50,763 nt of DNA from Treponemataceae bacterium. GTDB lineage: Bacteria > Spirochaetota > Spirochaetia > Treponematales > Treponemataceae. The stretch's first letter is position 1. Every line of letters begins with the position of its first letter. Positions 1 through 50,763 of this stretch are shown one piece after another. The notes below the pieces were generated by a model that was given only the letters and a program-made list of their open reading frames with translations, was not told where the DNA came from and made no database searches. The stretch spans positions 1-50,763 of the forward strand of contig JAILBN010000049.1 in assembly GCA_024680915.1 (NCBI GenBank), read 5' to 3'. The position numbers and the translations under genes were made by a program.

Positions 1-2
1 TT

Positions 3-143
3 GCAATGAAAATGCTTATAAGAATTTTATCCGCTAAAAAAGATGCCAGCGAAAAAGAATTACGTCAGATAGAAATGCTTTCCCACTCCTACGACCTTAC
101 AGATAAAAAATACATAGACCCCATTCTCGCGGAGATGAAATAA
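3..143 (+). CDS. 3' end of an unidentified gene (5' partial)
   Basis: An open frame runs from the window edge to a TAA at 141-143. An ATG at 6 would give only 45 codons, and the frame is open back to the edge, so this is more likely the C-terminus of a longer protein. The tail is charged and helical (SAKKDASEKELRQIEML). I do not recognise a family. It faces the HAD hydrolase gene convergently, with 26 nt between the stops. Confidence 0.45.
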   Translation, partial: AMKMLIRILSAKKDASEKELRQIEMLSHSYDLTDKKYIDPILAEMK

Positions 144-169
144 GGGAAATATGTTATATTTTGTGAGCC

Positions 170-898
170 TTATCCGAAAATCCTGTCAAAGTCCCTGTCA
201 TAAAGCTCACTCAAGCTTGTAATCGTAAAGTCCTGTCCGTAATCTCTGCCGGCCTCATGCAAATCAGAAGCAGGTCTTTCTATCAAAACGGATTTACATC
301 CAAAGCGCTGGGCCACAAGCACATCCCTCTTGTCGTCCCCGATCATAAGCATATTCTCCGCCTCTGCGTGAAAAAAGGCAGCTATGTCGTAAAGACCCTT
401 GGGATTAGGCTTTTTGAAGCCACAGGATAAAGAAGAGACATACATATCAAAGTAGGGGAGAAGGGGTCCGTTGTAATTTTTGTGCAGCTGGTCCGGCATA
501 CCGGTGGCAACGTCAGTAAGAACCGCAATTTTAATTCCCCTTTCGCGAAGAGCCTTTAAGCAGGGTATGGAGTCCTCATAAATCAGCGGATTTAGCTCCA
601 GGGCCTCAAAAAAGATATCAATGATTTTTGCGACAGGTATCGAGTCCGGCAGCATCCATCCAGCAGTTACATCCTTAAAAATTATCTCCGGCTCAATATC
701 GGCTTCACGAGGCTTTACCCGGGGATTATAGTCCGTAAGAATTTGAATTGATTTTTCAATCTGAGCCTCCGTCAGCCCCAGTCCAAGCTTTTCGTTCACA
801 TAGTCGAAGCATTTTTTGTAGTTGGAGATCCAGCTAAGATGCAGGCCCTGATATTCCATAAGAGTGCCGCCCAGATCAAAAACAGCCAAATTAATCAT
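170..898 (-). CDS. HAD-superfamily hydrolase (phosphatase-like)
   Basis: A 242-residue cytoplasmic HAD hydrolase, subfamily IA-like. Motif I is FDLGGTL with nucleophile Asp8; the usual second Asp (D+2) is Gly10, as in the DLGG/DLGN variants of the superfamily. Motif II is the Thr of VLTDVATG, motif III is the Lys in GFKKPNPKG, and motif IV is MIGDDKRDV with two metal-binding Asp. An alpha-helical cap fills the region between motif I and motif II. The start has a purine-rich ribosome site (AAGGTGGGA) upstream. Phosphate-monoester hydrolysis is the likely activity; the substrate cannot be read from sequence. It is a single gene with a structured GC-rich gap upstream. Confidence 0.85.
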   Translation of the reverse strand: MINLAVFDLGGTLMEYQGLHLSWISNYKKCFDYVNEKLGLGLTEAQIEKSIQILTDYNPRVKPREADIEPEIIFKDVTAGWMLPDSIPVAKIIDIFFEALELNPLIYEDSIPCLKALRERGIKIAVLTDVATGMPDQLHKNYNGPLLPYFDMYVSSLSCGFKKPNPKGLYDIAAFFHAEAENMLMIGDDKRDVLVAQRFGCKSVLIERPASDLHEAGRDYGQDFTITSLSELYDRDFDRIFG

Positions 899-1209
899 AT
901 CTTCCCACCTTTCTTTTCCTTTCAGAATAAAGGATTTTGCAGGTCTTGTATATTATTTTTTTTTATTTGGGTGTTACCGGCCACATGGCAGCGGCCAGCC
1001 GGGCTTTGCGCACTTCGCCGTCTGCCGCGGCTCATTCCGGCGAGACCTGCCGGAACTAACCTTCGCAACATAGTTGCTCGGAGACTCACTAAAAACAATC
1101 CCCCGGCCTGTTTTTGCCCTGCTTCGCAGTGCCGTTCCCTAGGTGCTCCAATCCCTGACACAGCCTTTCCCCAAAATGTAGATTTTTATCAGGAATGAGG
1201 CTATTATTC
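899..1209. other. GC-rich, hairpin-rich intergenic region (possible dispersed repeat)
   Basis: No credible gene lies here. Bases 960-1180 are markedly more GC-rich than the T-rich stretch at 918-965. They contain short perfect hairpins: TTCCGGC (1035-1041) pairs with GCCGGAA (1049-1055), and GCAAC (1065-1069) pairs with GTTGC (1073-1077). CCGGC/GCCGG arms occur around 979-1003. Short open frames on both strands in this segment look like non-coding translations. The composition and structure suggest a dispersed intergenic element, which a search of the whole genome would settle. Confidence 0.4.
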
Positions 1210-1824
1210 ATGCCTGAGGAAAATATGTCAGGAAACACTAAGCTAAAGCCCTTCAACGAGAAAAATCTTCCTCTCTTAGTCGATAGGGTTCTGCCCCTTT
1301 GGAGTCCGCCCTCAGGCGATGATGACTTCAAACGCTTTAATGTGGAGTTTATAGTCAGGAATAATATTGCAGAAAACAATTACCACTTTGAGCTGCTGGA
1401 GGCTGCTTCCGACCGGCTTCTGGCCGCCGCCTTCTTTACACGGAAGGGGGACTCCGGCATGGTGGAAGAATGGTACGAGAAGGAGTCACTTTCCTTTCCC
1501 TATGAGCTAAAGGCAGCGAATGACCAGACCCGGGCCTACCTTCGTATGATGGACCAGCGCACCATTTCTCTTATGCAGGCCGATGACATAAAGCTTTCTC
1601 TTTTTATCAGCCTGCAGCCCGGTGCTGGTGGCCAGCTTTTGCATGACCTGAGCCATAAGCTCCATGGGGAGGGCTGGAAAAATCTTTTCCTCTGGACCGA
1701 CGTCGACTGCAACTGGCTCTGGTACGAAAAACACGGCTTTACCCTGGTCGAAGAGGGTATTTACGAGCCCTTCAGCGATGAGAATGAGGATTACAAGACT
1801 TATATTTATAGAAAAAGACTGTAG
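1210..1824 (+). CDS. GNAT-family acetyltransferase-like protein
   Basis: About 204 residues. The C-terminal half has the shape of a GNAT domain: a strand (IKLSLFISLQPGAGG), a helix (LLHDLSHKLHGEGW), a strand (NLFLWTDVDCN) and the typical ending WLWYEKHGFTLVEEG. The acetyl-CoA loop (normally Q/RxxGxG/A) reads QPGAGG, close to but not exactly the consensus. The N-terminal half (KLKPFNEKNLPLLVDRVLPLW) also matches the start of such proteins. Three in-frame ATGs (1195, 1210, 1225) are possible. GAGG at 1197-1200 favours 1210, and GAGG at 1216-1219 favours 1225. The substrate is unknown. Confidence 0.65.
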   Translation: MPEENMSGNTKLKPFNEKNLPLLVDRVLPLWSPPSGDDDFKRFNVEFIVRNNIAENNYHFELLEAASDRLLAAAFFTRKGDSGMVEEWYEKESLSFPYELKAANDQTRAYLRMMDQRTISLMQADDIKLSLFISLQPGAGGQLLHDLSHKLHGEGWKNLFLWTDVDCNWLWYEKHGFTLVEEGIYEPFSDENEDYKTYIYRKRL

Positions 1825-1852
1825 GGATCTTGCAGAGAAAAAGTCCTAAAAA

Positions 1853-1881
1853 AAGACAAGAAAAAAAGTATGCTGTATAAT
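1853..1881 (+). promoter_or_regulatory. sigma-70 promoter for the flavoprotein pair
   Basis: AAGACA (1853-1858), a 17-nt spacer and a perfect TATAAT (1876-1881). The predicted start is near 1888, giving a leader of about 57 nt. A perfect 12-bp palindrome CTTATCGATAAG (1924-1935) sits in the leader just before the ribosome site and could be an operator or a small hairpin. Confidence 0.55.
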
Positions 1882-1944
1882 GCTTATTGAATAGTGACAG
1901 AATGAGAACTGGCAGCTGTTTAACTTATCGATAAGAGAGTAAAA

Positions 1945-2430
1945 ATGAAACTGATTCTAACTGATATCGATGATATTAAAATTCCTACCCAAGGGGATTG
2001 TCAGATTATCCACTTGAAAAATACCCTCCGATCCTGTATAGGTTGCTTCGGTTGTTGGTTCAAAACTCCAGGAATCTGTGTCCTCCGTGACGGGTATGAG
2101 GAACTGGGATCCAAGTTCTCCAAGTGTTCCGAGCTGATACTTGTCTGCCGCCTTGTCTATGGATGTGTAAGTCCTCTTGTGAAAACTGCTCTGGACAGGG
2201 CTTTGTCCTATATTCACCCGAATTTTGTTATCCGTAAGGGGGAGATGCACCATAAGCGAAGGTACAAGAATGTTCTCTCTCTTTCTGCATATATTTATGG
2301 TCAGAATCTGAAAGAAGCGGAAAAAGAGACTTTTAGAAAATATCTTGAGGCCGTGGCTGACAATTATGACGGACACAGAGGTAATATCTGCTTTTATAAT
2401 TCCTTGCAGGAGTTGAAGGCTTCTGTATGA
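1945..2430 (+). CDS. Flavodoxin-fold NAD(P)H-dependent oxidoreductase-like protein
   Basis: 161 residues. The stretch CIGCFGCWFKTPGICVLRD is the typical cysteine-rich loop of NADPH-dependent FMN-reductase-like flavodoxin proteins, followed by the segment that contacts the flavin phosphate and isoalloxazine (VCRLVYGCVSPLVKTALDRALSY). The first strand lacks the usual GSPR-type loop, because the N-terminus is shortened (MKLILTDIDDIKIPTQGD). That loop is present in the next gene, whose ATG overlaps this stop (ATGA). Close pairing suggests the two products act together, perhaps as a heterodimer. An AGAGAG ribosome site precedes the ATG. Redox partner and substrate are unknown. Confidence 0.7.
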   Translation: MKLILTDIDDIKIPTQGDCQIIHLKNTLRSCIGCFGCWFKTPGICVLRDGYEELGSKFSKCSELILVCRLVYGCVSPLVKTALDRALSYIHPNFVIRKGEMHHKRRYKNVLSLSAYIYGQNLKEAEKETFRKYLEAVADNYDGHRGNICFYNSLQELKASV

Positions 2431-3074
2431 AAATAGCTTTTATAAATGGCAGTCCGAAAACCAAGAGGAATACAAGCGGTATAATGCTTCAGAACCTAAG
2501 GTTTTTTCTGGAAGAGCATGAAGCCTGCAGCTCAAATATGGAGATTATTGAAATCGGCCTTCATACAGCTTCTGTTTCGGATTCTGATATGAATACTTTG
2601 AAGGATGCAGATGCTTGTGTCATTTCTTGTCCTTTGTATATCGACGCTCTTCCGGGCCATCTTTTATCTTGCCTGATGCAAATTGAAAAGTCTGGCCTGC
2701 AGAATCCTGCCCTGCGTGTTTACGGCATTGTCAATTGTGGCTTCTACGAGGGAATCCAGGCTGATATCGCTCTTGAGATAATACAGCATTGGTGCGCGGC
2801 CTGCAGCTTCCTCTGGTCTGGCGGGCTGGGGATAGGTGGTGGTGGAGGGCTCTCCTTCATGCCTCCCATAAAAGCAGGTACTGGCCCTCTGGTAAAAATA
2901 GGCCGGGCTTTGAGGTCTCTGGCAGCTGTTATTTTGAAAGGCTCTTCTCAGGACAATACTTACGAGACTCTGACTTTCCCCAGATTTTTGTACAAGTTGG
3001 CTGCGGAGCATGGTTGGCGGAAGATAATCAAAGCTAACGGTGGCAAGGTTAAAGATTTGGGCAGATGCCGCTAA
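2427..3074 (+). CDS. NAD(P)H-dependent flavin oxidoreductase (flavodoxin-like)
   Basis: 215 residues. It begins with the FMN-phosphate loop KIAFINGSPKTKRNTSG, typical of NAD(P)H-dependent FMN reductases. It continues with a second flavodoxin strand and loop (ADACVISCPLYIDALPGHL), which resembles the flavin-binding loop of multimeric flavodoxin WrbA-like proteins. A glycine-rich stretch (GGLGIGGGGGLSF) lies near residue 145. It is translationally coupled to the upstream flavoprotein gene through an ATGA overlap (2427-2430). The pair is probably a small redox enzyme; the electron acceptor cannot be deduced. Confidence 0.75.
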   Translation: MKIAFINGSPKTKRNTSGIMLQNLRFFLEEHEACSSNMEIIEIGLHTASVSDSDMNTLKDADACVISCPLYIDALPGHLLSCLMQIEKSGLQNPALRVYGIVNCGFYEGIQADIALEIIQHWCAACSFLWSGGLGIGGGGGLSFMPPIKAGTGPLVKIGRALRSLAAVILKGSSQDNTYETLTFPRFLYKLAAEHGWRKIIKANGGKVKDLGRCR

Positions 3075-3098
3075 GACAGTGCGAATGAACCTTGTCTC

Positions 3099-4529
3099 CT
3101 ACAGCTCAGGCTTTTTCACCGCTCCGTGTCCGGGGCAGATGGTATAGCCCTTGTACTTCTCAAGAAGGTATTCTCTTGCCTCCTTTGCCAGCTTAGGGTC
3201 TGTATCCACTCCAGTCATAAGGAAGGGAGCCAGGGCGTTGAATTCCTTTTGCTCTGCGGAGAAGCCCTTTATATTCACGTATATGTCTCCGCTGAATATA
3301 AGCTTCAGCTCATGGCAGACGATGACGGTGTCACCCACTACATGGCCGCCTTTCCCTTCGAAAAAGTCGAAGCGCCTTCCTCCGAAAAAATGGCTTCCTA
3401 TGGGGGCCAGAATCTCCTCCTCCTTGGAAAACTTTTCCCTCCGCCCTACGACTATGCATTTTTCCAGTGCCGGCGGCTTATAGCCTGAAATAATCCTGCT
3501 AAGCTTGCAGTAGGGCTCATGAAGGGGATTCTGCTCCCGGAAATCGTTTTTTTCTGCGACCTCCAGGGCGAAGTTGTCATAAGAGCCTCCGCTCATGTAG
3601 ACTACGTCGAATTCCGAAAGAATGCCCACATGATCCATGTCACCGTGGGTTATGAAGGCAGATTTTCTCATGGTGGAGTAGCCCGGGAAGAGTTCCTTGA
3701 AAAGAGAGGTCATTTCCTTTCTGTAGCAGGCAAAGCCACAGTCCACGAAAAGAAGCTCGTCCTCGCTTTGTATAACGTATGTGTTGCTTCTGCAGGGAGG
3801 CTCTATGGAGAAGAGAGTCAGCTTGTCGTTGAGCCTCAGGGTAGAGACCTGGGCTTTGAAGGCATCGCCCCTGCGCTCTACCACCAAGGTAGCGAAACGC
3901 CTTATATAGTCAAAGGTTTTCAGGGGAGATTTCTTCTGCTCATCCAAGAGCTGCATCATCCTGTTGGCCTGGACAAGGACTTCGTTGGTCTCCTCCTGAT
4001 TAAGCCCAAGAATCTTTCTCATCTCGTTGGCGAAGGTCACATAGAAGACAGTTCCGTCCAAAAGTCTGTCCGTCACTTCATAGTCAAGGATTTTTATCTC
4101 ACATATCCTGGATATATCAGCTATAAGGGCCCGTATCTCAGAGGTGTTCTCTATAAAAAGCCCCATCTTGAAATACTGGAAGCCTGTTCCGTTCTCCTGG
4201 GAGCTGATGTAGGAGATGTTCACCTGGTGGGAGTTAAGGACTTCAAGTACTGGCATTACAGCTCCGCTTACGTCGGGGAGGGTGAGGACTATCATAAGTA
4301 TCTGGCTTTCTCCCACTTTGTCAGCCAGGTAGCCGCATTCAGAAAGCTCCTCTGCTATTTTTTCATGCTGTTTCTGGTCTGCAGAAACCTCGATGAAGAG
4401 GGTATGAAGATCCACAGCTTTATTATAATTTACTCGGACTATATTTCCTCCCTGGCGGGCTATTATCCGGCCCGCTACAAGAAAGGCTCCAGCCTTATCC
4501 GGCATCCTTGTCACATATGTCTTTTTCAT
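3099..4529 (-). CDS. ACT-ACT-metallo-beta-lactamase fusion protein
   Basis: 476 residues in one open frame. Residues 1-75 and 75-150 form two ACT-like small-molecule-binding domains (for example RMPDKAGAFLVAGRIIARQG and LPDVSGAVMPVLEVLN). A helical linker of about 50 residues follows. The C-terminal 240 residues are a metallo-beta-lactamase fold with metal ligands T-H295-G-D-M-D299-H300, H396 (KGGHVVGD), D415 (FSGDIY) and H468 (CPGHGA). The HGDxDH form of the first motif is a known variant in which the second His is Asp. The arrangement suggests a hydrolase or redox enzyme regulated by an amino acid. The ribosome site AAAGG lies ahead of ATG 4529. Confidence 0.8.
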   Translation of the reverse strand: MKKTYVTRMPDKAGAFLVAGRIIARQGGNIVRVNYNKAVDLHTLFIEVSADQKQHEKIAEELSECGYLADKVGESQILMIVLTLPDVSGAVMPVLEVLNSHQVNISYISSQENGTGFQYFKMGLFIENTSEIRALIADISRICEIKILDYEVTDRLLDGTVFYVTFANEMRKILGLNQEETNEVLVQANRMMQLLDEQKKSPLKTFDYIRRFATLVVERRGDAFKAQVSTLRLNDKLTLFSIEPPCRSNTYVIQSEDELLFVDCGFACYRKEMTSLFKELFPGYSTMRKSAFITHGDMDHVGILSEFDVVYMSGGSYDNFALEVAEKNDFREQNPLHEPYCKLSRIISGYKPPALEKCIVVGRREKFSKEEEILAPIGSHFFGGRRFDFFEGKGGHVVGDTVIVCHELKLIFSGDIYVNIKGFSAEQKEFNALAPFLMTGVDTDPKLAKEAREYLLEKYKGYTICPGHGAVKKPEL

Positions 4530-4601
4530 GCTTTGCCTTTATCCTTCCGCAGATTATAGCGGATAGAAAAAAACTAAGCTACAGAAAAAAATTGTAATAT
4601 A

Positions 4602-4630
4602 TTGACAATAGTTTTATATCAAACTATAAT
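4602..4630 (+). promoter_or_regulatory. Perfect sigma-70 promoter, probably giving a leaderless mRNA
   Basis: TTGACA (4602-4607), exactly 17 nt, then TATAAT (4625-4630): both hexamers match the consensus. The A of the bmp ATG (4638) follows the -10 element after 7 nt, which is the expected position of +1. No Shine-Dalgarno sequence lies between them. Confidence 0.8.
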
Positions 4631-4637
4631 CTTGCTC

Positions 4638-5708
4638 ATGAATAAGTTTGATATAAAACAAAAATCGGTGCTCAAGGCCCTCTGCTTTGTCCTTGCAGCC
4701 TCAATGCTGCTTTTCTCTGCCTGTGATGCAAAGAAAACCGATTCTGCTGAATCAATAGCAGTTTTTGTTCCTGGCATTGTCTCTGGCAGCCCGGTTTATG
4801 AAATGCTGGTGAGCGGAGCTGAAAACGCTGTCTCTGACTATAACAAGAAAAATAAGCTTGATGAGAAGAATAGCGTGAAATGCACCATAATAGAGGCTGG
4901 GACAAACCAGTCAGAGTGGAGCGGAAAAATCACGGCCCTCGCTTCTTCAGGGGAATATAGCATGATTCTTTCCTCAAACCCCTCCTTGCCGGATCTTGTC
5001 GCTCCTCTTACCTCTCAGTTCCCTGATGTGAAGTTCGTGCTTATGGATGCCTTCCTTGAGGGAAACTCCTCTGTCGCTGCTGTGCGATATAACCAGAGGG
5101 AGCAGGCCTTCATGGCAGGCTATGCCGCCGCCCTGGTGTCTGCCTCGGACATGGAGTATGCCAATGACACGCACAAAATAGCCCTTGTGGCAGCCCAGGA
5201 ATATCCCGTGATGAACAATATAATCTATCCGTCATATGTAGAGGGTGCTAAAGCCGCTGTTCCTGACACCCAGGTTGATTTCGTGGTGGTGGGCAACTGG
5301 TACGATGCCTCCAAGGGAATGGAGCTTTCCGATGCCCTCTTCTCGGCAGGTACGGACGTTATCCTTCCCATTTGTGGAGGGGCTTCCCAGGGTGTCATAG
5401 CTTCAGCCCAGAAAGCGGGCTTCTATATAGCCTGGTTCGACGACAACGGCTATTCAAAGGCTCCCGGCTATGTAATATCAAGCACGGCCATGGCTCAGGA
5501 CAAGATGTCCTACGAGATGACCACAAGATATCTTGAGAAAACCATAAAGTTCGGTACATCGGAGACAGTGGGAATAAAGGAAGGCTACATCTCCTTCATA
5601 GAAGATGATCCTGTCTACATTTCCTCAGTGCCAGAGAGCGTACGTGGAGAAATCGCCAAGGAGTATGCCCTCATAAAGAGCGGAGAGCTTCTTCTTCCGT
5701 CACCGTGA
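4638..5708 (+). CDS. BMP-family (BmpA/PnrA-like) substrate-binding lipoprotein
   Basis: 356 residues from ATG 4638. An earlier in-frame ATG at 4602 overlaps the -35 box and would put charged and polar residues before the signal peptide, so it is rejected. The N-terminus is a lipoprotein signal (K-rich start, hydrophobic run, lipobox LFSAC). The mature part is a BMP/PnrA domain: VFVPGIVSGSPVYEMLVSGAE, VAAVRYNQREQAFMAGYAAAL, ILPICGGASQGVIASA and WFDDNGY. Known members bind purine nucleosides, as in T. pallidum PnrA (TmpC). The ATPase and permease genes downstream complete the importer. The 37-bp tandem repeat lies between it and them. Confidence 0.88.
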   Translation: MNKFDIKQKSVLKALCFVLAASMLLFSACDAKKTDSAESIAVFVPGIVSGSPVYEMLVSGAENAVSDYNKKNKLDEKNSVKCTIIEAGTNQSEWSGKITALASSGEYSMILSSNPSLPDLVAPLTSQFPDVKFVLMDAFLEGNSSVAAVRYNQREQAFMAGYAAALVSASDMEYANDTHKIALVAAQEYPVMNNIIYPSYVEGAKAAVPDTQVDFVVVGNWYDASKGMELSDALFSAGTDVILPICGGASQGVIASAQKAGFYIAWFDDNGYSKAPGYVISSTAMAQDKMSYEMTTRYLEKTIKFGTSETVGIKEGYISFIEDDPVYISSVPESVRGEIAKEYALIKSGELLLPSP

Positions 5709-5740
5709 TGGGGCCTGTGCTTACGGTCGCATAGCGATTT

Positions 5741-5757
5741 AGGTCGCAGCCCGACCT
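5741..5757. repeat. Small hairpin downstream of the bmp gene
   Basis: AGGTCG (5741-5746) pairs with CGACCT (5752-5757) across a 5-nt loop, 33 nt after the bmp stop. There is no T-tract, so it is more likely an mRNA-stabilising or processing structure than an intrinsic terminator. Confidence 0.35.
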
Positions 5758-5781
5758 GTAAGTTTTCCGGACCTGTGCAGT

Positions 5782-5929
5782 CAGGTTGGTCTGCCTGAGG
5801 CCTGCGTTGCTGCGCGGCCAGGTTGGTCTGCCTGAGGCCTGCGCCCCTGTGCGGCCAGGTTGGTCTGCCTGAGGCCTGCGCCCCTGTGCGGCTAGGTTGG
5901 CCCGCCTGAGGCCTACGTTGCTGCGCGAC
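5782..5929. repeat. 37-bp tandem repeat, four copies
   Basis: Four adjacent 37-bp units start at 5782, 5819, 5856 and 5893. Each begins with CAGGTTGGTCTGCCTGAGGC or a close variant and ends in TGCGCGGC or TGTGCGGC. Two sub-types alternate as A-B-B-A', differing in the GTTGCTGCG versus CCCCTGTGCG segment. A partial B-type tail precedes the array. Since 37 is not a multiple of 3 and no frame stays open, it is non-coding. It fills the gap between the binding-protein gene and the ATPase-permease gene of the same importer. Confidence 0.9.
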
Positions 5930-5996
5930 TTAGATCACAGCCCGGCGCCTGGCTGGAGACTGATAAAATGCTGCCTGCCTTTTTTCTGGTTTTTTG

Positions 5997-6023
5997 AAAA
6001 AGCCTGAAAGAAGGGGGCTTTTT
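5997..6023 (+). promoter_or_regulatory. Leader hairpin overlapping the ribosome site of the ABC fusion gene
   Basis: AAAAAGCC (5997-6004) pairs perfectly with GGCTTTTT (6016-6023), with an 11-nt loop. The right arm contains the GG of the only Shine-Dalgarno-like run (AAGGGGG, 6011-6017) before ATG 6032 and ends in five Ts. It could therefore work as a weak terminator/attenuator or mask the ribosome site. Confidence 0.5.
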
Positions 6024-6031
6024 GTATCAAT

Positions 6032-8743
6032 ATGGGTATTCTTTCTATATATAAAATTACAAAGCAGTTTCCTCGTAAAAGGGTCCTGGACCAAGTCTCC
6101 CTGACTTTCGAGACTGGCCGTATGTATGCCCTTCTGGGAGAGAACGGAGCCGGAAAGTCTACCTTGGCCTCCGTCCTGATGGGGACAGTCAAGCCGGAAA
6201 GCGGCAAAATCCTGCTTGATGGGGTGGAAATCAAAGATAATCTGGGCGAAATCTGCCATATAGCAGCCGTAAACCAGATTCCTGAGCTCGTGAATTCCAT
6301 TTCCGTGCTGGATAACTGTATTCTTGGCGCGGAGCCTGTTCTTAAGGGCGGCATCATAAGCCGGAGGTCTGCCAGGACGGAGTTGGAGGTTTTGTGCCGA
6401 AAATGGGGCACAGGACCTGTCCTTGATAAAAAGACATACAGCCTTACGGCCCAGGAGCGTTTTTTTTGCGCTCTCTTGTCAGCTCTTTACCGAAAGCCCC
6501 ATTTCCTGATTCTTGACGAGCCTTCCGCAACCCTGTCGAAAGACGAGAGGACAAGCCTCTTCGAAAGATTGTCCGCGGCTGCCCGTGACGGACTTTGTGT
6601 CATTTTCATAACCCACGATATAAAAGAAGCCGTCTCCTACGCTGATTCTATTTACGTCCTCAGGGACGGTTCCCTTTCAGCATCCTTTGAGACCTCCTCT
6701 TTCAGAGACTTTAATTTTCAGAATATAGAGGAAAAAATATATTCCTCTATGTTTCATCTTCCTGCTGCCACAGGTGGATCTTCAGCTGTAGGGCAGAGAA
6801 GCTTTCTTGCCGAAGGGGCAGCTGAGACCAGTCCAAAGTCTATGATCAGTCAAAGCAGCCCGGCTGGGAAAGAGGGAGAAGCTGGGAAGTCTGCTGCGGC
6901 TCTTGCCTCCCGTAGAGCCAGGGAGCCTTCCTATGAGGCAAACTCTCCCTCAGGAACTTATGCTGCCTGTGATGATATCCTTCGCCTTGAAGGAGTATCT
7001 GCTTCTCCCTATCGTAAGGCGGCAGTCCGCAAAATCTCCTTTGATGTGAAGCCTGCAAGCATTACCTGCATAATGGGGCAGAAGGAAGCCGGCCTTGAGA
7101 CTCTTGAGGATATTGTCACTGGAATGAACGATTTTCCCATAAGCGGAAGAATAGTCTATATGGGAAAAATGGTGAGAAGTCTTACCCCCTCGCTTTTACG
7201 CAGCCGGGGAACAGGTATAGTTCCCTCCGATAAGACTCACAGGGCCTCTTTTCCCCAGCTTTCCGTGAGGGATATTCTTACCAGTCATTACGGTAAAGAA
7301 AATGAGCTTATAAAATTATCCGGGGTGGATATTCTTCCTGAGGAGCCTGTCACGAACCTTTCCGGCGGAATGCTGCAGAGTCTTGTGATTGAGAGGGAGT
7401 TGTTCCTGAAGGGCAGGGCGGGGCAGCCTCGGCTTCTGATATTCGCCAATCCTGTCTACGGACTTGATAAAAAGCGGACCGCTGCCATAATAGAACGGAT
7501 ACAGAAAGAAGCCCGCAGGGGAGCGGCAGTTCTTGTCCTTGCCGCGGAAGGCTCGGAGATAGAAAAGCATGCGGACTACTCATACAGGCTTGTGTCCGGG
7601 GTGCTTGAGCCGCTGCCTGCGGACAAAACTGCAGGACAGAGGGAGCAAAGTACTTTGCAAAGCGAAGACTCTCCTTCACCGGAGGTGTCTCCCAAGACTG
7701 AAGAAGTCCCTGCCAAGCTGACTGCAAAGAAAAAGCTCCTTTTTCATCCCCACTTAGCTTTGCTGGCAGGTTTTGCGGCAGCGGCCCTTCTTATTCTTTT
7801 TATGGCTAAGAATCCCTGGAATACACTCCTTTCCTTTTTCACCGCGCCTCTCTCCTCTTCTTATTTCCTTGGGAACTGGTTCAACACAGCCACCCTTCTT
7901 CTGACGGCGGCCATTGGTGCTTATGCCTCTATCACCGCCGGCTCCATAAATTTAGGAGGAGAAGGTCAGGTCTATGCCAGCGGCTTCGTAGCCGCCTTGT
8001 TCTTGGGCGCGCTGCCTGATCTTTCAGCCGCTGCCGCAATCCCTCTGCTTATATTTGCCGCTGTCTTGTCGGCTTCTGCAGCTACTGTCATGACAGCCCT
8101 TCCTGCGGTGCTGAAAAATAAGAAGAATATCGAGGTTCTTCTCTCCTCCTTTTTGCTGTCCGGGGCTGTCATCCCCTGTATAGACAGTGCCATAACCAAG
8201 GTTTTCAGGGCAAAGGAGGGGAATCTTCTTGCGACTCCTTTCCTTAAGGAATGCTTTCGTCTGCCTCAGCTCTTGAAGCCCTCCTCCCTTAATATTTCTG
8301 TAATCTTCGTGCTGATGGCGGCTGTCGTACTGCTTTACCTTCTTTTGCGGAGCAGGAAGGGCAGAATATTCCGAATCTGCGGCAGTGCCCCTGTCTTTTC
8401 TAAGTTGAGCGGCTTCAAGGTTAAAGAGAACTTTATGACCGGAATGGTGCTGTCCGGGGCTTTTCACGGCTTATGCGGTTTCTTCGCAGTGACGGGAACC
8501 CATTATACCTGCCACTCAGGCTTTTACTCAGGCTTCGGCTGGAATGCCCTTACGGCCGCCCTTATAGCCGGCAAAAATCCCCTTATGCTGCTTCCTTCTG
8601 TATTAGTCCTTTCTTTTATCTATACTGGATGCGAGAAAACAGTCCTTACAGGAAGCATGAATCCTGATATGACTTTTATAATACAGGCGGTGATTCTTCT
8701 TTTTGTAACTGTGCAGAAGCATGCCACAAGGAGGGCTTCATGA
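6032..8743 (+). CDS. ABC importer ATPase-permease fusion (two NBDs + permease, YufO-YufP-like)
   Basis: 903 residues in one frame. NBD1 (1-230) has Walker A GENGAGKST (36-44), Q82, Walker B LILDEP (159-164) and His195, but a poor signature (SLTAQ, 137-141). After a low-complexity linker, NBD2 (about 315-525) has a perfect signature LSGGM (443-447) but a ruined Walker A (GQKEAGLET, 349-357) and Walker B (LLIFANP). From about 570 a multi-spanning permease follows, with the usual ITAGSINLGGEGQ motif. BMP-type importers normally have the ATPase and permease as separate genes. The next gene (second permease) overlaps by ATGA. The likely substrate, by family, is purine nucleosides. The ribosome site is distant (about 14 nt) and partly inside a hairpin. 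Confidence 0.88.
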   Translation: MGILSIYKITKQFPRKRVLDQVSLTFETGRMYALLGENGAGKSTLASVLMGTVKPESGKILLDGVEIKDNLGEICHIAAVNQIPELVNSISVLDNCILGAEPVLKGGIISRRSARTELEVLCRKWGTGPVLDKKTYSLTAQERFFCALLSALYRKPHFLILDEPSATLSKDERTSLFERLSAAARDGLCVIFITHDIKEAVSYADSIYVLRDGSLSASFETSSFRDFNFQNIEEKIYSSMFHLPAATGGSSAVGQRSFLAEGAAETSPKSMISQSSPAGKEGEAGKSAAALASRRAREPSYEANSPSGTYAACDDILRLEGVSASPYRKAAVRKISFDVKPASITCIMGQKEAGLETLEDIVTGMNDFPISGRIVYMGKMVRSLTPSLLRSRGTGIVPSDKTHRASFPQLSVRDILTSHYGKENELIKLSGVDILPEEPVTNLSGGMLQSLVIERELFLKGRAGQPRLLIFANPVYGLDKKRTAAIIERIQKEARRGAAVLVLAAEGSEIEKHADYSYRLVSGVLEPLPADKTAGQREQSTLQSEDSPSPEVSPKTEEVPAKLTAKKKLLFHPHLALLAGFAAAALLILFMAKNPWNTLLSFFTAPLSSSYFLGNWFNTATLLLTAAIGAYASITAGSINLGGEGQVYASGFVAALFLGALPDLSAAAAIPLLIFAAVLSASAATVMTALPAVLKNKKNIEVLLSSFLLSGAVIPCIDSAITKVFRAKEGNLLATPFLKECFRLPQLLKPSSLNISVIFVLMAAVVLLYLLLRSRKGRIFRICGSAPVFSKLSGFKVKENFMTGMVLSGAFHGLCGFFAVTGTHYTCHSGFYSGFGWNALTAALIAGKNPLMLLPSVLVLSFIYTGCEKTVLTGSMNPDMTFIIQAVILLFVTVQKHATRRAS

Positions 8744-9618
8744 GATTATTACTGAACGTGCTGCTTTCCTCCGTACCTCTCATGCTGGCTTCTGCCGGTG
8801 CTCTTATAAGCGAATATGCTGGTGTCCTTGCTGTTTTTATCGACGGGATGATAAACCTCTCCGCCTTCCTTACTTTTTTATTCACTTATTTTACAGGGAA
8901 TGCCGCTGCCGCCTGTCTGCTTGCCTGTATCTGCACGGCAGCTGTGACCTTGTTGACTGCCTGGTGCACGGAAAAGACCAAGGCCAATCCTTTCGTCACG
9001 GGTATTGCCCTTAATCTTTTCTCCACCGGTTTTACCTCTGTTTGCTCGTCAAGCTTTTTTTCTACCAAAGGAGTCCTTTCTCCAGCTATACTTCAGGGAA
9101 AATTTTCTTTTCCTCAAGCTGCCTTCTCTTCTTTGTCGGATCAGACTGCTTTCTTTGCCTTTTTCATTCCCTCCTTGCTGCTGGTCCTTGCCTTGTATCC
9201 AATGGTGAAATACACAAAATGGGGACTCCGCCTTGTCGTTACGGGAGAAGCTCCCCTGCTCCTGGAGAAGAAGGGTGTAAACAGCTCCTTCTACAGAAGC
9301 TCCTCCTGGCTCTTGGCCGGTGTTTTCGCCTCTCTCGCAGGCAGTATCCTTACTTTAAGATTGTCCTCTTTTGTCCCTAATGTCAGTTCAGGCCGGGGCT
9401 GGATTGCCCTTGCCGCTGTATTCCTGGGCAGACGCAATGTGTTCGGGATTATAGCCTCATCCCTGCTTTTCACTGTGGCAGGTTATGCCGCTGATGCAAT
9501 ACAGACTGTCGCAGGCTTCTCTTTTATTCCGCCTTCAATTCTTCCAGCCTTGCCTTACATAGCGGCGACTGTGGTCTTTTTCATCGGGGGAGAAAAGAAT
9601 AACTCTTCTAAGAATTGA
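8740..9618 (+). CDS. ABC importer permease (YufQ-like, BMP-family transporter)
   Basis: 292 residues, strongly hydrophobic with about eight membrane segments. It shows typical second-permease features of nucleoside/BMP ABC importers: [20 protein letters not shown], a cytoplasmic coupling segment [18 protein letters not shown], then [18 protein letters not shown] and [19 protein letters not shown]. It pairs with the permease half of the preceding fusion, whose stop overlaps this ATG. Its last 11 nt overlap the 3' end of the oppositely oriented chemoreceptor gene, so the two transcripts have antisense tails. Confidence 0.88.
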
Positions 9619-11686
9619 AATAGGCCAAAAGATCCTCGTCATCATCAGGTTCTTTTGAGAAGGTTTTTGCCGGCTCTAGCTTTTCTTCAGTCAGGTTCGC
9701 AAATACTTCGTTCTGCTCCAATATGGAGCTGGCTGCTTGCTTGGTAATCTCTGACGGGCCATCTGTTTTTTCCGGCGAAAGACTTGAGATATCCTCTGCT
9801 ATATCTTCCAGCACTTCTTCTGTTTCTAGGGAAGTTTCTGATGTCTTGAAAGAGGAGAGTTCCTTTGAGAGATTCTTCATGTTCATGCTAGATTCCGTGC
9901 TGAGCTCGCTTACCTGCAGCATTTTCTCCACGATGTCATTGGCTCCGGTACGTATTTCGTTGACACCGGTCTTTGATTCCGAGAATATGCCGTGCATCTG
10001 GGCCATTGCCTCTGATACGGCCATCTGCTGTGTGTTCAGCTTGTCACACTGGTCGCTTATGCGGGATGCTGTCGTGGCTACAGAATGGGTTCTTTTGTCC
10101 AGCTCATTTATTCTTTCGTCCACAGAACGCAGGTCGCCTGTAATGTCATGGAGTGAATTGCTCATGTCCTGAGCCTGCTCGCTTACCCTTGAGAAGGCTT
10201 CTGCCGCAAGTCCGCTGGCTCTGTCAGCCTCGTTCACTTTGGATACTATAGCATTTATGGATGCTGATATCCGGCGGGAGTTGTCGGCTGTGGACTCCGC
10301 AAGATTCCTTATTTCCTCCGCTACTACGCTGAAGCCTTTTCCTGCTTCTCCCGCATGGGCGCTTTCTATTGCTGCGTTCATGGACAGTATATTAGTCTGC
10401 TCTGCGACCCCGTTTATGATTTCAATTATGTCTCCTATCTCGTCAAGCTGTCCTGTAATTTCTGTCAGAAGGTCCGTCGTTGCGCTTATCTTGCTGTCTC
10501 CGTCACTTACGAACTGTTGTATGCGCTCCGCATTCTGGGATTTCTCTACAGAGGTGTCTGTTATGACGGTCACCAGCTTTGCCATCTTAGTCAAGTCCTC
10601 TGAATTCTGGGAGATTGAGTCGAACTGCTGCTGATTGTCCACCACGAGGGCAAGGGCTATGTCTGACATTTCCATGAGTTTTTCCATGGAGCTTTTTACT
10701 GCGGCCTCAAGAAGCTCGAACTGTCGATTCAGGGACTCTATGCTGGTGCGTATCTGATGTGTAGCCGCGGCTGTTTGTGTGGCAGCTCCCTCGTATGTGT
10801 TGCCGAACTGCACGGCTATGGCTGCTCCTCGTTTGACCTCCTGAAGAATACTGTCTAGGGCTTGTACTGTTCCTTTCAGTTCCCTGGTGAGATCGCCGAC
10901 TTCATCCTTCTTCTTGTCAGAAAGCTCTACGACAAAGTCTTTCTCAGACAGCTTTTTCGATGCGTCCCTCAGTTTCATTATTCGTTTCGTGATTTTTCCG
11001 GTGGCGGCTCTTGTTATGAAGAATGCGGTTATTGCTGACGTACCGATTATTATCAAGGTCAGATAAAGGAACTGATAGTACTTTTTCCAGCAGAATTCTG
11101 TAAGGCCCTTGCAAAGCCCGCTAAGAGCTTTGTTGAAGGTCTCGTTTATATATACGATGTTTTTCTGAGTCGTCGAAATGTTGTATATGATGTTCTCAAG
11201 CTTTGAGGTGTCCTTGAATCCTGAAAGCTGTTTTACCCCTTCTATGAGACCGTTTGTCTTTACCGAGAGCTTTATAGATGATTCTATATCAGGACTATCG
11301 ACCATGGCCTTGTATTGCTCGGACAGCGCATCGAAACTTGGTTGGATGTAAGTCCAGGTTTTTATGACAGATGTAACTTTTTCTGCCATTTCTGCATCGA
11401 GATTGTTCAATATGTTCGAGTTGTCCAGGTCCGTGAATATAAGGTCAGCATCTTCCCTCAGTTTTTCCCAGTTTTTTGAGACTTCGTCATATAGGAATTG
11501 CCTAGCGAAGATAGCGTCGCTGTAAGATACAAGCTTCAGTACTATTGCATCCGCGTCTTTTGCTTTGGACTCATAATCACGGAGTTTCATTATCTGCATG
11601 AAGCACAGGAACATAAAAAGACTTATCACTAAAGCTACAATGAGCAGAGAAATTATGATCGTCTGAAATTTAGCGTTAAGTTTCAT
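9608..11686 (-). CDS. Methyl-accepting chemotaxis protein
   Basis: 692 residues. TM1 spans about 8-31, a helical sensor domain about 32-203, TM2 about 204-227 and HAMP about 228-281, followed by a long coiled-coil signalling domain. The hairpin tip is the classical CheA/CheW-binding sequence ([20 protein letters not shown], then [20 protein letters not shown]). The sensor region is a four-helix-bundle type with no recognisable ligand pocket. The C-terminal tail (about 60 residues) is acidic, without a CheR-docking NWETF-like pentapeptide. A ribosome site AGGATGG precedes ATG 11686. No other chemotaxis gene is adjacent, so it is a stand-alone receptor. Confidence 0.93.
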
Positions 11687-11961
11687 TTTTAACCATCCTG
11701 TGTTTAATGCTTACCCTTATATATTAGAATATAACAGGAAGATGAAAAAAGAAACTCAAAAAAATGCTTTTCTTAATAAATTCTTAATTTTTCCGAAAAA
11801 AATTTTTATTTTTATCAATTACTATTTTACCGATTACATGGAGCAGGACTTATTTATTTTCTTAAGTTGCCTTATGCTACCTCTTGAAGGTATTTCAAAA
11901 CTTTGCTAGGTTTAATTTGTATACAGAAAAATCAGCAGTATTCAGGAGGAAACGATACTGT

Positions 11962-13674
11962 ATGGGAAAATATCAGCCTTTCGGTCAGATAAAACTTGAT
12001 GCTCGCTCTTGGCCGGATAATGTCATTTCAAGACCCCCGGTATGGTGTTCTGTCGATCTTAGAGATGGGAATCAGGCTCTTCCTGTTCCTATGACTGTGG
12101 ACCAAAAGCTTGCTTATTTTGATTTGCTGCTTAAGATAGGCTTCAAAGAGATTGAGATTGGTTTTCCTGCAGCCAATGATACTGAATTTGTTTTCGTCAG
12201 GAGGCTCATTGACGAGAAGCTTATACCTGAGGATGTGGCTGTCCAGGTCCTCTGCCAGGCCAGGGAACCCCTCATCCAGCAGACTATGAAAGCCGTCAAC
12301 GGGGCTTCTCATGTAATCTTTCATATATATAATGCGGTTTCCGACATACAGAGGGAATTCACTTTCGGAATGACACGGAAGGAACTGGTGGAATTCGCCT
12401 GCAATGGAGTGAAATTCGTGAAGGCCAACACAGGTCTGGCTGGTGATAGGACAAAAATTCAGCTGGAATATTCTCCTGAGGAGTTTTCGGCCACTGATGG
12501 TGATTTCTGTGTTGAGATATGCCACCGGGTATACGAAGAATGGGCGCCTTCTGCTGATAATCCGCTGATTATTAATCTTCCTGCGACTGTGGAGACAGCC
12601 TCCGCGAATATTTTCGCTGATCAAGTCGAGTATTTTATAAAGCACTTCGAGGATGCCGCCGGTATTCATGAAAGATTACCTGACGGGAGAATATGCGGAG
12701 GCAAGGTTTTGATAAGCCTTCATAACCACAATGACAGGGGTACCGGAGTCGCCAGCGCGGAGCTGGGGCTGCTTGCAGGAGCTTCCCGTCTTGAGGGAAC
12801 TCTTTTCGGTAATGGTGAAAGGACAGGCAATCTTGATTTGATCACAGTCGCAATGAATATGTTCACTCAAGGAATAGAGACTGGTCTTGATTTCAGCCGT
12901 ATAAATGATGTCTGCGTCCAGTTCTCTAACCTTACCGGTATGTCTGTTCCCGTGAGACAGCCTTATGGAGGAGCCTTGGTTTTCACTTCATTTTCCGGCT
13001 CCCACCAGGATGCCATCCGCAAGGCTTTTGCTGCCAGGGCTTCAGCCGGTGACGAGAACGCCCGTTGGAGAGTCCCCTATCTTCCCCTCGACCCTAAGGA
13101 TGTCGGACGTGAATACGAGGAGATTATAAGAATCAACGCTCAGAGCGGTAAAGGCGGTGCTGCCTGGATCCTGGAGAACCGTTTTGGGGTCATTCTGCCG
13201 AAGGAAATGCAGATTATAGTCGGTAAAGCGGTTAAGCTCGCCGCCGACAAGGCCCACAAAGAGCTGCTTCCCGATGAGGTTTACAAGGTTTTTGCTGACG
13301 GCTGGCTTAATACGACAGAGCCCCTTTCTGTCCTGGATATTGTGGAGACCCATATGGACGGCAGTGATACTCGGGATAATGTTATGTGCCGTACCAGCAT
13401 AATGTGGAACGGGAAACAGTATTCTGTAGGAGGCAGGGGAAACGGTCCTGTGGCAGCTTTCTCCCAAGCTCTCGCCTACACTCCGGTCCCTCCTTTTTCT
13501 GTCACGGATTTTCACGAGCACTCCATAGGTTCTGGTTCTGATACTGATGCTATGGCTTATGTCAGGATTCATTTTGAGAACGGAGGTGTTCACTGGGGAG
13601 CAGGAAAAAGCTCCAATATCGGTCGTGCGGGTATAAATGCCATAGTCAGTGCCATAAACAGGCTTTGTGTATAA
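11962..13674 (+). CDS. leuA: 2-isopropylmalate synthase (long, yeast/actinobacterial type)
   Basis: 570 residues from ATG 11962, chosen because AGGAGGA (11944-11950) lies 11 nt before it; the frame is open further upstream. It condenses acetyl-CoA with 2-oxoisovalerate, the first step committed to leucine. Visible motifs are WCSVDLRDGNQAL (metal Asp and catalytic Arg), SLHNHNDRGTGVASAELG (metal-binding HxH) and GNGERTGNLDL. The N-terminal sequence YQPFGQIKLDARSWPD and the C-terminal regulatory domain (SIGSGSDTDAMAYVRI) place it in the LeuA2 type, not the E. coli type. No leuB, leuC or leuD is adjacent. A 275-nt AT-rich leader precedes it; I see no T-box. Confidence 0.93.
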   Translation: MGKYQPFGQIKLDARSWPDNVISRPPVWCSVDLRDGNQALPVPMTVDQKLAYFDLLLKIGFKEIEIGFPAANDTEFVFVRRLIDEKLIPEDVAVQVLCQAREPLIQQTMKAVNGASHVIFHIYNAVSDIQREFTFGMTRKELVEFACNGVKFVKANTGLAGDRTKIQLEYSPEEFSATDGDFCVEICHRVYEEWAPSADNPLIINLPATVETASANIFADQVEYFIKHFEDAAGIHERLPDGRICGGKVLISLHNHNDRGTGVASAELGLLAGASRLEGTLFGNGERTGNLDLITVAMNMFTQGIETGLDFSRINDVCVQFSNLTGMSVPVRQPYGGALVFTSFSGSHQDAIRKAFAARASAGDENARWRVPYLPLDPKDVGREYEEIIRINAQSGKGGAAWILENRFGVILPKEMQIIVGKAVKLAADKAHKELLPDEVYKVFADGWLNTTEPLSVLDIVETHMDGSDTRDNVMCRTSIMWNGKQYSVGGRGNGPVAAFSQALAYTPVPPFSVTDFHEHSIGSGSDTDAMAYVRIHFENGGVHWGAGKSSNIGRAGINAIVSAINRLCV

Positions 13675-13690
13675 AATCCTTCAACTTTCT

Positions 13691-13749
13691 TGTACAAAAA
13701 AATGTACACTTTTTTTATTCAATGTATAAAAAAGTGTACATTTTTTTTT
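13691..13749 (+). terminator. 20-bp perfect hairpin with T9 (leuA terminator; contains TGTACA motifs)
   Basis: The arm 13696-13715 (A7-TGTACAC-T6) is perfectly complementary to 13728-13747 (A6-GTGTACA-T7), with a 12-nt loop and a final T9. TGTACA occurs three times (13691, 13703, 13735). It lies 17 nt after the leuA stop, so termination is the simplest role. The repeated palindromic TGTACA could also bind a regulator of the sigma-54 promoter about 220 nt downstream. Confidence 0.75.
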
Positions 13750-13963
13750 ATCGATAGCAATAAATTATTATTTTTCCTTAAATTTTTATTTTTTTATTTT
13801 TTTTTCCTAAAAACTTGTTTTTAAGAAAAAATGTGTTATGGAAATATTAATCCTTAAAGTATAAAGAGATATAGTAAGTACAGTCATGGTGTCCAGAAAA
13901 TCCGTAATTTTTTAAATTAACATTCTCCTTAATTTTTCCTTAAAAAATAAAGAAAATAGAAAA
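13750..13963. other. AT-rich intergenic region upstream of the sigma-54 promoter
   Basis: Very AT-rich, with runs of T and A and no gene. This is where upstream activator sites for a sigma-54 enhancer-binding protein, or a bend, would be expected. I can point to no clear palindrome other than the TGTACA-bearing hairpin just before it. Confidence 0.4.
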
Positions 13964-13980
13964 TTGGCACAGTTCTTGCA
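13964..13980 (+). promoter_or_regulatory. Consensus sigma-54 (RpoN) promoter
   Basis: TTGGCAC (13964-13970), AGTTC, TTGCA (13976-13980). The invariant GG and GC dinucleotides are separated by exactly 10 nt, and every flanking consensus base (TTGGCAC-N5-TTGCA) is present. With the GC at -12, transcription would start near 13991, giving a leader of about 54 nt to the sigma-factor ATG at 14045. Confidence 0.85.
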
Positions 13981-14044
13981 AGTGTATATGTGGAAACTGT
14001 CAGTGTGTACAAAAGCATAATAACAGTTTCAAAGGGGTAAAATT

Positions 14045-14869
14045 ATGGAAAACAGTATTTACAGCAGCTACATCAAGCAGATACTCAGGTATCCGCTTAT
14101 GAGTTTTGAAGAGGAAATTGAGCATTCAAAGCTCATTCATAAAGGTGACAACAATGCTAAGATGCGTCTTGTGCAGGCTAATCTCAGGCTTGTGGTCAAT
14201 ATCGCGAAAAAATACGAGAATCCATATGTCTCCATCATGGATCTTATACAGGAAGGAAACATCGGTCTTTTGTCTGCGGCTGGGAAATATCATTATTCCT
14301 ACAAAACCCGTTTTTCTACATATGCTTATGCATGGATATCACAGGCTATAACAAGATTCCTTCAGACAAAGGTTTCTGCGATAATGCTGCCTAACCGCAA
14401 GGAAGAGCTGCTTCGCAAGATCCGGACCGAACAGTCCAGGCTTTTTCAGTATTTAGGACATGATCCTTCCTATGCTGAGATTGCAGAAAGCTTAGGAATT
14501 TCTCTTAAGGATGTGAAAGAGAGTCTTGCCTGCTCATATTCTGTCGTCAGTATCAATTCTGGTGATAAAGATGAGAACGGTGCCTGTCTTTGTGATTTGA
14601 TTCCTGACAATCACTTCACCCCGGAAGGTGCCATGATGGAAGAAATTGACAAGCAGGAGGTTCATGAAATGGTTGAGAAGCTTCCTTCGATGGAAAAAAG
14701 TGTCATTTTCAATCGTTTCAATTTTGCCCATGACGAGAATGTAAAGACCCTCCGTCAGTTGGGTGATCAGCTTGGTGTCTCAGCAGAGACGGTCAGACAA
14801 GTTGAGATTCGTGCTCTTCGTCATTTGAGGACAAATTACAAGAATAGCGAAGAATATCGTCATGCTTGA
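14045..14869 (+). CDS. Alternative sigma factor, sigma-70 family (RpoS/RpoH-like)
   Basis: 274 residues with regions 1.2 (SIYSSYIKQILRYPLMSFEE), 2.1-2.4 (NLRLVVNIAKKYENPYVSIM, DLIQEGNIGLLSAAGKYHYS, FSTYAYAWISQAITRFL), 3 (EELLRKIRTEQSRLFQYLG, DPSYAEIAESLGIS) and 4 (TLRQLGDQLGVSAETVRQVE, IRALRHL). It lacks the long N-terminal acidic domain of primary sigma factors, so it is a group 2/3 alternative sigma. Its size is close to that of Borrelia RpoS (about 267 residues). AAAGGGG is the ribosome site. The sigma-54 promoter upstream implies activation through RpoN and an enhancer-binding protein not present here. I cannot tell RpoS from RpoH by eye. Confidence 0.9.
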   Translation: MENSIYSSYIKQILRYPLMSFEEEIEHSKLIHKGDNNAKMRLVQANLRLVVNIAKKYENPYVSIMDLIQEGNIGLLSAAGKYHYSYKTRFSTYAYAWISQAITRFLQTKVSAIMLPNRKEELLRKIRTEQSRLFQYLGHDPSYAEIAESLGISLKDVKESLACSYSVVSINSGDKDENGACLCDLIPDNHFTPEGAMMEEIDKQEVHEMVEKLPSMEKSVIFNRFNFAHDENVKTLRQLGDQLGVSAETVRQVEIRALRHLRTNYKNSEEYRHA

Positions 14870-14873
14870 ATGA

Positions 14874-14904
14874 TTTCCGGACAGCTTTACCCCCTGTCCG
14901 GAAA
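14874..14904 (+). terminator. Terminator-like hairpin after the sigma factor gene
   Basis: TTTCCGGACAG (14874-14884) pairs with CTGTCCGGAAA (14894-14904): 11 bp with a 9-nt loop, 4 nt after the stop codon. The downstream T-tract is weak (AGTCATTTCTAT). Confidence 0.65.
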
Positions 14905-14934
14905 AGTCATTTCTATAGTCGTGTCCCTTCTTGC

Positions 14935-14963
14935 TTGACCGCTCTCAATAAAAAAGCTACTAT
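14935..14963 (+). promoter_or_regulatory. sigma-70 promoter for the polysaccharide-deacetylase gene
   Basis: TTGACC (14935-14940), a 17-nt spacer, TACTAT (14958-14963). Predicted start near 14970; the ATG follows at 15017. Confidence 0.6.
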
Positions 14964-15016
14964 GGTATGTGTCTGCTAAAGCCCCTTGACTTTGGGCTTT
15001 GTTCAGGTTCAGAGAT

Positions 15017-16096
15017 ATGCCGGATAAAAAACGTAAGCAACTTTCCAGTAAAAAGATATTTATGATTACCCTTATAATACTTGGTGTGGGTACTATTATG
15101 CTCGTCGCCAGTATTCTGTTCGCCCCAAGGGCGGAGCCTGCTCAAGAAGCTTTGCAGCCTGCCTCTGAGCCGGCACCGGGGAAGCTTTCATCCGATTCAT
15201 CTTCCGTAGATCTTTCAGATACAGTATCGACCGCTATTCCTCCCCAAAGCCGCCCTCAGTCTCCTGCTGCAGAAAAGCCTTCTGCGGATACTTCTGAGTC
15301 ACGGACGGATAAAACCACTGCTGCCCAGGAAGCTCCTGCGTCTCCTGAAGCTGATATAATAACCATTGAGGTCAAAAAATCAGAAACAGAGAAAGAGTCT
15401 CAAAAGCCTGCTGTCACTGTGACACCAGCTTCTGACGGTGCGAAGCTGGTCTTTGTCTTTGATGATGCAGGCCACAACCTTAACCAGCTTAAGCCCTTTT
15501 TGGAGCTTCCCTTCGATTGTGTCATCGCGGTTCTTCCTGCCTTGCCCCATTCCGGGGATGCGGCTTCAGCCGCCCGTGAAGCAGGGAAACAGGTTATTCT
15601 GCATCAGCCCATGCAGGCTGTGAATCTTTCCACGGACCCGGGACCATCAGCCATAAAGCCGGATATGCATACCTATGAGATAGAGGCTTTGGTCAAGAAA
15701 AACCTGGCGGAGGTTGGTCCTGTGTCAGGTGTCAATAATCACGAGGGCTCTTTGATCACCGCCACTCAGAGTGCCATCGGCGCTGTCCTTGACGTTTGTA
15801 AGGAAGAAGGCATTTTCTTCCTGGATTCAAGGACCAATGCAGAGACAAAGGCTCCCCTTGCGGCAAGGGAAAGGGGTATGACGATATATGAGCGTGATAT
15901 TTTCCTGGACAACACTCAGTCCAGGGAGGATATCATAGCCATGATTAATAAGGGACTTGCAGTCGCTGATAAAAAGGGACATGCCATAATGATCGGTCAT
16001 ATCTGGTCCGACGGGCTTGCCGCGATTATTGAGGAGCTTTATCCTCAGTTGCTGGCGAAAGGCTATGTTTTCACCGATCTTTCCGGCTTGGATTAA
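15017..16096 (+). CDS. Divergent polysaccharide deacetylase family protein (YibQ-like)
   Basis: 359 residues. Residues 1-20 are basic, 20-36 form a single membrane anchor (IFMITLIILGVGTIMLVASI), and about 37-140 are a Pro/Ala/Ser/Glu-rich spacer. The last 210 residues are the divergent polysaccharide deacetylase fold: LVFVFDDAGHNL, AVLPALPHSGDAASAAREAG, VILHQPMQA, VSGVNNHEGSLIT and FFLDSRTNAET. The family usually reads VNNHMGS at the fourth block; here Met is Glu. It probably acts outside the membrane on a glycan. Members are often linked to envelope or septal functions, but the substrate is not established. The start was chosen to exclude a short N-terminal extension. Confidence 0.82.
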   Translation: MPDKKRKQLSSKKIFMITLIILGVGTIMLVASILFAPRAEPAQEALQPASEPAPGKLSSDSSSVDLSDTVSTAIPPQSRPQSPAAEKPSADTSESRTDKTTAAQEAPASPEADIITIEVKKSETEKESQKPAVTVTPASDGAKLVFVFDDAGHNLNQLKPFLELPFDCVIAVLPALPHSGDAASAAREAGKQVILHQPMQAVNLSTDPGPSAIKPDMHTYEIEALVKKNLAEVGPVSGVNNHEGSLITATQSAIGAVLDVCKEEGIFFLDSRTNAETKAPLAARERGMTIYERDIFLDNTQSREDIIAMINKGLAVADKKGHAIMIGHIWSDGLAAIIEELYPQLLAKGYVFTDLSGLD

Positions 16097-16164
16097 GTCC
16101 GGGATGACAGAAAAAACGGATCGTCTTGAATGAGTCCTTCAGAATCGGCGAAAAGGAAAACTAT

Positions 16165-17214
16165 ATGAAAGTACTTGGAATAGAATCTTCTTGTGATGAA
16201 ACCGCCGCCGCCATAGTCGAGGATGGTAAATATATCCTCAGCAATATTATAGCGACCCAGATTCCCTTTCATCAGATATATAACGGAGTCGTGCCTGAGA
16301 TAGCCAGCCGTAAGCATGCGGAATGGATACTTCCCGTGGTAAGACAAGCCCTGGACGAAGCCAAGCTTACCATGAGCGATGTGGATGCCGTGGCTGTCAC
16401 TAACCGGCCTGGGCTTATGGGAGCCCTGCTTATGGGACTGACCTTCGGCAAGACTTTAGCCTGGTCCTTGGGAAAGCCCTTCGTGGCTGTGAACCATATG
16501 CTGGGGCACCTCTATGCCTCCAATCTTGTCCTTCCGGGAGGAGAGGATCTTATGGCCGGCGTGGAGTATCCCTACTTGGGCCTCTTGGTATCAGGCGGTC
16601 ATAGCATCATCTGCAAGGTCAACAATTTCGATGATATAGAAGTCCTTGGAACCACTATAGATGACGCTGTGGGAGAGGCTTTCGACAAGGTGGCCAAGTT
16701 CTACGGACTGGGTTATCCCGGTGGCGTCAAAATAGACAAGCTTGCTAAAGAGGGAGACCCTGCCGCCGCAAAATTCCCTATGCCGGTCCTCAATAAGGGG
16801 GATTCGGATGAGCACCGTTACGATGTCTCTTATTCAGGTCTTAAGACCGCTGTAATAAATCAGCTGGATCAGTTCTGGTGCCAGGGCTATGAGAAGACAA
16901 ACGAGAATATCTGCGCCGCCTTTCAGGAGACGGCTGTAAAAATCCTTTTAAGAAAGCTTTTCAGGGCAGTGGATGATACCGGCATAAAAACCGTTGTGGC
17001 AGGAGGCGGTGTGGCCGCTAATTCCAGGCTGCGTTCCATGCTTGCCGAAAGAAGCGATATCCGCTGTATTTTCCCTCCCTTGAAGCTCTGTACCGACAAC
17101 GGGGCCATGATAGCCGGAGTGGGTTATCACTTCCTGGCCAGGGGTGACAGAAGTCCTTGGACGACCACAGCCTGTGCCCGTATTGTGGAGTTCAAGCGGG
17201 GCCTTAAGCGCTAG
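16165..17214 (+). CDS. tsaD: tRNA N6-adenosine threonylcarbamoyltransferase TsaD
   Basis: 349 residues from ATG 16165, with AAGGA upstream; the frame is open earlier but the family starts at MKVLGIESSCDETAAAIV. TsaD transfers the threonylcarbamoyl group to A37 of ANN-reading tRNAs. Landmarks are ASRKHAEWILPVV, the metal-binding HMLGHLYAS, LLVSGGHSIICKV, DDAVGEAFDKVAKFYGLGYPG and AGGGVAANSRLR. Length and motifs are complete. It follows the deacetylase gene by 68 nt and is probably co-transcribed with it. tsaB and tsaE are not adjacent. Confidence 0.96.
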   Translation: MKVLGIESSCDETAAAIVEDGKYILSNIIATQIPFHQIYNGVVPEIASRKHAEWILPVVRQALDEAKLTMSDVDAVAVTNRPGLMGALLMGLTFGKTLAWSLGKPFVAVNHMLGHLYASNLVLPGGEDLMAGVEYPYLGLLVSGGHSIICKVNNFDDIEVLGTTIDDAVGEAFDKVAKFYGLGYPGGVKIDKLAKEGDPAAAKFPMPVLNKGDSDEHRYDVSYSGLKTAVINQLDQFWCQGYEKTNENICAAFQETAVKILLRKLFRAVDDTGIKTVVAGGGVAANSRLRSMLAERSDIRCIFPPLKLCTDNGAMIAGVGYHFLARGDRSPWTTTACARIVEFKRGLKR

Positions 17215-17239
17215 TTCAGCAAGCTCTAAAAAAAAGGGC

Positions 17240-17278
17240 TGTCCGAAAAACGCCTTTGAAAAATGAAGTGTCCGAAAA
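17240..17278. repeat. Direct repeat TGTCCGAAAA (two copies)
   Basis: TGTCCGAAAA occurs at 17240-17249 and 17269-17278, in the gap between the convergent tsaD and galT genes. The segment also holds AAACGCC and GGCGTTT arms that could form a loose hairpin ending the tsaD transcript. There is no T-run on the plus strand. Confidence 0.4.
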
Positions 17279-17290
17279 GGGCGTTTGTTC

Positions 17291-17326
17291 AAAAAAAACG
17301 GGTCATCCTCACTTGGAACGACCCGT
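17291..17326 (-). terminator. Intrinsic terminator of galT
   Basis: Read on the minus strand, ACGGGTC pairs with GACCCGT (17298-17304 with 17320-17326, 15-nt loop) and is followed directly by a run of Ts (A8 on the plus strand, 17291-17298). Confidence 0.8.
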
Positions 17327-17349
17327 AATATAGTCTCTTTTCAGTTTTT

Positions 17350-18858
17350 CTACAAAGTATCCACGAAGCTCTTGAAGGCTTTCCGTCCTTCTTCCGTCCT
17401 CTTGTAGACGCCGGCATCCTCAAGAACATGGCTGAAAACAAGGCCTGTCTCCTCTTTAAGGATGGCTTCCGCATTTTTCTCGTTGAAGTCAGTATGCTTT
17501 TTCAGGATTTCCTGAGCCCAGTCGGCATGCTTTGAAAGAAGCTCGTCCTCTCTTAGGTTCCTGCCGGCCAGCATGGCTTCCTGGAGCAGAGACAGCTCTT
17601 TTTTCAGGCGGCTGGGCAGGACTGCCAGACCCATGACTTCTATAAGACCTATATTCTCTTTCTTTATATGGTGCAGGTTTGCATGGGGATGGTAGACCCC
17701 CAGGGGATGCTCCTCTGTGGTTATGTTGTTCCTGAGGACCAGGTCCAGCTCGTATAGGTCTCCCTTTCGGCGGGCAATAGGGGTAATGGTGTTGTGGGGC
17801 TCTCCATTGGTCTCCGCCAGAATGAAGGCCTCCTTGTCTGTGTAGGACCGCCATTTTTTCAGTATATGATCGGCGGCGTTCGTAAGCTCTCCTTTATCGG
17901 CGGAGTCAATGCGGATAAGGGACATAGGCCATTTCACTATACCGGCCCTCACATTTTTGAAGCCTGGCAGGGTGAAATCTGTCTCCACCGGAGCCTTGGC
18001 CATGGGGAAGGTGTAACGCCCTCCCTGGAAGTGGTTGTGGGTAAGGATCGATCCTCCCACTATGGGGATGTCCGCATTGCTCCCCAGGGTGTAGTGGGGG
18101 AACTGAGTCACGAAGTCCAGCAGCCTTACGAAGGTATTCCTGTCTATTTTCATGGGGATATGATCCCCGCTCAGGATGATGCAGTGCTCGTTGTAGTATA
18201 CGTAGGGAGAGTACTGGAAGAACCAGCTTTCGCCGTTGAGGGTGATGGGCATGATGCGGTGGTTCTGGCGGGCGGCATGATTCATCCGTCCAGCGTAGCC
18301 CTCGTTCTCCTTGCAGAGAAGACATGCCGGATATCCGCCCTGTTTTGCGTTTCGGGCTGCGGCTATAGCCTTGGGGTCTTTCTCTGGTTTGGAAAGATTT
18401 ATTGTTATATCCAGATCTCCGTATTCTGTGGAGGTCTGCCATTTCATGTCCTTTATAATGCGGTAGCGTCTTATGTAGTCTGTGTCGCAGCTGAATTTAT
18501 AGAACCAGTCTGTGGCCTTTTCCGCGGACTTTTTGTAGAGCCCCTGGAATTCCTTTATTACTGAGGAGGGCGGAGGCACAAGGAGCCCCATGATTTTTGT
18601 GTCGAAAAGGTCTCTGCTGACGGTGCCCAGGTCCTCGAAAAGCTTTTTTTCTGCTGCGTAATCCAGCATTTCCTTGAGGATTGTCTCAAGCTCCTCTGTC
18701 TTTACTGATGGAAGCTGGGCTGCCTCCGGAGTCTCGAAGCCATCAAGCTTGAAAAGCTCAAGCAACCTGTTCTCCGTGTAGATTACGTCCTCCTTTTTTA
18801 TGAGGCCGCAGGTCAGAGCGTATGAGGTAAGCCTTCCTATGTTCTCGTAGATTGTCAT
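17350..18858 (-). CDS. galT: UDP-glucose--hexose-1-phosphate uridylyltransferase (class II GalT)
   Basis: 502 residues, the length of the class II (Gram-positive type) galactose-1-phosphate uridylyltransferase, which exchanges UMP between UDP-glucose and galactose-1-phosphate in the Leloir pathway. Recognisable parts are LMGLLVPPPSSV, YGDLDITINLSKPEKDPKAI, CLLCKENEGYAGRMNHAARQ (cysteine pair), PIVGGSILTHNHFQGGRYT (histidine-rich core) and GVYHPHANLHHIKKENIGL. AGGGGA precedes ATG 18858. No galK or galE is adjacent, so the rest of the pathway is elsewhere. It is followed by a good terminator. Confidence 0.93.
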   Translation of the reverse strand: MTIYENIGRLTSYALTCGLIKKEDVIYTENRLLELFKLDGFETPEAAQLPSVKTEELETILKEMLDYAAEKKLFEDLGTVSRDLFDTKIMGLLVPPPSSVIKEFQGLYKKSAEKATDWFYKFSCDTDYIRRYRIIKDMKWQTSTEYGDLDITINLSKPEKDPKAIAAARNAKQGGYPACLLCKENEGYAGRMNHAARQNHRIMPITLNGESWFFQYSPYVYYNEHCIILSGDHIPMKIDRNTFVRLLDFVTQFPHYTLGSNADIPIVGGSILTHNHFQGGRYTFPMAKAPVETDFTLPGFKNVRAGIVKWPMSLIRIDSADKGELTNAADHILKKWRSYTDKEAFILAETNGEPHNTITPIARRKGDLYELDLVLRNNITTEEHPLGVYHPHANLHHIKKENIGLIEVMGLAVLPSRLKKELSLLQEAMLAGRNLREDELLSKHADWAQEILKKHTDFNEKNAEAILKEETGLVFSHVLEDAGVYKRTEEGRKAFKSFVDTL

Positions 18859-18966
18859 TTTTGTTTTCCCCTGTTAATATGAATAACATAGGCATTGTAG
18901 CGGATTTGCCCCTTTTATGCCAATGCTTTATGTTCGCTTGCCTTTGCTTGGGAGGATAAAATTTAT

Positions 18967-19422
18967 ATGAAGCCTAATTCTTTTTACCCTTTGCTCTCAC
19001 TTCACCCTGTTTTTCCTTTGGTTCTTTTTTTGATCTTTGCTTTGTCTTTTTCAGGCTGTATGTCAGCTTCTTTCCGAAAGGCAGTGGCTCCTCCTCTTTA
19101 TGTCAATCTGCATATAGAATCAGGTGCTGCTATAATAAGCGGGGATTTAAGCATTAATCCCAATGCCTTCAAGGAAAAAAATGAGATGATTCCGGAAGGT
19201 TACGTTAATATGAGTGAGCTTGATTCTGAGCTGCTGATGGAAGACAATGATTTTTCCTATTCTGTGACCTATGGTTCTGTATTGACTCTGTTTCTTCGTT
19301 CTGCGGATGAAAATCCTGTAGTCATAAGGGTCACAGTGAATGGTGGAAGTAATACCTATACTGTAGAGGGCGGAAAGCCTGTGAAAGTCCTGCGTTTCAC
19401 CAACGATTATCCTATAAGCTGA
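18967..19422 (+). CDS. Small predicted lipoprotein, unknown function
   Basis: 151 residues. The long hydrophobic N-terminus (PVFPLVLFLIFALSFSGC) ends in a lipobox-like FSGC, so the mature protein of about 120 residues is probably lipidated. It is beta-rich, with no recognised domain; AAIISGDLSINPNAF and NPVVIRVTVNGGSNTYTVEGG suggest a beta-sandwich. GGAGG (18951-18955) is the likely ribosome site. It is followed by a hairpin and then apt, which has its own promoter, so the two are probably separate units. Confidence 0.7.
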   Translation: MKPNSFYPLLSLHPVFPLVLFLIFALSFSGCMSASFRKAVAPPLYVNLHIESGAAIISGDLSINPNAFKEKNEMIPEGYVNMSELDSELLMEDNDFSYSVTYGSVLTLFLRSADENPVVIRVTVNGGSNTYTVEGGKPVKVLRFTNDYPIS

Positions 19423-19439
19423 AGTATAAAGAAGGAGAC

Positions 19440-19460
19440 AGGCAGCTGGACAAGCTGCCT
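19440..19460 (+). terminator. Hairpin after the small lipoprotein gene
   Basis: AGGCAGCT (19440-19447) pairs with AGCTGCCT (19453-19460) over a 5-nt loop, 17 nt past the stop. No T-tract follows, so it may end or stabilise the transcript. Confidence 0.5.
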
Positions 19461-19483
19461 AGGCTGAGTAGCTGGCAATTAAA

Positions 19484-19512
19484 TTGACGAATGCTCCGTA
19501 TGACAGTATAAT
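19484..19512 (+). promoter_or_regulatory. sigma-70 promoter of apt
   Basis: TTGACG (19484-19489), 17 nt, TATAAT (19507-19512); 11 of 12 consensus bases. The leader of about 75 nt contains a possible stem, AAGGAAG near 19540 with CTTCCTT near 19570, before the GGAG ribosome site. Confidence 0.75.
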
Positions 19513-19594
19513 TTCAACGTATTTTTGGCTTCTATAAAGGAAGGAGAAGCTTTGCAAGGCTCGAAAACTTCCTTAAGATGATTTTGGAGATTTT

Positions 19595-20128
19595 ATGGAC
19601 GGAAAAGAATTACTTGATCAGGCTATACGCCGGGTACCCGATTTCCCCACGCCGGGAATCCTTTTTTATGACATTACAGGAGTGCTTGTAAAGCCAGAAG
19701 CTTTTAAGTTCTGCCTTGATGAGATGGCGAAGATTTATGAGGGCTCTGATATCGATGCTGTCGCAGGAGTCGAGTCCCGCGGTTTTGTTTTTGCGGCTCC
19801 TCTGGCCGAGCGGCTGGGGCTTCCTCTTATCCTTATCCGTAAAAAAGGCAAGCTCCCCGGCAATACATATGGTTGTAAATACGCCCTTGAATACGGTACC
19901 GCAGAGATTGAGGTCCATAAAGCCGATATCAAAGCCGGTGAGAAGATTCTTGTCATCGATGACCTTATCGCTACGGGCGGGACTTTAAAGGCTGCTCGCA
20001 ATGTTATAGAGCAGGGCGGGGCATCCGTGGCTGAATTCTTCGGTATCGTGGGACTTCCTGAGTTGAATTATAAGAGTGCCCTTGAGCCTACTCCTGTACG
20101 TACTATTATCGATTTCGCCGGGGCATGA
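19595..20128 (+). CDS. apt: Adenine phosphoribosyltransferase
   Basis: 177 residues, full length. It makes AMP from adenine and PRPP (purine salvage). It starts LLDQAIRRVPDFPTPGILFYDI, has the hood and flexible-loop region GVESRGFVFAAPLAERLGLP, and the 13-residue PRPP-binding motif VLVIDDLIATGGTLKAA. The product fits functionally with the nucleoside importer at 4.6-9.6 kb, although the genes are far apart. A GGAG ribosome site precedes ATG 19595. Confidence 0.96.
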   Translation: MDGKELLDQAIRRVPDFPTPGILFYDITGVLVKPEAFKFCLDEMAKIYEGSDIDAVAGVESRGFVFAAPLAERLGLPLILIRKKGKLPGNTYGCKYALEYGTAEIEVHKADIKAGEKILVIDDLIATGGTLKAARNVIEQGGASVAEFFGIVGLPELNYKSALEPTPVRTIIDFAGA

Positions 20129-20149
20129 TTCTTAGCTCTGGTTTGTGGA

Positions 20150-20178
20150 TTATCTGCACGGGTGACCTGTGCAGATAA
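20150..20178. terminator. Bidirectional hairpin between apt and the minus-strand small lipoprotein
   Basis: TTATCTGCAC (20150-20159) pairs with GTGCAGATAA (20169-20178): 10 bp with a 9-nt loop, 21 nt after the apt stop and 28 nt past the end of the facing gene. No long T-run is present on either side. Confidence 0.6.
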
Positions 20179-20206
20179 CTCCGGAGTTCTTTATAGAGGC
20201 CGGTAT

Positions 20207-20389
20207 TTATTTAAGATTCAGCTCTGATGGGATTGAAGAGGAGATTTCGAAAGAAGAGTTTTGTACGATATCCGTCGCTCTCTTTTTGTATGGGTTTTCT
20301 TTTTTCTCTTCTACTTTGTTCGATGCACAAGCGGCTAAGCAGGCTGCTATTATCACGAGACCTATCGCTGAGATGATTTTGTTCTTCAT
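20207..20389 (-). CDS. 60-residue predicted lipoprotein
   Basis: A very small gene with strong start signals: GGAGG lies 6 nt before ATG 20389. The protein has a textbook lipoprotein signal (MKNKIISAIGLVIIAACLAAC, with lipobox LAAC). A mature tail of about 40 residues follows, rich in Lys, Glu and Ser (SNKVEEKKENPYKKRATDIV). No domain is recognisable. The plus-strand frame over the same bases lacks these features and is a shadow. It lies downstream of the C_GCAxxG gene on the same strand, with an 86-nt gap. Confidence 0.7.
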   Translation of the reverse strand: MKNKIISAIGLVIIAACLAACASNKVEEKKENPYKKRATDIVQNSSFEISSSIPSELNLK

Positions 20390-20475
20390 AAGAATCCTCC
20401 GAAAAATCTAAAGATATGTTGGGAAATATTTTAGTAGCTTTTTCTTCTACTCTCCCGATATTTCCTTCTCCATTA

Positions 20476-21045
20476 TCAAGTTTTTTCTTTCTCTTGTAAA
20501 TCTTTTTCTTGTCTTTCTTTTAAGAATTCTGCAAGAATGTCAGCTGCGCAGGCACATAAATCCGGGCAGGGGCGTTTTTTGTAGTAGTCTGCCGTCCTGG
20601 CTTCAGGCTGGGGGGAGTATGGATCGCCTGCGACAGTGGCAGCTGCCTTTTCGCAAGCCCTGGTCTTATCTTTTTGTGCAGCTTCTCCCTGGTCTTTTTT
20701 CTCCAGCCCTAGAAGTTCCCGGCATACAATTGAAGCATTTTCTGCTTTGAATCTTGCGGCCAGCTCCTGTATAGTCTTGTAGTGATTCATCTTTTGACTC
20801 CCGCTTTCTGGAGGAGCCGGAAAACCTTCTGCCAGTCCCACGGCCATGAACATACCGCTTACAGCTCCGCATACTTCTCTGAGCCTTCCCATTCCTCCTC
20901 CGAAAGAGGAGGCCAGTTTCATCGCTGCCTCCACGGATATGCCGCTTTCCTTGAACCAGGGCTCATCAGCGAAGGAGGCGAGTACTGACTGGGCGCAGGT
21001 ATATCCCTTGAGAAAATATTCTTTTGCTTTTTTCCCGTGTTCCAT
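20476..21045 (-). CDS. C_GCAxxG_C_C family redox-type protein
   Basis: 189 residues. It shows the family pattern of conserved cysteines: YTCAQSVLASF, SFGGGMGRLREVCGAVSGMF, a later ASIVCRELLG and a C-terminal RPCPDLCACAADIL. Family members are small, probably redox-active or metal-binding proteins of anaerobes; the reaction is unknown. An insert of about 45 charged residues (EKKDQGEAAQKDKTRACEKA and onward) precedes the final cysteines. There is no Shine-Dalgarno sequence; the ATG follows an extended -10 box by 6 nt. It diverges from the rnf operon, sharing a 158-nt promoter region. Confidence 0.82.
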   Translation of the reverse strand: MEHGKKAKEYFLKGYTCAQSVLASFADEPWFKESGISVEAAMKLASSFGGGMGRLREVCGAVSGMFMAVGLAEGFPAPPESGSQKMNHYKTIQELAARFKAENASIVCRELLGLEKKDQGEAAQKDKTRACEKAAATVAGDPYSPQPEARTADYYKKRPCPDLCACAADILAEFLKERQEKDLQEKEKT

Positions 21046-21051
21046 GGGGCT

Positions 21052-21060
21052 ATTATAGCA
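21052..21060 (-). promoter_or_regulatory. Extended -10 promoter of the C_GCAxxG gene, leaderless geometry
   Basis: On the minus strand the sequence is TGCTATAAT (21060 down to 21052): a perfect TATAAT with a TGn extension, followed by 6 nt (AGCCCC) and the ATG at 21045. The -35 region is poor, as is usual with extended -10 promoters. Confidence 0.7.
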
Positions 21061-21168
21061 GATTTTCTGATTCTTGGTATATGACCTTTTTCAGATGGGT
21101 GAAAGAAGGGGCCTGAATGATTTTTCTGAAAAAAAACGTAAAAAAACAAAAACATGACTGTAAAAAAC

Positions 21169-21196
21169 TTGCCTTTTTTACAACAATTAATAAAAT
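21169..21196 (+). promoter_or_regulatory. Probable promoter of the rnf operon, close to the rnfC start codon
   Basis: TTGCCT (21169-21174), 16 nt, TAAAAT (21191-21196), then 7 nt to the rnfC ATG at 21204. No ribosome site lies between the -10 box and the ATG. The hexamers are imperfect (4/6 and 5/6). Confidence 0.5.
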
Positions 21197-21203
21197 GGGT
21201 ATT

Positions 21204-22643
21204 ATGAAAAAGTTCACATTCAAGGGTGGAATTCATCCGCCGGAAATGAAGGAACTCTCAAAAGATAAAAAAATTGAGAGTGCGTTCCCTTCTACTAATT
21301 CCGTTTGTATCCCGGTAACGCAGGGTGGTGCTCCTAATCAGAGTCTCGTTAATCCGGGTGATCATGTAGTGAGAGGACAGGTTATTGCCCGTTCCGATGC
21401 GTTTATGTCCGCACCTGTACATGCGTCTGTCTCCGGGACTGTGAAGAAAATTGAAAACAGACTCGTTACGGCAAATGTAGATGCTCCTTGTATTGTGATT
21501 CAGGCCGATGGTTCTGATTCTACATCCTTCCTTCCTCCCCTGGATCCGTTCTCCTGCACGAAGGAAGAGGCGCTTGCCCGTGTGCGGGAAGCTGGAATCG
21601 TCGGTATGGGAGGGGCTGCCTTCCCCACTCATGTGAAGCTGAATCCTCCTGCTGACAAAAAAATTGACTACGTTCTCGCCAATGCGGCTGAATGTGAGCC
21701 TTACCTTACCATCGATTACAGGACTATGATCGAGTCTGCGGACAAGTTCATCGATGGACTTGCCATAGCCGTTAAGATTACCGGCGCAGAATATGGAATC
21801 ATTGTCTTGGAAGATAATAAAATGGACTTGGTAGAGCCTCTGTCTGCTGAGATAAAAAAGCACAGCATGGCAGATAAGCTTTCTATCCGTGTCTGTAAGT
21901 CAAAGTATCCTCAGGGAGGTGAGAAAAATATAATCAAGGCCGCTGTGGGGCGTGAGATTCCTGTAAGAGGGCTTCCTGCTGATGCCGGTTGTGTCGTGGA
22001 TAATGTAGGTACTCTTGTGGCTATCTCCGAAGCCTTCCGTGAGGGAAAGCCCCTTATAGACAGGTCTTTCACCGTCTCCGGTCTTTCTTGTGAGAACCCC
22101 TGTAACCTTAAGGTTCCTGTGGGGACTTTGGTGGGTGATCTTATCCCGGAGGTAGTCCAGCTTAAGCCGGGTGTGGTAAAGATTATTTCCGGCGGTCCTA
22201 TGATGGGATTCTCCATGATGAATGCTAATTTCCCTGTTCAGAAAAACACTTCAGGGGTTCTCTTCCTTACGAAAAAAGAGGCTCCATCATATGAAGAAAG
22301 TCCTTGTATAGGTTGCGGCCGCTGTGTGAAGATATGCTCCTGCAGATTGGCTCCAGTTCTTATAAACAGGGCTCTTATAGCCGGGAATATGGAGGATGCC
22401 AAGAAATTCGGTCTTATGGACTGCGTGGATTGTGGAACCTGTGCCTGGGTATGTCCTTCCCACGTGAAGCTGGTCCAACGGTTCAGAGTCGGGAAAGGTA
22501 TAGTCCGTGAGGAGATGGCCAAGGCTAAGGCAGCAGCTCAAGCGGCAGCTAACGCTGCAGCGACGAAAGCCGCTCCGGCTCAAAATGAAGCCCCGAAAAC
22601 TTCTGAAGCCTCTAAAGGAGAGAAAAATGGCAGCTCCATCTGA
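21204..22643 (+). CDS. rnfC: Rnf complex subunit C (NADH/ferredoxin-side iron-sulfur flavoprotein)
   Basis: 479 residues from ATG 21204, where the family begins (MKKFTFKGGIHPPEMKELSK); the upstream in-frame extension (MIFLKKNVKKQKH) is not family-like. RnfC is the peripheral subunit of the ferredoxin:NAD+ oxidoreductase. It has an NADH/FMN-binding region related to NuoF (GIVGMGGAAFPTHVKL; YPQGGEKNII) and two 4Fe-4S motifs, CIGCGRCVKICSC and CVDCGTCAWVCPS. The C-terminus is an Ala/Lys-rich tail of about 40 residues. First gene of rnfCDGEAB; rnfD starts 17 nt before its stop. Confidence 0.96.
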   Translation: MKKFTFKGGIHPPEMKELSKDKKIESAFPSTNSVCIPVTQGGAPNQSLVNPGDHVVRGQVIARSDAFMSAPVHASVSGTVKKIENRLVTANVDAPCIVIQADGSDSTSFLPPLDPFSCTKEEALARVREAGIVGMGGAAFPTHVKLNPPADKKIDYVLANAAECEPYLTIDYRTMIESADKFIDGLAIAVKITGAEYGIIVLEDNKMDLVEPLSAEIKKHSMADKLSIRVCKSKYPQGGEKNIIKAAVGREIPVRGLPADAGCVVDNVGTLVAISEAFREGKPLIDRSFTVSGLSCENPCNLKVPVGTLVGDLIPEVVQLKPGVVKIISGGPMMGFSMMNANFPVQKNTSGVLFLTKKEAPSYEESPCIGCGRCVKICSCRLAPVLINRALIAGNMEDAKKFGLMDCVDCGTCAWVCPSHVKLVQRFRVGKGIVREEMAKAKAAAQAAANAAATKAAPAQNEAPKTSEASKGEKNGSSI

Positions 22644-23565
22644 TGTTAATGAGATAAATATTTCTTCCAGTCCTCACTTCTCTGATAACTGGAATACGAG
22701 ACTTACGATGCTAACAGTGATAATATCCCTTGTCCCTCTGAGCGTATACGGAGTCATATTGTATGGTTTCAAGGCTTTCTTTACGATCCTTGTTTCCGTT
22801 ACTTCCTGCCTTGTTTTTGAATTCCTCTTTCAAAAGCTTACCAAGCAGACCGTCCGGGTGGGGGATCTCTCCTGCATAGTGACAGGACTGCTCCTTGCCC
22901 TTGTGCTGCCTCCCTCCGTTCCTTTCTGGATGATTATCCTGGGAGCTTTTTTCGCGATCGTAGTGGCAAAGGGCTTTTTCGGTGGTATAGGTGCCAATGT
23001 CTTCAACCCGGCTCTTATCGGACGGGCCTTTATGTTCGTCAGTTTCCCCATAGCCATGACGACTTGGACCATTCCTATGTCAGACGCTGTCTCCGGGGCG
23101 ACTCCCCTGGTATCCGGCAGTAGGGACTATCTCAGCTTCTTCTTAGGAAACAGGGCTGGTTGTATAGGTGAATCCTCAGTGCTTCTTATACTGATTGCCT
23201 GTATTTTCCTAATTGTCACAAAAATCATCGACTGGAGACTTCCTCTTTCAATGGTTTGTACTGTAGCCCTGTGTACGCTTATCGCCGGCGGGGATGTGCT
23301 TGCGGCTCTCATGTCCGGAGGCCTTCTCTTCGGTGCTGTGTTCATGATAACTGACTATGCTACAAGTCCTGTGACTCCCTGGGGACGTGTTATCTTCGGT
23401 GCGGGCTGCGGTCTTATAACCTTCCTTATAAGAAACTTCGGCGGCTATCCTGAAGGTGTTATGTTCAGTATCCTTATCATGAATGTCATGGTTCCTTTCC
23501 TGAATCGTATAGTCTCTCGCAAATACGGCTACGGTCTGAAAAAAGGTAAGGGAGGCAAAAAATGA
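22627..23565 (+). CDS. rnfD: Rnf complex subunit D (flavinylated membrane subunit)
   Basis: 312 residues from ATG 22627, which has AAAGGAGAG in front; the open frame extends upstream inside rnfC but lacks family similarity. Multi-spanning membrane subunit. The segment DAVSGATPLV carries the SGAT site at which FMN is bound covalently to Thr, a modification made by ApbE-type transferases (none in this window). Other landmarks are KGFFGGIGANVFNPALIGRA and FMITDYATSPVTPWGR. It overlaps rnfC by 17 nt and rnfG by 4 nt. Confidence 0.96.
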   Translation: MAAPSDVNEINISSSPHFSDNWNTRLTMLTVIISLVPLSVYGVILYGFKAFFTILVSVTSCLVFEFLFQKLTKQTVRVGDLSCIVTGLLLALVLPPSVPFWMIILGAFFAIVVAKGFFGGIGANVFNPALIGRAFMFVSFPIAMTTWTIPMSDAVSGATPLVSGSRDYLSFFLGNRAGCIGESSVLLILIACIFLIVTKIIDWRLPLSMVCTVALCTLIAGGDVLAALMSGGLLFGAVFMITDYATSPVTPWGRVIFGAGCGLITFLIRNFGGYPEGVMFSILIMNVMVPFLNRIVSRKYGYGLKKGKGGKK

Positions 23566-24125
23566 AAGAAATGCTTAGATTAGGTTTTGTGCTCGCTGCC
23601 TTCGCCGCCGTTGCCTGTGTTGCCTTGGCTCTGGTGAACAATGTTACGGCTCCGGCCATAGCTGCCGTTAAGAGTGAGAAGCTGAGGGCCGGTTTCGCGG
23701 AGGTCTTCAGCGATGCGGATTCCTTCAAGGAAGTGACTGATTTTGCTTATACGTCATCCTCCGCTGTTTCTGTGGAAGGATTATATGCGGCAGAGAAGGG
23801 AGGCAAAACTTCCGGAGTCGTCGTCAAGGTGACAGGTCCTACCTATGACAAGGCCACCGTACTTGTTGGCATTTCCAGCGGTAAAAATATCACAGGAATA
23901 AAGATTCTGGAAATCAGCGATACTCCTGGTTTCGGACAAAGAGCTACGGAGCCTGCCTTCTATACTCAGTTCGCAGGAAAATCCGCTGTAAGCGACTTCG
24001 TTCCTAATACGGATTTTGATGCGATTTCGGGAGCGACCATAACGACAAACGGTTTCTCTTCTATACTGAAGGAAGCCTCCGCCGCTGGTCTGACTTATCT
24101 TGAAGCTGCAGGAGGTGCGCAATGA
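23562..24125 (+). CDS. rnfG: Rnf complex subunit G (flavinylated electron carrier)
   Basis: 187 residues: an N-terminal membrane anchor (LGFVLAAFAAVACVALALVN) and an external FMN-binding domain. The flavinylation motif is FDAISGATITTNGF, with FMN on the Thr of SGAT. IKILEISDTPGFGQRATEPAFY is the family's conserved core. It overlaps rnfD (ATGA) and rnfE (ATGA), so translation of the membrane subunits is coupled. Confidence 0.96.
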   Translation: MKEMLRLGFVLAAFAAVACVALALVNNVTAPAIAAVKSEKLRAGFAEVFSDADSFKEVTDFAYTSSSAVSVEGLYAAEKGGKTSGVVVKVTGPTYDKATVLVGISSGKNITGIKILEISDTPGFGQRATEPAFYTQFAGKSAVSDFVPNTDFDAISGATITTNGFSSILKEASAAGLTYLEAAGGAQ

Positions 24126-24754
24126 AAAAGTATTGGAACATATTTGTGAACGGCCTTATGAAGGAGAATCCCCTTCTGGTCATAATGATCGGGTTGTGCT
24201 CCTCCTTGGCCGTTACGACGAAGGTTTCTAACGGATTGGGAATGGGTCTGGCCATGACCTTCGTTCTTCTTATGAGCGAGATTATAATAAGTATTTTCAG
24301 AAAGCTGATTCCTGACTCAATACGAATTCCTATATTCATAATCGTAATCGCATCTTTTACGACGATCGTTGATCTTCTGATGCAGGCCTATCTGCCTTCC
24401 CTCTCAGAAGCTATGGGTGTATTCATCCCTCTTATCGTCGTGAACTGTATCATCATGGGACGTGTGGAGTCCTTCGCCTCCAAGCATAATCCCTTGGAAG
24501 CCGCCTGCGATGCCTTGGGTATGGGCTTCGGTTATCTTTGGGTTCTTTGTGGGATATCCCTTGTCCGCGAGCTCCTTGGATCCGGACTTTTCTTCGGTCT
24601 CCAGGTCATTCCTGAGGATTCCGTAATAACCTTCTTCGCAAGGGCTCCTGGAGGATTTTTCGTGTTCGGTATGTTCATTGCTGTCACAAAGGCTATCCGC
24701 AGTGCGCGGGCCAAGAAAGCTCCTGTCCAGAAAAATGAGGAGGTGGCAAAATGA
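24122..24754 (+). CDS. rnfE: Rnf complex subunit E (integral membrane)
   Basis: 210 residues with about six membrane helices. Characteristic parts are FVNGLMKENPLLVIMIGLC, PLIVVNCIIMGRVESFASKH and DALGMGFGYLWVLCGISLVREL. RnfE and RnfA are homologous and pack in opposite orientation around a membrane-embedded iron-sulfur centre; the conserved Cys in VVNCIIMGR is one of its ligands. Translation is coupled to rnfG and rnfA by 4-nt overlaps. Confidence 0.96.
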   Translation: MKKYWNIFVNGLMKENPLLVIMIGLCSSLAVTTKVSNGLGMGLAMTFVLLMSEIIISIFRKLIPDSIRIPIFIIVIASFTTIVDLLMQAYLPSLSEAMGVFIPLIVVNCIIMGRVESFASKHNPLEAACDALGMGFGYLWVLCGISLVRELLGSGLFFGLQVIPEDSVITFFARAPGGFFVFGMFIAVTKAIRSARAKKAPVQKNEEVAK

Positions 24755-25329
24755 ACGATTATCTGAAGATTTTTATAAAATCCTGGCTTATAGATAATGT
24801 GATCCTTATTCAGTTCCTGGCGCTCTGTCCTTTTATCGGTATGACGTCAGATACGAAAAAGGCCGCAGGAATGGGTGTCGCCACCTCCTTCGTCATGGTG
24901 CTGGCTACAGCAGTAACCTGGCCTTTGTATAACTACTTGCTCAAACCTCTTGAGCTTGAGTTCTTGGAGACTCTCGTATTCATCCTTGTTATTGCGGCTC
25001 TCGTGCAGCTTGTGGAGTTCTACTTGAAAAAATCGGCACCGGCCCTGTACAGCTCTATGGGTGTCTATCTTGCCCTCATAACTACCAACTGTGCTATCCT
25101 GGCTGTTACCTTGAACTGTATAAGCAACGGCTATAATTTCTTGGAGTCCATTGTTTACGCGCTTGGTACAGCCTGTGGTTTCCTTATGTCCATGGTTCTT
25201 ATGTCCGGTATACGTTCCCGGTTGAAGTCAGCTCCTGTTCCGAATTTCGTGAAGGGTACACCTATACTCTTCATCTCGGCAGGGCTTCTTTCCCTTGCCT
25301 TCGGCGGTTTCGCCGGGCTGATAAAATAG
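24751..25329 (+). CDS. rnfA: Rnf complex subunit A (integral membrane)
   Basis: 192 residues with six membrane helices: FIKSWLIDNVILIQFLALCPFIG, GVYLALITTNCAILAVTLNC and GTACGFLMSMVLMSGIRSRL. The conserved Cys pairs (ALCPF and TTNCAIL) match the ligands of the shared intramembrane cluster. It overlaps rnfE by 4 nt and is followed by rnfB after 13 nt. Confidence 0.96.
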   Translation: MNDYLKIFIKSWLIDNVILIQFLALCPFIGMTSDTKKAAGMGVATSFVMVLATAVTWPLYNYLLKPLELEFLETLVFILVIAALVQLVEFYLKKSAPALYSSMGVYLALITTNCAILAVTLNCISNGYNFLESIVYALGTACGFLMSMVLMSGIRSRLKSAPVPNFVKGTPILFISAGLLSLAFGGFAGLIK

Positions 25330-25342
25330 GTGGGCCTCTGAT

Positions 25343-26170
25343 ATGAATACTGTTCTTCTTACATTAATTGTTTCTTTTGCATTGGCATTTGTCCTGGGTG
25401 TATTGCTGGGCTTTTTCAAAAAAGTGTTCTTTGTGCCCACGGATCCCACCGTGGAGAAAATAAGGGAATGCCTTCCCGGCGCCAATTGTGGTGGATGCGG
25501 ATATCCCGGTTGTGATGGTTTTGCCTCTGCTTGTGCTGCAGGAAAAGCTCCTGCAGACGGTTGCTCTGCTGGTGGTGTGGAGGTCGCGAAAAAGGTCGGA
25601 GAAGTCCTTGGAGTCAAGGTCTCACCGGTTAAATATGTGGCCGTCCTTGCCTGCCGAGGCAGCAAGGAGCATGCCCAGATGAAGGGCTTTTATAATGGTG
25701 TGAATTCTTGTGCCGCAGCTAAGACTTTGGGAATCAACGGTACAAAGATGTGTGCCTGGGGCTGTATCGGTTTCGGCGATTGTGTCGAGGCTTGTAGCTT
25801 TGATGCGATAAAAATCGGAGAAGACGGTCTGCCTCATGTGGATTTGTCTCTTTGTACTGGTTGTGGCGCATGTGTCAGGGCCTGTCCCCAGCATCTTATA
25901 CAAAAAGTTCCTGAAGAACGAAAGGGCTCCATACCTCTTTGCTCCAACAGGAATCCTAACAAAGCCGTTATTCTTAAGCAGTGCAAGGCAGGCTGTATAA
26001 AATGTGGAAAGTGTGAACGTTCCTGTAAGGAAGGTGCCATAAAGCTTGACAAAGGCATTCCTCTGATTGATTACACCAAGTGTACTTCTTGCGGTGATTG
26101 TGTAACTGGCTGCCCTACAAAAGTGTTGGTTTTACAAGAGGATATTGTTGCGGGAACGCAGGTAGGTTAA
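25343..26170 (+). CDS. rnfB: Rnf complex subunit B (multi-cluster ferredoxin-like subunit)
   Basis: 275 residues. A single N-terminal membrane helix is followed by the RnfB-specific motif ANCGGCGYPGCDGFASAC, then a domain with CAWGCIGFGDCVEAC and three more ferredoxin-type motifs: CTGCGACVRACP, CIKCGKCERSCK and CTSCGDCVTGCP. RnfB takes electrons from reduced ferredoxin and passes them to the membrane subunits. It is the last gene of a complete rnfCDGEAB set, in the order found in acetogens and clostridia. The operon would couple ferredoxin oxidation to Na+ or H+ export. Confidence 0.95.
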   Translation: MNTVLLTLIVSFALAFVLGVLLGFFKKVFFVPTDPTVEKIRECLPGANCGGCGYPGCDGFASACAAGKAPADGCSAGGVEVAKKVGEVLGVKVSPVKYVAVLACRGSKEHAQMKGFYNGVNSCAAAKTLGINGTKMCAWGCIGFGDCVEACSFDAIKIGEDGLPHVDLSLCTGCGACVRACPQHLIQKVPEERKGSIPLCSNRNPNKAVILKQCKAGCIKCGKCERSCKEGAIKLDKGIPLIDYTKCTSCGDCVTGCPTKVLVLQEDIVAGTQVG

Positions 26171-26383
26171 CTTCAGAACTTATAAAGCTTCCTAATTCAC
26201 CTCTCCAACAGCTCTTCAACGAGTTTTCGATACTGGTTTCAGAATGCTTTTTGTATCCTGGGGCTGGTATCTTTGTTCTATACTATTCTTGTGTTTGAGG
26301 AGTGCATTGTGTTTATGTCCGTCTCGTCTTTTCCCGGCCATATTAATCCGGACATATAAGGACGAGGACCGACGGAGGTTTCT
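26171..26383. other. Intergenic region rnfB - outer-membrane protein gene
   Basis: 213 nt without a gene. I see no clear intrinsic terminator. An imperfect long-range complement (TCCGTCTCGTC near 26317 with GACGAGGACCGACGGA near 26361) could form a leader structure just before the GGAGG ribosome site of the next gene. Confidence 0.35.
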
Positions 26384-29300
26384 ATGAAAAAGCTGCTGCG
26401 GGTCATTTTATGCCTGCTGCCGTGTTTCTCTGTTTTTGCTTACAATCCGTCTGCTGGCGGAGAACTTTTTTATTTACTTGGTACGCCGGCTCTTCTTGCT
26501 GATGGAATATCCGCTGCGGGAGGAGCTCTCTCTGATGTGACGGCTGCGAATGGTGCCGTAAACCCGTCTCTTAATGCTGATGAGGAAAGATTTTCCCTTG
26601 ATGCTGGATATACGGCTTTAATCGGAGGGAGCGGGACAGGTCCTCGCTTCGGTTCCGCCTTTCACCTGGGAGCTGTGTATCCTTCGAAATACGGTGTCAT
26701 TTCGGGCGCTTTCCAGGGACTTTTCTCTTTTTCCGATGGCCTTGATCTTGGTGGAAGCGTAACGGCCCGGGTAGGCTTCTCAAGGGAAATCGGTAAGACC
26801 CTTTTATTGGGCACGGATATCGCTTTTTCAGCCGGTTCTGCTTTTTCTGTTTCTGCGGGCCTTGGAGCCGTCTATAAAATCGGTTTTATAAGCTTCCTTC
26901 CCATCATGAAGGATATCCGCCTTGGTTTCGCCCTTACTGAGCTGGGACTTCCCTTCCGCTATGACTCCAAGTCTGCGCTCGATTCTTCCTCTGGCCAGGT
27001 CTCTTTTCCTGGTATGATTACTCCCCGTTTTGCTTTTTCAGGAACCTTCCTTGATACTGCGTCCATAAAAGGCGGAATGTCTTTGGATTTTGCCTTTCCC
27101 AGCTTTCAGAATGTTGTTTTCTCAACCGGCGCCCAGCTTCTTATAAAAGATATGGTACGCCTGCGTGCAAGCTGGGACTTCAACCTCCGGGAGACAATTT
27201 CCGGCAGGGCATCCTATTTGCCCACAATATCTCTTTCCGTGAAGATTCCTGTAAATACCGGAGACAATTCATTTTTCTCAGAACAGGGCTGGCAGCAGAG
27301 CGATGTTATCCCTTCCGCCGGTGCACGCTGGCTTCCTGGCAATGTGACCGCAGTCTCTGCCGGAGTTACGGCCCGTCTCGGCATTTATGATGATGAAGCG
27401 CCTGTTATCGTGCTTTTCAATGGTTCCACGGAGCGTCCTTTATATTTTTCTCCCAATAATGATGGTGTAATGGATGAATTGGAGATACCTCTTTCTATCA
27501 CAGACAGAAGGTACGTGAATGAATGGACTCTTGTGGTGGAGGATGAGGCAGGAAGTGTCATCCGCACAATAGAGAACAAGGAGAGAAGGACCGGTTCCAT
27601 CAGCTTCGGCATGCTTTGGAAGGAGCTGGTTTCTGAGAAAAAAGGGGTGGAAGTTCCTTCTTCAGTAGTGTGGAACGGAGTTATGGATTCCGGGGAGACT
27701 GCCCCTGACGGTATATATTACTATTACTTTACTGCCGCGGATGATAACGGTAACTCTGCTGTTTCCGAAAGAAACTCTATATGTCTTGATAACACTGCTC
27801 CCTTTGTGGAAATCACTGTGCCTGACGAGGATAATATGATATTCGGGGCTGGTAAAAAGCCCTCTTTGGAGATTCAGCAGACAGGTTCTGTGGAGAAGCT
27901 GTGGAGCGCCGCCATTTACGATTCTGCTGGCAAGGCTGTCCGGACCTGGACCTGGAAGGATTCTGCCCCCGGAGATGTCGTCTGGGAAGGAAGAAATAAC
28001 CTGGACATCCCGGTTCCTTCCGGAGTCTATACCTACAGTATTTCTTCAGTGGATGATGCTGGGAACGCTTCGGGCCTGAATCAGGTGAAAAACATATTGT
28101 TTGATGCGGTTCCTCGTTCCATAAACATGACGATAAAGGGGAATCCCTTCTCTCCTAATGGAGACGGTTTCCGTGATACTCTTGAGATTACTCCGGTAAT
28201 GGTTAACAGCAGCGGACTTATATGGTGGACGATAACGGCGGAGGATTCTTCCGGTATTGTAGTGCGTACTTGGAAGGGAGATTCCATTCCTCCCGGTCCC
28301 TTCCAGTTCGATGGAAAGAATGATGAAGGCTTTGTTCTTGCTGACGGCATATACAAGCTCAAATATTCGGCTTTTTTCTCCAACGGCCAGCAGTCCGTCA
28401 TCTATAAGAATTGTACTATAAAGAACAATGCTGTAGCTGTCAGCGTCATCCGGGATAATGCTGTCTTCTCCCCCGACGGGGACGGAGTTCTTGAGACAGT
28501 AACTATAACACAGACCGTAGGTGGTGCTGATAATCTTACTTGGACTGGACAGATCATAGATTCTTCGGAAAATGTCGTGAAAGAATATACCTGGGAAGGC
28601 AAGCCCTCCAGGACTGTGGTCTGGGACGGAACCGCCACCGATGGAACAATAAAGGACGGAGTCTACAGATACAGGCTTTATTCCGTCGATTCCGCCGGTA
28701 ACGAGGCCTCCGCAGAGACCCAGCAGTTCTTGTTGGACTCCGGAACCACGGAGCTTTTCCTGTCTCTTGATAACAGAGCTTTTTCTCCTAACGGGGACGG
28801 TATAAAAGACAGTGTAACCTTCATTCCTTATATAAAGACTTCTGGCAGGATAACCGAGTACACTCTTACCGTCTATGACCAAGCTGGACGAACGGTAAGG
28901 GTTTTCTCAGACAAGAGGGAGATGCCTGAGTCCATCCAATGGAACGGTATCTCAGACAGCGGCATAATGTGTCCGGACGGAGAATACAGGGCATCGCTTT
29001 TCGCCAAGGCTCAGAATGGACATGAGAACTTTGTGGAGACTCAACCCTTCTTCCTTGACAAAAGCTTCCCTGAGATTAGTGTGGATCTTCCTTATACACT
29101 TTTCTCCCCTGATGGTGATGGAAGACGGGATACCTTCCCTGTGAACGTGATAAGTGCCTCTGAAGAGGAGCTGTGGACAGCTTCTTTATCAGATGAGAGC
29201 GGGAATGTCATCCGGGTCGTTGACTGGAACGGCAGACCGGAATCTTTCGAATGGGATGGTAAAGATGAATCTGACAACATTGTGGATGACGGCCTTTATA

Positions 29301-30466
29301 AATTGACTATATTCTCTGAGGATGACGCAGGAAACAGATGTGAGATGGAAATTCCAGGAATACAAGTGGATACCTCTCCTGTAAAGGTCTTCCTCACCAT
29401 GGAAAGCTCTGCCTTCTCTCCTGACGGGGATGGGCTGAAGGATTCTCAGGTCTTCCATGTGACTCTGAATCCTCCTGAGGGCGTGGAAGCATGGCGTTTC
29501 TGCATAAAGAACGAGTCTGGTGACATTGTGAAGAGCTGGTCTACCGAAGACAGTCTTTCTGTTCCTTCTGAGATCCGCTGGAACGGTACCGATGAAGAAG
29601 GGTATGTGAATGAAGGTTATTTCTATGGAGAAATAGAGGTTTCTTTCATCAAGGGAAATGTGGCGACGGAGAGAACCGGCGATTTCTTCTGTTCTATAAC
29701 TCCTCCTCTTCTTCTTGTAAAGACCGCTCCTAAACTATTCAGCCCGGATAACGACGGCGTTAACGACGATCTTTATATACTGCTTTCTGCCACCGCATCT
29801 GTTCCTTTGAAGGAATGGTCTTTCGAGATCAAAGACCCGGAGAACGGAAGCACCTTCTGGAAAACTTCTGGAAAGAAGTCAATAACAGAAAGAATGATAT
29901 GGGATGGTCGTAGTAATTCCGGTGAGCTCGTTCAGTCTGCCGTCGATTATCCCTTCAGCTTCCGGGTTACTGACGAGCTGGATATGACAAGTGAGGTTTC
30001 CGGCCTTATTTCTGTGGATGTCCTTGTCATCCTTGACGGTGATGTCCTGAAAATGCAGATTCCGTCGATTATCTTCCGCGGCGATGGCGCAGATTTCTCT
30101 GGAACTGATGTGGACAATGAGAAAGGACTTTCCGAAGAGCAGATTGAGAACAATATGCGTGTTCTGGGGCGTGTAGCGGAAATCCTTGATAAATTCAAGG
30201 ATTATAATGTAACGATAGAAGGTCATGCCAACAATATAACTGGTACGGAAGAAGAAGAGACGACGGACAGCGAGGAATACGGACCCGCCCTTATTCCCTT
30301 GTCAAAAGATCGGGCTGAATATGTGAAAAAGATACTTGTTGAGCTGGGGATAGATGAATCACGGCTTACGACTGTGGGAGCGGGAGGTATGAAGCCGCTT
30401 GTATCTAGAGAAGATACTTCGAACTGGTGGAAGAACCGCCGTGTCGAGTTCATTCTGAATAAGTGA
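26384..30466 (+). CDS. Large outer-membrane protein: barrel-like N-terminus, seven FSPxGDG calcium-loop Ig repeats, OmpA-like C-terminus
   Basis: 1360 residues. Signal peptide MKKLLRVILCLLPCFSVFA. Residues about 20-340 are glycine-rich and amphipathic, like PorV/PorQ-type barrels (AANGAVNPSLNADEERFSLD). The middle has seven Ig/FlgD-like modules, each opening with a probable calcium loop: YFSPNNDG, PFSPNGDG, VFSPDGDG, AFSPNGDG, LFSPDGDG, AFSPDGDG, LFSPDNDG. Each also ends with a VWDGxxxDGxVxDGxYxYxxxxxDxAGN-type strand pair. The last 130 residues are an OmpA peptidoglycan-binding domain (VTIEGHANN, LSKDRAEYVKKILVELGI, SRLTTVGAGG, NRRVEFILNK). It probably spans from outer membrane to cell wall. 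It leads an apparent operon with rsgA and mutS2. Confidence 0.82.
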   Translation: MKKLLRVILCLLPCFSVFAYNPSAGGELFYLLGTPALLADGISAAGGALSDVTAANGAVNPSLNADEERFSLDAGYTALIGGSGTGPRFGSAFHLGAVYPSKYGVISGAFQGLFSFSDGLDLGGSVTARVGFSREIGKTLLLGTDIAFSAGSAFSVSAGLGAVYKIGFISFLPIMKDIRLGFALTELGLPFRYDSKSALDSSSGQVSFPGMITPRFAFSGTFLDTASIKGGMSLDFAFPSFQNVVFSTGAQLLIKDMVRLRASWDFNLRETISGRASYLPTISLSVKIPVNTGDNSFFSEQGWQQSDVIPSAGARWLPGNVTAVSAGVTARLGIYDDEAPVIVLFNGSTERPLYFSPNNDGVMDELEIPLSITDRRYVNEWTLVVEDEAGSVIRTIENKERRTGSISFGMLWKELVSEKKGVEVPSSVVWNGVMDSGETAPDGIYYYYFTAADDNGNSAVSERNSICLDNTAPFVEITVPDEDNMIFGAGKKPSLEIQQTGSVEKLWSAAIYDSAGKAVRTWTWKDSAPGDVVWEGRNNLDIPVPSGVYTYSISSVDDAGNASGLNQVKNILFDAVPRSINMTIKGNPFSPNGDGFRDTLEITPVMVNSSGLIWWTITAEDSSGIVVRTWKGDSIPPGPFQFDGKNDEGFVLADGIYKLKYSAFFSNGQQSVIYKNCTIKNNAVAVSVIRDNAVFSPDGDGVLETVTITQTVGGADNLTWTGQIIDSSENVVKEYTWEGKPSRTVVWDGTATDGTIKDGVYRYRLYSVDSAGNEASAETQQFLLDSGTTELFLSLDNRAFSPNGDGIKDSVTFIPYIKTSGRITEYTLTVYDQAGRTVRVFSDKREMPESIQWNGISDSGIMCPDGEYRASLFAKAQNGHENFVETQPFFLDKSFPEISVDLPYTLFSPDGDGRRDTFPVNVISASEEELWTASLSDESGNVIRVVDWNGRPESFEWDGKDESDNIVDDGLYKLTIFSEDDAGNRCEMEIPGIQVDTSPVKVFLTMESSAFSPDGDGLKDSQVFHVTLNPPEGVEAWRFCIKNESGDIVKSWSTEDSLSVPSEIRWNGTDEEGYVNEGYFYGEIEVSFIKGNVATERTGDFFCSITPPLLLVKTAPKLFSPDNDGVNDDLYILLSATASVPLKEWSFEIKDPENGSTFWKTSGKKSITERMIWDGRSNSGELVQSAVDYPFSFRVTDELDMTSEVSGLISVDVLVILDGDVLKMQIPSIIFRGDGADFSGTDVDNEKGLSEEQIENNMRVLGRVAEILDKFKDYNVTIEGHANNITGTEEEETTDSEEYGPALIPLSKDRAEYVKKILVELGIDESRLTTVGAGGMKPLVSREDTSNWWKNRRVEFILNK

Positions 30467-30476
30467 GGCTTTCTTT

Positions 30477-31436
30477 ATGCAAGGACTTGTGCTAGGCGGT
30501 AGTAAGAATCTATTTGATGTTGAGTGCGAGGACGGTAGGAACCGTCTTTGCTCAATAAAAGGCAAGAAGCTTGAGGTCGGCAAAAGGTATTATAATCCCC
30601 TTGCGCCCGGTGATTGTGTTTCCATTGAGCCTGATGAGAAGACAGAGGGGCAGGGGCAGATAATTCAGCTTCTTCCCCGCCGCAATGAATACGGCCGTTG
30701 GAATGTGAAGGGAAGGGAGCCTCAGCTGCTTGCCGCCAACGTTGACCTTATCCTTTGCATCACCACGCCGGATGAGCCACCCTTCCGTCCCCGCTTTGTG
30801 GACAGGGTTCTGGCCCAGGCAGAAAGTGCCGGGATTACTCCTGTGATCGTATGCAATAAATGCGATCTTGAAGCTGCCGAGGATCCGGATTTTCAGTTCA
30901 GGCTTACTGATTGGGAGAAAATCGGCTATAAGGTGCTTCAGGTTTCAGCAGTTACAGGTAAGGGGATGAAGGAGCTGGCTGCCACCATCAAGGATAAGCT
31001 ATGCGTGCTTACGGGACAGTCGGGAGTGGGAAAATCCAGTATATTGAACAGGCTGGATCCTGCTCTCAACCTTAAGACAGGCAGCCTTTCAGATAAATAC
31101 GGCAGGGGAACTCACACGACAACAAGAGGTAACCTGCTTCATATAAAGCTGGATGAAGGCTTCGTAGACGATAAAGATGCTGTATCCTCCATAATCGATA
31201 CTCCAGGTGTAAGGCGTTTCGTGCTTAATGATATAGAAGCCTGTGACCTGGCTCTTTATTTCAGGGAGATGAGACCTCTCTTGGGGAAATGCAGTTACGG
31301 TATGTCCTGCACACATACTCATGAAGCTGGTTGTAAGATTCTTGAGGGCGTTTATGCCGGTGCTATAAGCGAAGAAAGGTATGAAAGCTGGCAGCGTATC
31401 TGTGACGAGCTTTCCTCTGGCAGTTGGGAAGACTGA
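30477..31436 (+). CDS. rsgA: Ribosome small-subunit-dependent GTPase RsgA
   Basis: 319 residues. An N-terminal OB-fold domain is followed by a circularly permuted GTPase domain, in which G4 (CNKCD) comes before G1 (TGQSGVGKSSIL) and G3 (DTPGV). A C-terminal zinc knuckle follows (CSYGMSCTHTHEAGC). RsgA assists late 30S maturation. Its ATG is 10 nt after the stop of the outer-membrane protein gene, with GAGG in between, and mutS2 follows after 6 nt, so the three are probably one transcript. Confidence 0.96.
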   Translation: MQGLVLGGSKNLFDVECEDGRNRLCSIKGKKLEVGKRYYNPLAPGDCVSIEPDEKTEGQGQIIQLLPRRNEYGRWNVKGREPQLLAANVDLILCITTPDEPPFRPRFVDRVLAQAESAGITPVIVCNKCDLEAAEDPDFQFRLTDWEKIGYKVLQVSAVTGKGMKELAATIKDKLCVLTGQSGVGKSSILNRLDPALNLKTGSLSDKYGRGTHTTTRGNLLHIKLDEGFVDDKDAVSSIIDTPGVRRFVLNDIEACDLALYFREMRPLLGKCSYGMSCTHTHEAGCKILEGVYAGAISEERYESWQRICDELSSGSWED

Positions 31437-31442
31437 CAAATT

Positions 31443-34175
31443 ATGGACACTAATACATTAGAATTACTTGATTATTTCCGTATCCGGGATACTGTCGCCG
31501 GATACTGCATGAGCGAGGAAGGTTGTGCGGCCCTTAAGGAAAGACTGCCTTCTCTTGATGTTGATAAAATCGAGAGTAACAAGAGGGAGGGGAGGGAATG
31601 GCTTGCCTATGTCTCCTCCTCTGAAGCCCAGGCACTTACCGGCTGGCCGGTAGTCAAACCGCTTTTCAGAAAGCTGGGCGTTGAGGGGCTAGTCCTTGAA
31701 CTGGAAGAAGTATACTCCCTGTGGCGTTTTTGCAAATGTTCCGCTCAGACAAAGCAGGCTCTTACCCCGGTGGAGGGGGTGAAACGCAAGGTGGAGACAC
31801 CTGCTCTTTCAGCCTTGGCCGCAGAAATTCCTTCGTTGGCAGCTCCTGAGAATGAGATAAACCGTATCATAGACGATTCCGGTCAGATGCGTGACCTGCC
31901 TGAGCTAAGGGCTATCAGAAGCAGTATACAGAAGCTTCATGGGGAGATTAACTCCCTGATAAGGTCCTTCACCTCCAATAATGAATTCAAGGATGTCCTT
32001 CAGTCCGATGTTCCTGTCCTCAGGTCAGACAGACAGGTGCTGGCTGTGAAGGCGAACCAGAAAAACCGTATAAAGGGTATTATCCACGAGGTTTCTCAGA
32101 CAGGTCAGACTGTATTCATTGAGCCTGACGCTGTGGTCCAGAAGAACAATGCCCTTGTACAGGAGGAGTTCCGTCTTGCCCAGGAGGTAAGGAGGATCCT
32201 AAAGACCCTTACCTTTGAGCTGGGCCAGTACCGCTCAGATTTCGAGAAAGCCCATGGGCTTATGATTCGCCTGGACTGCGCCTACGGGGCTGCCCGCTGG
32301 GGAGCCGAGACGGATGGAGTTTTCGCCGCGACGCTGACCGAACCAGATTCAGACGGGGAGGGTGACAGCACCCCGGGTATGGACGCTTCAGCTCTTCAAG
32401 CTGGCCAGCTGGCAAAAAACAACAAGCCCATGAAAATTCTGCCTTTTTTCTCCTCTCCAGTGCTGGTAAAAGCCCGCCATCCCCTCCTGGAAAAACGCGC
32501 GGTTCCCATCACTGTGGAGTTCAGCCGTGATGCCAATGGAGGCCGTGGCCATCGAGTGCTCATTATAACCGGTCCCAACACAGGTGGTAAAACCGTCACT
32601 CTTAAAACAGTGGCTCTTTTTGCCCTTTTGAATCAGAGCGGTTTCCCTGTCCCAGCCGCAGAGGGAACCTCCCTGCCAGTTTTCACAGATGTTTTCGCCG
32701 ACATCGGTGACGAGCAGTCTCTTGACGAGTCTCTTTCCACCTTCTCCGGTCACATGAAGAACATAGCCCGCATCCTTGAAAATGCCGATGAAAATACTCT
32801 CGTGCTTCTTGACGAACTTGGAAGCGGCACCGATCCCCAGGAGGGAGGTGCCATAGCCATGGCGGTTCTTGACGAGCTTATAAAACGCGACAGCTTCGTC
32901 CTTGTTACCACACACCACGGTATCCTTAAAAATTACGGTTATACTCATCCATCATGCACCAATGCCAGCGTTGAGTTCGACACAACGACCCTGGCACCCA
33001 CCTACCGCATCCTTATGGGAATTCCCGGTGAGAGCCATGCTCTGGACATTGCCCGCAGAAACGGCATTCCTTCTGCTATTATGGACGCTGCCCAGTCTTA
33101 TGTGTCCAACAATCAGGCTGATATCTCGGCCCTCATAAAGGGCCTTAATGAAAAGCACATGGAGCTTGTCGCCCAGGAGAAGGAGTTCCGCAGGAAGGAA
33201 CGCCGTATAAGTGACAAATGGCGACGTGTGGATTTGAAGGAGCTACGCCTGCGTCAGGACGAGATGAACCTGCGGGAGCAGGGCTACCGCCGCAGCGTGG
33301 AATTCCTTGACGAGAACCGCCGTATGCTGGAGAACCTTGTCCGGGAGCTCCGGGAGGGCGAGATAACGCGCGAGAAGACCCTTAAGGTGAAAGAGACTAT
33401 AGCTGATCTGTCCCATGCGGTGGATGCAGAGCGAAAGGCCATTCAGGAAGAACAGGATGCCATAGAGGACTTCCGTCGCAAGGTGGTTCAGAATGAGCTT
33501 GAGGCTGAGGAAAAGGAGCTTTCTGGCGAGGTCTCAGGCCTTAACGCGAAAGAAAAGCGGATCCGTAAGCAGGCGGGTTTAACTGATGATGATCTTTCTG
33601 TACGGAAGTCGCCGGCAGTAGAGAAAGAGCCAGCCTTCGAGACAGGTGTGGACGTTCTGCTCAAGGGCGGTCGCCAGACCGGAGTTCTGGTTGCGAAAGC
33701 AAAAAAAGGCAGCTGGCTTGTCCAGGTGGGCAGCCTTAAAATGACTGTTAAGGAAAAGGATTTGATGATTGCCCCTAAGCAGAGTAAGCCTGTGGTGTCC
33801 GTGGAGGTAGCGTCTGACGACCGCCAGTACGGGGCTGGCTTGTCCTTGGGAGCCTCCGGAGCTTTGGACTCCTCCAGGAGCCAAGTCTCCTCCGACGGCC
33901 GGGTATCCTTTAATCCTGTATCCACAGAGCGGCCCAAATTCGAACTCCGTTTGCTGGGAATGCGCTATGAGGAGGCAATCCGCGCCTTGGAGCATCAGCT
34001 TGATTTATGTGCTATTAACAATTTCAAAGAGTTCTCTGTCATTCATGGCAAGGGAAATGGTATTTTGCAGGAGGCGGTACAGAAGTATCTGGACGGCTAT
34101 GCAGGGGTCAAGGATTACCATTTCGCAAAGCCAGAGGACGGCGGTACCGGTAAGACATACGTTGTTCTGTTATAG
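31443..34175 (+). CDS. mutS2: MutS2-family ATPase with C-terminal Smr domain
   Basis: 910 residues. Core and lever helices are followed by the ATPase: Walker A ITGPNTGGKTVTLKT, Walker B LVLLDELGSGTDPQ and the switch STFSGHMKN. A long charged coiled coil spans about 560-690. The Smr domain is at the C-terminus. MutS2 proteins suppress recombination or rescue collided ribosomes. In the Smr domain the HGxGxG motif is kept (VIHGKGNGIL), but the catalytic LDLR motif of nuclease-active homologues reads LRLL (FELRLLGMRYEEA). A charged insert (EPDSDGEGDSTPG) lies before the ATPase core. The last codons are duplicated just downstream. Confidence 0.93.
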   Translation: MDTNTLELLDYFRIRDTVAGYCMSEEGCAALKERLPSLDVDKIESNKREGREWLAYVSSSEAQALTGWPVVKPLFRKLGVEGLVLELEEVYSLWRFCKCSAQTKQALTPVEGVKRKVETPALSALAAEIPSLAAPENEINRIIDDSGQMRDLPELRAIRSSIQKLHGEINSLIRSFTSNNEFKDVLQSDVPVLRSDRQVLAVKANQKNRIKGIIHEVSQTGQTVFIEPDAVVQKNNALVQEEFRLAQEVRRILKTLTFELGQYRSDFEKAHGLMIRLDCAYGAARWGAETDGVFAATLTEPDSDGEGDSTPGMDASALQAGQLAKNNKPMKILPFFSSPVLVKARHPLLEKRAVPITVEFSRDANGGRGHRVLIITGPNTGGKTVTLKTVALFALLNQSGFPVPAAEGTSLPVFTDVFADIGDEQSLDESLSTFSGHMKNIARILENADENTLVLLDELGSGTDPQEGGAIAMAVLDELIKRDSFVLVTTHHGILKNYGYTHPSCTNASVEFDTTTLAPTYRILMGIPGESHALDIARRNGIPSAIMDAAQSYVSNNQADISALIKGLNEKHMELVAQEKEFRRKERRISDKWRRVDLKELRLRQDEMNLREQGYRRSVEFLDENRRMLENLVRELREGEITREKTLKVKETIADLSHAVDAERKAIQEEQDAIEDFRRKVVQNELEAEEKELSGEVSGLNAKEKRIRKQAGLTDDDLSVRKSPAVEKEPAFETGVDVLLKGGRQTGVLVAKAKKGSWLVQVGSLKMTVKEKDLMIAPKQSKPVVSVEVASDDRQYGAGLSLGASGALDSSRSQVSSDGRVSFNPVSTERPKFELRLLGMRYEEAIRALEHQLDLCAINNFKEFSVIHGKGNGILQEAVQKYLDGYAGVKDYHFAKPEDGGTGKTYVVLL

Positions 34176-34201
34176 AAGTGTCTGCGTCCATGGATGGATG
34201 C
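34142..34201. repeat. 60-bp direct repeat, copy 1 (3' end of mutS2)
   Basis: Matches 34272-34331 with two mismatches (34145 and 34199). It covers the last mutS2 codons, the stop and 26 nt beyond. Confidence 0.9.
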
Positions 34202-34271
34202 AAGAAGTGTGAGTTTGGCACATCCTGTGACAAACTCGAAGAGGTTGGGCGCAAGGACGCGACCAACCGTC

Positions 34272-34331
34272 CGGCACCGGTAAGACATACGTTGTTCTGT
34301 TATAGAAGTGTCTGCGTCCATGGATGGACGC
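34272..34331. repeat. 60-bp direct repeat, copy 2
   Basis: Second copy, 130 nt downstream of the first. It includes GCGTCCAT facing ATGGACGC (perfect in this copy, one mismatch in copy 1). It looks like a tandem duplication of the mutS2 end, and it sits at the left boundary of the probable acquired segment. Confidence 0.9.
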
Positions 34332-34354
34332 TTGCTTGTCGCATAACGACGGTT

Positions 34355-34790
34355 TTATACAGTTGTGGTGGCAAGCTCCTCTGCAAGTTTCTGTACTTCC
34401 TCAAGGGAAAGTCCGATGCATTTGGCTATGATTTCAGGAGATATGTTTTTTTTGAGAAGATTCTGCGCATCTTCAATGGCTTTTTGTTCTCTGCCTTCTG
34501 CAATGCCGTCATTGCGCCAAGTACGAATGCAATCTTCCTCGTCGTATTCAGTAAGACTCATAGCCATCACCTACGCTCTTTGTTCCTTGAAATAGCCGTC
34601 AAGCAGTCCCTCTTCAACAGCCCACTCGACAGCTTCTTCCACGGCATCTTTCTTTTCCATGCCGTTCCTTATGTTTGTGGCGATCCGACCTACATACTGT
34701 ACATAATGATACAATGCTTTGCAGTTTTTTTGAAGAACAGTGTTGTGGTTCTGATTGATGTTTATGACAGACGCAGTCCACTATGGACAA
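34355..34790 (-). pseudogene. Remnant of an Rpn/PD-(D/E)XK nuclease-family transposase gene
   Basis: The minus strand encodes the C-terminal third of this family: NTVLQKNCKALYHYVQYVGR, IATNIRNGMEKKDAVEEAVE, WAVEEGLLDGYFKEQRA. A TAG stop follows at 34573-34571 where sense would be expected, and the same frame then continues MAMSLTEYDEEDCIRTWRND, GIAEGREQKAIEDAQNLLKK, NISPEIIAKCIGLSLEEVQK. The N-terminal nuclease domain is missing: the frame meets another stop near 34790. So it is truncated and interrupted. Such genes are mobile-element-like and often multicopy in treponemes. The plus-strand frame over this stretch is a shadow. Confidence 0.8.
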
Positions 34791-35006
34791 GAGGCAAAAC
34801 TAACGAGCCAAGGCCATGAGCGAAGCTTGCTTTTACTTGTTCGTATTCTTTATACGAACGAGATAGTAAAAAAAATGAACTTTTCGGGTGCGATTTGCGG
34901 AAAAAAATAAAAAAACGTAAGTTTAGCTGAGATTTAGATTTACCTGATATAGTTAAACTGAATTCGAGTTTTGAGCATATCTATCCGCACTTGTAGGAGG
35001 AGCCTC
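34791..35006. other. AT-rich gap before the LRR/metzincin gene
   Basis: 216 nt without a gene; 34850-34960 is very AT-rich. It probably holds the promoter of the next gene (for example TATAGT near 34949), but no convincing -35 box is seen. AGGAGGA lies directly before the ATG at 35007. Confidence 0.35.
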
Positions 35007-38000
35007 ATGAAAACCATCCGTAAAGCCATTCTTTTCATCGTGTTCGCGCTTGTTGCCGTCTCCGCTTTTTCCCAGATAAAAGCCGACGTAACCGGCTGGA
35101 AAAAAAACGATTTTACTAAAGATTGGAAAGACTACGAGTGGACATTTTCAACAACCGCCCTAAAAGCCGGAGAAAACTCCGTCATTTTTACATACACAAG
35201 CGGTGCGCACAAACTTTGCCTTAAAGACGTTGTAATCAAGGCTGACGGAAGAACAGTCCTTACGGACGACACGGAAAAATCAGCAGGCTTGAACCCAAAA
35301 AGCATGGAATACACGTTCAATCTTACGACAGTGCCTAGAAAACTTACCCTCACGGCAAAAGCGCGAACGGCGGGCGGCTCAGATTCAGCCGGATACATCA
35401 GTTTTGGCGACAGAATTATAGACGGCGTTCTTTATATAGGTTATGGGCAGAAATCAATCCCTGACAAGAAATACAAGGGCAATCAGGATATCACAGAAAT
35501 CAGATTTTCGGAGACCGTTACGAAAATCGGCTCGAATGCATTTCAGGGCATTAAAGGACTTAAAAAAGTCGTTATACCAGGTAATGTCAAAACTATTGGA
35601 GATGGTGCGTTCACATCTTGTACGAATCTTGAGGAAGTTCTTATTGAAGAAGGCGTTGAGATAATTAAAAGTTATGTTTTTTATGGCTGTAAAAATCTAA
35701 AATCGGTAACTTTCCCAAAATCCGTTCAGCAAATTTTTACTGAAGGTCTTTTTTGGGAAACTAATTCGTCTATAATTTTCCATTGCTATGCAGGAAGTGA
35801 AGCTTACAATCTCGGCTTGAAATCAAATTATTCGGTCGATATTATCGGTATTGATGAGAAATACGCCACGAGCATTACGGAACTGGACTTTTCCGGTAAT
35901 TCAGTCATAAATCAGATGAATGTTTATTGCCCGAACCTTAAGACAATAAAACTTGGTCGTAATGTAGAGAAAATCGCAGCAGAGGCTTTCCGAAAAAATG
36001 ATGTTGTAAGTATTGACCTTAACAACAACCTTGCAGAAATCGGGAAAAACGCCTTTAACGACAAGACGATTTTACGCGTGAAACGCGGAACATACGGCGA
36101 CAACTGGGCAAAATCGAACGGATATTACCTTAGCGGAGTTCTTGCCGACATCAACTATTATACAAAAGACCGCTCCAAACAAATTACAGAAGATTTTACG
36201 CGCATTTTGTGCGACGATACTCCTTATGCAGAGTGGACTTCGTACAAATTTAACACACAGCAGCCGCTTAAACTTGAAGAAGTCGATAACAAACTCGTCC
36301 TTACGTCATTCATGCTTTATCCGTGCAAGAACGTAACCGTTACGGCTCCTGACGGCAAAAAACTCATTAGCAAAAAGACGATTCAGCCGCTTACGCGAAC
36401 GGTTCTTTGCGACTTCGATTTTATGGCGGACAGCGTGGAAAACTACACGCTTACAACAGACGATGCGTTTTACAAAAAGCTTGTTTCAATTCCTGTAGAC
36501 TGGGATATCTCGTTTCACGACTGGTACTATCGGCCTGCGAACATGATGCCTGTTCATTGCCGCCAGTGGATTGCCGGTATTTATAACGTGGCGTATATAA
36601 TCGGTTTGCCTGAGTACGAAAGAAGATGTTACGAAGCCGTTGAGAAAAAGCTTCTCGTTACGAACGAAGAACTTACCGAATTTCTTACGAAAGAGCAGAT
36701 GGAAAAGCTTTTGGAAAAAGCAAGGTCTTTCTCGCTTATACTTTGCAAATGTGCTGATGGATACGGTGTATCAGGCGGGCATCCGATTTATCTTAGCAAC
36801 TCATGGATTGTGGGGCTTTCAGAGGGAACTCCGAACGGCTTCTGGCATGAGTTTTCGCACAGTATGGGCTGGGGACATCAGCATGGAAACATGTGCAACA
36901 ACAGTCGTACCAAACCGTACGATGAGGACTGGCCGACAATCGGAAGCAAATTATTGCAAGAAGAGTTCAAAAACGGAAATGTGCCGTACTGCGAGGGCGA
37001 AACTTTCTTGAATCCGTGGTTTTTCTCGCCCGAGCACATGAACGAGCCTGACCCGGAAAAAGATGTCGTGAAAAACGGCGTTCTATATATCGGTGAAAGA
37101 ATGCCGTGCGCGGAATCGCATAAAAATCAGACAGATTTTACAAAGGTTGTGTTTCCTTCATCAGTCGAGATTTTCAAAGATTCTGCTTTCTACGGAACTT
37201 CGATTCAGGAAATCCCAATTCCGTCGAGCGTTACAGATATAAGGAATTCTGCGTTCAATTCGTGCATGGACTTGAAATCGATAGTTATTCCGAACACAGT
37301 TAAGACGATAGGAGACAGTGCGTTTCAAAACTGTAAATCGCTTGCTTCGGCAATAATAGGAAGCGGATTGCGCGAACTGAAATATAGGATTTTCAAAGGC
37401 TCCGGTTTGACTGAAATTACAATTCCGGGTAGCGTAAAGGTTATCGGGAAAGAATCGTTCCGGGACTGCAAAAAGCTTTCAAAAGTCACAATTGCGGATG
37501 GCGTAAAGAAAATCGACGATGATGCGTTCAATAATACGGCACTTAGAGAACTTGAGATTCCGGCGAGCGTAACGGAAATAGGCAAGAATATAACGTCGAA
37601 GAATGTTGTGTGGATTGTAGAAGAGGGCTGTTACGCTTATGATTTCGCACTCAAAAACAATTTCTATATAAAGCAGGATGCAGGACCGCTGGAAGAAAAT
37701 GTTACAAGAATTCTGGCAGAGAGCAATAATGTTGAGAACGCACCTGTTGACAGCTGGCAGAATGGCACTTTCACTTCAAAGGATGTCCGTCGCCGGTGGG
37801 ATTTTTCTTCAATTCTTAACGACAACGGCACAGGTAAATACGTAATAACGTTCACTTATAAAAGCGGTGCTCACAAACTGTGCCTTTCTGACGCACTTTT
37901 TATGGCTGACGGCAATGCAATCGCGTTTTATCCGGAAATGCGGTCGGCTGGATTAAACCCGACTGAAATTCTTTATGCCATAAGCGTTCCGAAGGGAACG

Positions 38001-38891
38001 AAAAAATTGGAGTTTCTTGCGCTTGCTCACACTGCAGGTGGAAATGACTCCAATGGCACAATAACAGTCTCTATGCAGGACGACGGAACCCTTGAAGGCA
38101 TCGCAGCAAGAATTATGACAGAAAGCAGCAATGCCGCGCTTGCGCCCTCAAACAAATGGGATAAAGACACATTCACAACAAATGATGTCCGGCGTAAGTG
38201 GGATTTTTCTTCTTTGCTTAAAGGAAATGCGGGCGGAGAATATGTCGTGTCGTTCGTCTACAAAAACGGGAATAATTCGCTTGTTTTGAGCGATACGCTT
38301 TTTGTCGCCGACGGAAAACCGATTGCTCATTTCCCGGAGCAGGAAACTACAGGAAAAGACAACTGCCAGATTGCTTACAGAATAGATGTTCCGAAGAATA
38401 CGAAAAAGCTTGAGATGTATGCGATTGTCAAAAAGTCCGGCGGCGACACGAACGGAACGGTGCTCGTAGAAACGCTGTCAAACAAGGTTACAAGGATTTT
38501 ATCAGAAACAAGAAAAGCGGAAATTGCGTCGAGCGAAAGCTGGGGAAAAGATACTTTCACGGAAAATGATGTGCGCCGTAAATGGGATTTTTCTGCAGTG
38601 CTGAGCAGCGAGGATGGCGAAATTGTTTCCGGCGGCGAATATACGGTGTCGTTCTTATATACGGCTGATGGAATTAAGGCGAATTTGTCAGACATTCTGT
38701 ATCTTTCTGATGTTATGTTCTTTGCGGACGGCAATCTTGTTCAGTATTTCCCTGAGACGCGGACAACAAAGCTCCTTGTAGCACCGATTGAGTACACGAT
38801 TGAAGTTCCAAACGGAACTAAAAAACTTGAGATGTCCGCGCTTGCACGGAATAAGGCTGGTTCTGGAATTATCAGTGTGACTGCGGAATAA
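35007..38891 (+). CDS. Secreted BspA-type LRR protein with metzincin-like zinc motif and four repeated beta modules
   Basis: 1294 residues from ATG 35007 (AGGAGGA site). The signal peptide ends near AVSAFSQ. A beta module (about 27-133; FTYTSGAHKLCLKDV, AGLNPKSMEYTF) comes first. LRR_5 (BspA) repeats follow at about 135-370 (VVIPGNVKTIGDGAFTSCTN). A central domain carries HEFSHSMGWGH at 614-624, the HExxHxxGxxH zinc signature of metzincins. A second LRR block is at about 690-880. Three more copies of the first module end the protein; all share a DVRRKWDF-like opening, an ADG turn and KKLE. Codon use (frequent GCG, ACG, TCG, AAA) differs from neighbours. It is probably a surface or secreted protease-adhesin. 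I see no clear Met-turn after the motif, so the metzincin assignment is tentative. Confidence 0.75.
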   Translation: MKTIRKAILFIVFALVAVSAFSQIKADVTGWKKNDFTKDWKDYEWTFSTTALKAGENSVIFTYTSGAHKLCLKDVVIKADGRTVLTDDTEKSAGLNPKSMEYTFNLTTVPRKLTLTAKARTAGGSDSAGYISFGDRIIDGVLYIGYGQKSIPDKKYKGNQDITEIRFSETVTKIGSNAFQGIKGLKKVVIPGNVKTIGDGAFTSCTNLEEVLIEEGVEIIKSYVFYGCKNLKSVTFPKSVQQIFTEGLFWETNSSIIFHCYAGSEAYNLGLKSNYSVDIIGIDEKYATSITELDFSGNSVINQMNVYCPNLKTIKLGRNVEKIAAEAFRKNDVVSIDLNNNLAEIGKNAFNDKTILRVKRGTYGDNWAKSNGYYLSGVLADINYYTKDRSKQITEDFTRILCDDTPYAEWTSYKFNTQQPLKLEEVDNKLVLTSFMLYPCKNVTVTAPDGKKLISKKTIQPLTRTVLCDFDFMADSVENYTLTTDDAFYKKLVSIPVDWDISFHDWYYRPANMMPVHCRQWIAGIYNVAYIIGLPEYERRCYEAVEKKLLVTNEELTEFLTKEQMEKLLEKARSFSLILCKCADGYGVSGGHPIYLSNSWIVGLSEGTPNGFWHEFSHSMGWGHQHGNMCNNSRTKPYDEDWPTIGSKLLQEEFKNGNVPYCEGETFLNPWFFSPEHMNEPDPEKDVVKNGVLYIGERMPCAESHKNQTDFTKVVFPSSVEIFKDSAFYGTSIQEIPIPSSVTDIRNSAFNSCMDLKSIVIPNTVKTIGDSAFQNCKSLASAIIGSGLRELKYRIFKGSGLTEITIPGSVKVIGKESFRDCKKLSKVTIADGVKKIDDDAFNNTALRELEIPASVTEIGKNITSKNVVWIVEEGCYAYDFALKNNFYIKQDAGPLEENVTRILAESNNVENAPVDSWQNGTFTSKDVRRRWDFSSILNDNGTGKYVITFTYKSGAHKLCLSDALFMADGNAIAFYPEMRSAGLNPTEILYAISVPKGTKKLEFLALAHTAGGNDSNGTITVSMQDDGTLEGIAARIMTESSNAALAPSNKWDKDTFTTNDVRRKWDFSSLLKGNAGGEYVVSFVYKNGNNSLVLSDTLFVADGKPIAHFPEQETTGKDNCQIAYRIDVPKNTKKLEMYAIVKKSGGDTNGTVLVETLSNKVTRILSETRKAEIASSESWGKDTFTENDVRRKWDFSAVLSSEDGEIVSGGEYTVSFLYTADGIKANLSDILYLSDVMFFADGNLVQYFPETRTTKLLVAPIEYTIEVPNGTKKLEMSALARNKAGSGIISVTAE

Positions 38892-38931
38892 GGAGATAGT
38901 TTGCGTTAGCAAGCCACGGAACACCCGACTG

Positions 38932-38950
38932 CCGGTTTTTTCGAAACCGG
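38932..38950 (+). terminator. Hairpin after the LRR/metzincin gene
   Basis: CCGGTTT (38932-38938) pairs with AAACCGG (38944-38950). It lies 40 nt after the stop; no T-tract follows. Confidence 0.4.
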
Positions 38951-38972
38951 TGGACACGCCCGAAGCTGTAAA

Positions 38973-39048
38973 TGAATAAATATACACTTCATATTCATAA
39001 GCTTGACATTCGTCCATTATTTATACATATTTATTGTATACATATTCA
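38973..39048 (+). promoter_or_regulatory. argR promoter with candidate ARG boxes
   Basis: TTGACA (39003-39008), 17 nt, CATATT (39026-39031). Two ARG-box-like sites resemble TGAATwwwwATTCA: TGAATAAATATACA (38973-38986) and TGTATACATATTCA (39035-39048). The second overlaps the predicted start of transcription. This fits negative autoregulation by ArgR. Confidence 0.5.
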
Positions 39049-39059
39049 CGAGGAATTGC

Positions 39060-39533
39060 ATGAAAGAACGACTCACACGTCTTAAAATAATCCGTAAACT
39101 GATAAAAACTTATCGAATAGAAAGCCAGGAAGCCCTTCTGGGATATCTGACGAAAGAAGGCTTTGAGGTCACTCAGGCCACTCTTTCCAGGGATCTTAAG
39201 CTGCTTAAGGTGGGTAAGGTTTCCGACGGTCACAACGGCTACGTCTATACTTTGCCGGGTGAGGAGGACAGGCAGGAATCTGAGCTGTCACTTGCACAGG
39301 ACTTCATGAGGGGTTATATTTCTATCGAGTGCTCCGGCAACATGGCTGTCATAAAGACTTACTCAGGCTATGCCGACGTGGTGGCTCAGTCCATAGACTC
39401 CATGGGCATGGACGAGGTTCTGGGAACAATCGCCGGTGGTGATAACTGTGTATTCGCCTGTCTTAGGGAAGGGGTCAACGGAGACCAGTTCCTTGATGCT
39501 CTTAAGCTGAAGGTGCCTGAGTTGGACGAATAG
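39060..39533 (+). CDS. argR: Arginine repressor ArgR
   Basis: 157 residues from ATG 39060, chosen for GAGGA at 39050 and because the family begins about there (RLTRLKIIRKLIKTYRIESQ). The N-terminal winged helix-turn-helix includes TQATLSRDLKLLKVGKV. The C-terminal arginine-binding and hexamerisation domain includes DEVLGTIAGGDNCVFACLREG. ArgR represses arginine synthesis and activates catabolism when arginine is bound. No arg gene is adjacent, so its targets lie elsewhere. Confidence 0.92.
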   Translation: MKERLTRLKIIRKLIKTYRIESQEALLGYLTKEGFEVTQATLSRDLKLLKVGKVSDGHNGYVYTLPGEEDRQESELSLAQDFMRGYISIECSGNMAVIKTYSGYADVVAQSIDSMGMDEVLGTIAGGDNCVFACLREGVNGDQFLDALKLKVPELDE

Positions 39534-39714
39534 GAAGGCGGAAAACGCGACTTGTGTGCTTCGCGCTTGCAGAATGCGTGGTCGCAGAGTGTTCTGGTAG
39601 GGTCTTCGCTGCTTGCGCGGGAAGTAGAGAACCCAAGGGTTGTCGTCGCGACCATTAATAATAAGTTGACAAACAAAAGCACGCCGCCTGAGAGCGGTAT
39701 TTTTTGGGGGATAT
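39534..39714. other. argR-pgi intergenic region
   Basis: 181 nt. It contains TTGACA at 39665-39670 but no -10 box at the right distance. A short stem, CCGC-GCGG followed by ATTTTTT (about 39682-39703), sits just before the GGGGGA ribosome site of pgi and could attenuate it. Confidence 0.3.
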
Positions 39715-41286
39715 ATGATTAACTGGGAAAACGCGGATTCTCTTGAATCCTGGAAAAAACTCATGTCTCTTAAGGGACAGGTATCATTGAAGAAAGAACT
39801 TTCAGCAGACCGGGTAAAAAAATATGCGGTCAAGGATGCTGAAGGCCTTACCTATAATTATGCTGCCAAGCAGGTCAACAATCAGATTCTTGGCATAATG
39901 CAGCAGCTGGCTGACGAGGCTCAGCTTACAGAAAAGTTTGATTCTCTATATAACGGAGAAATCATCAATACTGGAGAGAATAGAAAGGTTCTCCATCATC
40001 TTCTCCGTGGACAGCTGGGTAAGGACGTGGAGTACAATGGAAAAAATGCCCGTGACTTCTATGAGACACAGCAGAAAAATATCGCTTCTTTCGCCGACAA
40101 GGTTCATTCAGGAGCCATAGCCAACGCAAAGGGCGAGAAATTCACCACTGTAGTACAGATCGGTATCGGTGGCTCAGATTTAGGTCCCCGGGCCATGTAC
40201 ATCGCTCTTGAGAACTGGGCCAAAAAGAATGGCTGCCTTAAGATGAACGCAAAGTTCATCTCCAACGTTGACCCGGATGACGGCGCGGCTGTGGTAGGCT
40301 CTGTTGACCTTGCCCATACGCTTTTCATCCTGGTGTCCAAGTCAGGAACCACTCAGGAGACCCTTGCCAACGAGCTTTTCGTCAAGGATTTCCTCAAGAA
40401 AGCCGGCCTTGATCCTGCAAAGCACATGATAGCAGTAACCTCAGAGACAAGTCCTCTTGCCAACAACCCTGCTTACCTTGCCTCTTTCTATATCGATGAC
40501 TATATCGGAGGCCGCTTCTCCTCCACGTCTGCTGTGGGTGGAGCCGTTCTTTCCCTTGCCTTCGGCGGTCAGGTTTTCGCGGATTTCCTTAAGGGAGCTC
40601 ACGAAGAAGACCTGCTCTGCAAGAACAAGGATATTCTTGAGAATCCGGCCCTGCTTGATGCCCTCATCGGTGTTTACGAGCGCAATGTGCAGGAATATCC
40701 AGCCACGGCTATTCTTCCTTACAGCCAGGCTCTGAGCCGTTTCCCGGCCCACCTTCAGCAGGCGGACATGGAATCCAACGGAAAGAGCGTCAACCGTTTC
40801 GGAAAGCCTGTAAGCTATGTTACCGGTCCTGTTATTTTCGGTGAGCCCGGAACCAACGGTCAGCACTCCTTTTACCAGCTCCTTCATCAGGGAACTGACA
40901 TAATCCCTCTTCAGTTCATCGGCTTCCTGGACAATCAGACAGGCTGTGATGTTGAGGTGGACGGCTCCGTAAGCCAGAAAAAGCTCTGCGCCAACCTGGC
41001 TGCCCAGATTGTGGCCTTCGCCTGTGGCAAGGATGATGAGAACCCTAACAAGAACTTCGCGGGCGAAAGACCTTCAAGCCTTATCTATGGCAAGCAGCTT
41101 ACTCCGGCAAGCCTGGGAGCCCTGCTGGCCCACTTTGAGAACAAAATCATGTTCCAGGGCTTCGTATGGAATTTGAACAGCTTCGATCAGGAGGGTGTTC
41201 AGCTTGGTAAGAAGCTTACCAAGAAGGTTCTTGCCCATGATATTGACGGAGCTCTTAAAGAGTATGCGTCGATTTTCTCGATCTAA
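39715..41286 (+). CDS. pgi: Glucose-6-phosphate isomerase
   Basis: 523 residues, full length. Interconverts glucose-6-phosphate and fructose-6-phosphate. Motifs seen are VVQIGIGGSDLGPRAMY, LFILVSKSGTTQETLANE (sugar-phosphate loop), GGRFSSTSAVGGAVLSLAFGG and the family signature GEPGTNGQHSFYQLLHQGT. The last 23 nt overlap the start of the zinc-ribbon lipoprotein gene, so the two are likely co-transcribed. GGGGGA is the ribosome site. Confidence 0.96.
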   Translation: MINWENADSLESWKKLMSLKGQVSLKKELSADRVKKYAVKDAEGLTYNYAAKQVNNQILGIMQQLADEAQLTEKFDSLYNGEIINTGENRKVLHHLLRGQLGKDVEYNGKNARDFYETQQKNIASFADKVHSGAIANAKGEKFTTVVQIGIGGSDLGPRAMYIALENWAKKNGCLKMNAKFISNVDPDDGAAVVGSVDLAHTLFILVSKSGTTQETLANELFVKDFLKKAGLDPAKHMIAVTSETSPLANNPAYLASFYIDDYIGGRFSSTSAVGGAVLSLAFGGQVFADFLKGAHEEDLLCKNKDILENPALLDALIGVYERNVQEYPATAILPYSQALSRFPAHLQQADMESNGKSVNRFGKPVSYVTGPVIFGEPGTNGQHSFYQLLHQGTDIIPLQFIGFLDNQTGCDVEVDGSVSQKKLCANLAAQIVAFACGKDDENPNKNFAGERPSSLIYGKQLTPASLGALLAHFENKIMFQGFVWNLNSFDQEGVQLGKKLTKKVLAHDIDGALKEYASIFSI

Positions 41287-42022
41287 AAGCTGCTGGGCAA
41301 GGAATTTTTTCTTCATCTCTGCTTTTGTACTGATGTTTCTTCTCTTTTCCGGCTGTAACAGCTCTGGTGACGAAGGTGGTGTTGCGGCTGAGGAGGAGAC
41401 TCCTGTCGTAGAAGTGCCCCTTGTTCAAGAGCCGGTTGTGGAGCCGGAGCCCTTCCTTTGTCCCTTCTGTGGCGAGGCTATACCAGAGAATTCTATTTAC
41501 TGCTTCCGTTGTGGGAAAAAAATAGAAGACTTCGGCAGGGAGGAGCCCTGGCATTCACTTTCAAGTCTGGATGAGCTTGTCGGTCTGTGGCTGGCGGAGG
41601 ATGGAGCCAGGATAAATTATCCTGATTTCTCACTTCAGAAGGATAGTCGTATGTTGTCTTTCTCGTGGCCGGAGGAGTCAGTTACGCTTACCTGGGCTCA
41701 GTATGCTGAAGAGAATGGACTTTCTCTGAATGACATGTGGGAAAAGCGGAATATTTACAGAGCCGCGATACATGGAGAAATTCTTGCTGATGAGAATGGA
41801 AGTCAGCTGGGTTTTATACTCAGGCGTGATTCCTTGGGGGACATTTATGCCCGGAGGCAGCTTTTTGTCCCCGAAAAAATTGTAAGGGATAATTTGCTCT
41901 TCTTCATCGTATCCCCAGATGGAAATGCTATTAGGACAAATGGGCTTTTCCGTTTTTTCTCTTCCATCTGTTTTACTCTTGAAGGAAGCGAAAGTGTCTA
42001 TAAAAAAGGAGTTGAACAATGA
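41264..42022 (+). CDS. Predicted lipoprotein with a zinc-ribbon
   Basis: 252 residues from ATG 41264, inside the end of pgi. The signal sequence NFFFISAFVLMFLLFSGC ends in a lipobox with Cys31. An acidic, Pro/Val/Glu-rich spacer (EEETPVVEVPLVQEPVVEPE) follows, then a zinc-ribbon with C66-P-F-C69 and C80-F-R-C83. The remaining 165 residues are a beta-rich domain of no known family. Zinc ribbons are normally cytoplasmic, so one placed right after a lipid anchor is unusual. Its stop overlaps the patatin ATG (42019-42022), which suggests joint function. The ribosome site is weak (AAAGAG). Confidence 0.75.
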   Translation: MRRFSRSKSCWARNFFFISAFVLMFLLFSGCNSSGDEGGVAAEEETPVVEVPLVQEPVVEPEPFLCPFCGEAIPENSIYCFRCGKKIEDFGREEPWHSLSSLDELVGLWLAEDGARINYPDFSLQKDSRMLSFSWPEESVTLTWAQYAEENGLSLNDMWEKRNIYRAAIHGEILADENGSQLGFILRRDSLGDIYARRQLFVPEKIVRDNLLFFIVSPDGNAIRTNGLFRFFSSICFTLEGSESVYKKGVEQ

Positions 42023-42933
42023 AATCACTCCAAGTTCTTATGAAAAAGACCCTGCTTTTTCTTTTTCTTCTTTTGTCTGTCAATTTCCTTGTGGCTCAGG
42101 AATCTGCCCTTGTCCTGAGTGGAGGAGGAGGGAAAGGTGCCTATGAGGTGGGGGTTTGGAAAGCCTTCAAGGAATACGGCATAGCCCAGAAGATTTCTGT
42201 TATTGCCGGAAGTAGTGTGGGCGGGCTGAATGCGGCCCTTTTTGCTGTCTGTGAATTGGATGAGATATTGGACATATGGAGGAATCTGGTTCCCCAGTGG
42301 CTTGTGGAGGACGATGCCATTATCTCCCAGGAAGGACTTAGGAAGATAATAAATAAAATTCCCCTGGAAAACTTGTATGACTCCTATCCTCTTGTGAATA
42401 TCACCTGTGTCCGTAGACGTCTTTCTCTTTTTAAGGCCCTCACTAATTTGGTGGGTATAATAGAGCCTGGAGACTGTGCCCATCGTTTCTGGCTTAATGC
42501 GGAGGAAGATCTGAATGAGGTGGAGAATCTCCTTCTTGCCACGTCTGCCTTTCCCTTTGTCACTGATGCTATCAAGCTCAAAGATGGTTATTCCTACACT
42601 GACGGGGGAAATGAGATTGTGGGCGGGGATAATGTTCCCATAGATGGGATAATCGATGAATCTGACAATGGTTTATATACCAATGTGGATAAAATAGACA
42701 CGATATACGTGGTCTATCTGGCCCAGGTTCCAAAAAGACGGATAAAAGTCAAGGATTATGATGAATTCAATATAGTGGAGATAATTCCATCAATCGATCT
42801 TGCTGGCTTGCTTGACGGAACCATCAATTTCACACCCAATCGGATAAATCTTCTTATAAACACCGGATATGAAGACACCGTCAGGCTGCTGCAGTCCCGT
42901 GGGCTTCATCCCCTTTCTGACTACTGGTTCTGA
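42019..42933 (+). CDS. Secreted patatin-like phospholipase
   Basis: 304 residues; AAGGAG precedes ATG 42019. A signal peptide ends near NFLVAQ. Patatin domain: oxyanion loop LSGGGGKGAYE (34-43), nucleophile elbow GSSVGG with Ser66, and the dyad Asp195 in YTDGGNEI. All catalytic residues are present, so lipid acyl hydrolase activity is likely. The predicted location is periplasm or outside. Its ATG overlaps the lipoprotein's stop, and the order pgi, zinc-ribbon lipoprotein, patatin has no gaps. Confidence 0.88.
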   Translation: MKSLQVLMKKTLLFLFLLLSVNFLVAQESALVLSGGGGKGAYEVGVWKAFKEYGIAQKISVIAGSSVGGLNAALFAVCELDEILDIWRNLVPQWLVEDDAIISQEGLRKIINKIPLENLYDSYPLVNITCVRRRLSLFKALTNLVGIIEPGDCAHRFWLNAEEDLNEVENLLLATSAFPFVTDAIKLKDGYSYTDGGNEIVGGDNVPIDGIIDESDNGLYTNVDKIDTIYVVYLAQVPKRRIKVKDYDEFNIVEIIPSIDLAGLLDGTINFTPNRINLLINTGYEDTVRLLQSRGLHPLSDYWF

Positions 42934-42949
42934 GCCTGTCCCAGTATGC

Positions 42950-42975
42950 AAGCCTGCCGGTGCGGCTTCTTTTCT
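42950..42975 (+). terminator. Terminator after the patatin gene
   Basis: AAGCC-T-GC pairs with GC-GGCTT (42950-42957 with 42962-42968), followed by a T-rich run (CTTTTCTTTT). It lies 16 nt past the stop and just before the facing aldo/keto reductase gene's end. Confidence 0.6.
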
Positions 42976-42979
42976 TTTA

Positions 42980-43987
42980 CTATTTTTCTGTGGCGTGATA
43001 TTCCGCAAGAATGTCGTCTATAGCTTTCAGCTCGCTTTCAGAAAAGTCCAGGTGCTCCACGACCTTGACATTCTGGGCAATCTGCTCAGGACGGCTTGCT
43101 CCTATAAGCACTGTCGTAACCTTATCCCCCCGTAAATCCCAGCTCAAGGCCATTTCTGCTATTGTCTGGCCCCTGTTTTCCGCTATGGAACGGAGTTTTT
43201 TCACAGCATTGACCTTTGTTTCGGTGATGCTGTCCTTGTGGAGGAAGTGGTTCCTTGCAGCCCTGCTGTCATCAGGTATTCCATCCAGATATCTGTCTGT
43301 CAGGACACCCTGAGCAAGCGGGCTGAAGCATACGACACCTGCTCCCACCTCCTTGGCGGTATCCAGGAGTCCGGAAGTCTCCGGAAGTCGGTTCAGCATG
43401 TTGTAGGATGGCTGCAACACTAAAAGAGGTGTGCCGTTTTTCTTAAGAATGTCAGAAGCTTCGCGGAGCTGCTGGGGGTTATAATTGGAAAGCCCTGCGT
43501 AAAGAGCCTTTCCTTGTCTCACTATATCTGCAAGAGCCCCCATTGTTTCTTCTAAGGGAGTGTCCGGATCAGGCCTGTGATGGTAGAAAATATCGACATA
43601 ATCCAGATTCATCCGTTTCAGACTCTGGTCAAGACTGGCCATAAGATACTTTCTTGAGCCGAAGTTTCCGTAAGGTCCTTCCCACATGTCGTAGCCTGCT
43701 TTCGTGGAGATAATCATCTCGTCACGGTATGGCTTGAGGTCGCTTTCAAGAATCCTTCCGAAATTCTCCTCCGCGGAGCCTGGAACGGGTCCGTAGTTGT
43801 TGGCAAGGTCAAAGTGGGTTATTCCGCTGTCAAAGGCTTGGAAAATCATGGCTTTCATGTTGTCGAATTTGTCGCATGAGCCAAAATTATGCCAAAGCCC
43901 CAGAGCCACCCTGGGAAGCTTCAGACCGCTTCTCCCGCAGCGCATGTACTGCATCTTGTCGTATCTTTTATCATCTGCCCTGTACAT
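42980..43987 (-). CDS. Aldo/keto reductase (YghZ-like)
   Basis: 335 residues, NADPH-dependent TIM-barrel reductase. The catalytic tetrad is visible: Asp and Tyr in HFDLANNYGP, Lys in IISTKAGYD, His in DIFYHHRPDPDTP. The NADP-phosphate-binding end has TVLIGASRPEQIAQN. The sequence is close in layout to E. coli YghZ (L-glyceraldehyde-3-phosphate reductase), including MRCGRSGLKLPRVALGLWHNFG. Near methylglyoxal and sugar metabolism this would detoxify aldehydes, but the substrate is inferred. CGGAGGA precedes ATG 43987. The leader has a hairpin CTGGGAA/TTCCCAG (44011-44028). Divergent from the AraC regulator. Confidence 0.88.
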   Translation of the reverse strand: MYRADDKRYDKMQYMRCGRSGLKLPRVALGLWHNFGSCDKFDNMKAMIFQAFDSGITHFDLANNYGPVPGSAEENFGRILESDLKPYRDEMIISTKAGYDMWEGPYGNFGSRKYLMASLDQSLKRMNLDYVDIFYHHRPDPDTPLEETMGALADIVRQGKALYAGLSNYNPQQLREASDILKKNGTPLLVLQPSYNMLNRLPETSGLLDTAKEVGAGVVCFSPLAQGVLTDRYLDGIPDDSRAARNHFLHKDSITETKVNAVKKLRSIAENRGQTIAEMALSWDLRGDKVTTVLIGASRPEQIAQNVKVVEHLDFSESELKAIDDILAEYHATEK

Positions 43988-44126
43988 TTTATCCTCCGAT
44001 TCTTTCTTTTCTGGGAATGATTTCCCAGAGAATTATATTTTAATTCTCATCCTAATGAATTTTATACACCTGATATTCTCATAAGTAAATGTATTTGGGC
44101 AGTCATATTTTGTGTTTGGGCGACAC

Positions 44127-44155
44127 TTGTTCAGGAGTGCCCATTTGTATAAAAT
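44127..44155 (+). promoter_or_regulatory. Promoter of the AraC-family gene
   Basis: TTGTTC (44127-44132), 17 nt, TAAAAT (44150-44155). AGGAG precedes the ATG at 44196. Confidence 0.45.
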
Positions 44156-44195
44156 ATCTTTTGTAATTTTCTTTGTGTGAACAGGAGATGAGAAT

Positions 44196-45095
44196 ATGTA
44201 TTTCAGCTTGAACACAGATATTCTTCCTCATATCTATCTGATGGGAAAATGTGTGAACTCTAAAGACTGGATGCATCCCAGGAGGGTAGCTTCCCAGTTC
44301 ATATTGTTCATTATCCTTTCCGGTACTATGTACCTGCAGGAAGATGATAAACGTTATGAGCTTCAAGCTGGTGACTATATTTTTCTCCAGCCCGGCCGTA
44401 CCCATTTCGGTTACCGTGCCTGTGAGTGCGAGTTTTATTACATCCATTTTCAGTCGGAATGTCTTATCCCCTGGGATTGTAATGCTATCTCCCAAATAAA
44501 GCAGATCATTGTCGATAATGACAGACTGGCTTACAAATGCGACCCGTTAGGTGACAGCCTTTATACGGAATGCAAGCTTTTCATACCCAAGGACAGGCAT
44601 GTGAACAGTTCCTCAACCATGCAGCACCTTTCTATGCTGATTGATGACACTGAGCTTCTTGAGAAAAGTCAGACACCTCATTATAAGCTTGTAAGCTCAT
44701 CCCGTTTCCTGGAGATATTGACCCTTCTTTCCCGCGATTTCGTCTTCAGTATTCTTCCCTGTAATCAGAAGAAAAGCTCTTCGAGTATGGGTAAGGCAAA
44801 TGCGGTCACGAACTATCTGAATATGAATTATGCTTCCCCCATATCAGGAGAGCTGCTGGCGTCTGCATTCGCTATGAACTTCGATTCCTTGAACAGGCTT
44901 TACAAGAGGGCTACGGGGCTCACCATATTCGATCATCTGCGTCAGATTCGGTTAACCCGTGCCAGGGAGCTTCTTGTCATGACCTCTCTTCGGCTTGATG
45001 AAATAAGCAGGAGGACAGGTTTCTGCGACCAGTATTATTTCAGTCATGTCTTCAAGCAGGAATTCGGAGTCTCCCCCAGAAAATACATGAAATGA
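44196..45095 (+). CDS. AraC-family transcriptional regulator
   Basis: 299 residues. The N-terminal cupin-like ligand domain (ASQFILFIILSGTMYLQEDD, YELQAGDYIFLQPGRTHFGY) binds an unknown effector. The C-terminal AraC double helix-turn-helix (about 200-299) has ASPISGELLASAFAMNFDSL, IFDHLRQIRLTRARELL and DEISRRTGFCDQYYFSHVFK. It is divergent from the aldo/keto reductase gene across a 208-nt region, so that gene is a plausible target. The following popT gene is in the same orientation. Confidence 0.9.
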   Translation: MYFSLNTDILPHIYLMGKCVNSKDWMHPRRVASQFILFIILSGTMYLQEDDKRYELQAGDYIFLQPGRTHFGYRACECEFYYIHFQSECLIPWDCNAISQIKQIIVDNDRLAYKCDPLGDSLYTECKLFIPKDRHVNSSSTMQHLSMLIDDTELLEKSQTPHYKLVSSSRFLEILTLLSRDFVFSILPCNQKKSSSSMGKANAVTNYLNMNYASPISGELLASAFAMNFDSLNRLYKRATGLTIFDHLRQIRLTRARELLVMTSLRLDEISRRTGFCDQYYFSHVFKQEFGVSPRKYMK

Positions 45096-45198
45096 AGCTC
45101 TCCTTTTTTCCTTTCGGTCTCCGAATTGAAGTGATATTTCGGTAGGGCTCCTGTACCTCCCCCTTTTCTATTTTCCTCTTCTTCTGTATATTTTTTGT

Positions 45199-46095
45199 AT
45201 GCAGATGATAAAAACTTTGTTGATAGGCATTATCGTGGGAATGTGCAATGTTATTCCCGGTGTCTCTGGTGGAACTATGGTCGTTGTCTTCAATTTATAT
45301 GATCAGTTTGTAAATGCCATTTCTTTCAATATAAAAAAACTTAAGAAAAACTGGAAGTTCGTCGTCCCTCTGCTGGGCGGAATGGCTTTGGGCGTCCTTA
45401 TTTTCAGCAAGCTTATAACGATACTGTACACGAAATTCCCTGTGCAGACGAATTATTTTTTCTTCGGCCTTATACTGGGAAGCATCCCCCTTCTTTGGAA
45501 ATGTATGACAAAGCATAAAGAGGGAGAGAAGCTTTCTGTCCGCCGCATTGTGTCCATAATCATCTGTGCTGCCGCAGGTTTCGCCTTCCTCCTGTGGTTC
45601 TCAAGCCTGGAGAAAAGTGTGGACAGGTCAGCGGTGATTTCTGTTCTGCCGGAAATAAAAGCCACTCTTCTGTTGAGGATTTTCTTCGCAGGTATCCTAG
45701 GTGCCGTAGCTATGATAGTTCCTGGAATATCAGGCTCCCTTCTTATGCTGATTATGGGTGTTTACCCCATCGTGATAGCCTGTATACCATCTCTTTTCAA
45801 TCCCGATTTGTTTTTACATTCTCTGATTCTGCTGCTGCCAAACGGGATTGGTGTTCTTATAGGTCTTCTTGGAGGAGCAAAGCTTATAAGCTGGGTCATG
45901 AAAGTAGCTGAAGCTCAGGCTTATTCTGTCATTTTCGGACTTATCTTGGCCTCTGCGGTGACCATTTTCCCTGGTTTTTCTGGAATAAACGGTGTCGCTG
46001 CTGGAATCGGCTGTGTTCTTTGTGCTCTGCTGGGAGCTGCCATGGCTTTTTTCAGTACGAAATTCGCCCCCTCCGAAGAGAAGAAAGAGGCTTGA
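45199..46095 (+). CDS. DUF368 / PopT-type polyprenyl-phosphate transporter
   Basis: 298 residues with about eight to nine membrane helices. It carries the two inverted-repeat motifs of the DUF368 family: GMCNVIPGVSGGTMVV near the N-terminus and AMIVPGISGSLLMLIMGV at about 170. The family was recently identified as an undecaprenyl-phosphate translocase that returns the lipid carrier for cell-wall synthesis. A third related loop (TIFPGFSGINGVAAGIG) occurs near the C-terminus. No ribosome site is seen; TATATT (45187-45192) is 6 nt before ATG 45199. A second in-frame ATG is at 45205. Confidence 0.88.
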   Translation: MQMIKTLLIGIIVGMCNVIPGVSGGTMVVVFNLYDQFVNAISFNIKKLKKNWKFVVPLLGGMALGVLIFSKLITILYTKFPVQTNYFFFGLILGSIPLLWKCMTKHKEGEKLSVRRIVSIIICAAAGFAFLLWFSSLEKSVDRSAVISVLPEIKATLLLRIFFAGILGAVAMIVPGISGSLLMLIMGVYPIVIACIPSLFNPDLFLHSLILLLPNGIGVLIGLLGGAKLISWVMKVAEAQAYSVIFGLILASAVTIFPGFSGINGVAAGIGCVLCALLGAAMAFFSTKFAPSEEKKEA

Positions 46096-46114
46096 CCCCG
46101 GACTGTAGAGAGCA

Positions 46115-47035
46115 TCAGACCATAGTGACTGAATCTGCGAGAATGTCCAGGAATCGTCCCGTCGTCGTGAAGGCCTCTTTCGTGAGCATAGGAATCGAGT
46201 CCATCTGAGTATGCATCATGCGCCATGTGAGTGGTAGTTTTTCGTTAAGCAGCAGCTCTTCTGCTTTGTCTGCCGCGGCTGCGGCTACCTTATGGGTCAT
46301 GACCAGATTCTCGAAATTCTTATCTCTCTGGAGATTCCTAAGATAAAGTGTAGCTTCCTCAGAAGGAAGCACCGTCAGAGCCACAGCTGGTATTCCGTTT
46401 GCAAGAAAGCCTGCGTTATCGCTGTATGGGACAGGTGCTTTTACCCAGCGGCCAGGTGCGGCCGCCGATACCATGTCGCAGGTCTTTTTGAAAAGAGATT
46501 CGAAAGCAAGTCTGAAGGACAGGGGCCCGGGACTGTTCTTTCCTGCCGTGGAGACAAGCATTATATTTCCCCTGCCGCATCCGTCAAGGACATAAACATC
46601 ATTGTTTTTTATTCCCAGTGTCCTGAACATACGGGCTATGGCAAAGGCTCCTTGATTCAAAGAATCCGGTGATGACATTCCGCCCAGTTCTTCTCCGTCC
46701 GTCAGGATTATACGGACATTGTGTGTTTTCCCGGAGTAAAGAAGTCTTTCTGCCCAATCCATTATCTGGAATACGGCCGCACTGTTGTCATTGGCTCCTG
46801 GTGTGTTTTCTGCCCTGTCATAATGAACGATCACTGTTTTAGCTCGGAAGCGGGGTGAATATGCTGTTTTGGGGAATAAAATACAGATATGCTGTTTTCC
46901 GTCAAGTTTTAACAAAGAATAGGGAATGCACCGGTTTTTCAGCCTGGATATTAAGAATTCTCTTCTGTCGCAGTTTTCTGAAATAAAATCTGAAAAATCA
47001 TCCGGTAAAAAATCCATACGTATATTTATCGGCAT
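46115..47035 (-). CDS. M28-like zinc aminopeptidase
   Basis: 306 residues. Metal ligands of a di-zinc M28-type peptidase can be followed: His in VIVHYDR, Asp in PGANDNSAAVF, Glu pair in LTDGEELGG, Asp in DGCGRG and His in MMHTQMDSIPML. The segment PYSDNAGFLANGIPAVALTVLP is typical for the fold. No signal peptide is seen, so it is probably cytoplasmic, or the N-terminus is shortened. The ATG at 47035 lacks a clear ribosome site. It lies downstream of the RRM gene with a 142-nt gap and converges on popT (19-nt gap). Confidence 0.75.
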   Translation of the reverse strand: MPINIRMDFLPDDFSDFISENCDRREFLISRLKNRCIPYSLLKLDGKQHICILFPKTAYSPRFRAKTVIVHYDRAENTPGANDNSAAVFQIMDWAERLLYSGKTHNVRIILTDGEELGGMSSPDSLNQGAFAIARMFRTLGIKNNDVYVLDGCGRGNIMLVSTAGKNSPGPLSFRLAFESLFKKTCDMVSAAAPGRWVKAPVPYSDNAGFLANGIPAVALTVLPSEEATLYLRNLQRDKNFENLVMTHKVAAAAADKAEELLLNEKLPLTWRMMHTQMDSIPMLTKEAFTTTGRFLDILADSVTMV

Positions 47036-47128
47036 TATGCGGCAGAATCTGCATAGGAAGCTTTGTCTGTAGTGAGTCTTTGTGCTTTTGCTGTGCCTCT
47101 TGCTTAGGGCGGTGTTTTTTTTACTTTC

Positions 47129-47155
47129 GGCGTGCCCGTTAAAACGGGCAGCGCC
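47129..47155. repeat. Hairpin between the M28-like and RRM genes
   Basis: GGCG-T-GCCCGT (47129-47139) pairs with ACGGGC-AG-CGCC (47144-47155) around a TAAA loop, followed on the plus strand by TTTTA. The T-run lies on the plus side, although both flanking genes are on the minus strand. Confidence 0.55.
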
Positions 47156-47177
47156 TTTTATGCATTGATTTTATTTA

Positions 47178-47555
47178 TTAATAGTGATATTCGTCGCGGT
47201 TGTAGTTTTCGTCTCTGTTGAAGTTTTTTTCTCCGCGATTTTTCCCGTATCCACGATCTCCTCTGTCACGATTAAAATTTCCCCGTGGCTTGAAACCGCT
47301 GTTTCTGGGTCTTTCCTCTGCAATGCTTACACGGATACGTCTTCCTTCAAGATCTTTTCCGTTAAGAGTTGCGATCGCTGTGTTCGCAGCTTCATCGTCC
47401 GTCATTTCTATGAAACCGAATCCCTTTGACTGTTCTGTGTAGCGATCCTTGATGACTGTTGCGGAAACTACTTCTCCATACTGGGAGAAAAGATTTTTCA
47501 GTGTTTCTTCTGTCGTTGCGTAGTTCATGTTTCCAACATAAATTTTTTGAGACAT
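47178..47555 (-). CDS. RRM-domain RNA-binding protein
   Basis: 125 residues. One RNA-recognition motif: RNP2 KIYVGNM (4-10) and RNP1 KGFGFIEM (44-51), both with the aromatic RNA-contacting residues. The tail (about 80-125) is rich in Arg, Asn, Gly, Asp and Tyr (RGNFNRDRGDRGYGKNRGEK), like the RGG tails of small bacterial RRM proteins, often cold-induced. AAGGGAA precedes ATG 47555. The leader contains two hairpins, which could make expression temperature- or self-regulated. Confidence 0.92.
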   Translation of the reverse strand: MSQKIYVGNMNYATTEETLKNLFSQYGEVVSATVIKDRYTEQSKGFGFIEMTDDEAANTAIATLNGKDLEGRRIRVSIAEERPRNSGFKPRGNFNRDRGDRGYGKNRGEKNFNRDENYNRDEYHY

Positions 47556-47892
47556 TTCTAAAAATTCCCTTGCCTGTTCAGGCTTTCAAGTTTTTTGAGG
47601 ATGTCCATAAAACTGACATCCTTTTTGCATAAATTATGCATGTGAAAATATGTACTGTTTTCATAACTGTATTTACCGGAAATCAATGCTGGAAGGATAT
47701 CTTTTTTTGAATGCCTGCAGAACCGTTTGTCGGGAGAATATAAGTGTAAGAGAACGTACTTTCTATAGGCTTGCAGTAAGTGAAAAACCTTACAAAAGCC
47801 TTGTTTCTTCGAGATTACTATGGAATGTTTTATAAGTCAAGCAAAAAAACTTGTTATGGTATAAAATCCAAAAAAAAGATACACTTGGCAGC
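47556..47892. other. Divergent intergenic region between the RRM gene and hslO
   Basis: 337 nt. Near the RRM gene are GCCTG/CAGGC (47574-47585) and GGATGTC/GACATCC (about 47599-47621, followed by TTTTT on the plus strand). A plus-strand open frame at 47650-47835 (61 codons) has no recognisable features and no ribosome site. TATAAA at 47860-47865 is the likely -10 of hslO. Confidence 0.4.
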
Positions 47893-48954
47893 ATGATAAG
47901 AGCAGAAATAAAAGACAAAGAGCTTTTGGAGCATCTTTCTTCAATAGAAAAAGACGGAATGTCCATATTCGTAATGGCTGACGGACGTATCCGCGGTGCT
48001 TTGTTCCATGGCAGCCGTTTCGTCAACGATATGAGAGCCCAGCATAATCTTGGAATTCTTGAGACAATGGTGCTGGGACAAGCCTGTCTCTGCGGCGCCT
48101 TGATGATTCCTACCATGAAGGGCAGGGAACACCTGCTTTTCAAATATGATACCAACGGTCCTGCCGCGGGCTTCTCCGTGGAGGCCGATTCCACCGGTAC
48201 TGTCCGGGGGTTCTTGTTGCAGAATCCTATTCCTTTGGAAAAGCCCCTTGAAAGCTGGGACCTTTCTCCCTTTTTCGGACCGGGAACCGTGACCGTCTCC
48301 CGTATGAAGGAGGGCAATAAGCAGCCGCAGACAGGAACTACAGAGATTATCTTCCGTAACATAGCCCAGGATCTGGCCTGGTATTTCCAGCAGTCAGAGC
48401 AGATACAGACAGCCTTCAATACCAGCATTTTGATGGATAGGGAAGGGCGCGTGACTGGTGCCGGTGGCTTGTTTTTGCAGGTTATGCCCCAGACCGGAGG
48501 CAAGCTTTCGGAAAAGCTTTCAGAACGCGCTGCAGAAAAACGTAGGGCAGGTAGGGCACAAGGGGCAGCAGATGCGACTACTGCGCAGGATGCCGAATCC
48601 AGTTCTGGCGCGGGTTCCTCGGCGAATAATGCCCAGAATGCGGCAACTGACGACCAGCTTCTTGACCGGGTGGAGGCCGCTTTTCGCGCCGCACCTCCTT
48701 TGGGTCAGTGGTTCAGTGAGAAAGGCAACCGGGAAGATATAATCTATGGTCTTTTCAGGGAATTCTCTCCATCAGTGGTCCTGAACAGGGATATACTTTT
48801 TGACTGCCCCTGCTCCCAGGAAGTTTTCAGACGCCATATCCGTAACCTTGGTGCGGCAGAGCTGGCGGACATTAAGAAAAACGGCCCGGATCCCCTGGAG
48901 ATCGTCTGCCACAACTGCGGCAGTGTCTATCAAATCCCGGTTTCAGAGCTTTAA
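47893..48954 (+). CDS. hslO: Redox-regulated chaperone Hsp33
   Basis: 353 residues from ATG 47893, where the family begins (MIRAEIKDKELLEHLSSIEK). The N-terminal core has GALFHGSRFVNDMRAQHNLG. The C-terminal redox switch binds zinc through C305-P-C307 and C339-H-N-C342; oxidation releases the zinc and activates holdase function. Hsp33 is usually about 290 residues. Here a low-complexity Ala/Ser/Gln-rich insert (about 203-255) lies in the linker that senses unfolding. The ATG lacks a ribosome site; a TATAAA is about 28 nt upstream. Confidence 0.92.
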   Translation: MIRAEIKDKELLEHLSSIEKDGMSIFVMADGRIRGALFHGSRFVNDMRAQHNLGILETMVLGQACLCGALMIPTMKGREHLLFKYDTNGPAAGFSVEADSTGTVRGFLLQNPIPLEKPLESWDLSPFFGPGTVTVSRMKEGNKQPQTGTTEIIFRNIAQDLAWYFQQSEQIQTAFNTSILMDREGRVTGAGGLFLQVMPQTGGKLSEKLSERAAEKRRAGRAQGAADATTAQDAESSSGAGSSANNAQNAATDDQLLDRVEAAFRAAPPLGQWFSEKGNREDIIYGLFREFSPSVVLNRDILFDCPCSQEVFRRHIRNLGAAELADIKKNGPDPLEIVCHNCGSVYQIPVSEL

Positions 48955-49026
48955 GCCTGCGAGCTTTGAAACAGCCGTAGCCTCCCTCCATATCGGGATT
49001 CTGCAAACTAGCTGCACTTGCGGCAG

Positions 49027-49479
49027 TTACTTCTGCAGCTTTTCCAGCAGCGCCCTGCAGCCTGCGGTAACATCCCGGTATGTCTCGTCGAAGTTGTCTG
49101 TGTACCAGGGATCAGCCACGTCCTGGGAGCTGCCGCAGAACTCCAGCATCTTGAAAATCTTTCTGTCCGGGTCGCCCCCTGCGATTCTCTGCATGTTCCT
49201 TATGTTGGCACTGTCCATTCCTATCAGAAGGTCGTAGTAATCATAATCATCCGCTGTCATGCGGCGGGCTCTGTGGGCTACCAGGGGAATTCCTTCCCGG
49301 CGCAGCTTGGAGACAGTGCCGTAATGGGGTGGATTCCCTATCTCCTCGGTACTGGTGGCCGCTGAATCTATTTTGAACTGGGCAGAAAGCCCTGCTTTTT
49401 CTACCATGTAGGTAAAAACGCTTTCTGCCATAGTCGAACGACATATATTGCCGTGGCATACGAATAAAATCTTTATCAC
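49027..49479 (-). CDS. Low-molecular-weight protein-tyrosine phosphatase
   Basis: 150 residues. It starts with GTG at 49479, preceded by GAGGAG. The phosphate loop is VC8HGNICR14ST (CX5R-S), and the general-acid motif DPWYTDNF is near the C-terminus. Both are intact, so it should be active, either on phosphotyrosine proteins or, like the ArsC-related branch, on small substrates; YDYYDLLIGMDSANIRNMQR is typical of the phosphatases. It converges on hslO with a 72-nt gap in which I see no strong terminator. Confidence 0.92.
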   Translation of the reverse strand: MIKILFVCHGNICRSTMAESVFTYMVEKAGLSAQFKIDSAATSTEEIGNPPHYGTVSKLRREGIPLVAHRARRMTADDYDYYDLLIGMDSANIRNMQRIAGGDPDRKIFKMLEFCGSSQDVADPWYTDNFDETYRDVTAGCRALLEKLQK

Positions 49480-49500
49480 GAAAAATCTGTCTCCTCTTGG

Positions 49501-49793
49501 TTAATCTACCGTCATAAAAAGCTCTATCTCGTCGTCGTACTCGTTTCCGGTCGCGGTAAATCCTTTTTTCTCATACAGCTTTCTTGCTAGGGAATTGCCC
49601 TTGTTGCAAGTTAAGGCGACTCTGCTTGAATCGCCGAAGGACTGGTACTGATTCCCGTAAAGGTACGCCTGTGCAAGACTCCGTACCGGATGCGAAACGT
49701 ATTTTTCCTGCCGGACGCAAGCTTCAGCTTGAAAGCGTCAATAAAGCTATCTTCTGTTATTGCTTTAAGTTCTACCATTTTTTGAACTGTCAT
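49501..49793 (-). pseudogene. Decayed GNAT acetyltransferase gene (frameshift and internal deletion)
   Basis: The N-terminal frame reads MTVQKMVELKAITEDSFIDA, FKLKLASGRKN and then loses sense. A shift near 49710 restores EKYVSHPVRSLAQAYLYGNQ, which jumps straight to FGDSSRVALTCNKGNSLARK, LYEKKGFTATGNEYDDEIEL and the stop at 49501. The middle of the family (about 50 residues, including the acetyl-CoA-binding loop) is missing. So the gene has both a frameshift and a deletion. Confidence 0.8.
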
Positions 49794-49810
49794 TCTCCTA
49801 ACCCTTGAAT

Positions 49811-50119
49811 TCATTCAACCTGTTCTAATTTGAAGACGACGGGGCGGGTTCCATCGGTACAGCATAGAATTTTTGTCTTCGGGTTTTTATACCAATCATT
49901 GAGTATATTATCTCCGCTCATCAAAGCACACAAAGCAGAGTATATATCTAACCAAGCAACAGGGCAAAAACCTTCTGGCATAACAGCCCCACCTTCATAA
50001 TAGAACACATTTCCTACTTCAAGAATTGGACAAGCCCCAGCCTTTATTCCTTGTACTAAGTATTCTTGTGCAAGGTCTGGGTAAAACTCTTTCCGAACAA
50101 CTGATATTTTGACTCTCAT
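49811..50119 (-). CDS. TIGR04076-family protein
   Basis: 102 residues, full length, with GGGGATA before ATG 50119. The pattern KISVVRKEFYPDLAQEYL, ACPILEVGNVF, MPEGFCPVAWLDIYSALCAL, ILCCTDGTRPVVFKLE matches this small uncharacterised family. Several conserved Cys are present. Function unknown. Confidence 0.8.
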   Translation of the reverse strand: MRVKISVVRKEFYPDLAQEYLVQGIKAGACPILEVGNVFYYEGGAVMPEGFCPVAWLDIYSALCALMSGDNILNDWYKNPKTKILCCTDGTRPVVFKLEQVE

Positions 50120-50228
50120 TGTAATATCCCCAATAGCCCGCTTTTTTATCGCATCTTTGAATCCAATATCTACATCTAAATCAGGGTTGCATGACGCATC
50201 AGGCAGACCGGGCTAAGCCCCTTGTGCA

Positions 50229-50763
50229 TCAGTTTTTGTTGCGCGCTATGCGGAAGCCACGGTAGGTGGAAATTGCGTATTCAGGATATGTGTTGGAGGA
50301 TCCAGTTCTGCCCTCCGCTCTAGCCTCTTTTGTCACCTTAAGATATTCCCCCGAAGTGTGTACCTGCATCGCCGCCATAAGCCGAAAAATAGCCGTTCCA
50401 GCCGTCTCCTCCACACCAAACACATTCTTCTACGTTGCCGTTCATGTCGTAAAGTCCGTAGCCGTTTGCCTTTTTCTGTGCGACGGGATGTGTCCTGTGT
50501 CCACTGTTTTCCTGGTGCCAGCCGACTTCATCCAGATTGTAACTGCCGGCATATTCATAGTTTTCTCCGCCCTTTGCGGCATACCGCCATTCTTCAATCG
50601 TGGGCAGCCTGTAACCGTCCGCAGAAGGATTATAATCGATTTCACCGTTTAAGGATTTACCTTTGTGCGGAACATAGTCCCATTTTTTTACGTCGGTCTC
50701 ACCGTTCACGGAATACACAGGTGTGAATCCTGAAAGTCTGCTCAATTCATTGCAGAAATAAAG
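50229..50763 (-). pseudogene. SUMF1/formylglycine-generating-enzyme-like gene, frameshifted, 5' end beyond the window
   Basis: The minus-strand frame is open from the window edge: NELSRLSGFTPVYSVNGETD, GYRLPTIEEWRYAAKGGENY, GLYDMNGNVEECVW. This is the sulfatase-modifying-factor (SUMF1) fold. The frame ends at a TAA (50338-50340), but another frame continues with the family's C-terminus: SGEYLKVTKEARAEGRTGSS, ISTYRGFRIARNKN, stop at 50229. A shift near 50365-50370 is needed to join them. The usual GNVWEWVWD and RGGSW blocks are also eroded. In treponemes such genes are often multicopy. Confidence 0.7.

Follow-up and report, generated by a model that had tools for sequence, protein, structure and literature searches.

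Two questions are raised by this locus, namely which RNA polymerase holoenzyme transcribes the sigma factor gene sigma1, and whether the gene belongs to a cascade of the kind known from Borrelia. The window, i.e. the whole stretch of 50,763 nucleotides that was analysed (contig C5), carries sigma1 downstream of leuA (11884–13674), and an AT-rich gap of about 290 bp separates the end of leuA from the sequence TTGGCACAGTTCTTGCA (Table 1). A sequence-only reading had seen a sigma-54 promoter here, in front of a 274-residue sigma-70-family gene, and had proposed an RpoN-to-RpoS-like cascade. Both elements are found in the window sequence. The core has the form TTGGCAC-N5-TTGCA, with the GG at 13966–13967 and the GC at 13978–13979 spaced by ten bases, and it fits the TGGCAC-N5-TTGCW context and the GG/GC spacing of sigma-54-dependent promoters; the reading frame behind it has the predicted length and encodes a protein with sigma-70 regions.

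Table 1. Features at the sigma1 locus, in positions of the window.
Feature	Position	Strand	Basis
Enhancer-like dyad 1, TGTACA-AAAAAA-TGTACA, proposed activator site	13691..13708	+	Window count, motif class at sigma1 orthologues
Enhancer-like dyad 2, TGTATA-AAAAAG-TGTACA, proposed activator site	13723..13740	+	Same as for dyad 1
Sigma-54 promoter core TTGGCAC-N5-TTGCA (-24/-12)	13964..13980	+	Sequence, genome matches, conservation before 49/50 orthologues
Predicted transcription start	13991..13991	+	Inference from the typical spacing of -12 and +1
Likely ribosome-binding site AGGGG	14033..14037	+	Read from sequence
sigma1, group-2 sigma-70-family factor, 274 aa, grouped with Borrelia RpoS	14045..14869	+	ORF, Pfam, tree
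Inverted repeat TTTCCGGACAG...CTGTCCGGAAA just 3' of the sigma1 stop codon, possible terminator	14874..14904	+	Read from sequence

The core before sigma1 is the only match without mismatch in the window. Matches with up to two mismatches number 20 against 16.5 expected, and since this count is no higher than expected the looser matches carry no meaning. In the whole 3.15-Mb genome (134 contigs) TTGGCAC-N5-TTGCA has three exact matches, all correctly oriented and located 42–77 nt 5' of a start codon; they precede sigma1, a second sigma-70-family gene beside groES called sigma2 (C82), and the small heat-shock gene hsp20 (C127). A fourth match, to the looser TGGCAY form, falls inside a gene for a histidine kinase, on the opposite strand, and probably reflects chance.

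Conservation of the site was scored with a weighted -24/-12 consensus (maximum 15.4) within 300 nt upstream, with shuffled controls. A score of at least 12 is reached before 49 of 50 sigma1 orthologues (shuffled mean 2.2, maximum 6) and a score of at least 13 before 45 of them (shuffled mean 0.4, maximum 2). For sigma2 the figures are 88 of 89 and 86 of 89, with shuffled means of 6.0 and 1.0, and the site is kept in 26 of the 27 families of the class examined, the missing one being f31. One sigma1 orthologue (L036) shows no site in the upstream stretch examined. In all seven congeneric genomes the site is located 58–93 nt before the ATG of the sigma1 orthologue, in flanks that otherwise appear unrelated. 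The pattern TTGGCAY-N5-TTGCW has 28 matches in these seven genomes, of which nine fall within unrelated genes, and the reversed control pattern gives nine matches in total; the other 19 precede sigma1 (seven genomes), sigma2 (six), hsp20 (five) and one further gene (L209/L314, one genome), and the sigma2 site of the seventh congener has one mismatch. The -24/-12 bases are thus present in other treponemes, as the sequence-only reading had asked, and far beyond them. One scan of genome contigs listed mostly RpoD matches from Firmicutes, with at least six usable spirochaete loci.

Looser matches do occur in the window at chance frequency, but the exact matches, their placement before genes and their conservation lie far above the shuffled controls, and the conservation refutes the idea that a short degenerate motif was matched by chance, a reading that can practically be dismissed. 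Being conserved class-wide, the core should have a function, and this also bears on the proposal that an upstream sigma-70 promoter gives most of the sigma1 transcript, with the sigma-54 site in a minor role. Such a promoter would find room in the AT-rich 290-bp upstream region, and a long sigma-70 transcript is known from B. burgdorferi rpoS as well (PMC11109971). However, the upstream region has as many sigma-70-like matches as its shuffled versions, none of them suitably placed ahead of the sigma1 ATG, and no convincing one lies nearer the gene, so that the sigma-70 promoter named beforehand as the refuting case is not seen there, and we regard a mainly sigma-70-driven sigma1 as very unlikely.

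In the exceptional family f31 the sigma2 gene examined (L283) has no sigma-54 site despite rpoN in the genome. Loss of rpoN was rejected as the cause, as the gene is found in four of the five f31 genomes, including that of L283; control may have been rewired in this family, or the gene examined may be a paralogue. In another case (L229) the sigma2 site lies within the sigma2 reading frame as extended upstream.

The sigma1 protein contains the sigma-70 regions 1.2, 2, 3 and 4 in Pfam, and, among the 25 best-scoring curated NCBI sigma families listed, reaches the cut-off of none. It shares with proteobacterial RpoS the group-2 layout without region 1.1, but its score against that model (TIGR02394) is 190.7 bits with a cut-off of 378.7, and the proteobacterial protein is placed elsewhere in the tree. 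In a tree of 62 proteins, all 26 sigma1 proteins, together with Borrelia RpoS, are found on one side of a branch with a support of 100/100, and sigma2, RpoD and E. coli RpoS on the other. A topology with Borrelia RpoS beside sigma2 is rejected (p 0.016), and one that puts it beside E. coli RpoS by a narrow margin (p 0.049); Borrelia RpoS shows 35% identity to sigma1 versus 32% to sigma2. Sigma1 and Borrelia RpoS might still be unrelated by orthology, with sigma-54 control acquired independently in the two lineages, since the branch of Borrelia RpoS is long and sequence similarity is extensive among all these sigma factors, but the fully supported split, the rejected placement with sigma2 and the higher identity to sigma1 make convergence quite unlikely. 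The evidence that sigma1 is orthologous to Borrelia RpoS thus appears good, and not final because the Borrelia branch is long. The label RpoS-like can accordingly be sharpened, as sigma1 falls in one group with Borrelia RpoS, which is more than likeness. Downstream of the inverted repeat that follows sigma1, a polysaccharide deacetylase gene (PF04748) is located at 14999–16096.

The further components anticipated for a sigma-54 cascade, RpoN and an activator, are both encoded in the genome. The rpoN gene product has a canonical RpoN box, ARRTVAKYR. A search for activator domains gives seven matches, three of them true sigma-54 activators: one with the architecture REC-AAA-HTH (C111), one with GAF-AAA-HTH (C97), and a third (C84, L004) in which no DNA-binding domain is recognised. 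The REC-AAA-HTH protein shows 56% identity over 446 residues to Rrp2 of Borrelia genomes, and the gene of a PAS histidine kinase is located directly upstream of it, here as in Borrelia, with 32–34% identity between the kinases; by sequence, the C111 pair is orthologous to Hk2-Rrp2. A candidate for the phosphorylated activator of the sequence-only reading thus exists, beside its histidine kinase. The Rrp2 of T. denticola has already been predicted to be a sigma-54 activator (PMC12070737).

In a T. denticola-like genus, TTAG replaces TTGG before sigma1 in six genomes, and also before sigma2 in the three of these six that were examined there. In the RpoN of the TTAG genomes the first Arg of the box is gone (AVRTV or STRTV), and two other genomes of the genus retain both the Arg and TTGG (RpoN genes L262, L264–L268; sites L170, L171, L186, L188–L192, L331, L336). 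This co-variation was rejected as proof of contact between the RpoN box and the -24 element, as hsp20 of T. denticola keeps TTGG; the pattern indicates no more than a relaxed preference and probably arose once in evolution. In a Borreliaceae genome of 0.9 Mb (G334) the search for the RpoN DNA-binding domain gave no match, despite an rpoS with a sigma-54 core and Rrp2, and the assembly may lack or mask rpoN.

Counting short words blindly in the region 5' of the -24 element brought out two distinct motifs, both of them dyads. TGTATA-N6-TATACA, with up to two mismatches, is found at 26 of 28 sigma1 genes, one of 28 sigma2 genes and none of five hsp20 genes, and TGTRTCA-N3-TGAYACA, with up to three mismatches, at none of 28, all of 28 and all of five, respectively; the shuffled means for both counts are 0.2–1.5. 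In held-out genomes, unused for motif discovery, the own dyad is present at 20 of 20 sigma1 and 33 of 39 sigma2 genes, with cross-matches at chance level. The relaxed dyad TGTRYA-N6-TRYACA (TGTRYANNNNNNTRYACA) has only two matches in the 50.8-kb window (0.01 expected), which are dyads 1 and 2 of Table 1; about 224 nt separate the end of dyad 2 from the sigma-54 core. The upstream dyads are strongly enriched and gene-specific, and are proposed from their sequence to be activator sites.

In Borrelia, Rrp2 is held to activate without a specific enhancer. The same might apply to a real sigma-54 promoter here, and the dyads would then serve as sites for a different regulator, such as a repressor, or terminate leuA transcription. 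No dyad was found at Borrelia rpoS or at sigma2 of a 1.14-Mb, T. pallidum-sized genome, both of which have the core promoter, and the dyads of the window are AT-rich and follow directly after leuA. Across distant genera, however, the class of the dyad tracks the downstream gene, sigma1 on the one hand and sigma2 and hsp20 on the other, and the dyads in the window show no terminator pattern, so that we consider activation without these dyads unlikely. On the same two grounds the repeats at 13691–13746 were rejected as a terminator.

The promoter core and its conservation, the rpoN and activator genes, the two classes of dyads and the grouping with Borrelia RpoS can all be read from the sequences, and the explanation that we favour, at a probability of roughly 85%, is that sigma1 is a sigma-54-driven RpoS orthologue with a dyad-bound activator and with sigma2 and hsp20 as a parallel branch. 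RNA polymerase with sigma-54 would form a closed complex at the core and transcribe sigma1, the presumptive treponemal orthologue of Borrelia RpoS, and an AAA+ activator bound to dyads 1 and 2 would loop to this complex and open it with ATP. The newly made sigma1 should then direct a regulon. The likeliest activator of sigma1 would be the Hk2-Rrp2 pair, with the GAF-type activator as the alternative; in parallel, sigma-54 would drive sigma2 and hsp20 via a different dyad and probably the other activator. Most simply, a single sigma-54 hub would feed two branches that each have an activator of their own. There are two activators with a DNA-binding domain for two classes of dyads, and Borrelia has kept Rrp2 together with the sigma1 orthologue; the pairing of Rrp2 with sigma1 and of the GAF activator with sigma2 and hsp20 is therefore our guess, held at somewhat better than even odds. 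We infer the use of the promoter in vivo, the pairing of activators with dyads, the signals and the targets. The RpoN-to-RpoS-like cascade proposed beforehand is thereby supported as a prediction, by RpoN, the activators, the conserved -24/-12 bases and the grouping with RpoS, and it would be wider than first proposed, having a parallel branch of sigma2 and hsp20 with a different enhancer-like motif.

In the Borrelia-type cascade BosR stabilises the rpoS mRNA, and the sigma factor controls a large regulon. The Rrp2-RpoN-RpoS system of B. burgdorferi resembles the one described here in having a second sigma factor of the same group, RpoN, and Rrp2 beside a histidine kinase. The core TTGGCAYNNNNTTTGCA found before rpoS in three Borrelia genomes, which agrees with the published sigma-54 promoter of Borrelia rpoS (PMC2940757), is nearly identical to the -24/-12 core before sigma1. 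In B. burgdorferi, rpoS is the sole identified sigma-54 gene and Rrp2 the sole activator (PMC11109971), whereas three activators and at least three targets (sigma1, sigma2 and hsp20), all three conserved, are found here, together with enhancer-like dyads and a second sigma branch.

The second branch can be compared with stress data from T. denticola. The sigma2 gene is located at L017:1501-2399 (C82:13967-14865) and was found in 138 of 145 family genomes, and hsp20 (L018:1501-2047) has TGTGTCA dyads like those at sigma2. T. denticola TDE0937 is identified as sigma2 by its two published primers, both of which map within the sigma2 gene of genome G051; it is a member of the sister branch and not the counterpart of the window gene sigma1. 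Upstream of it are a TGTGTCA dyad and a core of the sigma-54 type, and hsp20 of G051, matched to TDE1029 by map position only, has the near-consensus core TTGGCATATAAATTGC and TGTGTCA repeats upstream. In the published data considered here (PMC2965109), TDE0937 is induced 2.8-fold by heat, 21.8-fold by oxygen and 14-fold by osmotic downshift, and the Hsp20 TDE1029 9.5-, 8.5- and 6.7-fold, respectively. TDE0070, by map position probably the sigma1 of T. denticola, is without stress induction in the arrays of that paper (PMC2965109), which fits a separate signal for sigma1. Sigma2 is probably the general stress sigma factor of spirochaetes. The passages of the T. denticola paper considered here declare an RpoS homologue to be missing and make no mention of a sigma-54 promoter, and rpoN is absent from their text (PMC2965109).

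That sigma-54 drives an RpoS-type sigma factor is a kind of control already known from Borrelia, where the cascade has been treated as a peculiarity of the Lyme spirochaetes, with T. denticola said to lack RpoS. The data presented here instead point to treponemes possessing an RpoS orthologue under the same kind of promoter. As both the sigma1 and the sigma2 switches are widespread in the spirochaete class, the virulence cascade of Borrelia looks like an old spirochaete circuit that is older than Borrelia. We think it probable that spirochaete RpoN is an ancestral hub for stress sigma factors, with two activators and dyads, one for sigma1 and one for sigma2 and Hsp20, of which host-bound lineages kept fragments. 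If so, the RpoS branch would have been retained in Borrelia and the sigma2 branch in the T. pallidum-sized genome, in neither case with recognisable enhancers. A search of open papers turned up no description of a sigma-54 promoter in front of a sigma gene of treponemes. Within that coverage, the RpoS orthologue of treponemes, the conservation across the class, the second branch and both enhancer-like motifs are new. The analysis yields enhancer motifs that can be tested and a second branch that fits known stress data of T. denticola, and it makes it possible to ask what remains under the control of the reduced T. pallidum-type version.

A fourth consensus site located between genes is found in the congeneric genome G004, in front of a gene on the reverse strand (L314:871-1770) that encodes a protein of 299 residues. 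The protein has a C-terminal helix-turn-helix and stretches resembling a very divergent sigma factor, with Pfam matches below the cut-off.
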